Source: Chloroflexota bacterium
GTDB lineage: Bacteria > Chloroflexota > Anaerolineae > Anaerolineales > VGOW01
DNA length: 32,226 bases
Assembly: GCA_016875735.1 (NCBI GenBank)
Contig: VGOW01000042.1
Coordinates: forward strand, 1-32,226
Direction of reading: 5' to 3'
In this document: positions 1 to 32,226 of the stretch, piece by piece
How positions within the stretch are numbered: the first letter of the stretch is position 1
Layout: each line of letters begins with the position of its first letter
Notes under the pieces: generated by a model
Seen by the model: only the letters and a program-made list of their open reading frames with translations
Databases searched by the model: none
Told to the model about the DNA's origin: nothing
Translations under genes and position numbers: made by a program

Positions 1-2
1 GG

Positions 3-98
3 CCTAAAGGGGTGGCCGGAGTCCGCCTGTTGCTCCAAGCAGAACGTCTCATCACCGACGAAATCGAAATCGGAGCCTTAGTGTTTACTCGCATTTGA
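3..98 (+). CDS. C-terminal tail of an unidentified gene (partial, runs off the left edge)
   Basis: Reading frame 3 is open from the window edge to a TGA at 96-98. It gives about 31 residues ending in ALVFTRI, and the composition (VRLLLQAERLITDEIEIG) looks like a genuine folded C-terminus. The other forward frame checked, frame 1, stops earlier and reads as low-quality peptide. The family cannot be named from so short a piece. A toxin-like PIN (DUF5615-type) tail is one possibility but is only a guess. Confidence 0.35.
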   Translation, partial: PKGVAGVRLLLQAERLITDEIEIGALVFTRI

Positions 99-295
99 AC
101 GCTCTCATAATCACTATCAATATCTATCAGACCTTGAATTCCAAAACAAGCTCTAAGACGCCGATGCCAGTCCGGCAGAAATACGCGGACTTCTGCGCCG
201 CAAAGTGGAAACGAATCTGCGTCTCCTCGCGCGCATGGCCCTGCTGATTGCCTGACGGCTCAACGATTCGATTTGTGCTGTCGAAGGGAGACGAA
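99..295 (+). other. Intergenic stretch with a possible gene remnant
   Basis: There is no complete gene here. A start-less open frame at 157-255 (+), preceded directly by TAA, encodes 32 residues of protein-like composition (SPAEIRGLLRRKVETNLRLL) ending in TGA. It looks like the eroded tail of a former gene rather than an expressed ORF. No promoter, terminator or RNA motif was recognised in the rest. Confidence 0.35.
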
Positions 296-1483
296 TTACC
301 TGCGCCTCAGCTCCGGCTCGTACATTGCTATCACATTTTCAACCGGCGTGTCGGGCTGAATGTGATGTGAACTGCACAGGATGTAACCGCCGCCCCTGCC
401 CAACCGCTGAACGCGGTCGCGCACTTCGGCCCGCACCGCGTCCGGCGTCCCGCGCGGCAGAGTCCGCATAATATCCACCCCGCCGTGAAAGGTGAGACGG
501 TCGCCGAATTGATCTTTCAGCGCCTGCATATCCATCCCCTTCGCATCGGGCTGGATAGGGTTGAGCACATCCACGCCCATCTCAATGATGTCGGGGATGA
601 GGGGATACACCGCGCCGTCGGTGTGATACATCACCGGCTTGCCGTGCCGGTGCGCCAGATCGATGATCTTCGCATGATGCGGTCGAACATACTTCTCCCA
701 CATCTTCTTCGAGATCATCAACGAGTTCTGCGTCGCCACGTCGTCGTAAAAGTAAATCATATCCAGCCGCTCGCCCGACACTTCGAGCACACGGCGCAGA
801 TTCTCAAGATAGATGTCGGTGAGGCGTTCCATGATGTAAACGGGGATGGCCGGGTTCTCCACCAAATCCATCATGAACTCCTGCATCCCGCGAATCTGCC
901 AGCCGATCTCGAACACCGAGCCGAGCCGAAAGCGAATGTGATACTGCTCATGCTGATCGAGCTGCCGCATCAATTCCGGCAGTGGGCTGAAATCCCACCA
1001 ATCGGGAGTCGGCCAGGGGTGCTTCTTCAAATCTTCCACCGACGTGGCTTCAGCCATCGGCCACGTTTTGAATCCCTCATACGCGCCGACCGCCGTTTCC
1101 ATGCGATAACTGTGCGTGCTCCAAATATCGTTGAACGTGTCGTCGGCGTTGACCTGCCGCCACATTCGATTCGGCGTCGAGCGATTCATCGAAACCCACC
1201 AATCCACTTTCGCGCCGTCGTGGATCAGCGAGGTAGGCGGCGCGCAAAACATATCGTAGGAGAGGACGCGGCAATCCACTTCGAAGCGGCGCAGAATGGC
1301 TTCGCGCGCCGGATCCCAATACTCGCCGCCGATGCCCGTCGTGTCTGGTTTGAGGTGAGCGATCAGCCGATCCCAAATTTCCATCGTCGCCAGAAAATCC
1401 ACCGGCACGCGATCCGGCGCCTCGTGCCGCAGGGCCATCTTCACCCGCTCGCGCGGAGACAACTGTTTGATTGGGTCTGTCAT
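296..1483 (-). CDS. Uroporphyrinogen decarboxylase-fold methyltransferase-like protein
   Basis: A protein of about 395 residues of the UroD/MtaA/CmuA superfamily (TIM barrel). The N-terminus has the typical SPRERVKMALRHEAPDRVPVD opening. Later come the MYHTDGAVYPLIPDIIEMGV segment, a FHGGVD strand and the HIQPDTPVENVIAMYE C-terminal signature. Haem-pathway UroD proteins carry an N-terminal RQAGR motif that is absent here. The likely role is therefore corrinoid-dependent methyl transfer or another non-haem function, not haem synthesis. The MtaA-type Cys zinc ligand after the HTDG-equivalent position is Asp here, so the activity is uncertain. The start is set at the ATG at 1483. An in-frame ATG at 1498 lies inside the adjoining repeat and adds five unlikely residues. 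It is followed on the same strand by no other gene in the window; ribokinase lies upstream across the repeat. Confidence 0.85.
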   Translation of the reverse strand: MTDPIKQLSPRERVKMALRHEAPDRVPVDFLATMEIWDRLIAHLKPDTTGIGGEYWDPAREAILRRFEVDCRVLSYDMFCAPPTSLIHDGAKVDWWVSMNRSTPNRMWRQVNADDTFNDIWSTHSYRMETAVGAYEGFKTWPMAEATSVEDLKKHPWPTPDWWDFSPLPELMRQLDQHEQYHIRFRLGSVFEIGWQIRGMQEFMMDLVENPAIPVYIMERLTDIYLENLRRVLEVSGERLDMIYFYDDVATQNSLMISKKMWEKYVRPHHAKIIDLAHRHGKPVMYHTDGAVYPLIPDIIEMGVDVLNPIQPDAKGMDMQALKDQFGDRLTFHGGVDIMRTLPRGTPDAVRAEVRDRVQRLGRGGGYILCSSHHIQPDTPVENVIAMYEPELRRR

Positions 1484-1496
1484 CCAGTTTGAGCAC

Positions 1497-1580
1497 ATTC
1501 ACCACAAAGGCGCTGAGACACGAAACAACACAAAGAATACTTCGTGTCTCTTTGCGTCTTCGCGCCTTCGTGGTGAATTA
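1497..1580. repeat. Imperfect palindromic intergenic repeat (CACCACGAAGGCGC type)
   Basis: Two ~43-nt arms face each other. The left arm begins ATTCACCACAAAGGCGC and the right arm ends GCGCCTTCGTGGTGAAT; about 31 of 43 positions are complementary. The right arm overlaps the stop codon of the ribokinase gene. Sequences of this CACCACGAAGGC/ACACGAAG type are familiar as dispersed intergenic repeats in many environmental bacterial genomes. It could fold as a hairpin in RNA from either strand and may act as a terminator between the two minus-strand genes. Confidence 0.75.
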
Positions 1581-2498
1581 TTTCTGCAATAGTGATTCAA
1601 CGTCCCTGGCATACGGCAATGCAGGGATGACGCCGAGTTGGGTACAGGCCAATGCGCCCGCGGCGGCGGCTCGCTGTGCCGCATCGTCAATTGAAAGCCC
1701 CTCGGCCAGCGAGGCCGCCAACGTGCCGCTGAACGCATCGCCCGCTCCGGTGGTGTCCACCACCTTCACTTTCAACGCCGCAATTTCTTTTGCCCCGTCG
1801 CTGCGAACGATCATTGCGCCCTGTTCGCCGCGAGTGAGCACCACCGCGCCCACGCCCGCCTTCAACAGTTCGTTGCACAAATCTTTGTCGTCTGCCGGAT
1901 CGTCGGGGCGGCGGCCCAACAGCACGCGCAGTTCGGTGTGGTTGGGGGTGGCGATGTCCACGCTGGAAAAGGCGTCGGCGGGGAACGGCGCGGCGGGCGC
2001 GGGATTCAGAATCGTGATCGCCCCAACGTGTTTGCCCAGCCTCATCGCGTGCGCCGCCGTCTCTCCCGGAATCTCCAATTGCGTGATCACCACTTTGCTT
2101 TCGCGGATGCGGGCGACGGCTTTATCCACGTGCGCCGCCGAGAAGAGCGCATTCGCGCCGGGATCAAGAATGATGAAGTTGTCGCCTTCGGCGTTGAGGA
2201 TGATGAAGCCCACGCCGGTGTTGCGCTCGCGGGTGCGCATGAGGTGAGCCGCGCCGACCTTCTCTTGCGCGTAAAGTTTCACCGCCACATCGCCCAACGA
2301 ATCTTCGCCGATGAGGCCGACGAATTCCACATCGCCGCCCAGCCGCGCCACCTGCACGGCCTGATTACTGCCCTTGCCGCCGGGACCCTGATCGAAGTCG
2401 CGCCCGATCAGCGTTTCGCCTTTCACCGGGAAACGCTCCGCCCGCACGGTGAGGCCCACCGCAAAACTGCCAACCACTGTTACCTTTGCATCGCTCAT
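1578..2498 (-). CDS. rbsK: Ribokinase (PfkB family)
   Basis: A 306-residue PfkB-family sugar kinase that would phosphorylate ribose to ribose 5-phosphate with ATP. The N-terminal substrate signature is GPGGKGSNQAVQVARLGGDV, followed by FVGLIGEDSLG. The C-terminal catalytic/ATP signature is DTTGAGDAFSGTLAASLAEG, with the catalytic Asp in GAGD. The length matches bacterial ribokinases (about 300). The start is the ATG at 2498, preceded by GGAG with 6-nt spacing; a TTG four codons upstream is less likely. It lies downstream of a nucleoside hydrolase on the same strand, 235 bp away, so ribose freed from nucleosides could be phosphorylated here. That pathway link is inferred from gene proximity. 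Confidence 0.92.
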   Translation of the reverse strand: MSDAKVTVVGSFAVGLTVRAERFPVKGETLIGRDFDQGPGGKGSNQAVQVARLGGDVEFVGLIGEDSLGDVAVKLYAQEKVGAAHLMRTRERNTGVGFIILNAEGDNFIILDPGANALFSAAHVDKAVARIRESKVVITQLEIPGETAAHAMRLGKHVGAITILNPAPAAPFPADAFSSVDIATPNHTELRVLLGRRPDDPADDKDLCNELLKAGVGAVVLTRGEQGAMIVRSDGAKEIAALKVKVVDTTGAGDAFSGTLAASLAEGLSIDDAAQRAAAAGALACTQLGVIPALPYARDVESLLQK

Positions 2499-2575
2499 GA
2501 TCGACTCCAAGTTTTCACTGCCGAGAATGCCGAGATTCTTACCTGCTTTCTCTGTATTCTCAACAGATCACGAAA

Positions 2576-2690
2576 GCATCCCGAGCGGAGCGCGCGTTCT
2601 TCGCGCGCAGTCGAGGGATGCGAAAAGCGCACGAACTTCCCCGCACCCCTCGACTGCGCGGCGGGTTGCGCCGCTCCGCCCGGAGTGCTT
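2576..2690. repeat. Two tandem copies of a CGACTGCGCG palindromic repeat
   Basis: Copy 1 (2576-2621) has outer arms GCATCCC (2576-2582) and GGGATGC (2615-2621). Its inner stem is GCGCGCG (2590-2596)/CGCGCGC (2602-2608) around the loop TTCTT. Copy 2 (about 2648-2690) reads CCTCGACTGCGCGGCGGG followed by TTGCGCCGCTCCGCCCGG. The same core, GCATCC..CGACTGCGCGGC, returns at 17311-17356. They fill most of the gap between the ribokinase and nucleoside hydrolase genes and belong to a dispersed, hairpin-forming repeat family. Confidence 0.75.
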
Positions 2691-2733
2691 GCCTCTTCAT
2701 GATCCACTGGTTCTCTGTGCGCTTTGCGGCAAA

Positions 2734-3657
2734 TCACCTCTGCCATTGTTCGAGAACGTATTTGAAGAATCGTTCCTTCTCCACCGAGTCCACCGCCCGC
2801 ACTTTGCGCCCCCCGCGAGTCACTTTCGTTCGCCCCTGGCTGGGGCCGGTCGTCACGATCTCGGTCTCCCATTCTTTCAGCGTGTACAGATCGGGGCGGC
2901 CAATGTAGCCGGTGGTCAACACATCCCACATGTAATACACTTGATTCATCACCAGCGAATAGCACAGCCCGGCCAGATCGGAAATGGGATGCCGCCTCTG
3001 CTTCGCCAGCCGCAAAACGAAATCGCGGTTGAGCATCATCGTGTTGGTCACGTCAAGCGGCGTCATGACAATCGGAATGTTCGTCCGCCAAATTCGCTCG
3101 GCGGAAAACGGATCCCAATACACATTCCACTCCGCGCTCACATCCTGCCCGCCTTCGATCACCGGATCGATGTTGCCCGGCGCGTTGAGCGCCCCGCCCA
3201 TCCACACCAACTCTTTGATTTTCGATTCGATGTCGGGCGCGAGATCGAGCGCGGCGGCCAGCGCGGTGAGCGGCCCGGTTTCCAGAAAGACAACCGGCTC
3301 GCGCGCTTCGCGCAGTGTGCGGACGATGAACTCCTGCCCGGTCTCTGTCGCCAGCGGCGCGCGAATCTCGTCGCGCTCGTTGAGAATGGGGAAGAGATCG
3401 ATACTGAACGAGGCGCGGCGGAACTGGCGCGGGAATGGATTGACTCCACGCACGGCGGCGGCGGCCACCGTCACCTCACTGCGTCCCATGAGGTCGAGTA
3501 TCTTTCGCGTCGCGCCCACCGCCGGTTCAATGTAGCAATCGGCGGGCGTGACGGCGATGCCGATCACGTCCACGTGCTCCATCGACATGAGCAGCAGGAT
3601 CGAAAGGTAGTCGTCCACGCCGCCATCATGGCTGAAGAAGATGAGTGGTTTTGGCAT
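2734..3657 (-). CDS. Nucleoside hydrolase (inosine-uridine family)-like protein
   Basis: A 307-residue protein of the nucleoside hydrolase fold, which cleaves the N-glycosidic bond of ribonucleosides using a bound Ca2+. The calcium loop near the N-terminus reads HDGGVDDYLSILLLM (residues 10-24), matching the family D-x-G-x-DD pattern. A central ETGPLTALAAAL segment, VWMGGALNAPGNIDP, and the conserved AEWNVYWDP...PIVMTPLDVTN region follow. Two departures from canonical enzymes are visible. The first Asp of the usual DxDPGxDD loop is Ser, and the residue just before the C-terminal calcium Asp (WD, residues 244-245) is Trp where classical enzymes have the catalytic His. Substrate preference therefore cannot be read off. 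The gene has no Shine-Dalgarno sequence. A TATAGT box 6 nt before the ATG suggests a leaderless mRNA. Confidence 0.85.
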   Translation of the reverse strand: MPKPLIFFSHDGGVDDYLSILLLMSMEHVDVIGIAVTPADCYIEPAVGATRKILDLMGRSEVTVAAAAVRGVNPFPRQFRRASFSIDLFPILNERDEIRAPLATETGQEFIVRTLREAREPVVFLETGPLTALAAALDLAPDIESKIKELVWMGGALNAPGNIDPVIEGGQDVSAEWNVYWDPFSAERIWRTNIPIVMTPLDVTNTMMLNRDFVLRLAKQRRHPISDLAGLCYSLVMNQVYYMWDVLTTGYIGRPDLYTLKEWETEIVTTGPSQGRTKVTRGGRKVRAVDSVEKERFFKYVLEQWQR

Positions 3658-3663
3658 GAGCGA

Positions 3664-3671
3664 ACTATACT
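3664..3671. promoter_or_regulatory. Overlapping divergent -10 boxes between nucleoside hydrolase and lipoprotein genes
   Basis: On the minus strand TATAGT (3664-3669) lies 6 nt upstream of the nucleoside hydrolase ATG. On the plus strand TATACT (3666-3671) lies 22 nt upstream of the lipoprotein ATG. Both match TATAAT at 5 of 6 positions and share four base pairs, so the two promoters should compete. No convincing -35 hexamer is visible on either side. Confidence 0.5.
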
Positions 3672-3693
3672 ACAGAGGCGAAAGGAGATCACG

Positions 3694-4794
3694 ATGAATG
3701 CTCGCTTGCTTGCCGCCGGGCTGGTGTGCGGATCGATCATCGCCTGCTCATCGGTGACGATTTCCATTGACCCGACTCAACCGCCGCCGCCGATCACGGT
3801 GGCAGCGCCGACCCCGGTCGGGGACGGGGCCGCGCCGACGGCTTCGCCGCAGAACACGGCCGTCCCCGACTCCACCGCGCCCCCGCCCGTTTCTGCAAAC
3901 GATTCAGCGTCGCCCATCATTGACGGTTGCCTGGTTTTTCCATCCGATCACATTTGGAACACTCGCGTGGACAGCCTGCCGGTGGACATCCGCTCCGACG
4001 AATACATCGATTCGATTGGCCGCGAGGTGGGATTGCATGCCGACTTCGGTTCGGGGCTGTGGGAGGGCGGGCCGATTGGCATCCCGTTCACGACTGCCGA
4101 CGCAAGCACGCCGAGGGCGGTGGTGAATTTCGACTACTCCGACGAGAGCGACGCCGGGCCGTATCCCATCCCGCCCGACGCGCCGATTGAGGGCGGCCCC
4201 AACTCGGACGGCGACCGACATATCTTGATAGTGGAAACGAGCGAATGCAAATTGTATGAGTTGTACGCGGCATATCCCAACAACGATGGAAGTTGGCAGG
4301 CGGGGTCGGGGGCGATTTGGGATTTGCGCGGCTACGCCCTGCGGCCCGACGAGTGGACGAGCGCCGATGCGGCGGGCTTGCCGATTCTGCCGGGGCTGGT
4401 GCGCTACGATGAAGTCGCGGCGGGCGAGATTCGGCACGCGATTCGATTCACAGCAGATGTGACGCAGAGGGCGTACGTGTGGCCGGCGCGGCACTTTGCC
4501 TCGGATGAAACCGATCCGGGAGTGCCACCGATGGGGCAGCGATTCCGGTTGAAAGCTTCGTTTGACATTTCGCCGTTTCCGCGCGATGCGCAAGTGATCC
4601 TGCGGGCGATGCAAGTGTATGGGTTGATCCTCGCCGACAACGGGAGCAGTTGGTTCATCAGCGGCGCACCGGACGAGCGATGGAACAACGACGAGTTGGC
4701 AGACTCGTTGCGGGCGGTGACGGGTGAGACGTTCGAGGCGGTGGATGTGAGCAGGCCGATGGTGAGTGCAGACTCGGGGCAGGCAAAGCCATGA
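3694..4794 (+). CDS. Secreted lipoprotein of unknown function
   Basis: A 366-residue predicted lipoprotein. The signal peptide is MNARLLAAGLVCGSIIAC with lipobox I-I-A-C and modified Cys18. A Pro/Thr/Ala-rich linker runs to about residue 70. Then comes one long conserved domain starting with DGCLVFPSDHIWNT and containing GLWEGGPIGIPF, FDYSDESDAGPYPIP, GDRHILIVE, SGAIWDLRG, WTSADAAGLPILPGLVRYDE, WPARHFASDETDPG, RLKASFDIS and ADNGSSWFISGAPDERWNND. This domain resembles a family of secreted bacterial proteins of unknown function; I know of no characterised member. The start is the ATG at 3694, preceded by AAAGGAG with 6-nt spacing. The stop overlaps the next gene's start by 4 nt (ATGA). The protein is expected on the outer face of the cytoplasmic membrane. 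Confidence 0.85.
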   Translation: MNARLLAAGLVCGSIIACSSVTISIDPTQPPPPITVAAPTPVGDGAAPTASPQNTAVPDSTAPPPVSANDSASPIIDGCLVFPSDHIWNTRVDSLPVDIRSDEYIDSIGREVGLHADFGSGLWEGGPIGIPFTTADASTPRAVVNFDYSDESDAGPYPIPPDAPIEGGPNSDGDRHILIVETSECKLYELYAAYPNNDGSWQAGSGAIWDLRGYALRPDEWTSADAAGLPILPGLVRYDEVAAGEIRHAIRFTADVTQRAYVWPARHFASDETDPGVPPMGQRFRLKASFDISPFPRDAQVILRAMQVYGLILADNGSSWFISGAPDERWNNDELADSLRAVTGETFEAVDVSRPMVSADSGQAKP

Positions 4795-5054
4795 ACCCGC
4801 CGCGCAAGCCCCCGCAACGGCGGCCTCGCCTGCCCCTGCCCTCCTTCGTGCGCTCTGCCCTGCTGGAGCGCGGGCTGATGCAGGCCTATCGCAGTCGCCC
4901 CCCGTATCAACGCAACGATTACATCGGCTGGATCGCGCGCGCCAAACAGCAAGCCACGAAAGATAAACGGCTGGCCCAGATGCTCGACGAACTCGCCGCC
5001 GGAGACAAATACATGAAGATGGCCTATCGGCCAAAACGGAGTCGCGACCGGTGA
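4791..5054 (+). CDS. Short YdeI/OmpD-associated (bacteriocin-protection-like) protein
   Basis: An 87-residue, strongly basic protein. Residues 30-80 (AYRSRPPYQRNDYIGWIARA, then KDKRLAQMLDELAAG) match the C-terminal region of the YdeI/OmpD-associated family, in which a conserved Trp-Ile-x-x-Ala-Lys helix is typical. Full-length family members are nearer 200 residues, so this is the short, single-domain form. It starts inside the lipoprotein stop codon (ATGA overlap), implying translational coupling. The biological role of the family is poorly defined, and the bacteriocin-protection label comes from YdeI only. Confidence 0.75.
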   Translation: MNPPRKPPQRRPRLPLPSFVRSALLERGLMQAYRSRPPYQRNDYIGWIARAKQQATKDKRLAQMLDELAAGDKYMKMAYRPKRSRDR

Positions 5055-5130
5055 AACTTGCCGCCCCTCACTGATAGCGATACATTTTCACCGCCGCAGT
5101 GACCGGCTTCCATTAACTCTTTTGGCGAAC

Positions 5131-5976
5131 ATGTCAACTCCTCGACCCATCTCCCACATCATCAAACCGCAATACGTCATAGAAGGCGCAGGCGTTCTTC
5201 TGCAACGATCCATCGCCCCACACCGAACCAACTTCTACGATCCGTTTCTGCTCTTCGATCATTTTGCATTCAACAACCCCATCGAAGGCCCCATACGCGG
5301 CTTCCCCATGCACCCGCATCGCGGCATCGAAACCGTGACGTACATGCTTGAAGGCTCGGTGCATCACCGCGACAGTCTCGGCAACGCAGGCATGATCGGG
5401 CCGGGTGACGTGCAGTGGATGACCAGCGGGCGCGGAATCTTGCACGAGGAAATGCCCCGTCGCGGGCCGAGCGGCGCAATCTACGGTTTTCAGCTGTGGG
5501 TGAATCTACCGGCCGCACTGAAGATGTCGCCGCCCCGTTATCAAGAGGTGAGCGCCGCGGCGATCCCAACCGTGACTCTGGATGGCGCAACCATTCGCGT
5601 TGTGGCCGGCCGAGTCGGCGCGGTGGGCGGGCCAGTGACCGAGATCGTCATCAGCCCGATCTATTGGGATGTGGCTGTGGCGGCGGGCGGGTCATTCGCC
5701 GTTGAGACACCGAGCGAACACACTGCGCTGGCTTACGTGTTCGAGGGCGCCGGGCGCTTTGGGGCAGAGGAGGAAACGGTGGAGGCTGTGCGAATGGTCG
5801 CGTTCGGTGGCGGCGGCCAAATCAGAGTCCGAACCGACTCGGGGGTGCGGTTCATGCTCATCGCCGGACGGCCGATCCGCGAGCCCATCGTTCCCTATGG
5901 CCCATTCGTCATGAACACCGTCGAGGAAATCCAACAAGCCTTCGAGGATTTTCGGAATGGGACGCTGGTGAGGTGA
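5131..5976 (+). CDS. Pirin family protein
   Basis: A protein of about 281 residues with a bicupin fold. The diagnostic pirin block is LLFDHFAFNNP..., FPMHPHRGIETVTYMLEGSV and HHRDSLGNAGMIGPGDVQWM, followed by SGRGILHEEMP. The metal ligands are the two His of HPHRG and the His and Glu of the ILHEE segment. The C-terminal cupin ends in RPIREPIVPYGPFVMNT, also typical. Some pirins are quercetin 2,3-dioxygenases and others are redox-responsive co-regulators; the role here cannot be chosen. The start is set at the ATG at 5131. A TTG three codons upstream (5122) is in frame, and neither has a clear Shine-Dalgarno sequence. It converges on the universal stress gene 39 bp away. Confidence 0.93.
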   Translation: MSTPRPISHIIKPQYVIEGAGVLLQRSIAPHRTNFYDPFLLFDHFAFNNPIEGPIRGFPMHPHRGIETVTYMLEGSVHHRDSLGNAGMIGPGDVQWMTSGRGILHEEMPRRGPSGAIYGFQLWVNLPAALKMSPPRYQEVSAAAIPTVTLDGATIRVVAGRVGAVGGPVTEIVISPIYWDVAVAAGGSFAVETPSEHTALAYVFEGAGRFGAEEETVEAVRMVAFGGGGQIRVRTDSGVRFMLIAGRPIREPIVPYGPFVMNTVEEIQQAFEDFRNGTLVR

Positions 5977-6015
5977 GCGCCCAAAACAAAAAGGCCCGGC
6001 GTTTCGGCGGCCAGT

Positions 6016-6915
6016 TCACCTCAGCCGGTGCGCCGCCGGGCGGACAACGAGCATGTTGCAGTGCGCGCCGCGCAAAACTTTCTCCGTCACACTGCCGTAC
6101 ACCCACTTCGACAACCCCGTCCGTCCGTGAGTCGCCATCACGATGAGATCGATCTCGTGCGCCTGCGCGTAATCCAGAATCGTATGCGCCGCCGATCCGA
6201 CGACGACTTCTCGATGCGATTCTTGCAGAGCCGGAAGCACGAGCGAGCCGAGATAGGTTTGGGCTTCCTTCATCAGCCCTTCCTGCAAGCGGTTGGCGAT
6301 GTCGGTGTCGCCGAGACCCAACTGTGCGCGCTCGAAGCCGGTGATCTCATCCACCACACGCAGAAGCGAGGCTTTGCAGCCCAGCCGCACCGCCGCCTCG
6401 ATGCCCGGCGCAATCGCCGTTTCCGATAAGTCGGAGCCGTCGAGGGCAATGAGGACTTTATGCATGGGCTGAGATTGGCGGACAACCAACACCGGGCACG
6501 GCGCCGCCGACAGCACACGCTCGGTGACACTACCCAGCACCCAGCGCGTGAGGCCCGAATATCCGTGCGTGGACATGACAATGAGATCGGCGGCCTGCGC
6601 GGCCAGCAGAATCGCCTCCGATACATCGCCCTCCACCACTCGCGTATGCAAGGCAAGATCATCGCGCCGGTTCGCATTTTGCAGTGCGGCCAAATACTCC
6701 GCCGACTCTTTTCGGTCGGCGTCGCGGCGCTCGACCGCCCACGATTCCACGTAGGGGTCCACGCCCTCGATGCCGCGCACGAGCATCGCTTCGGCCAGCA
6801 AGGCTCGCAGTAGCATCACTTCGCCGCTCGGCTTCGTGACCAGCGCCAGCGCCGGCGCCAGCGCACGTTCCGAAAGTGTCGAGCCATCAAGCGGGACAAG
6901 AACTCTGTCGTACAT
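6016..6915 (-). CDS. Universal stress protein with two UspA domains
   Basis: A 299-residue protein made of two tandem UspA domains (about 1-148 and 149-299). Each opens with a Walker-like strand (VLVPLDGSTLSE; VLIALDGSDLSE). Each ends with the ATP-binding G-x2-G-x9-G-S/T pattern: GYSGLTRWVLGSVTERVL in domain 1 and GRTGLSKWVYGSVTEKVL in domain 2. Both copies look intact, so ATP binding is likely in both. These cytoplasmic proteins support survival under starvation, oxidative or other stress. The gene is preceded by GAGGAGG with 5-nt spacing and by two palindromes (6939-6987) that may be operators. Confidence 0.93.
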   Translation of the reverse strand: MYDRVLVPLDGSTLSERALAPALALVTKPSGEVMLLRALLAEAMLVRGIEGVDPYVESWAVERRDADRKESAEYLAALQNANRRDDLALHTRVVEGDVSEAILLAAQAADLIVMSTHGYSGLTRWVLGSVTERVLSAAPCPVLVVRQSQPMHKVLIALDGSDLSETAIAPGIEAAVRLGCKASLLRVVDEITGFERAQLGLGDTDIANRLQEGLMKEAQTYLGSLVLPALQESHREVVVGSAAHTILDYAQAHEIDLIVMATHGRTGLSKWVYGSVTEKVLRGAHCNMLVVRPAAHRLR

Positions 6916-6938
6916 ATCGGCCTCCTCTCAAAGGAAAC

Positions 6939-6987
6939 GATCACTTTGATCATGATCGGTTCGCACCCGTCGGCCAAGTGCCACTTG
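6939..6987. promoter_or_regulatory. Two palindromes upstream of the universal stress gene
   Basis: CAAGTG-C-CACTTG at 6975-6987 is a perfect 6-1-6 palindrome. CGATCA (6939-6944) and TGATCG (6953-6958) form a second inverted repeat, enclosing GATCATGATC (6948-6957). They lie 24 to 72 bp upstream of the USP start codon, where a dimeric repressor or activator could bind. The regulator is unknown. Confidence 0.4.
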
Positions 6988-6999
6988 TCACCGAAAAAG

Positions 7000-7752
7000 T
7001 TAGACGTTTGCCGTGAGGTGAAAGACCTCGATGACCGGATCCGCCATCGCCGCCGCCCCAACCATCACCGCATCAATGCCCCCCCTCTCTCGCAAGAATC
7101 CCACGATCTGCGCGGCGGCCAGCCGCCCCTCATCGCTCCCAACCTTGTTGATGAACACGATCGCCCGCGCCCCCACAGGGATATTCTTTCTCCCGCCGGA
7201 CGGGTGCGCCAGCACCGCCGCCACCATCTCAGGAGACGCCGTCACTCCCGGATGAATGCGGGCCACTGCCTCCGGCCTGTGAACAAACTTTGCCGTCAGC
7301 GGCTTCCCGATCACATCAATGCCCACGACCGGCACGACGATGGTGGCGCATTGGGGAATGACCGGCTCGTGTTCGGTTGGAGCTTTGAAAGGGCGAAGGC
7401 GCGCGCCGTCGGCTTCGACGAGGATGATCAGATTTGAGAATGCAGAATGCAGAACGCAGATGGAATCGGGCGGGAGGCCGGGGGCTTTGTCTTCGGCAGA
7501 GTCGATGGCGCCGGTGAGCAAAACGTGAGGCGAGCGATGTAGCGCGGCGCGAAGATCGGCGGGCGATTGAAGGTGAAGGGGCGCGAGGCGAGTCTGCTCC
7601 AGCGCGATGCGCGTGGTGGTGGTGGTGATCACTTGCCCTCCGGCTGAAACGATCTCATCCGCCAGCCGGAACATGGCCGTCGTCTTTCCGCCGCCGCCCA
7701 CGAAGGCAACCACATCGCCGGGCGCGAGGCGCAATGCCGAAGAGAGATTCAT
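7000..7752 (-). CDS. yqeC: YqeC family protein (selenium-dependent Mo-hydroxylase accessory)
   Basis: A 250-residue P-loop protein. VVAFVGGGGKTTAMFRLADE (residues 14-33) is a glycine-rich nucleotide-binding loop, followed by VITTTTTRIA. The signature ILVEADGARLRPFKAPTEHE then PVIP is characteristic of the YqeC family. Members co-occur with YqeB and selenium-labile molybdenum hydroxylases such as xanthine dehydrogenase-like enzymes, and are thought to help load or mature their cofactor. It lies 71 bp downstream of yqeB on the same strand. The spacer contains competing short stems (GACGAAGG/CCTTCGTC and GCGATTG/CAATCGC). An internal run of GAATGCAGAA-type repeats (about 7438-7462) lies in the coding sequence just before the EADGAR motif. 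Confidence 0.88.
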   Translation of the reverse strand: MNLSSALRLAPGDVVAFVGGGGKTTAMFRLADEIVSAGGQVITTTTTRIALEQTRLAPLHLQSPADLRAALHRSPHVLLTGAIDSAEDKAPGLPPDSICVLHSAFSNLIILVEADGARLRPFKAPTEHEPVIPQCATIVVPVVGIDVIGKPLTAKFVHRPEAVARIHPGVTASPEMVAAVLAHPSGGRKNIPVGARAIVFINKVGSDEGRLAAAQIVGFLRERGGIDAVMVGAAAMADPVIEVFHLTANV

Positions 7753-7823
7753 GCGATGGGCGGAAGGAGAAGGACGAAGGATAGTTGGCGATTGTTCATT
7801 CGCCCTTCGTCAATCGCTGTTCA

Positions 7824-8624
7824 TCAACGTTTCCGCAACCACACCAACACTGCCTCCAACACACCGCCGCCCACCGCCAGCGCTTTGTCGGAGATGGTGA
7901 AGCAGTAGTCGCGCCGCCTGCGCGGATCGAGGTCGCCGATTTTTTCCTCCGCGGCCACCGGCAGGCCATCGTACAGCAATCCGCGCAGGGCGCCCCCGAA
8001 GGGCGCGCAAACGGTGTGGCCGTCCACGCTGGCAATGGCTTCGCCCTGCCCCACGAGCTCGCCGATTTGTCTGTGCGCTTGCAACACGCCGGAAACGGGC
8101 GCGCGGAGAACGCGCTCGCCCACCACGCCCATCACCGCTTCGGGCTGGCCGGTGTTCGGCTGGGCACTGCCCTGCCAGATCACATGGCCGAGATAGTGAC
8201 CGCGATTGGTTTCGACGACGGCATGGCAATGAACTCCGGCGGTGAATCCGGGTCCGAGTCCGACCACGAACGGGGCGGCGTCTATCGCGGTATCGAGCGG
8301 CGCTTTTGCCATTCGCGCGTCTACGACGATCGAAGGTCTGAGGACGGGAACGCTCGCCCCAACAGAGTCGGCAATCACCGGGATGGCGTCCGACTCCGTT
8401 GCTTCGGCGGCCTCCGGCAGAGTCATCCGCTTGGCGACGAGATCGCCCACCGCGAATTGGCCGGAATACATGGCTTGGGCGAGCGAGGCCATGCGCCGCA
8501 CCACGCGAGGTTGTTCGAGTTCTAAAACGATCACTCGAAGCCCGGCGCAGCGCAAACGGTGGACGACGCCCGTCGCCAGATCGCCGCCGCCGCGAACGAT
8601 GCAAAGTGTGTTGGCGAAAGTCAT
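7824..8624 (-). CDS. yqeB: YqeB (EF2563-type) selenium-dependent molybdenum hydroxylase system protein
   Basis: A 266-residue protein. The N-terminal Rossmann-like loop IVRGGGDLATGVVHRLRCAG (residues 9-28) is followed by VIVLELEQPRVVRR. VVDARMAK then sits in mid-sequence, with FVVGLGPGFTAGVHCHAVVE and ETNRGHYLG after it. A lipoyl/biotinyl-like C-terminal half (GVLQAHRQIGELVGQGEAIA) follows. This arrangement is diagnostic for the YqeB/EF2563 family, encoded with YqeC in selenium-dependent molybdenum hydroxylase loci. No hydroxylase subunit or selD is present in this window. The ATG at 8624 lacks a Shine-Dalgarno sequence and has CATAAT 6 nt upstream, suggesting leaderless translation. Confidence 0.9.
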   Translation of the reverse strand: MTFANTLCIVRGGGDLATGVVHRLRCAGLRVIVLELEQPRVVRRMASLAQAMYSGQFAVGDLVAKRMTLPEAAEATESDAIPVIADSVGASVPVLRPSIVVDARMAKAPLDTAIDAAPFVVGLGPGFTAGVHCHAVVETNRGHYLGHVIWQGSAQPNTGQPEAVMGVVGERVLRAPVSGVLQAHRQIGELVGQGEAIASVDGHTVCAPFGGALRGLLYDGLPVAAEEKIGDLDPRRRRDYCFTISDKALAVGGGVLEAVLVWLRKR

Positions 8625-8630
8625 TGGGCT

Positions 8631-8636
8631 ATTATG
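8631..8636 (-). promoter_or_regulatory. -10 box of a probable leaderless yqeB-yqeC promoter
   Basis: CATAAT on the minus strand (5 of 6 with TATAAT) ends 6 nt before the yqeB ATG, so transcription should start at or next to the A of ATG. No good -35 hexamer is seen. Confidence 0.45.
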
Positions 8637-8723
8637 CCACGCTCAACGGCAAAGGGGAATCTCGGTGGGTTTGCTTTCCGGCGTTTCGTGCTGGAAGAGA
8701 TGTGCGATTGCGCGGAATAAAAA

Positions 8724-8757
8724 GCGCCTCGCGCCGATATGACTCGGCGTGAGGCGC
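8724..8757 (-). terminator. Rho-independent terminator of the small-peptide operon
   Basis: Arms GCGCCTCGCGCCGA (8724-8737) and TCGGCGTGAGGCGC (8744-8757) form a 14-pair stem with one wobble or mismatch and the loop TATGAC. On the minus strand the stem is followed by TTTTTATT. It lies 23 bp beyond the stop codon of the last gene of the operon. Confidence 0.9.
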
Positions 8758-8779
8758 GGTGATTCTGAGGGGTTGCGGC

Positions 8780-9268
8780 TTACTCCACACTGTCGGCCAG
8801 CCGCGCTTCGGCTACTGTCACGGGAATCAGGCACAAGGCGGCCAACCCGCCAGCCGGCATATTTCTCCAATTGGCCGGGAGCAGCTCTTTCGGCGCAAGC
8901 AATCGCCGGGCAAAGCGTTCGGCATAGTCGTTGGGGGTCATTCGGATGGCGGAGGCCAGCCCCACCTCTTTGCCGCCTCGGGCATGGCACAGCCCAACGA
9001 AAAACTCGCGAGCCATACTGTAGCGGCGGTCTGCTTCGGGAAGAGCGGCGTTCACCAGCACCATGCCGCGTTTGCCGGCCGGGCGCACCCACACGGCATC
9101 AAGGAATGTAATGTTGGCGTCTTCGACGAGGCTGATCTCTCCAGCAAGATCGGGCGGAGGCGAGGAGATAAACTTTCGCACCGGCACCGGCAGTGCGGTG
9201 ACCTCATAGTAATCCAACAGAGCGACGATGATGCTGGCTACAAGAAAATCAACGGTGGGAAGGATCAC
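8780..9268 (-). CDS. ImmA/IrrE-like protein lacking the HExxH motif
   Basis: A 162-residue protein. The middle (about 30-125) follows the layout of ImmA/IrrE (DUF955) metallopeptidases: LPVPVRKF, a strand MVLVNAALPEADRRYSMARE where the family has a helix with HExxH, and then NDYAERFARRLLAPKELLP, matching the family's E-x-x-A-x-x-F-A-x-x-L-L-x-P block. The catalytic HExGH position reads REFFVGLCH, so both metal-binding His and the Glu pair are not conserved and protease activity is unlikely. A hydrophobic C-terminal segment (GGLAALCLIPVTVAEA) follows. The start is GTG at 9268, overlapping the upstream stop by GTGA. It is the last gene of a terminator-bounded operon. The family match is by pattern only and is moderately certain. 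Confidence 0.6.
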   Translation of the reverse strand: MILPTVDFLVASIIVALLDYYEVTALPVPVRKFISSPPPDLAGEISLVEDANITFLDAVWVRPAGKRGMVLVNAALPEADRRYSMAREFFVGLCHARGGKEVGLASAIRMTPNDYAERFARRLLAPKELLPANWRNMPAGGLAALCLIPVTVAEARLADSVE

Positions 9269-9486
9269 TCGCTCAATTCTTCTTTCCTGCCAACGTAGAT
9301 AGCGTGAACGGCCGCCGAGAATTCTTCCAGTGTGTGTGCCTTAATGCTCATAATGTTGGCAACTTCATCGGCGTCGAGTTCGCACTGCTGGAGCAGATCG
9401 GCCCGTTTGCCATTCAAGGCCCATCCGCGAGCCGTATCGCTGATGAGTGCCTTCCCTATCAATTGATTCATGCCTCGGATTGACAT
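9265..9486 (-). CDS. Small protein resembling Os1348/Franean1_4349 RiPP precursors
   Basis: A 73-residue acidic-to-neutral helical protein. The pattern MNQLIGKALISD (near the start), then LLQQCELDADEVANIMSIKA and LEEFSAAVHAI, resembles small NHLP-clan/Os1348-type proteins. Those share a LIGRALTDxxFRxxLLxDP...L-T-x-E-E...L...EFA layout and are known from Chloroflexota and actinobacteria, where some are annotated as RiPP precursors. The C-terminus (YVGRKEELSE) is short, without an obvious Cys/Ser/Thr-rich core, so a modified-peptide product is doubtful. Translation signals are excellent: AAGGAGG (9492-9498) with 5-nt spacing. It overlaps the following gene by 4 nt. No RiPP-modifying enzyme is present nearby. 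Confidence 0.55.
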   Translation of the reverse strand: MSIRGMNQLIGKALISDTARGWALNGKRADLLQQCELDADEVANIMSIKAHTLEEFSAAVHAIYVGRKEELSE

Positions 9487-9498
9487 ACATACCTCCTT

Positions 9499-9748
9499 TC
9501 AGTCTATCGCGCCGCAGGGCGGCCATATGAGCAGGCTCCCTTCCGGCGGCAAGAACGCCGCCGGGAGGGGTAGACCTGCGCATCCGTTTCCCCTATCGCG
9601 CACAAATGCGTGAGAGACAAATGCGCGTCCCGATAACGGATAGGGAATAGTCGCGGCCTCAATCGCCGCCAACACTTCCTCCGGAACCGGGTGGGGTAGC
9701 GAAGGCGGGATGATTGTTCAGGGTGTGATGAAGGGTCGGTTGTCGCAT
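9499..9748 (-). pseudogene. Small gene split by an apparent +1 frameshift
   Basis: A very strong Shine-Dalgarno sequence (AAGGAGG, 9756-9762, 7-nt spacing) precedes an ATG at 9748. That frame runs only 29 codons to the TGA at 9659-9661. The adjacent frame is open from just after codon 13 to a TGA at 9499-9501 and has clearly protein-like sequence (PVPEEVLAAIEAATIPYP, LSGRAFVSHAFVR). It has no good start of its own. Skipping one base at CAT-CCC-G (about 9708-9711) joins the two into an 82-residue protein that ends 12 nt before the next gene's ATG. It may be a true frameshift mutation, a sequencing error, or programmed +1 frameshifting at CCC-G. The product family is unknown. Confidence 0.5.
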
Positions 9749-9793
9749 GGGAGTGCCTCCTTGCAAGAGATTTGCTCCAGCATACAACCCCAC

Positions 9794-9813
9794 CCGTCAA
9801 CAAAACCGTCAAC
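9794..9813. promoter_or_regulatory. Direct repeat CCGTCAAC x2, possible activator site
   Basis: CCGTCAAC occurs at 9794-9801 and 9806-9813, 12 bp start to start. On the minus strand this reads GTTGACGG, containing a -35-like TTGACG. It lies 46 to 65 bp upstream of the small-peptide operon's first ATG and just after the BTAD regulator gene's terminator. SARP-type BTAD regulators typically bind heptamer direct repeats near -35 with about 11-bp period, so this is a candidate site for such a factor. The assignment is inference. Confidence 0.4.
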
Positions 9814-9822
9814 TAACAAAAA

Positions 9823-9841
9823 ACGGGCTGTCTAGGCCCGT
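9823..9841. terminator. Rho-independent terminator of the BTAD regulator gene
   Basis: ACGGGC (9823-9828) and GCCCGT (9836-9841) form a stem around the loop TGTCTAG. It is flanked by A-tracts on the left and T-tracts on the right, so it can work in both directions. On the minus strand it sits 3 bp past the regulator's stop codon and is followed by TTTTTTGTTAG. Confidence 0.85.
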
Positions 9842-9844
9842 TTT

Positions 9845-12800
9845 TCACTCGATCAATCTGGCATATAGCGTTCTTATGTTATGTGGCGGGTCAAGCCCAA
9901 GCTCCTTTCGCAGTAACTCACAGTAGCGCAGGTAGTGGCTCACCACCTCGTGGCGGAGTCCCAACCCGTGCAGGCAGAGCAGCATTCTTTCGTGCAAGTC
10001 ATCTCGCAACGGTTCCAACGCCAGCGCCCGCTCCAATACTTTCCGCGCTTCGGCATGGCGGGTGAGATGCATCAGTTCGTCGGCGTACTCACGCAGAACA
10101 CGCGCGCCCATTTCGCCCAGCCTGCGGCGCGGCTCTGCCGCCCAATCGCCGCCGCCATCCGAAAGATACTCTCCGCCGTACAATTCGGCGGCCGAGGCTA
10201 ACAACTGCACTCTCTGCAAACTGCCCGCCGGAAGGCTGAAAGCCGATTGGGCATCGCGCTTGAACTCGGCAACATCGTAGCCGACATCGGAAGCAAGGCT
10301 GTATTCGTCGTCGGGAGATTCGACCAGATCGCCATCGAGCACGCGGCGCGCGAGGTAGAGGTCTTGGCGCAGGCTGGCCGAGGCCCGCGCGCGGGGTTTG
10401 TCGGGCCAAAAAGCGCTGATCACCACATCTCGCTCAACGGGCGCGTGCTCGGCGATGAAAAACAGAATCTCGCGCAATCGTGGATACCTCCAGGCGGCCT
10501 TTGGAATTTCAACGCCATCCTTGAGAATGCGGCCGGGGCCGAACGCGCGCATCTCGAACCGGGTTGGCTGCCGGGGAGCCGACACCGCCCCTGCGCCGTT
10601 GAGTCGAGCGCGAATATCGGCCAGAGCCTCTGCCCGGGCCAACAACGATTTGGCTCGCGCGCCGATGGCAGGATGAGCCGCACACGCATCCAAAAGATCA
10701 CGGCCCGATAACGACTCGGCGACTAACATCGAGTCGTAGCCGATTTCTTCGGATAATGCCAACGCGCGAGAAAAGGTCTCGGAGGCCGAAGGCAGATCGC
10801 CATCGCGGAATTGAACGCAGGCGCAGAAGAAGAGGGTCTGAATGAGATCGACCTTTGCATCGCGCCCCGACATTCGAGCGCAGGCCTCCTCGAGCGCGGT
10901 TCGGCCTTCGGCCACTCGGCCCATTTCGTACAAAATGATTCCGCGCCGGCTGTCGGCGCCGGCCAATGGCGCGGCCAGTTTGCCAGCCGCCAATTCGGAG
11001 CGGCGCAGCCATTCCAGCGCGCTCACAAAGCCCTGCCGTTGGCGATCGATGCGGGCGAATGCGCGATACAAATAGGCGATCAGCCATTTATCGCCTGCGC
11101 CTTTGGCTTTGGCGAACGCTTGCTGATATAGATCGAGCGCGCGATCGGCATCGCCGAGATCGGCATACACATCCCCCTGGCTGGCAAGAATCGTCGCCTC
11201 CCATCGGAAGCTGCCCGCCTTCTTTGCTAACGCGAGCGCTTCACCGTAAGTCGCCAACGCCTGCTCGTATTGGCCGAGCATATGATAATCGTAGCCGGTG
11301 TTATTGAGCGCTCCGGCCAGCGGCTCCACCGCCTGCATTCTTCGGCAAACTGCCAACGCCTCGTGCTGCACGTCCGCCGACTTTGCGGTTTGCCCCTGAA
11401 GCCGAAACAAGTTTACCAGATCGCTCAACGTGTTCGCCAGATCGTATTGATGCTGAGTCCCTTCGAGCAGGGCAATGGCTCGGCGGTAAAGCTCTTCGGC
11501 GCGGCTGTAACTTCCAACAGCAGTTTCGCACAAACCAACGTACCGATACGCCACTGCCGCCGTCGCAACGCGGCCAATTGCCACTGCCTGCGGCGCGGCC
11601 GGCTCGGCCAGCGCCAACGCGGCGGCGATGTCCCCGCGCGAATAGGCCCACCACGAGCGCGCCAAATCCACGTCGAGCCGGCCGGCCGTATCGCCGCGCC
11701 GCGCAAAACCCTGCTCGGCCAGCTCCAGTGATCGCTCGGCGGCAGATTGATCGACATCGCCCTGCATCTTGGCGAGGTAAAGGTAAACGTGCGGCGCATT
11801 GAGAGCGGCAGGCATCAATTGCTTGGCCCATTGTTGAAGCGTGGAAAAATGCCCGGCCACGATCATCGAGCGAGCGTGATCGTCGGCCACCTTTGCGGCT
11901 TGGGCCATTTCTCCAGCGGCCACAAAATAGGTCACCGCCGCTTCCGACACGCCGTTGGCGGCGAACCATTCTGCGGCTCGAGTCTGCAATGCCAGCAATC
12001 GAGGCGCATGGCTCGCTCGCAAGCGAGCGAGGAGCAACTCACGGAACAGGTTGTGATACTGATACGTGCGATGATCGTCGCCGACGCTGGTCACAAACAA
12101 CCGGCGGGACTCAGCGTCGCGCAACATCTCTGCGCTGTCGCGCCGCTCCAGCACCGCATCGCACATGGCCGGCTCCATCTCCGGCAATACAGCCGACTCC
12201 ATCATGAAGCGGCGCAGGGATTCCGGCTGTCGGTCGAGAACTTCGTTGGCGAGAAAATCGTCCACCAAACTTCCGGCTTTGCGCGCGCGGAACATGTCCG
12301 GCGGCACGCCGCCCCCCAATAATTGCGCGCTGAGCAAAATGCCGGTGACCCACCCTTCGGTGTCGGCGGCCAATTTCTCGAAGTCAACGGCGCTTGCGGC
12401 AGGGCCGCCTCGCGAACGCACCAATGCTTCCACCTCTTCTCGAGTGAAACGCAAACGCTCTTCGTTCATACCGGCGGCTTGCTGGCGAGCCACCAGCGGC
12501 ACGTATTCCAACGGCGGCAGTGAGCGCCCCGAAATGATGACGCACACTTGCTCCGGCAGTCCGGCCAACAGCGCGTCGAAGAAACGAATGACGTGCGGCG
12601 AGTCTTGAATCAAATGGAAGTCGTCGAGCACAATGACGCATAAGGCTTCGAGCAAAGCCTCCATTTCGCGGTTGAGGGCGTTCGCCAATTCTTCGGCTTT
12701 GGCTCCGGGCTGCGCGGCCATGCGCGGAACGAAGGATTCGAATTGGGGGACGGGGCCGCGCAGCCCGGCTGATAAGCCAGCCGTGAGGGCGGCCAGATCG

Positions 12801-13054
12801 GAGTCGGCGGAGTCCAATTGATACCAGGCCACGAGGTAATCGGTGTCGTGGGCAAAGTCGATCAGCATCGAACTCTTGCCATACCCCGCCGCCGCCGAGA
12901 TGAGGATCAGTTTGCGATGGATGTTTTCGTGGATGAAGTCAATGAGACGCCGCCGCTGAAGCAGATCGGGCAGGCGCGAAGGGATGATGAACTTGCCGGG
13001 CCGGGGACTGAGCGATGTTTTGTTCGAGTTGAGCAATGATGAGTCGTCGTCCAT
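9845..13054 (-). CDS. MalT-like ATPase/TPR regulator with C-terminal BTAD domain
   Basis: A 1069-residue transcriptional regulator. Residues 1-50 carry the MalT-type opening (KFIIPSRLPDLLQRRRLIDF). Walker A is AAGYGKSS (55-62) and Walker B is VIVLDDFH (140-147), so the N-terminal third is a STAND-type ATPase. A long TPR superhelix follows (about 370-790; repeats such as YEQALATYGEALALAKKAGS and ADRALDLYQQAFAKAKGAGD). The last ~240 residues are an OmpR/SARP-like winged helix (VERDVVISAFWPDKPRARAS, then LRQDLYLARRVL) plus a BTAD (ARKVLERALALEPLRDDLHE, ending in LRKELGLDPP). Such proteins sense a ligand through the TPR/ATPase part and then bind DNA. The gene is 27 bp downstream of the MFS transporter gene, so the two are probably co-transcribed. 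It ends at a strong terminator. Confidence 0.9.
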   Translation of the reverse strand: MDDDSSLLNSNKTSLSPRPGKFIIPSRLPDLLQRRRLIDFIHENIHRKLILISAAAGYGKSSMLIDFAHDTDYLVAWYQLDSADSDLAALTAGLSAGLRGPVPQFESFVPRMAAQPGAKAEELANALNREMEALLEALCVIVLDDFHLIQDSPHVIRFFDALLAGLPEQVCVIISGRSLPPLEYVPLVARQQAAGMNEERLRFTREEVEALVRSRGGPAASAVDFEKLAADTEGWVTGILLSAQLLGGGVPPDMFRARKAGSLVDDFLANEVLDRQPESLRRFMMESAVLPEMEPAMCDAVLERRDSAEMLRDAESRRLFVTSVGDDHRTYQYHNLFRELLLARLRASHAPRLLALQTRAAEWFAANGVSEAAVTYFVAAGEMAQAAKVADDHARSMIVAGHFSTLQQWAKQLMPAALNAPHVYLYLAKMQGDVDQSAAERSLELAEQGFARRGDTAGRLDVDLARSWWAYSRGDIAAALALAEPAAPQAVAIGRVATAAVAYRYVGLCETAVGSYSRAEELYRRAIALLEGTQHQYDLANTLSDLVNLFRLQGQTAKSADVQHEALAVCRRMQAVEPLAGALNNTGYDYHMLGQYEQALATYGEALALAKKAGSFRWEATILASQGDVYADLGDADRALDLYQQAFAKAKGAGDKWLIAYLYRAFARIDRQRQGFVSALEWLRRSELAAGKLAAPLAGADSRRGIILYEMGRVAEGRTALEEACARMSGRDAKVDLIQTLFFCACVQFRDGDLPSASETFSRALALSEEIGYDSMLVAESLSGRDLLDACAAHPAIGARAKSLLARAEALADIRARLNGAGAVSAPRQPTRFEMRAFGPGRILKDGVEIPKAAWRYPRLREILFFIAEHAPVERDVVISAFWPDKPRARASASLRQDLYLARRVLDGDLVESPDDEYSLASDVGYDVAEFKRDAQSAFSLPAGSLQRVQLLASAAELYGGEYLSDGGGDWAAEPRRRLGEMGARVLREYADELMHLTRHAEARKVLERALALEPLRDDLHERMLLCLHGLGLRHEVVSHYLRYCELLRKELGLDPPHNIRTLYARLIE

Positions 13055-13081
13055 AACCCTCAGCCTTGCGGCGCAATCAAG

Positions 13082-14374
13082 TTACGCCACCGGAGAGGCG
13101 GCTTCGTTGGGCGAATACACACGGTGCTTCACCGGCTTCAGCCCAATCGCCATTGCGCCCGCCGCCAACATGCCAATCAGTGTCAAAGCAAACAAGATCG
13201 GATACGACGAATAATCCAGTATCCACCCGCCCACAATGGGCGCGGCGACGATCGCTCCGCTGAGGGTGTTGGCCAGCCCCATGTAAGTCGGTCGCCCACC
13301 CGGCGGCGCAGAGTCGAGAATGTAGTTGAAATAGCCGAGCATGGTCGATCCGTTGACCATGCCGATGATGAGGTAGCAGGCGATATAGGCCCACACGAAC
13401 ATGGGCGAGACTTGAAGGAACGAAAGAACCAGCCCCAACACCGGCGGGATGATCGACAGCCACGCCGTGATCTGGATGACGCGGTGACTGCCCTGCCGCG
13501 CCGCCACTTGCCCCAACAGCAGCCCGGCCAATGCCACCCCCACCGATCCGACTGCGGCGAGGCTGCCCACGATACTGCCGCCCACTTTCGTCACTTGTGT
13601 GGCATGAATGATGTAGAACGGCGCGGCGAGTTCGCTGAGGCCGACCAACAATCGAATAGTGATGGCCCGCGAAAAATTTTTGTCGTTCGTCCACACCTCG
13701 CGGAGGCGGGGCCAATAATCGCGCAAAGATTGCGCCGGTTGCTGATCGGGCGCGGCCTCGGGCACTTCGACCATTCCCAAGCATCCCAGCCACGAAATGA
13801 AAAACGCCAGCCCGGCCAACCCGAAGATAGCGGCGTAGTTTAATGGATACGGCAACCCGCGTTCCGAAAGAAAGTATCCCACCAGCCAGCCAGCGGCGAT
13901 AGCCAACATCCCATCCACCAACTGGCCGATGCCAATCAACCGCCCGCGCGCGCTCGGACTCATCGCCCGGCCAAAGATGTCGAACCAGGCAATGGCCGCC
14001 ATCGCATCGGTGAGGGCAAACCAGGCAAGGCCCAAAAGAAAGACGGCCATCATGAGCAGGGGCCAGCGCGCAAACCACCCAAACACGAGGAGGAGGGCGA
14101 AGGCCCAAAACACCCAGCGGCCTGCAGCGCCTGCGCCCACCATGTATCCATATTTGCGAGGCTTGCCGGTGAGGAAGTTGGCGGCAAACATTTGCGGCAG
14201 AAGCCACGCGCCCAACCACACGGCGCTCGACATGCCGATGAGCAGTTTGGAGGAGGTGAGCGTGGCGGCGAACGATGGCAGCACCGTGCCGGTGTGGGCG
14301 AAGGTCAGTCCCAGCCCGAAGAAAACATAATCCACAAAAATCGCCCACCAATTGCGAGTCGAAGTGCTTATCAT
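13082..14374 (-). CDS. Major facilitator superfamily transporter
   Basis: A 430-residue integral membrane protein with about 12 hydrophobic segments in two bundles of six. It starts MISTSTRNWWAIFVDYVFFG and continues through SSKLLIGMSSAVWLGAWLLP. SARGRLIGIGQLVDG is in the first bundle, and IRLLVGLSELAAPFYIIHA opens the second. The length matches single-chain MFS permeases. The substrate cannot be predicted. I placed the start at the ATG at 14374. The frame is open further upstream, but that part is hydrophilic, overlaps the divergent gene and lacks transporter character. TATAAT lies 7 nt upstream of this ATG and there is no Shine-Dalgarno sequence, suggesting leaderless translation. The regulator gene downstream may control it or respond to its substrate. 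Confidence 0.88.
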   Translation of the reverse strand: MISTSTRNWWAIFVDYVFFGLGLTFAHTGTVLPSFAATLTSSKLLIGMSSAVWLGAWLLPQMFAANFLTGKPRKYGYMVGAGAAGRWVFWAFALLLVFGWFARWPLLMMAVFLLGLAWFALTDAMAAIAWFDIFGRAMSPSARGRLIGIGQLVDGMLAIAAGWLVGYFLSERGLPYPLNYAAIFGLAGLAFFISWLGCLGMVEVPEAAPDQQPAQSLRDYWPRLREVWTNDKNFSRAITIRLLVGLSELAAPFYIIHATQVTKVGGSIVGSLAAVGSVGVALAGLLLGQVAARQGSHRVIQITAWLSIIPPVLGLVLSFLQVSPMFVWAYIACYLIIGMVNGSTMLGYFNYILDSAPPGGRPTYMGLANTLSGAIVAAPIVGGWILDYSSYPILFALTLIGMLAAGAMAIGLKPVKHRVYSPNEAASPVA

Positions 14375-14380
14375 CGCGGC

Positions 14381-14407
14381 GATTATATCATTCGCAGTGA
14401 TATAATC
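14381..14407. promoter_or_regulatory. Perfect inverted repeat carrying both divergent -10 boxes
   Basis: GATTATATCA (14381-14390) and TGATATAATC (14398-14407) are perfect reverse complements separated by TTCGCAG. Each arm contains a consensus TATAAT: 14382-14387 on the minus strand for the MFS gene and 14401-14406 on the plus strand for the spermidine-synthase-like gene. The repeat is thus at once a symmetrical bidirectional promoter and a possible operator. -35 hexamers are not convincing. Confidence 0.75.
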
Positions 14408-14409
14408 TC

Positions 14410-14444
14410 GCAACTCCAACTCAAACTCAAACCCCCAACTCCTT
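14410..14444. repeat. Low-complexity CAACTC/CAAACTC tract in the leader of the spermidine-synthase-like gene
   Basis: The plus-strand leader consists of CAACTCCAACTCAAACTC followed by AAACCCCCAACTCC, an unstructured purine/pyrimidine-skewed tract with a 6-7 nt period. Its reverse complement is of the GGAGTTTGAGTTTG type, like the tract at 16003-16044 beyond the same gene. The leader has no Shine-Dalgarno sequence. Confidence 0.55.
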
Positions 14445-14449
14445 TTCTC

Positions 14450-15997
14450 ATGCTCGTCTTCTCCGTCTTCATCTCCGGCATGACCACACTGGCCGTGGAG
14501 CTTGCCGCCTCGCGATTGCTGGGCAACGTCTTCGGAACCAGCAACCTCGTGTGGGCCAACATCATCGGCCTCATCCTGCTCTATCTCACCGCCGGATATT
14601 TCATCGGCGGGCGCTGGGCCGATCGGTCGCCGCGCGAGGCGACGTTTTATCAATTGCTGTGCTGGGCGGCATTCACGGTGGGGCTCATCCCGTCCGCCTC
14701 GCGCCCCATTCTGTTGTGGGCCGCCGCCGGGGTGGCAACGCTCAACGCGCCCGTTGCGGGCGGCTCATTCATTGCCACACTGCTTTTGTTCGTCGCGCCC
14801 ATCACGTTGCTCGGCTGTGTCTCTCCATTCGCCATTCGGCTCTCGACGCAAAACGTCAACGGCCTCGGCGCATCGGCCGGCCGCATCTACGCCATCTCCA
14901 CACTCGGCTCGCTCGTCGGCACCTTTCTGCCCGTGCTCGTCCTCATCCCCACCCTCGGCACCGCGCGAACCTATCTCCTCTTCGCCGCGCTTCTGCTCGC
15001 CGTCGCCCTTGTCGGCCTCTGGCGCGCAGATCGCAAACGCGGGCTGATGTATTCGTGGATGCCCGTCGCGCTGATCGCGCTGGCCGCCTTCGCGGGCCGG
15101 GGGCCAATCAAACCGCCGCCTGCCGGATGGGAACTGAAATACGAAACCGAGTCGGCCTACAACTTCATTCAAGTCGTCGAACGAGCCGATGGCACTCGTT
15201 ATCTTCTCCTCAACGAAGGACAGGGACTCCACTCGGTATATAGGCCGACTCAATTAGCAACTGGCGGCACGTGGGATTATTTTCTCGCCGGGCCCTTTTT
15301 CAACGCCCCACCGTTCACCCCGTCGGAAGTCGTCAGCCTCGGGCTGGTGGGGCTGGCCGCCGGAACCATTGCCAAACAATACACCGCCGTCTTCGGCTCC
15401 ATTCCCATCGACGGCATCGAGATCGATCCGGCCATCGTGCGCGCCGGGCGCGATTACTTCGACATGAACGAGCCGAATCTCAACGTCATCGTCGAAGATG
15501 GGCGCTGGGCGCTGGCGCACAGCGAACAGACTTACAGCGTCATCGGCGTGGACGCTTATCGCCTGCCATACATCCCGCCGCAGCTCACCACCGCCGAATT
15601 CTTCACCGAAGCGCGAGCGCACCTCGCCGAGAAAGGCTCGCTGGTGATCAACGTTGGCCGCACCCCCAACGACCGGCGGCTCATCGAAGCGATGGCTTCC
15701 ACCCTGCGCGCCGTCTTCCCCTCGGTGCATGTGATGGACGTGCCAGAGACGTTCAACAGCATTCTGGTCGCCACCGTTCAGCCCACCTCGCCCGAAAACC
15801 TGCTGGCAAACTTGCTCGCCCTCCCGCCCGATGCCCACCCGCTTCTGCGGCAATCCCTTGAGCGCGCGGTGGAAAACCTGCGCCCCACCGTTTACGCCGA
15901 TGTGGTGTTCACTGATGACGTTGCCCCCGTGGAGCAACTGACGAACTCGATTGTGATCAACTTTGTGTTGGGAGAGGGTCTGCAATACCTCAAATGA
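14450..15997 (+). CDS. Membrane-fused spermidine-synthase-like protein
   Basis: A 515-residue protein of the fused MFS/spermidine synthase type. The first ~215 residues form about seven membrane helices, beginning MLVFSVFISGMTTLAVELAA, a motif typical of this family. The soluble C-terminal domain is a Rossmann methyltransferase-like fold: NEGQGLHSVYRP, VSLGLVGLAAGTIAKQY in place of the LGxGGG loop, IDGIEIDPAIVRAGRDYF, then IVEDGR, and VIGVDAYRLPYIPPQLTTAE with the Asp at the catalytic position. True spermidine synthases use decarboxylated AdoMet and putrescine; in fused proteins the substrate is usually unknown. The ATG at 14450 has no Shine-Dalgarno sequence but fits the hydrophobic N-terminus. 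The stop overlaps a potential ATG of the next frame. Confidence 0.88.
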   Translation: MLVFSVFISGMTTLAVELAASRLLGNVFGTSNLVWANIIGLILLYLTAGYFIGGRWADRSPREATFYQLLCWAAFTVGLIPSASRPILLWAAAGVATLNAPVAGGSFIATLLLFVAPITLLGCVSPFAIRLSTQNVNGLGASAGRIYAISTLGSLVGTFLPVLVLIPTLGTARTYLLFAALLLAVALVGLWRADRKRGLMYSWMPVALIALAAFAGRGPIKPPPAGWELKYETESAYNFIQVVERADGTRYLLLNEGQGLHSVYRPTQLATGGTWDYFLAGPFFNAPPFTPSEVVSLGLVGLAAGTIAKQYTAVFGSIPIDGIEIDPAIVRAGRDYFDMNEPNLNVIVEDGRWALAHSEQTYSVIGVDAYRLPYIPPQLTTAEFFTEARAHLAEKGSLVINVGRTPNDRRLIEAMASTLRAVFPSVHVMDVPETFNSILVATVQPTSPENLLANLLALPPDAHPLLRQSLERAVENLRPTVYADVVFTDDVAPVEQLTNSIVINFVLGEGLQYLK

Positions 15998-16002
15998 GTT
16001 TG

Positions 16003-16044
16003 GCGTTGGAGTTTCGAAGTTTGAAATTTGGAGTTTGGAGTTTC
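16003..16044 (+). repeat. GGAGTTT/GAAGTTT low-complexity tract
   Basis: The segment reads GCGTTGGAGTTTCGAAGTTTG followed without a break by AAATTTGGAGTTTGGAGTTT. It is a short tandem-like tract with a period of about 7 nt, of a kind often seen between genes in environmental genomes. It separates the spermidine-synthase-like gene from the DUF1461 gene and supplies the latter's GGAG Shine-Dalgarno sequence (16037-16040). Confidence 0.6.
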
Positions 16045-16047
16045 CAC

Positions 16048-16752
16048 ATGCCCAATTGGCTTGCTAACACTTTGCGCATCATCCTCGCCGCCGCCCTGCC
16101 GGTGGTGCTCGTCCTCACCAACGTGCGCCTTTTGCTCACGCCGCTCTATATTAATTGGGAATACAACCTGCCCAACTTCCCCGCCGACTTTTACGGCTTC
16201 ACCACAGAGGATCGGCTGGCCTATTCGCGCATCGCCCTCGATTATTTGCTCAACGACGCGGGCATCGAATATCTCGGCGATCAGAACATCCCCGATGACA
16301 AAATCGCGAATCCCGATTTCAGCCGCCGCTACAACGAAATGTACAACGGCCGCGAACTCAAGCACATGCTCGACGTGAAGAATGTGGTGAAGGCGGCGCT
16401 GGCAGTGTGGAGGGTGTGCGGTATGCTCGTCGTCGGCGCGGTCGTGGCGTTGGGCTGGGGCGTCGAAACCCGCCCCCTGCTCCGAAGCGGCCTGCTCATC
16501 GGCTCCGGCGCCACCCTCGGATTATTGATCGCGCTGGGGCTTTTCATCGTCTTCGGCTTCGATGCTTTTTTCGTTCTCTTTCACCGTGTGTTCTTCACCG
16601 GCGACACGTGGTTGTTCCGCTGGTCGGATACGCTCATCCGGCTCTTCCCCGAAAAATTTTGGTTCGACATATTTGTGTGGCTGGCCGGGGGAACGTTGGC
16701 CGAGGCGGCGGCCATTGGCGCGGCGGCGTGGTGGTGGCTCAAAGCCCAATAG
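16048..16752 (+). CDS. DUF1461 / TIGR01906 family integral membrane protein
   Basis: A 234-residue membrane protein. It has an N-terminal membrane helix (LRIILAAALPVVLVLTNVRL), then an extracytoplasmic loop with family signatures (DFYGFTTEDRLAYSRIALDY, NGRELKHMLDVKNV). Three further helices follow (GMLVVGAVVALGWG; GATLGLLIALGLFIVFGF; and the C-terminal AEAAAIGAAAWWWL). Between them lies FHRVFFTGDTWLFRWSDTLI, also typical. Function is unknown. The start is the ATG at 16048 with GGAG at 7-nt spacing. A longer frame from an ATG overlapping the previous stop (15994) would add 18 residues encoded by the GAGTTTG repeat and is unlikely. It is co-oriented with, and probably co-transcribed with, the spermidine-synthase-like gene. 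Confidence 0.85.
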   Translation: MPNWLANTLRIILAAALPVVLVLTNVRLLLTPLYINWEYNLPNFPADFYGFTTEDRLAYSRIALDYLLNDAGIEYLGDQNIPDDKIANPDFSRRYNEMYNGRELKHMLDVKNVVKAALAVWRVCGMLVVGAVVALGWGVETRPLLRSGLLIGSGATLGLLIALGLFIVFGFDAFFVLFHRVFFTGDTWLFRWSDTLIRLFPEKFWFDIFVWLAGGTLAEAAAIGAAAWWWLKAQ

Positions 16753-16760
16753 TGAAAAAA

Positions 16761-16787
16761 GAAACCCGGCAGTGCGCGCCGGGTTTC
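16761..16787. terminator. Bidirectional Rho-independent terminator
   Basis: GAAACCCGGC (16761-16770) and GCCGGGTTTC (16778-16787) form a perfect 10-bp stem around AGTGCGC. On the minus strand it is followed by TTTTTTCAC and lies just past the DinB-like gene's stop. It also sits 9 bp past the stop of the plus-strand DUF1461 gene, so it insulates the convergent pair. Confidence 0.9.
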
Positions 16788-16791
16788 TGAT

Positions 16792-17271
16792 TCATTGCTT
16801 CGCTTTCCACTCCGTGTAGCCTCTCTGCATTTGGGCCACATGCTCGGGGATGTGGCGCTCGTACGCATCCAGCCAGTCGTCGAAGGTCATCGGCCCGTTC
16901 TCTGAGTGATGAATGACGTGGCTGGCAACCGAATCGGGTTGGGCTTTGATGAGGTTGTAACTCGCGCGGCGGAGCCACTTAAAAAGCTCCAACGCGTCGC
17001 CCGCGCTTTGGGTATCGTAGCGCAAGGCCTTCGCCCACTGGTTTTCGTCGTAGCCCAGCACCGGGCTGCCCGGCTCGGCAATGAGCCTGCGGCAGCGCAC
17101 AAAACTATTGGCCTCACTGTCGGCAATGTGCATCACAATCTCGTGGATGCTCCAGCCCTCGGCCGGTTGGCAATGCCACATCTCGCGCGGAAATTGCTTC
17201 AGGGCCTCGCTCAGGGTCTCGTAGGCCCTGCCGTATGATTCGATCTTCTGCCGCCGTTCGTCGCTCGTCAT
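16792..17271 (-). CDS. DinB/YfiT-like family protein
   Basis: A 159-residue four-helix-bundle protein of the DinB superfamily, putative metal-dependent enzymes often linked to thiol (bacillithiol or similar) transferase chemistry. The three expected metal-ligand His positions are visible: GWSIHEIVMHIADSEAN (about residues 40-56) and the pair in YERHIPEHVAQM (near residue 140). The length is typical. The ATG at 17271 has GAGG at 5-nt spacing. It is followed by the bidirectional terminator, so it is probably monocistronic or the last gene after the repeat at 17311. Confidence 0.85.
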   Translation of the reverse strand: MTSDERRQKIESYGRAYETLSEALKQFPREMWHCQPAEGWSIHEIVMHIADSEANSFVRCRRLIAEPGSPVLGYDENQWAKALRYDTQSAGDALELFKWLRRASYNLIKAQPDSVASHVIHHSENGPMTFDDWLDAYERHIPEHVAQMQRGYTEWKAKQ

Positions 17272-17310
17272 TTCAACCTCTATCGCGAGTTCCGATTTTG
17301 TCTGTCACCC

Positions 17311-17356
17311 GCATCCTTCGACTGCGCGGCAAAAAACGCCGCTTCGCTCAGGATGC
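17311..17356. repeat. CGACTGCGCG palindromic repeat, third copy
   Basis: Outer arms are GCATCCT (17311-17317) and AGGATGC (17350-17356). The inner stem is GCGGC (17326-17330)/GCCGC (17338-17342) around AAAAAAC. The core CTTCGACTGCGCGGC is shared with the two copies at 2576-2690. It lies between the DinB-like and AlaX-like genes and can form a hairpin on either strand. Confidence 0.75.
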
Positions 17357-17381
17357 TCCATAGCTCAACCTGGAAACCGCT

Positions 17382-18092
17382 CTAATCTCCAACTTCGATC
17401 TCGATCCGCTTATTGATCTTCCCTTTGCTCTTGTAATCCACCACACGAATTGATCCCACCTCTGAGGTGTTCGCCACGTGTGTGCCGCCGTCCGCTTGCA
17501 GGTCGAGGCCGACGATTTCTACCGTGCGCACTTCGGCAATGCCTTCGGGCAAAAGGTTGATCTTGGTGCGGATGAGATCGGGAATGGTGAAGGCTTCGGC
17601 GCGCGGCAGAATTTTCACTCGCACCGGGCGAGAGGCTGCCACTTCGGCGTTCACTTTCGCTTCAATCTCTTTCACCAACTCTTGGCGCATCGTCTCGAAC
17701 TCAAAATCCATGCGGCCCTTCAGCGGCTCCATGTTGCCGCCGGTCACGCTCGCGCCGTAGTCGCGGAAGATCACGCCGCACAGAATGTGCATGGCCGTGT
17801 GCGTGCGCATGAGTTTGTATCGGCGCTCCCAGTCCACCGCGCCGCGAACCGCCGTCTCCACAGCGGGCGGGGCGCCGTCGATCTCATGCCACACGTCGGC
17901 TCCGGCTTTGCGGGCTTTCGTCACTACCCATCGGTGATCGCCTGCAATGAGAGTCCCCACGTCGTTGGGTTGGCCGCCGCCGCCGGGATAAAAGGCGGTT
18001 CGGTCGAGGGCGATGGCCGCCCCGTCGGCGGCGGTCACAACGGAGTCGAAGTCCCGGAGATAACTGTCGGTGTGATAGAGGAGATCGGTCAT
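17382..18092 (-). CDS. AlaX-like trans-acting alanyl-tRNA editing protein
   Basis: A 236-residue protein matching the second additional domain of ThrRS/AlaRS and the free-standing AlaX editors that hydrolyse Ser- or Gly-tRNA(Ala). It shows FYPGGGGQPNDVGTL near residue 35, the zinc-binding H-x3-H in MRTHTAMHILCGVIF, and DLQADGGTHVANTSEVG near the C-terminus. In the last motif, the position before GGTH that is Cys in AlaRS reads Asp, which changes the fourth zinc ligand. It starts at the ATG at 18092, overlapping the metallo-beta-lactamase gene's stop by 4 nt (ATGA). A longer frame upstream is merely the shadow of that gene. It is probably translationally coupled to it. Confidence 0.85.
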   Translation of the reverse strand: MTDLLYHTDSYLRDFDSVVTAADGAAIALDRTAFYPGGGGQPNDVGTLIAGDHRWVVTKARKAGADVWHEIDGAPPAVETAVRGAVDWERRYKLMRTHTAMHILCGVIFRDYGASVTGGNMEPLKGRMDFEFETMRQELVKEIEAKVNAEVAASRPVRVKILPRAEAFTIPDLIRTKINLLPEGIAEVRTVEIVGLDLQADGGTHVANTSEVGSIRVVDYKSKGKINKRIEIEVGD

Positions 18093-18928
18093 CGCGCTTT
18101 CTTCTTCGAGTATTGATCGTAGAGGGCGAGCATGTTCCGCTGATGGAGGCGGGCAACCAAGCCGGAAAGGGGGATGCGGCTCTTGCCGCACGACTCGATG
18201 TCAATCTCCAACGCATCTTCGCGGCTTTTGCCCTTCTCGATCAGCCGTTCCATTTTGCGGCGAATGTTGTCGAGGTAGCGCAGATTGGAGCGCACCGCTT
18301 CGTCAATCTCCCCGCGCAGAATCACTTCACCGTGCCCCTGCACGATGTTTTCCAATCCCATCGGCGGGATGGCTTGCAGTGAGCGATAGATGTCATCCAT
18401 ACTGCCATCGACAAAATACGGCAGGGGCATCATCGTGTCTCCGGCGAAGAGGATGCGATCCTCTTTCACCAGCACCGTGATCGAATCGGGGCTGTGGCCG
18501 GGGGAGTGAGTGAGGGCGAGAGTCTTTTTGCCGAGGTGCAGTTCGATCTGCCCGCGAGAGAACACCAGATCGGGCAAGATCACTTCAATCTTGTCCAAGG
18601 CCGGGTTGTCGGCTTTGGCTTCCTTCAAGCCCCTGCGCCCAACGGTGTTGAGTAAATCGTGGCACTTGCGATGAGCCACGACTTCAGCGCCCTTGAACAG
18701 GCATGTGCCGTAGGTATGGTCGGCGTGATAATGGGTGTTGATGACGTACTTGACGGGGACGTTGAGTTTATTTTGCGCGAGGTCGAGAATCTCAAGCGTC
18801 TCGGATGGAAAGGCCATCGTGTCGATCACCGCCGCGCCGTCGGGCGATACGATCAAGCCTGCCGTCACCTGTGCGTAAAGTTCGCTGGTAAAAATATGGA
18901 CATCGTCTGAGACTCGCTCTCGCAACAT
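18089..18928 (-). CDS. Metallo-beta-lactamase-fold hydrolase
   Basis: A 279-residue MBL-fold protein. The zinc motif is INTHYHADHTYG (about residues 63-74; HxHxDH). Further ligands are His in LTHSPGHSPDS, Asp in LFAGDTMMP, and a final His in VQGHGEVIL. The C-terminal extension (LRYLDNIRRKMERLIEKGKS) is helical, as in the glyoxalase II-like and SoxH-type subgroups. The substrate is unknown. Its start at 18928 is preceded by a GAGG about 10 nt away. It heads a two-gene unit with the AlaX-like gene. Upstream lies the ncRNA candidate, whose terminator ends about 70 bp before this ATG. Confidence 0.88.
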   Translation of the reverse strand: MLRERVSDDVHIFTSELYAQVTAGLIVSPDGAAVIDTMAFPSETLEILDLAQNKLNVPVKYVINTHYHADHTYGTCLFKGAEVVAHRKCHDLLNTVGRRGLKEAKADNPALDKIEVILPDLVFSRGQIELHLGKKTLALTHSPGHSPDSITVLVKEDRILFAGDTMMPLPYFVDGSMDDIYRSLQAIPPMGLENIVQGHGEVILRGEIDEAVRSNLRYLDNIRRKMERLIEKGKSREDALEIDIESCGKSRIPLSGLVARLHQRNMLALYDQYSKKKAR

Positions 18929-19002
18929 TCTTGTGCATCCTCAAAGTATGATGTGGCGAGAATAGCACAGGCAGAGGGTAGGGTCAAGGTTGACCGGACA
19001 AA

Positions 19003-19224
19003 ACAAAAGCGACAGACGCTGGCCTGTCGCAGAAATTTTGCGCCCCACCGTGCCGTGTGTCCGCGGGTTTTGTGCCTGCTTGCGAAAGCAGGGTAGGCAT
19101 CGGCGCCACCGGTTTGCCTTGGCTTCCCGAAAGTCGCCTATCGCATTCCCAGAGGACAGCACAGCGCCCGTCACAAAAGTGTTGGCTCAAAACCGGGGTG
19201 CGGCATCACGCGCACAGCAGGGTT
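19003..19224 (-). ncRNA. Candidate structured non-coding RNA (~220 nt), class unknown
   Basis: A 425-bp gap without a convincing gene lies between the metallo-beta-lactamase and pnp genes. On the minus strand it contains a promoter (TATAAG, 19231-19236; weak -35 TTGCGC, 19254-19259; 17-nt spacing) and, about 200 nt on, an intrinsic terminator (19009-19030 plus TTTTGTTTTG). Between them the RNA can fold with several stems. GGTTTTG pairs with the distant CAAAACC and closes a junction. A hairpin CCTGCTT-TCGC-AAGCAGG, a small CAC-TTTT-GTG hairpin, and an arm in which CCTCTGG pairs with CCGGTGG and GGCG with CGCC lie inside. I recognise no SRP RNA, RNase P, tmRNA or riboswitch signature. A divergent 6S RNA or a terminator-linked leader of the downstream gene is possible. 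Confidence 0.6.
19009..19030 (-). terminator. Terminator of the ncRNA candidate
   Basis: GCGACAG (19009-19015) and CTGTCGC (19024-19030) form a perfect 7-bp stem with an 8-nt loop. On the minus strand it is followed by TTTTGTTTTG. It ends 70 to 80 bp before the metallo-beta-lactamase start codon. Confidence 0.8.
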
Positions 19225-19230
19225 AGTTTT

Positions 19231-19259
19231 CTTATACCATGACCCACCACTCTGCGCAA
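19231..19259 (-). promoter_or_regulatory. Promoter of the ncRNA candidate
   Basis: On the minus strand the -10 box is TATAAG (5 of 6) and the -35 box is TTGCGC (first three bases conserved), 17 bp apart. This predicts a start near 19224. Confidence 0.45.
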
Positions 19260-19302
19260 GACGCCGAGCCGCGCGCCAATCGTTCGCCAGCGAGTGAAAT
19301 GA

Positions 19303-19335
19303 AAACGAGAGGCCGCATTCGCGAGTCTCTCGTTT
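19303..19335 (-). terminator. Terminator of pnp
   Basis: AAACGAGAG (19303-19311) and CTCTCGTTT (19327-19335) form a 9-bp stem with a 15-nt loop. TTTTCATTTC follows on the minus strand. It is 18 bp past the pnp stop codon. Confidence 0.8.
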
Positions 19336-19353
19336 GGGTATTCCACTCGGCGA

Positions 19354-21636
19354 TTATCGCCGCATCCGATCGCGGTCGCCGCGGCGCGGGCCGCCACGAT
19401 CACTTCCGCCGCGCCCGCGATCCCCGCCCCGGCCCCCGCCGCCCGGGCGGCCGCCACCCGATGGTTTGCGATCGCGCTCCATCGCTTCTTCCGCTGTCCA
19501 GCCTTCGAGCACTGCCTGCCGCGAGAGTCGTATCTTGCCGCCCTCGTCCACGTTGATCACCATCACCGTCAACTCATCGCCCACACGGCACACATCTTCA
19601 ACTTTCGGCACGCGGTAATCGGCCAACTGGCTGATGTGCACCATCCCATCCACGCCCGGCAGAATTTCCACGAACGCGCCGAAGTCGGTGGTGCGCACCA
19701 CTCTGCCGGTGTAAATTTTTCCGATCTCCGGCGATTCGGTGAGCCCGGCGATGATCTCGCGCGCTTTGCGCGCCGCCTCGCCGTCGGTGGAAGCGATGAG
19801 TACCGTGCCATCGTCTTCAATGTCGATCTTGACTCCCGTCTCGTCTTGAATCTTGCGGATCATCTTGCCGCCGGGCCCGATCACCGCGCCGATCTTGTCG
19901 GGGTTGATCTTCATCGTCGTCATGCGCGGCGCGTAGGGCGAAAGGTCGGGGCGCGGTTCGGGGATGGCGGCGCGGATCACGTCGAGAATCTTCAGCCGTG
20001 CTTCGCGCGCCTGCGCCAGTGCTTCGGACATGATCTGCGCGGTGAGGCCTTTGATCTTGATGTCCATCTGCAAGGCAGTGATGCCTTTCTCGGTTCCGGC
20101 CACTTTGAAATCCATATCGCCGAGATGATCTTCGATTCCCTGAATATCGGTGAGGACAGCGTAGCCGTTATCGTCTTTCACCAAACCCATAGCGATTCCG
20201 GCCACGGGCGACGAAATAGGCGCCCCGGCATCCATCAGCGCCAGCGTGGAGCCGCACACCGAACCCATCGAGGTTGAGCCATTGGATGACAATACTTCGG
20301 ACACGACGCGCAGGGTGTACGGGAATTGGTTTTCGTTCGGCAGCACCGGCGCGAGCGCGCGTTCGGCCAGCGCCCCGTGCCCGATCTCGCGGCGCGATTG
20401 TCCGCGCAGTGGCCGCACTTCGCCAGTGGAGAAGGGCGGGAAGTTGTAGTGGTGCATGTATCGCTTCTCGTCTTCGGGCGAGAGCGTGTCGAGTTCCTGC
20501 GCGTCGCGCGGCGTGCCGAGCGTTGCCAGCGAGAGCACTTGCGTTTCGCCGCGCGTGAAGAGGCCGCTGCCGTGCGCGCGGGGGCTGAGGCCCACTTCGG
20601 CGGCGAGGGGGCGAATGTCGCGGAGGCCGCGCCCATCGGGGCGCGCGCCCTCGGCGATGATGCGTTTGCGCACGACTTCCTTCTCCAGATCGTGCAGCAC
20701 TTCTTTGATGTCGCCCGGATCGACCGCCGCCAACAGCGCTCCCTCTTCATTGACTACCGGGGTGGGGTTGGCGGTGAAGGCGGCCACCATTTCGCTGACG
20801 AGGGCGTCGAGCTCCTCGCTGCGCGACTCTTTGGTGGTGGCAGTGCGGAAGATGTCGTCGATTCGCGAGCCCACTTTGGCGCGCACATCGGCCACCAGTT
20901 TTTCGTCCAGCACGAATCTTTTATAGCTGCGTTTGGGTTTGCCCACTTCGGCGGCCATCTGCGCTTGCAGATCGATGATGGGCTGCAGAGCCGCGTGCCC
21001 AAACTCCAGCGCCTTCACCATCACATCTTCGCCGACCTCGTACGCGCCGCACTCCACCATGAGGATCGCGTCGCGCGTTCCGGCGATACGCAGATCGAGA
21101 TCAGAGTGTTCCATCGTCTCGAAGGTGGGGTTGACCACGAATTCGCCGTCAACCATCCCCACGCGCACCGCGCCGATGGGGCCGTCGTAGGGCGGCACAC
21201 CGAAGGGGACGTCGGAGATGGTGAGAGCCGCGCTCGCGCCGATGATAGCGAGGATGTCGGGCTGGTGAACTTGATCGGCGGAGAGCGAGGTGATGATGAT
21301 CTGCACGTCGTTGCGCAAATCATCGGGGAAGAGCGGGCGCAGGGGGCGGTCGGTGAGGCGGGCGGTGAGCACCGCGCCTTCGCCCGCTTTGCCTTCGCGC
21401 CGGAAGAACGAGCCGGGGATGCGGCCGGCGGCGTACAGTTTTTCTTCGTAGTCTACGCTGAGGGGGAAGAAGTCGATTCCGGTGCGCGGCTCTCTCGACA
21501 TGGTGGCGGTGGCCAACAGCATTGTGTCGCCCGCGCGCACGGTGACGGCGCCCCCCGCCAGTCCGGCCAGTTTGCCGGTCTCGATGGTGATCAGATCAGC
21601 GCCCACCATCACATTGAATTGTTTGGATACAGACAT
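19354..21636 (-). CDS. pnp: Polyribonucleotide nucleotidyltransferase (PNPase)
   Basis: A 760-residue phosphorolytic 3'-5' exoribonuclease of the RNA degradosome. Its order is first RNase PH domain (GSFFRREGKAGEGAVLTARL, DRPLRPLFP), helical linker, second RNase PH domain (RPDGRGLRDIRPLAAEVGLS; FSTGEVRPLRGQSRREIGHG; catalytic Asp in EDHLGDMDFKVAGTEKGITA), KH domain (KIGAVIGPGGKMIRKIQDET) and S1 domain (GRVVRTTDFGAFVEILPGVD). A C-terminal tail of about 40 residues is rich in Gly, Arg and Asp (RPGGGGRGGDRGRGG). The ATG at 21636 has GGAGG at 8-nt spacing; the frame continues upstream but into the leader. It follows rpsO, the classic order, separated by a double hairpin. The RGG-like tail is unlike E. 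coli PNPase and may bind RNA. Confidence 0.98.
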   Translation of the reverse strand: MSVSKQFNVMVGADLITIETGKLAGLAGGAVTVRAGDTMLLATATMSREPRTGIDFFPLSVDYEEKLYAAGRIPGSFFRREGKAGEGAVLTARLTDRPLRPLFPDDLRNDVQIIITSLSADQVHQPDILAIIGASAALTISDVPFGVPPYDGPIGAVRVGMVDGEFVVNPTFETMEHSDLDLRIAGTRDAILMVECGAYEVGEDVMVKALEFGHAALQPIIDLQAQMAAEVGKPKRSYKRFVLDEKLVADVRAKVGSRIDDIFRTATTKESRSEELDALVSEMVAAFTANPTPVVNEEGALLAAVDPGDIKEVLHDLEKEVVRKRIIAEGARPDGRGLRDIRPLAAEVGLSPRAHGSGLFTRGETQVLSLATLGTPRDAQELDTLSPEDEKRYMHHYNFPPFSTGEVRPLRGQSRREIGHGALAERALAPVLPNENQFPYTLRVVSEVLSSNGSTSMGSVCGSTLALMDAGAPISSPVAGIAMGLVKDDNGYAVLTDIQGIEDHLGDMDFKVAGTEKGITALQMDIKIKGLTAQIMSEALAQAREARLKILDVIRAAIPEPRPDLSPYAPRMTTMKINPDKIGAVIGPGGKMIRKIQDETGVKIDIEDDGTVLIASTDGEAARKAREIIAGLTESPEIGKIYTGRVVRTTDFGAFVEILPGVDGMVHISQLADYRVPKVEDVCRVGDELTVMVINVDEGGKIRLSRQAVLEGWTAEEAMERDRKPSGGGRPGGGGRGGDRGRGGSDRGGPRRGDRDRMRR

Positions 21637-21768
21637 TTGGAACACCTCCATAGAGTGTGGCCGGAGGTGAGGCCGCCAGTAAACAGTGGTCAGGCCTCGT
21701 GGGCGGTGGCGCCGCCCATGAAGACTCACTACTGACTACCGGCGCTCTCTCACACGTCCGGCGTTTAC

Positions 21769-21824
21769 AAAAAGAGACGGACACCAACCATCGGCCCGTT
21801 TCCGGGCGATGAAGACGGTGTCCG
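21769..21824 (-). terminator. rpsO-pnp intergenic hairpin (terminator, possible RNase III-like site)
   Basis: The outer stem is CGGACACC (21778-21785)/GGTGTCCG (21817-21824). Inside it a second stem pairs ATCG..CCCG (21790-21798) with CGGG..CGAT (21803-21810) around a short loop. On the minus strand the structure is followed by TCTCTTTTTG. It lies 35 bp past the rpsO stop, a position where E. coli has the rpsO terminator and PNPase autoregulatory processing sites. Read-through to pnp is likely. Confidence 0.8.
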
Positions 21825-21859
21825 TTGTTGAATGCCTAACCCCTCGGTCAACCGAGCGA

Positions 21860-22141
21860 TCAGGCCGACTTTGCCTTGCGCAGGCCCAGTTTGCTCACCA
21901 ACTCATTGTAGGCTTTGGGGTCTGTGCGGTTGAGATAGGCCAACAAGCGCCGCCGCGAACCAACCAGTTTGAGCAGGCCCCGCCGCGATGAATTATCGTG
22001 TTTGTGTGTGCGGAGATGATCGGTGAGGTAGGTGATGCGATTGGTGAGCAGGGCTACTTGCACTTCCGGCGAGCCGGTGTCTTTATCGTGCCGGTGTGTG
22101 CTGTTGATGATTTCGGTTTTCTTGTCTTTGTCGAGTGCCAT
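21860..22141 (-). CDS. rpsO: 30S ribosomal protein S15
   Basis: A 93-residue S15. The diagnostic signature is [20 protein letters not shown] (residues 21-40) followed by [20 protein letters not shown] and [19 protein letters not shown]. It binds 16S rRNA helices 20-22 in the small subunit. The length is a few residues above the usual 88-90, with a lysine-rich C-terminus (GLRKAKSA). The ATG at 22141 is preceded by AAGGAGG at about 9-nt spacing. pnp follows. Confidence 0.98.
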
Positions 22142-22221
22142 GACATCCGACCTCCTTGGGCGGGTCGCCGGGCGAGCAGAAAGAGTATCGTTGGGCCGCT
22201 CGTCGGTCTAGTCAGAGCGGC

Positions 22222-22227
22222 ATTATA
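22222..22227 (-). promoter_or_regulatory. -10 box of rpsO, overlapping the upstream stop codon
   Basis: TATAAT on the minus strand at 22222-22227 contains the TAA stop (22223-22225) of the AlkD-like gene and lies 80 bp before the rpsO ATG. No clear -35 hexamer is visible 17 bp upstream. Confidence 0.5.
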
Positions 22228-23038
22228 CCATATCGCCGCTTCGGCCTCCGCGCAGCGATTGAGTGAGCGCCGTTCGAGTGTCGGCGTCCAATTTTTCCAT
22301 CGCGTGGCGCACAATCCAGTTTGTGTTTTTGTCCACCGTGTCGGCCCACTCGCCGAGAAAGCGCGCCACCTCTCCCGGCCCGTTGGCCGATAGATCGCGC
22401 AGGGCATGTGCGACGCTCTTCCTCACTTCGGGATCGTTTTCGCGCATCACGCCGGTCATCGCCCCCAGCGCCGCCGACACATCGCGGAAACTTCGGTTCT
22501 TCGCCGCCGCCGCCAGCGCCATCACTCCGAACTGCCGCTGGTATTTGTGCGGGCTGTTCACCCACTGCCGCACTGGCTCGATGCGGGTGTACAAATCGCC
22601 GGTGAGCCACACACTGCACACCTCCGCCGCCAGCAAATTGATCAACTCCAAATCGTCGAGCGCGAACAGCCAGCGATGCATGACGGCTTCGGCCTCCGGC
22701 GGGCAACCATTCACAGCCAGCCCCAACAGACTCACGGCGAGCCGCCGCTGTTCGCGCACCGGGTCGGCCCACAACCGCTCGGCCACCGCGAGGGTGTGCA
22801 GTGGGTTGGCGGCGGCAACTTTGCGAAGCACACCCAACAGCGTGCGCAGAACGGGCGCGGGCGTGCCCAATGTTTTCAGCGGGGCGTGCATCGACACAAC
22901 CAGACTCTGTTTATATGTTGGAACGCTGTGAACGTGGAAGAACTCGCGCGTTGCTAGGGCGAAAGAGGCCGGGTCCCCGAACAGCCGCGCCAGCTCTGCC
23001 GACTCGCCGCGAATTTGGCCGATGTCAATGGCGGGCAT
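22223..23038 (-). CDS. AlkD-like HEAT-repeat protein (DNA alkylation repair family)
   Basis: A 271-residue all-helical protein. The pattern of paired helices, with PVLRTLLGVLRKVAAANPLH, LAVAERLWADPVREQRRLAV and VRQWVNSPHKYQRQFGVMAL, fits the AlkD/AlkC DNA alkylation repair HEAT-like family, base-excision glycosylases that do not flip the base. I cannot place the catalytic Asp/Trp residues with certainty, so enzymatic activity is unproven. The start (ATG at 23038) overlaps the GNAT stop by one base (TGATG), and the stop TAA lies inside the rpsO -10 box. It is the last gene of the operon that begins at 29068. Confidence 0.65.
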   Translation of the reverse strand: MPAIDIGQIRGESAELARLFGDPASFALATREFFHVHSVPTYKQSLVVSMHAPLKTLGTPAPVLRTLLGVLRKVAAANPLHTLAVAERLWADPVREQRRLAVSLLGLAVNGCPPEAEAVMHRWLFALDDLELINLLAAEVCSVWLTGDLYTRIEPVRQWVNSPHKYQRQFGVMALAAAAKNRSFRDVSAALGAMTGVMRENDPEVRKSVAHALRDLSANGPGEVARFLGEWADTVDKNTNWIVRHAMEKLDADTRTALTQSLRGGRSGDMV

Positions 23039-23634
23039 CAACGCGCCTTCAGTTTGTCTTCCAGCCCTTGTTTCACCGCCGGCCACTCGGTATCGATAAT
23101 GCTGTACATCACCGAACTCCGCTGGAAATTTTCTTTGAGCGAAAGGATCATGTGCTTGCGGAACACCCCCTCGCGCACCGCGCCCAGCCGCTCGATGGCT
23201 TGCTGTGATCGGGTGTTTCGCAGATCGGTCTTCAACTGCACCCGCAAACAGTCGAGCGTCTCGAAGGCGTGGCGCAAAAGCAAATACTTGCACTCGGTGT
23301 TCACCGGCGTGCGCCACATACTCTGCGCCAGCCACGTCCAGCCGATCTCCAATCTCCGGTCGGCGCGCGAAATATCCATGTAGCGCGTACTGCCCACCGC
23401 CCTGCCCGACTCCAAGTGAATAATGGCAAACGGACTCTGCGCCCCGCTCTCGGCCTCACGCAATGCAGAGGCGATCCATTCGCGTGTGTCGTCCAACGAC
23501 GTGAACGCATAGCGAAACAAATACGTCCAAACATCGGGCGAGTGCCCTGCCGCAAACAGATCGGGCGCGTGCGAATCGCACAGCGGCTCCAACCGAACCC
23601 AGCGCCCGGCGAGCGTAACCGGAAGGACGTTCAC
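23038..23634 (-). CDS. GNAT family N-acetyltransferase (RimJ/RimL-like)
   Basis: A 198-residue acetyltransferase. WVRLEPLCDSHAPDLFAAGH opens the domain, GRAVGSTRYMDIS and LEIGWTWLAQSMWRTPVNTE give the central strands, and LKTDLRNTRSQQAIERLGAV (acetyl-CoA loop and following helix) is typical of the RimJ/RimL subgroup that acetylates protein N-termini or small amines. The start is the GTG at 23634, which overlaps the phosphatase stop as GTGA. The frame is open further upstream, but that part is the shadow of the phosphatase gene. The substrate is unknown. Confidence 0.85.
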   Translation of the reverse strand: MNVLPVTLAGRWVRLEPLCDSHAPDLFAAGHSPDVWTYLFRYAFTSLDDTREWIASALREAESGAQSPFAIIHLESGRAVGSTRYMDISRADRRLEIGWTWLAQSMWRTPVNTECKYLLLRHAFETLDCLRVQLKTDLRNTRSQQAIERLGAVREGVFRKHMILSLKENFQRSSVMYSIIDTEWPAVKQGLEDKLKAR

Positions 23635-24197
23635 GAGTCGGCCACCGCTCCCACGCGCGCGACGGCGTCCGCCCACTCGCGCAGTCGGCGCAATTGAATC
23701 GGCGTTGGCGTGATGAACGGCCGCACTTTGCGAATCGAGTCCATCGCCGCGCGCGCCGAGTGCCCCTCGGCGATCAAAAACGCCGCCGCCATCGTCGGCG
23801 CGCGGCCAACGCCTTGAGCGCAATGGATATACACCGCCGCCCCCGCTTCGCGGATAAAAGCCACTCCCTCCCGCAATTGCTCCACCGTCGGGGCGCCGTC
23901 ATCCGGAGTGGGCAGCCACAAGTGTCGGGGCATCGCCACTCCGCTCCGCGCATCGTCGGACTCTTCGCGCAGACTCAACGTCGCGCCGATGCCCAACGAC
24001 CTCATTGCTTCCAGCCCGCGCCGATAATGCTGGCCGCCCACAAACAGATGCTCGGTCACGCGGCTCGTCTCAGCGGGCGAAAAGCCGTCGCGGATGCGAG
24101 CAAACTTTTCGTACAGCCACAGCCACACTACCGAGGGGCTTTCCTCGCGAAGTCGTCGGGCGGTGACGGCAACGCCTTTCCAAATCAAACCAATCAT
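23631..24197 (-). CDS. Dual-specificity protein phosphatase-like protein
   Basis: A 188-residue protein. The P-loop YIHCAQGVGRAPTMAAAFLI carries the Cys-x5-Arg signature of tyrosine/dual-specificity phosphatases. The general-acid Asp would be in LPTPDDGAPT, upstream. VTEHLFVGGQHYRRGLEAMR matches the N-terminal part of the DSP fold. The N-terminus (MIGLIWKGVAV...VVWLWLYEKFARIR) is hydrophobic/basic and could lie on the membrane. It starts at the ATG at 24197, one base inside the proS stop (TGATG), and overlaps the GNAT gene by GTGA, so it is translationally coupled on both sides. Confidence 0.87.
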   Translation of the reverse strand: MIGLIWKGVAVTARRLREESPSVVWLWLYEKFARIRDGFSPAETSRVTEHLFVGGQHYRRGLEAMRSLGIGATLSLREESDDARSGVAMPRHLWLPTPDDGAPTVEQLREGVAFIREAGAAVYIHCAQGVGRAPTMAAAFLIAEGHSARAAMDSIRKVRPFITPTPIQLRRLREWADAVARVGAVADS

Positions 24198-25633
24198 CAA
24201 TACGCCCGCCCGAAGATCGCTTTGCCCTTTGCCGGTTTGCCGCAATGGATGCACACGCCCGGCTCGCTCGGCTGATCAAACGGAATGCATCGCGTGGTGG
24301 CCTTCGTTTCCTCTTTTACTTTTGCTTCGCACTCGCGCTCGCCGCACCAATACGAAAGGGCGAAGCCTTTCTCGATGGCCGCCTTGAACTCATCGTAATT
24401 CTTCGGGTCGCTCGTGTTCGCGTTGCGAAACGCCAGCGCGCGGTCGAACAGCGATTGTTGAATGGTTTTCAGCATCTCGATCATCGTCGCGGCCAGCCCG
24501 GCCTGCGGCGCAAAACTCTTGCCCTCTTTGCCGGGCTTGTCGCGGCGAGCCAATGCCACCGAACTGTTCGCCACATCTTTCGGCCCGATTTCGATTCGCA
24601 ACGGCACGCCGCGCATCTCCCAATCGTTGAACTTGAATCCGGGCGTCTCGTCGCGGTCGTCCACCTTCACGCGGATGTCGGCCTCGATCAACTCGGCCTG
24701 AATTCGGGCAACGGCTTCCATCACCGAAGTTCTCTCCGCTTCGTTCTTGTAGATCGGCACGATCACCACTTGATGCGGCGCGAGGCGCGGCGGCATGATC
24801 AAGCCTTTGTCGTCGCCATGCACCATGATGATTGCGCCGACGAAACGAGTGGAAAGGCCCCACGATGTCGTCCAGCAATGCTGCTGTTGATTGTTTTTGT
24901 CGAGGTAGCGGATGTCGAAGGCTTTGGCAAAGTTCTGCCCAAAGTAATGCGACGTGCCCGACTGCAATGCTTTGCCGTCACCCATCATCGCTTCGATGGA
25001 ATACGACGCATCGGCTCCGGCAAATTTCTCCGACTCGCTCTTGCGCCCCCGGTAAACCGGCACGGCGGCCTCGTTCTCGGCAAAGTCGGCGTACACGTTC
25101 AACATGCGCTGAGTCTCGGCTTCGGCCTCCTCGGCGGTGGCGTGCGCGGTGTGGCCCTCCTGCCACCAAAATTCCGCCGTGCGCAGAAAGAGCTTCGTTC
25201 GCAGTTCCCAGCGCACCACGCTGTTCCACAAGTTGATCAGCACCGGCAGATCGCGGTACGACTTGATCCATTTGGCATACGCATTGCCGATGATCGTCTC
25301 CGACGTGGGACGCACCACCAGCGGCTCTTCGAGTTGTTCGCCGCCGCCGATGGTCACCACCGCCAGTTCGGGCGAGAAACCCTCCACGTGGCGCTTCTCT
25401 TTTTCCAAAAAGTGCATGGGGATGAACATCGGGAATCCGGCGTTGACGTGGCCGGTGGCTTTGAAGCGCTTGTCGAGCGCGGCCTGTATGTTTTCCCACA
25501 GCGCCCAGCCGTACGGCTTCACGATCATCGTGCCGCGCGCGGGGCCGTAGTCGGCCATATCGGCGCGCAGCACAATGGCGTTGTACCATTCGGCAAAGTC
25601 TTCGGCGCGGGAGGGCAATTTTTGCTCAGACAT
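24197..25633 (-). CDS. proS: Prolyl-tRNA synthetase, archaeal/eukaryotic type
   Basis: A 478-residue class II aminoacyl-tRNA synthetase that charges tRNA(Pro). It has DFAEWYNAIVLRADMADYGP at the N-terminus, motif 1 around KPYGWALWENIQAALDKRFK, motif 2 in LRTKLFLRTAEFWWQEGHTA, and VRPTSETIIGNAYAKWIKSY. There is no INS editing insertion between motifs 2 and 3, which is the hallmark of the short (type 3) form. The anticodon-binding domain (LAPHQVVIVPIYKN) is followed by the zinc-binding C-terminal domain (Cys in SYWCGERECEAK and GVCIHCGKPA), ending in a conserved Tyr. The ATG at 25633 has GGAG at 9-nt spacing; an in-frame TTG at 25636 is less likely. It is embedded in the long operon. Confidence 0.97.
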   Translation of the reverse strand: MSEQKLPSRAEDFAEWYNAIVLRADMADYGPARGTMIVKPYGWALWENIQAALDKRFKATGHVNAGFPMFIPMHFLEKEKRHVEGFSPELAVVTIGGGEQLEEPLVVRPTSETIIGNAYAKWIKSYRDLPVLINLWNSVVRWELRTKLFLRTAEFWWQEGHTAHATAEEAEAETQRMLNVYADFAENEAAVPVYRGRKSESEKFAGADASYSIEAMMGDGKALQSGTSHYFGQNFAKAFDIRYLDKNNQQQHCWTTSWGLSTRFVGAIIMVHGDDKGLIMPPRLAPHQVVIVPIYKNEAERTSVMEAVARIQAELIEADIRVKVDDRDETPGFKFNDWEMRGVPLRIEIGPKDVANSSVALARRDKPGKEGKSFAPQAGLAATMIEMLKTIQQSLFDRALAFRNANTSDPKNYDEFKAAIEKGFALSYWCGERECEAKVKEETKATTRCIPFDQPSEPGVCIHCGKPAKGKAIFGRAY

Positions 25634-25651
25634 CAATCAATTCTCCAATAT

Positions 25652-26194
25652 CTATTTTTCAGATATCAACACTGCCAGCGCATCGGCGGGCGTGTCGGCG
25701 AACAACAACAGTTGGCGGTCACGTTCGGGGATGTAGCCGTCGGCGCGGGAGAGGAATTCGCGGAACGTGCCGCGCCACAGGGGGCCGACGAGCACGAGCG
25801 GCCGCTGCGCGATCTCGCCCGTTTGAATCAGACTCCACATGAGCGACACTTCGGACAGGGTGCCGATGCCGCCGCCCATGGCCACCGCCGCATCGCAGAA
25901 ACTCACGAGATGATACAGCCGCTCGCGCAGTGAGCCAAACTTGATCTCGTCTTTCACCCATTGATTCGCGCCGAAGCCTTCGCGCCAGTTTTCGATCAGA
26001 CTGCACGTGACGCCGATGACGTGGCCGCCGGCGTCGGCGGCGCCGCGGCTGGCGGCCTCCATCACGCCGGTGTAGCCGCCGGTGGCAACCGCGAATCCCG
26101 CTCCGGCCAAGAGTCGGCCCATTTCCACGGCTTCGTCATACGGCGCGGAGCCGGGCCGCGGGGCCGATCCGCCGAATACCGAAACGATCTTCAT
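25652..26194 (-). CDS. LOG/SLOG-family protein (lysine decarboxylase-like fold)
   Basis: A 180-residue Rossmann-like protein. VFGGSAPRPGSAPYDEAVEM then LLAGAGFAVATGGYTGVMEA, with ASRGAADAGGHVIGVT following, gives the family's nucleotide-binding half. AVAMGGGIGTLSEVSLMW corresponds to the PGGxGTxxE motif of LOG phosphoribohydrolases, with Gly in place of Pro. LOG enzymes release free cytokinin or other bases from nucleoside monophosphates; SLOG relatives are predicted nucleotide sensors. The motif variant fits TIGR00725/SLOG-type members, so the exact reaction is uncertain. It lies 18 bp upstream of proS and 19 bp downstream of the APH-like gene. Confidence 0.82.
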   Translation of the reverse strand: MKIVSVFGGSAPRPGSAPYDEAVEMGRLLAGAGFAVATGGYTGVMEAASRGAADAGGHVIGVTCSLIENWREGFGANQWVKDEIKFGSLRERLYHLVSFCDAAVAMGGGIGTLSEVSLMWSLIQTGEIAQRPLVLVGPLWRGTFREFLSRADGYIPERDRQLLLFADTPADALAVLISEK

Positions 26195-26213
26195 TCCTTC
26201 AACTCCACTGCGC

Positions 26214-27266
26214 TCAAACGAGCGAGAATCTTTCGAGCCATCGGTCGGCGGCGCGAGTCACGGGGTCGAGCCACAGACGCTCCAACATTTCGTCGCGCTC
26301 GGCAGTCTTCACCCGGTTCGGGTCGGCCCACTCGATCAACTGCTCCTGCAAAAACCGCCACATCATCACGTGATCCCACAGTCGTCCCCATTCGTCGTCC
26401 GTCCACGTTTGGCGCACGATGGTGGCGAGCGAATAACGATACAGGCTGATGAGTTCAGCGGGATCGACCGGCATGGGCGAGCAGTATCGCTGGCTCTTGA
26501 TCGCGAATGCGGCGAGATCGAGCAGGCCCGGCCCCACGCTCACTGTTTGCCAATCATAAATCACGTAGCGGCCATCTTCGTCAATCGAAATGTTGCCCGG
26601 CCAATAATCGCCGTGCAGCAAAGTTTGCGGCATCGTTTGCAGAACGCGGGCAATCGTGTCGGCCTGCGAGATCAGCCGCGCCACCGCCGCCATTCGCTCC
26701 AACGAGGCGCACAGCACCGGCAGGCTTCCGCTCTGCACAATCGTTTCGACGGCGTGCGCCGCCGCGAGGCACACCGTTTCGAAATCGTCGGTGAGTGGAA
26801 AGGCCACCCACGGATACACGGCCAAATCTTCGGCCAACGCCCAATACCGATCGTGGAAGTGCGCCAAATTGATCACCGCCTGCCGGTAATCGCTGGCCGA
26901 CCATTGGCTGATGGGCGTGCGCGGCGGGTACGGCTCCAGCATGATCCACTTCCCATCCAGATCGGCGATGACCATTTCGGGAAGGGCAAACGGCAGGGGC
27001 GGCGTGATCGTGCGGTGGAAACCGATCTCCCTGCGCCCCCAACCCGGCAAGCCGAAACGCACGCGGCGCGGCTGGGTGAGCAGATACGAATAATGCTCGC
27101 GGTGGTTGGCGCGTTCCACGTCAATGCCCACACCGCGTGTGGGCGAGGAAGGCAGGCACATTTCAGTCGGTTCCTCGCAGACGTTCAGCACACGCAGAGT
27201 CGGGTCGGCCAAATAGCGGCGCAACCCGGCAGTGAGTTCGATAGAGGTGAACGGCCAATCGGTCAT
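26214..27266 (-). CDS. Aminoglycoside phosphotransferase (APH)/choline kinase-like protein
   Basis: A 350-residue protein-kinase-fold phosphotransferase. The catalytic loop is LLHGDYWPGNISIDEDGRYV (Brenner motif H-G-D-x-x-x-x-N), followed by YDWQTVSVGPGLLDLAAFAI (the metal-binding D of DWQ). The N-lobe contains YSYLLTQPRRVRFG and IADLDGKWIMLEPYPP. These proteins phosphorylate small hydroxylated molecules; the substrate cannot be given, and antibiotic resistance should not be assumed. It is a member of the long operon, 20 bp from the ParB-like gene. Confidence 0.85.
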   Translation of the reverse strand: MTDWPFTSIELTAGLRRYLADPTLRVLNVCEEPTEMCLPSSPTRGVGIDVERANHREHYSYLLTQPRRVRFGLPGWGRREIGFHRTITPPLPFALPEMVIADLDGKWIMLEPYPPRTPISQWSASDYRQAVINLAHFHDRYWALAEDLAVYPWVAFPLTDDFETVCLAAAHAVETIVQSGSLPVLCASLERMAAVARLISQADTIARVLQTMPQTLLHGDYWPGNISIDEDGRYVIYDWQTVSVGPGLLDLAAFAIKSQRYCSPMPVDPAELISLYRYSLATIVRQTWTDDEWGRLWDHVMMWRFLQEQLIEWADPNRVKTAERDEMLERLWLDPVTRAADRWLERFSLV

Positions 27267-27286
27267 TGCATGCCCGCGTCAATTCG

Positions 27287-28132
27287 TTAGTTGATCGTTT
27301 CCACAAAATGATCGGCGGCCTGTTCCGGTGTGACGCCGGGTTGGCCTTCGCGCAAGTAATGCTGATGATCGATCACCCACAAATACAGATCGCCTTCGGT
27401 GCGTTTGGGGAACTTTTCGACGATGCCCGATTTGCGAATGGAGTCGACCAGCGGCGCGTACACCGTATCATACCAGTGAGTGACAGCTTCTTCATCTCCA
27501 ATATCCTGCCGGAGGTCGGCGCCCATGAAATACTTGAGCATGGCGATGTGCTCCAGCATCCGCTCGTAGCCGCCGAGAATGGTGAGTTCGATGGTTGCCT
27601 CGGGGCGAAGTTTGTCGAGCGCGGTGCGTTCGAGGAAATTAACCCTCTCGCCGAGAATCTCCAAATCTTCGGCGCGGACATCGGGCGAGAGCGGCACGCG
27701 CACCGCGCACTCGCGCACTTCGGCGTCGATGTAGTCTTGCCCCATCTCACGGGCCACCGACACGCGATGGTTGCCGTCCACCACAAAATAGACCTCGCCC
27801 ACTTTGTAGAGCATCACCGGCGGCAGGCTCACATCCCGGTAAAAGGCGCGGTTGATTTTGAGCCAGCGGTCGGCGGTGTAGTTTTGTGTGGGCAGAAAGG
27901 CGCGATCAAAATCGCGGTAGCGATTCACACTGCCGACGATCTGATCGACGCGCACCGTTTTCAGTCCGCGATAAATGGGGCCGCCGATGTGAAGCCTACC
28001 CCGCACTTCCTCGAACGAGAGCAGATCGTTTCGGCGCCCCAGCAGAAAAGCGAGCGCGTCGCGGAAGAAGGCTTTGAGGCGGGCCGCGCCGAAGTCCATC
28101 CGGCTTTGGGCGTCGAGGGCGCTGTCGTCCAT
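27287..28132 (-). CDS. ParB/sulfiredoxin-fold-like protein
   Basis: A 281-residue protein. The core is LKTVRVDQIVGSVNRYRDFD (a ParB N-terminal-like strand), LPPVMLYKVGEVYFVVDGNH and RVSVAREMGQDYIDAEV. Together they give the G-x-H-R motif of ParB/Srx-type nucleotidases (DGNHRVSVA). There is no helix-turn-helix domain following, so this is not a segregation ParB. Its C-terminal half (ALDKLRPEATIELT, then GGYERMLEHIAMLKYFMGAD; HWYDTVYAPLVDSIRKSGIV) is unassigned and recalls DUF4032-type proteins. A CTP- or ATP-dependent activity is possible but inferred. Its start is 1 bp after the metallophosphoesterase stop. Confidence 0.7.
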   Translation of the reverse strand: MDDSALDAQSRMDFGAARLKAFFRDALAFLLGRRNDLLSFEEVRGRLHIGGPIYRGLKTVRVDQIVGSVNRYRDFDRAFLPTQNYTADRWLKINRAFYRDVSLPPVMLYKVGEVYFVVDGNHRVSVAREMGQDYIDAEVRECAVRVPLSPDVRAEDLEILGERVNFLERTALDKLRPEATIELTILGGYERMLEHIAMLKYFMGADLRQDIGDEEAVTHWYDTVYAPLVDSIRKSGIVEKFPKRTEGDLYLWVIDHQHYLREGQPGVTPEQAADHFVETIN

Positions 28133-28133
28133 G

Positions 28134-28772
28134 TTACGGAGCGCCCTCCCATTCGATCACACGATACGGGTACACGTTGAGTATTTCAGTCGCGCCCATT
28201 TGTGTGCGGGTCACGTCGGTGTGGCGATAGATGTGCGAGTGGCCGTGAAGCAAATAGCGCGGCTTGAAATTTCGGATGAGGGAATTGAATGACTTGAAGC
28301 CGCGATGCGCCACATCGGCGCCATCGTGAATGCCGAGCGGCGGCGAATGGGTGATGAGGATGTCGAGCGCGCGGCCATAGCGCAGGCGGTTGTACCATAA
28401 TCGCGGAGCGAGTGAGGCAATGCGCGCCGCCATTTCGCCGTCGGTGTATTGATGGGCTCCGTCGGGCCGGTAGCGAATGCTGCCGCCCAGCCCGGCGAGG
28501 ATCAACCGCCCCTCGCGCGCCACGGCCCGATCCAGATTCACACAGCCCTCGGCCTGCTTCGCCATGCGCCCATCGGGCAGAGTTTGACTCGGCGTGTCGT
28601 GATTGCCCGGCACGAAATACAACGGCTTGTTGAGCAGGGTGACGACAAACTCAAGATAGTAGTATGGCAGATCGCCGCAACCCAACACCAAATCCACGTC
28701 GTCGAAACGATCTTTTACTTGCGCGCTGTAAATGAAATCCACCACCTCATCGCTCAGAGCGAGTATCTTCAT
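28134..28772 (-). CDS. Metallophosphoesterase (calcineurin-like)
   Basis: A 212-residue phosphoesterase. The motifs are MKILALSDEVVDFIYS (motif I), LVLGCGDLPYYYLE (GD motif), VPGNHDTPSQ (GNHD), ILITHSPPLG (H) and LLHGHSHIYR (GHxH). Motif I lacks the usual His of D-x-H (it reads D-E-V), so one metal site is altered. The rest of the two-metal centre is intact. The substrate is unknown. It starts at the ATG at 28772, overlapping the MazG-like gene's stop (ATGA). The preceding open frame to 28922 is a shadow of that gene. Confidence 0.88.
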   Translation of the reverse strand: MKILALSDEVVDFIYSAQVKDRFDDVDLVLGCGDLPYYYLEFVVTLLNKPLYFVPGNHDTPSQTLPDGRMAKQAEGCVNLDRAVAREGRLILAGLGGSIRYRPDGAHQYTDGEMAARIASLAPRLWYNRLRYGRALDILITHSPPLGIHDGADVAHRGFKSFNSLIRNFKPRYLLHGHSHIYRHTDVTRTQMGATEILNVYPYRVIEWEGAP

Positions 28773-29068
28773 TTCCACTCGCGCCCATAGTTCACTTTGA
28801 GTTTGTCGAGGACAGCCTTCTCCAAATCGACGCCGCTGACGCTGGCCAACTGCAAAAGGTAAAGGGTCACGTCGGCCAACTCGCTTGCCAGCTCGGCGCG
28901 GTCGGGCGCAGAGTCGGCCCACTGGAAATGCTCGAGCACTTCGGCAGACTCAATGGCGAGAGAGGCGGCAAGATTGCGCGGCGTTTGCGGGCGGGGGCTG
29001 TCGGGCGCGTACCATCCTTTGGCGGCCACGAAGCGGTGCATTTCGTCGGTGAGTTCGGCGAGGGTCAT
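28769..29068 (-). CDS. MazG-like nucleotide pyrophosphohydrolase
   Basis: A 99-residue all-alpha NTP pyrophosphohydrolase. LAASLAIESAEVLEHFQW (E-x2-E) and ELASELADVTLYLLQLASVS (E-x2-D) give the MazG metal-binding motif. The small size is typical of the RS21-C6/MazG-like dCTPase group that cleans house-damaged or excess nucleotides. It is the first gene of a nine-gene run down to 22223. The ATG at 29068 has no Shine-Dalgarno sequence, and TATAAT lies 7 nt upstream, so its mRNA is probably leaderless. Confidence 0.9.
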   Translation of the reverse strand: MTLAELTDEMHRFVAAKGWYAPDSPRPQTPRNLAASLAIESAEVLEHFQWADSAPDRAELASELADVTLYLLQLASVSGVDLEKAVLDKLKVNYGREWK

Positions 29069-29075
29069 TCGCCGG

Positions 29076-29081
29076 ATTATA
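29076..29081 (-). promoter_or_regulatory. -10 box of a probable leaderless operon promoter
   Basis: Perfect TATAAT on the minus strand, 7 nt before the MazG-like ATG. The -35 region falls in the upstream terminator stem and does not match consensus. Confidence 0.6.
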
Positions 29082-29092
29082 CCTTGCGCGAA

Positions 29093-29130
29093 CAAAAAAC
29101 CTCCCGAAGGGTGAATGCCTTCGGGAGGTT
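29093..29130 (-). terminator. Strong Rho-independent terminator of the chemoreceptor gene
   Basis: AACCTCCCGAAGG (29098-29110) and CCTTCGGGAGGTT (29118-29130) form a perfect 13-bp stem with the loop GTGAATG. TTTTTTG follows on the minus strand. It separates the chemoreceptor gene from the MazG-led operon. Confidence 0.95.
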
Positions 29131-29169
29131 GCACAGCATTGCAGGCCGGGCAGGGGCGAGCCCGGCCGC

Positions 29170-31647
29170 CTACTTGCCGCTCGCCAACGACAAATCTTCG
29201 TAGCGGTGGCCCGCTTTCGCCAACTTGGGTTGGGAGGCGGGGCGTTGTAAATCTGCGGCAGGTGGTGAAATCGCCCGGCCAGACTCATCGGCAGAAAGCT
29301 TGAAGCGGGAGACGACACCCTGCAACGCCAGCGCCATCTCATTCAATGATTGCGCCGAGGCGCTCACCTCTTCCACCTGCGCGCTCATCTCTTCGCTGGC
29401 GGCGCTCACTTCCTCCACCGCCGCGCTATTCTCTTCGCTCACGCTGGCAATGTTCTCGATGGCGCGGGTCACTTCCTCACTCCCCGCCGCCATCTCCTCC
29501 GTCGCCGCCGTGTTTTCTTCAACCACCGCGCTCACGCTATCCACGCCCGAAGCCAATTCAGCGGAGGCGGCGCCCATCCGCTGGGTGGCCGCCAGCGCCA
29601 ACTCGGCTTGCTGGCTCACCGCCTCAACGGCTTTCAAGATGTTCGCCAGCGCCTGCCCCGATTCGGCGGCTCGCGCCGCGCCCGCTTCAACTTCCTCCAC
29701 CCCCTCATCCATCGCCGCCACCGCTTGGTTAACCGTTTGTTGAATGTTCCGAATGAGGCCGCCGATCTCTTTCGTCGCCGCGCTGGCCCGCTCGGCCAAC
29801 TTCCGCACTTCGTCGGCCACCACCGCAAACCCCTTGCCGTGTTCTCCGGCGCGAGCCGCCTCGATGGCCGCGTTCAACGCCAACAAATTCGTCTGCGAAG
29901 CGATGTCATCAATCGCCTCCACAATCGCGCCGATCTGTTCGGAGCGCTGGCCCATCTCCTTCACCTTATCTGCCGACACGCCCACTTTGGCGATGATATT
30001 GGTCATGCCGACGATGGTCTCCCTCACCGTCTTGGATCCGGCTTGCGCCGACTCGGCGGCGAGCGCCGAATCTTTCGTCACCGCTTGAGCATTCTGCGCT
30101 ACCTGTTCAATGGCGGCCACCATCTGCGCGGTGATGTTGGAAGTCTTGCCCGCAGCGGCGGCTTGTTCCTGCGCGCCTTTGGCCACTCCTTCAATCGCGC
30201 GCCGCATCTGTTCGACAGAAACCGCCGTGCGCGTCACACCTTCGGCCTGCTGCTGAGTGCCTGTCGCAATCTGCTGCATCGTCGTAGCGATCTGGGTAGT
30301 GGCCTGCCCGGCCTGCTGCGCCGTTGACGATAATTGATCGGAAGCCGCCCTCACGCTTTCAGCATTTTGGGCCACTTCGCCAACCAAGTCTCTGAGGTTG
30401 GCGGTCATGTCGTCGAAAGCATTGCCAACCTTCTGCAAACGATCGATGATGGTGTTGAAGGCTTGCGCCATCGCCCCCACCTCGTCATTCGAGCGAATGT
30501 CCAGAGTCTGAGCCGTCACTGCCATGCGCCGGGTCAAATCGCCTTGCGCCAGCGCCCCCATTTCAGTGGTCAGCGTCTGCATATCCACACCGGCCATTTG
30601 CTGCGCGGCGCGAGTCACGGCTTGCAGTGGGCGAGCAATGGCATTGGCAATGAACAGGCCGCCCCCCACTCCCAAACCCACTGCGGCAACTGACACCCCA
30701 ATGAAAAACCACAGCGTTGCCTGAGCTTCGCCGCGCGCCGCTTCGGCAGTGCCCAGCAACTCGGCGGCCAACTTATCTTCGATCACCTTCAGCAAATCAA
30801 TTCGCACAGTGGCCTGATCGAACCAGTAGGCCGACTCGATCCCCAACGGCACCCCCGGCCCGGAATCAAGGATAACTTGTTTCATCCGCGCCACGTCATC
30901 CACCGCATCGCCTGCTATCGTTGATTCGTAGAGTTCGCGCGTCTCTTCCGGCGCGAACTCCAAGAACACATCGAAATGCGTCTGCTGGTTGGCGGCGTTG
31001 GCCACGAACTTGCCATACTCTGTCAGGCTGATCTCTCCGGCGCCGAAGGCGGCCGACCCCATAGCCCGCTCCTGCCCGGCGTGTTCCTTCGCCTCCAATA
31101 GTTGAATGTAGTTGGAAGCCAGCCGGACGATATTGCGATCTTCGGCCAAGTCGGCAATCTCGACATTGACATTAAGCAGATCGGCTATCAAGCCTGTGTA
31201 AAAGGCATTGGATTCCGGCGCGGTGACTTTGAACGAGTCGGCCAGGCCCCGACGCTCGTCGATGATCGCCAACTTGTCGAGCGCCGCCTTCACCGCCTCT
31301 TCGAATGCGGCCCCGTAAGTTTTGCGGTCGAAGGTTTGCAGAGCGGCTTCGAGTTCGGCCACGGCTTCGTCCGTGTCGGCGCGATACCCGTTCATCTTCG
31401 CCTGCGCCTCGGCGCTTTGGGTGGTGATGAACATGGCCGTCGAGCCGCGTTCGCGTTGCAGGGCGTGCGCGCTGGCGCCGACTTTGGTGGAGAAGGCGAC
31501 CAGCGTTTCGAGCCGGGCCAGGTTTGCGGCCACAGATGCCTTTTCCACCACACCGCTCACCGCAAAATACAACAATGCGGCCAGGGGTATAGCCAACATC
31601 AGAAGCAACTTAACTCGAACTTTGAGATTGTCGAACCAGTGGCGCAT
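29170..31647 (-). CDS. Methyl-accepting chemotaxis protein with NIT sensor domain
   Basis: An 825-residue chemoreceptor. TM1 is [20 protein letters not shown] (about 14-33). The extracytoplasmic domain carries the NIT (nitrate/nitrite-sensing) signature [20 protein letters not shown], and continues to about residue 300. TM2 is [20 protein letters not shown], followed by HAMP ([40 protein letters not shown]). The cytoplasmic coiled coil has the conserved hairpin tip [20 protein letters not shown] then [17 protein letters not shown], and methylation-type Glu/Gln/Ala-rich helices. A nitrate- or nitrite-like ligand is suggested by family only. Shine-Dalgarno AGGAGG lies 4 nt before the ATG. No cheA/cheW is nearby. 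Confidence 0.96.
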
Positions 31648-31723
31648 AATGCCTCCTCATGCCAACTGCAAGGCTCACCACCGATACCCGGTCGGCAGGC
31701 GGTGACTCACCTTACGCACTCGA

Positions 31724-31759
31724 TGTCATTGCGAGCGATTTGTGCGAAGCAATCTCGCG
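31724..31759. repeat. GTCATTGCGAG...GCAATCTCGC intergenic repeat
   Basis: TGTCATTGCGAGCG at the left and GAAGCAATCTCGC at the right form a widely seen bacterial dispersed repeat. Partial inverted complementarity is ATTGC/GCAAT and GCGAG/CTCGC. It is a single copy in this window. Confidence 0.65.
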
Positions 31760-31880
31760 CGCCGCGAAAAGACAAAGCGATGATAAGCGAATGGTTTCCA
31801 TCTTGTCCATAAACAACACATAAACGATTGTAAAAATTGATTCGGATTTGTCGAGTCTCTTTGGGCAATGGGCAACAAAA

Positions 31881-31905
31881 GACTCCGCCTTTTGGTGGCG
31901 GGGTC
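31881..31905 (-). terminator. Terminator behind the metK remnant
   Basis: GACTCCGCC (31881-31889) and GGCGGGGTC (31897-31905) pair over 9 bp with one wobble and a 7-nt loop. TTTTGTTGCC follows on the minus strand. It is properly placed about 30 bp past the remnant's stop codon. Confidence 0.8.
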
Positions 31906-31936
31906 TCCAATGATTCGAGTTCTGCTCGGCGAGCAA

Positions 31937-32125
31937 TCAAGCCATTTGCTCGGCGGCTTCCTTCAGGGCATCGGCTTTGCTCGTCACTTCCCACGGTCGG
32001 GTCTTTGCCGCTGAAAGCGCCGCCGCCGTGTCGGCTCATGCCGCCGTAAGTGTCCACGATGATTTTGCGCCCGGTCACTCCGGCGTCGCCCATTGGCCCA
32101 CGGAAACTCATTGTCGGAAGTGCGG
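31937..32125 (-). pseudogene. metK: Internally deleted S-adenosylmethionine synthetase (metK) remnant
   Basis: Two blocks of MetK sit side by side. The central motif [20 protein letters not shown] followed by [15 protein letters not shown] (about 32004-32110) is the highly conserved MetK core. In the next frame, directly after, comes [22 protein letters not shown] then stop (31937-32003), which resembles the MetK C-terminus (F/PWE-x-T-D-K-A-x-x-L). The ~150 residues normally between them are missing, and the two blocks are in different frames, joined around GGCAAAGACC. The N-terminal two-thirds of MetK is also absent. It is either a real deletion pseudogene or an assembly artefact near a contig end. 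An open frame from 32153 to 31707 spans it without encoding a complete protein. Confidence 0.75.
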
Positions 32126-32226
32126 ACAGCCAATCAGCAAGTTTCATGGTCACGATAGTTGGGTCACAGCGCGCTATTTGCCTGTGTTTGGACGAGCGAC
32201 TTATTTGCGCTATCGTCCCAGACGGT
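32126..32226. other. Right-end stretch without recognisable feature
   Basis: No gene, promoter or RNA was recognised. If metK were intact, its N-terminal coding sequence should be here, but no MetK motif is seen in any frame. Confidence 0.4.

Follow-up and report, generated by a model that had tools for sequence, protein, structure and literature searches.

A full-length 6S RNA gene below the Rfam gathering score in a member of the Anaerolineales

6S RNA, a well-known small RNA that most bacteria possess, binds RNA polymerase and holds it in check, and its genes usually number one or two per genome. The molecule has a characteristic layout of bubble and stems (PMC8876501, PMC9130861), and holoenzyme binding, mimicry of an open promoter, use of the bubble and P2 helix as a template and release by refolding are traits of the family (PMC9130861, PMC8876501). 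In 6S-1 RNA of Bacillus subtilis, the 3' strand of the bubble already forms a hairpin in the free RNA (PMC8876501), and in the B. subtilis group one 6S gene adjoins the gene for aspartate-tRNA ligase (PMC7726162). 6S RNA genes have already been reported from Chloroflexi (Wehner et al. 2014, as cited in PMC7726162). Ms1 of Actinobacteria is likewise a rod with a central bubble, but its partner is the core polymerase, devoid of the primary sigma factor (PMC9130861).

The window, i.e., the whole 32,226-nt stretch of contig VGOW01000042.1 that was analysed, contains a 425-bp gap between the start of a metallo-beta-lactamase (MBL) fold gene and the end of pnp. On the minus strand of this gap lies what is almost certainly the genome's single-copy 6S RNA gene (ssrS), which has an extended -10 promoter and a terminator of its own. 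The family, structure, promoter and terminator of the RNA are established by sequence and covariation. The features of the locus are listed below, where R1 denotes a covariance model built from an alignment of 22 relatives from the order, with the window's own genus left out.

end at 19354, minus strand: pnp, with RNase PH, KH and S1 domains
19231 to 19239, minus strand: extended -10 TGGTATAAG (19239-19231), from sequence and conservation in the loci read
19038 to 19226, minus strand: 6S RNA (SsrS) core, full-length RF00013 match (Rfam 37.3 bits; R1 93.7 bits)
19199 to 19222, minus strand: closing (terminal) stem, 5' strand, pairing with about 19043-19062 (fold, covariation helix 1)
19184 to 19194, minus strand: P2 (downstream) helix, 5' strand GGUUUUGAGCC, part of the putative pRNA template (fold, covariation helix 2, homologous 6S RNAs of E. 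coli and B. subtilis)
19170 to 19183, minus strand: central bubble, 5' strand AACACUUUUGUGAC (R1 alignment)
19093 to 19169, minus strand: internal/apical arm, the near-invariant GCGAUAGGC...GCCAAGGC lying close to its tip (conserved columns, covariation helices 3-6)
19075 to 19092, minus strand: 3'-strand hairpin of the central bubble, CCUGCUU-UCGC-AAGCAGG (sequence and fold)
19066 to 19072, minus strand: P2 helix, 3' strand CAAAACC (sequence, fold, covariation)
19043 to 19062, minus strand: closing stem, 3' strand (fold, covariation)
19001 to 19030, minus strand: intrinsic terminator with a 9-bp stem and 4-nt loop followed by TTTTGTTTTG (sequence)
18959 to 18987, minus strand: separate promoter-like site beyond the 6S terminator, TTGACC-17-TATTCT, with TG before the -10 (sequence)
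start at 18928, minus strand: MBL-fold gene (PF00753)

Assignment to the 6S RNA family

At gathering thresholds, cmscan returned nothing in the whole window. A permissive scan of 1 kb recovered the RNA over model positions 1-187 of 187 of RF00013 with an E-value of 8.4e-6, its 37.3 bits lying under the gathering score of 46.4 bits, which is a curation threshold and not a biological feature. Two microRNA matches in the permissive Rfam scan (E 0.81 and 1.9) were attributed to chance. No further RF00013 match was found in the 4.15 Mb genome at E<=10, so that the window copy is the sole one, and R1 gave no second match in this genome at the same cutoff. The plasmid records searched also gave no match.

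Relatives resolve the low score. Each of the four other genomes of the same genus contains one RF00013 match (55.9, 52.4, 46.2 and 44.7 bits), two of them above the gathering score, and in a draw of 201 genomes from the order 158 match RF00013 and 146 reach the gathering score, with a best score of 85.8 bits. The R1 model recognizes the window copy with an E-value of 4.4e-21 and the copies of its genus relatives at 111-118.5 bits. Since R1 was built without the genus, this result indicates that the window copy shares a family with RNAs that pass the Rfam threshold unaided. The sub-threshold score is therefore judged to be a limit of sensitivity, given that orthologues pass and the lineage model gives E 4e-21. 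The preliminary description of this DNA had left the RNA unclassified, as matching no RNA class that it could recognize, and had offered a diverged 6S RNA, a new sRNA or a leader of the downstream genes as options. The first of these was correct, as the full-length RF00013 match and the R1 score attest, and membership in a known Rfam family leaves both the unclassified status and the new sRNA unsupported. The comparison with Rfam that it proposed did return a known family, yet at a score below the gathering threshold, and the relatives were needed to secure the call.

Diverged 6S or 6S-like RNAs occur elsewhere in the order. Most of the listed genomes of genus g8 gave no RF00013 match under strict filters. 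In two of them (G011, L124:1501-1664; G059, L125:1501-1662), R1 finds short, diverged 6S-like RNAs near aspS, scoring 48 and 25.6 bits and having a shortened closing stem; several other g8 genomes gave no match even with R1. The 6S RNAs of genus g9 (L121, L122 and L123, from G012, G037 and G049) measure 193-194 nt, their apical loop being longer and their P2/bubble sequence (GGUUAAUCCCUACA) different; RF00013 under strict filters overlooked them, and R1 recovered them at 57-59 bits.

Structure, promoter and terminator

The fold of 19226-19003 has a minimum free energy of -98.3 kcal/mol (z = -2.81), and none of 200 shuffled sequences was as stable. To assess covariation, 27 sequences, one of them the window copy, were aligned and given a 52-pair consensus. 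Standard pairs occupy 93.7% of its cells, and 23 of the 52 pairs have changed on both sides. The covariation score is 0.300, with shuffles at 0.143 and slid structures no higher than 0.086, and should be read with the caveat that the 52-pair structure was derived from the same alignment on which it was scored; RNAalifold applied to the alignment without the genus gave essentially the same structure. In the closing stem (helix 1), 96.3% of cells are paired and six pairs are altered on both sides. P2 is formed by pairing of GGUUUUG with CAAAACC (19194-19188 with 19072-19066). The molecule is thus a rod with a closing stem, a central bubble and an internal stem, all supported by covariation.

The likeness to 6S RNA (RF00013) extends to length, the full-length match, the closing stem, the central bubble and its 3'-strand hairpin, P2, the apical arm, an own promoter and single copy number, within an order-wide family that mostly exceeds the gathering score; the window copy differs in falling below it. 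Compared with the consensus of the order, the apical loop of the window copy is longer and its bubble hairpin has 7 bp instead of 5 bp, the relatives carrying CCUGC-GAAA-GCAGG there. This hairpin occupies the same place as the one in B. subtilis 6S-1. There is also a slight chance that the near-invariant apical GCGAUAGGC...GCCAAGGC marks a lineage-specific 6S variant of Anaerolineae-like Chloroflexota with some role that canonical 6S RNA lacks.

The RNA is encoded by a stand-alone gene of about 180-200 nt with its own promoter and one match in the genome. Its extended -10 consists of TATAAG (19236-19231, minus strand) with TGG just ahead. A simple scan for promoters overlooked the box on account of the poor -35 (TTGCGC, with a 17-nt spacer). 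The box is supported instead by conservation: each of the 35 loci read, one being the window and 34 coming from relatives, has TGGTAT immediately ahead of the RNA. A terminator-like hairpin lies within 90 nt downstream of the RNA in 20 of the 35 loci. The preliminary description had reported a structured non-coding RNA with a minus-strand -10 box, an intrinsic terminator (here a 9-bp stem followed by TTTTGTTTTG, 19030-19001), a GGTTTTG/CAAAACC junction helix and a TCGC-loop hairpin (19092-19075), and all of these hold at those positions. The conservation and covariation in relatives that it had called for are likewise present. What it termed a multibranched fold is the central bubble with its 3'-strand hairpin, and its interval of 19003-19224 is right except at the 5' end, where a few bases differ, the RNA running on the minus strand from about 19226 to 19001.

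Gene neighbourhood and predicted action

In the window, MBL and AlaX genes lie downstream of the 6S RNA and pnp lies upstream. Two genomes of the same genus (G003, G004) have the same downstream pair but aspS upstream, and two others (G001, G002) keep aspS and have downstream genes that differ from those of the window. An aspS relative occurs near the 6S RNA in 23 of the 45 loci read (L002-L005, L007, L009, L010, L014-L018, L022-L025, L031, L116, L119, L121, L123-L125), or roughly half, and the adjacency of aspS and 6S RNA is possibly an old gene order. This recurrence of aspS, and that of the MBL gene, speaks for the 6S assignment; the pnp that the window has upstream in place of aspS speaks against it, as does the sub-threshold score. 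The window RNA resembles the B. subtilis type in the bubble hairpin, and the related loci with aspS recall the aspartate-tRNA ligase neighbour in the B. subtilis group, but the window's genome has one 6S copy where B. subtilis has two. A survey of pnp in named and distant genomes, 54 loci in all, turned up no 6S RNA beside the gene, which shows that pnp is not a conserved neighbour; the closest pnp relatives in named genomes belong to Anaerolineales and other Chloroflexi, which points to a Chloroflexota host.

This variation bears on the suggestion that the RNA acts on the downstream MBL/AlaX genes as a terminator-controlled leader, in the manner of a riboswitch-like attenuator. The RNA does lie upstream of the MBL gene on the same strand with a terminator in between, and seven other related loci also have an MBL gene nearby. 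The position upstream of a regulated gene is not a conserved one, however, as an MBL gene is near the RNA in only eight of the 45 loci, window included, and no MBL relative accompanies it in the same-genus genomes G001 and G002 or in most of the order, where the RNA is conserved nonetheless. The promoter-like site past the terminator (18959-18987) likely serves the MBL gene, the fold offers no alternative pairing between the body of the RNA and the terminator stem, and the lineage model identifies the RNA as 6S. Either neighbour can be lost without loss of the RNA, which argues against an MBL/AlaX leader. Because the downstream genes change among relatives, this reading, also raised in the preliminary description, was rejected as highly improbable.

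Least probable of all, to a degree that makes it barely credible, is an RNA that resembles 6S in structure and differs in function, like Ms1: binding to core or holoenzyme cannot be told from sequence alone and Ms1 was itself initially regarded as a 6S candidate (PMC9130861), but Ms1 is about 300 nt long and bears an additional hairpin region at either end (PMC9130861), whereas the window RNA is about 189 nt and aligns end-to-end with RF00013, and relatives in the order score as high as 85.8 bits on the 6S model.

For the 6S RNA gene, polymerase binding, trimming, the pRNA and a growth-phase role would all carry over from the 6S family. A transcript of about 220 nt would run from its own promoter to its own terminator and probably be trimmed to about 185-190 nt. 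As a rod with a central bubble, it would mimic an open promoter and bind the RNA polymerase holoenzyme containing the housekeeping (primary) sigma factor, thereby blocking promoters when growth stops. On the return of nucleotides, transcription by the polymerase along the 5' strand of the bubble and of P2 would yield a short pRNA, whose synthesis would refold or unfold the RNA and release the enzyme. The template region GAGCCAACAC is conserved, and the pRNA itself is a prediction. By homology with U44 of E. coli 6S RNA, the pRNA is predicted to start opposite C19181 (near 5'-GUUGGCUC) and to read about 5'-GUUGGCUCAAAACC.

This locus demonstrates that a full-length 6S RNA gene can fall below the Rfam gathering score and so escape a routine scan, and that relatives together with a lineage model secure the 6S call for such a sub-threshold copy. 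The gene in the window is an ordinary, expected housekeeping RNA gene that was missed by the default threshold.
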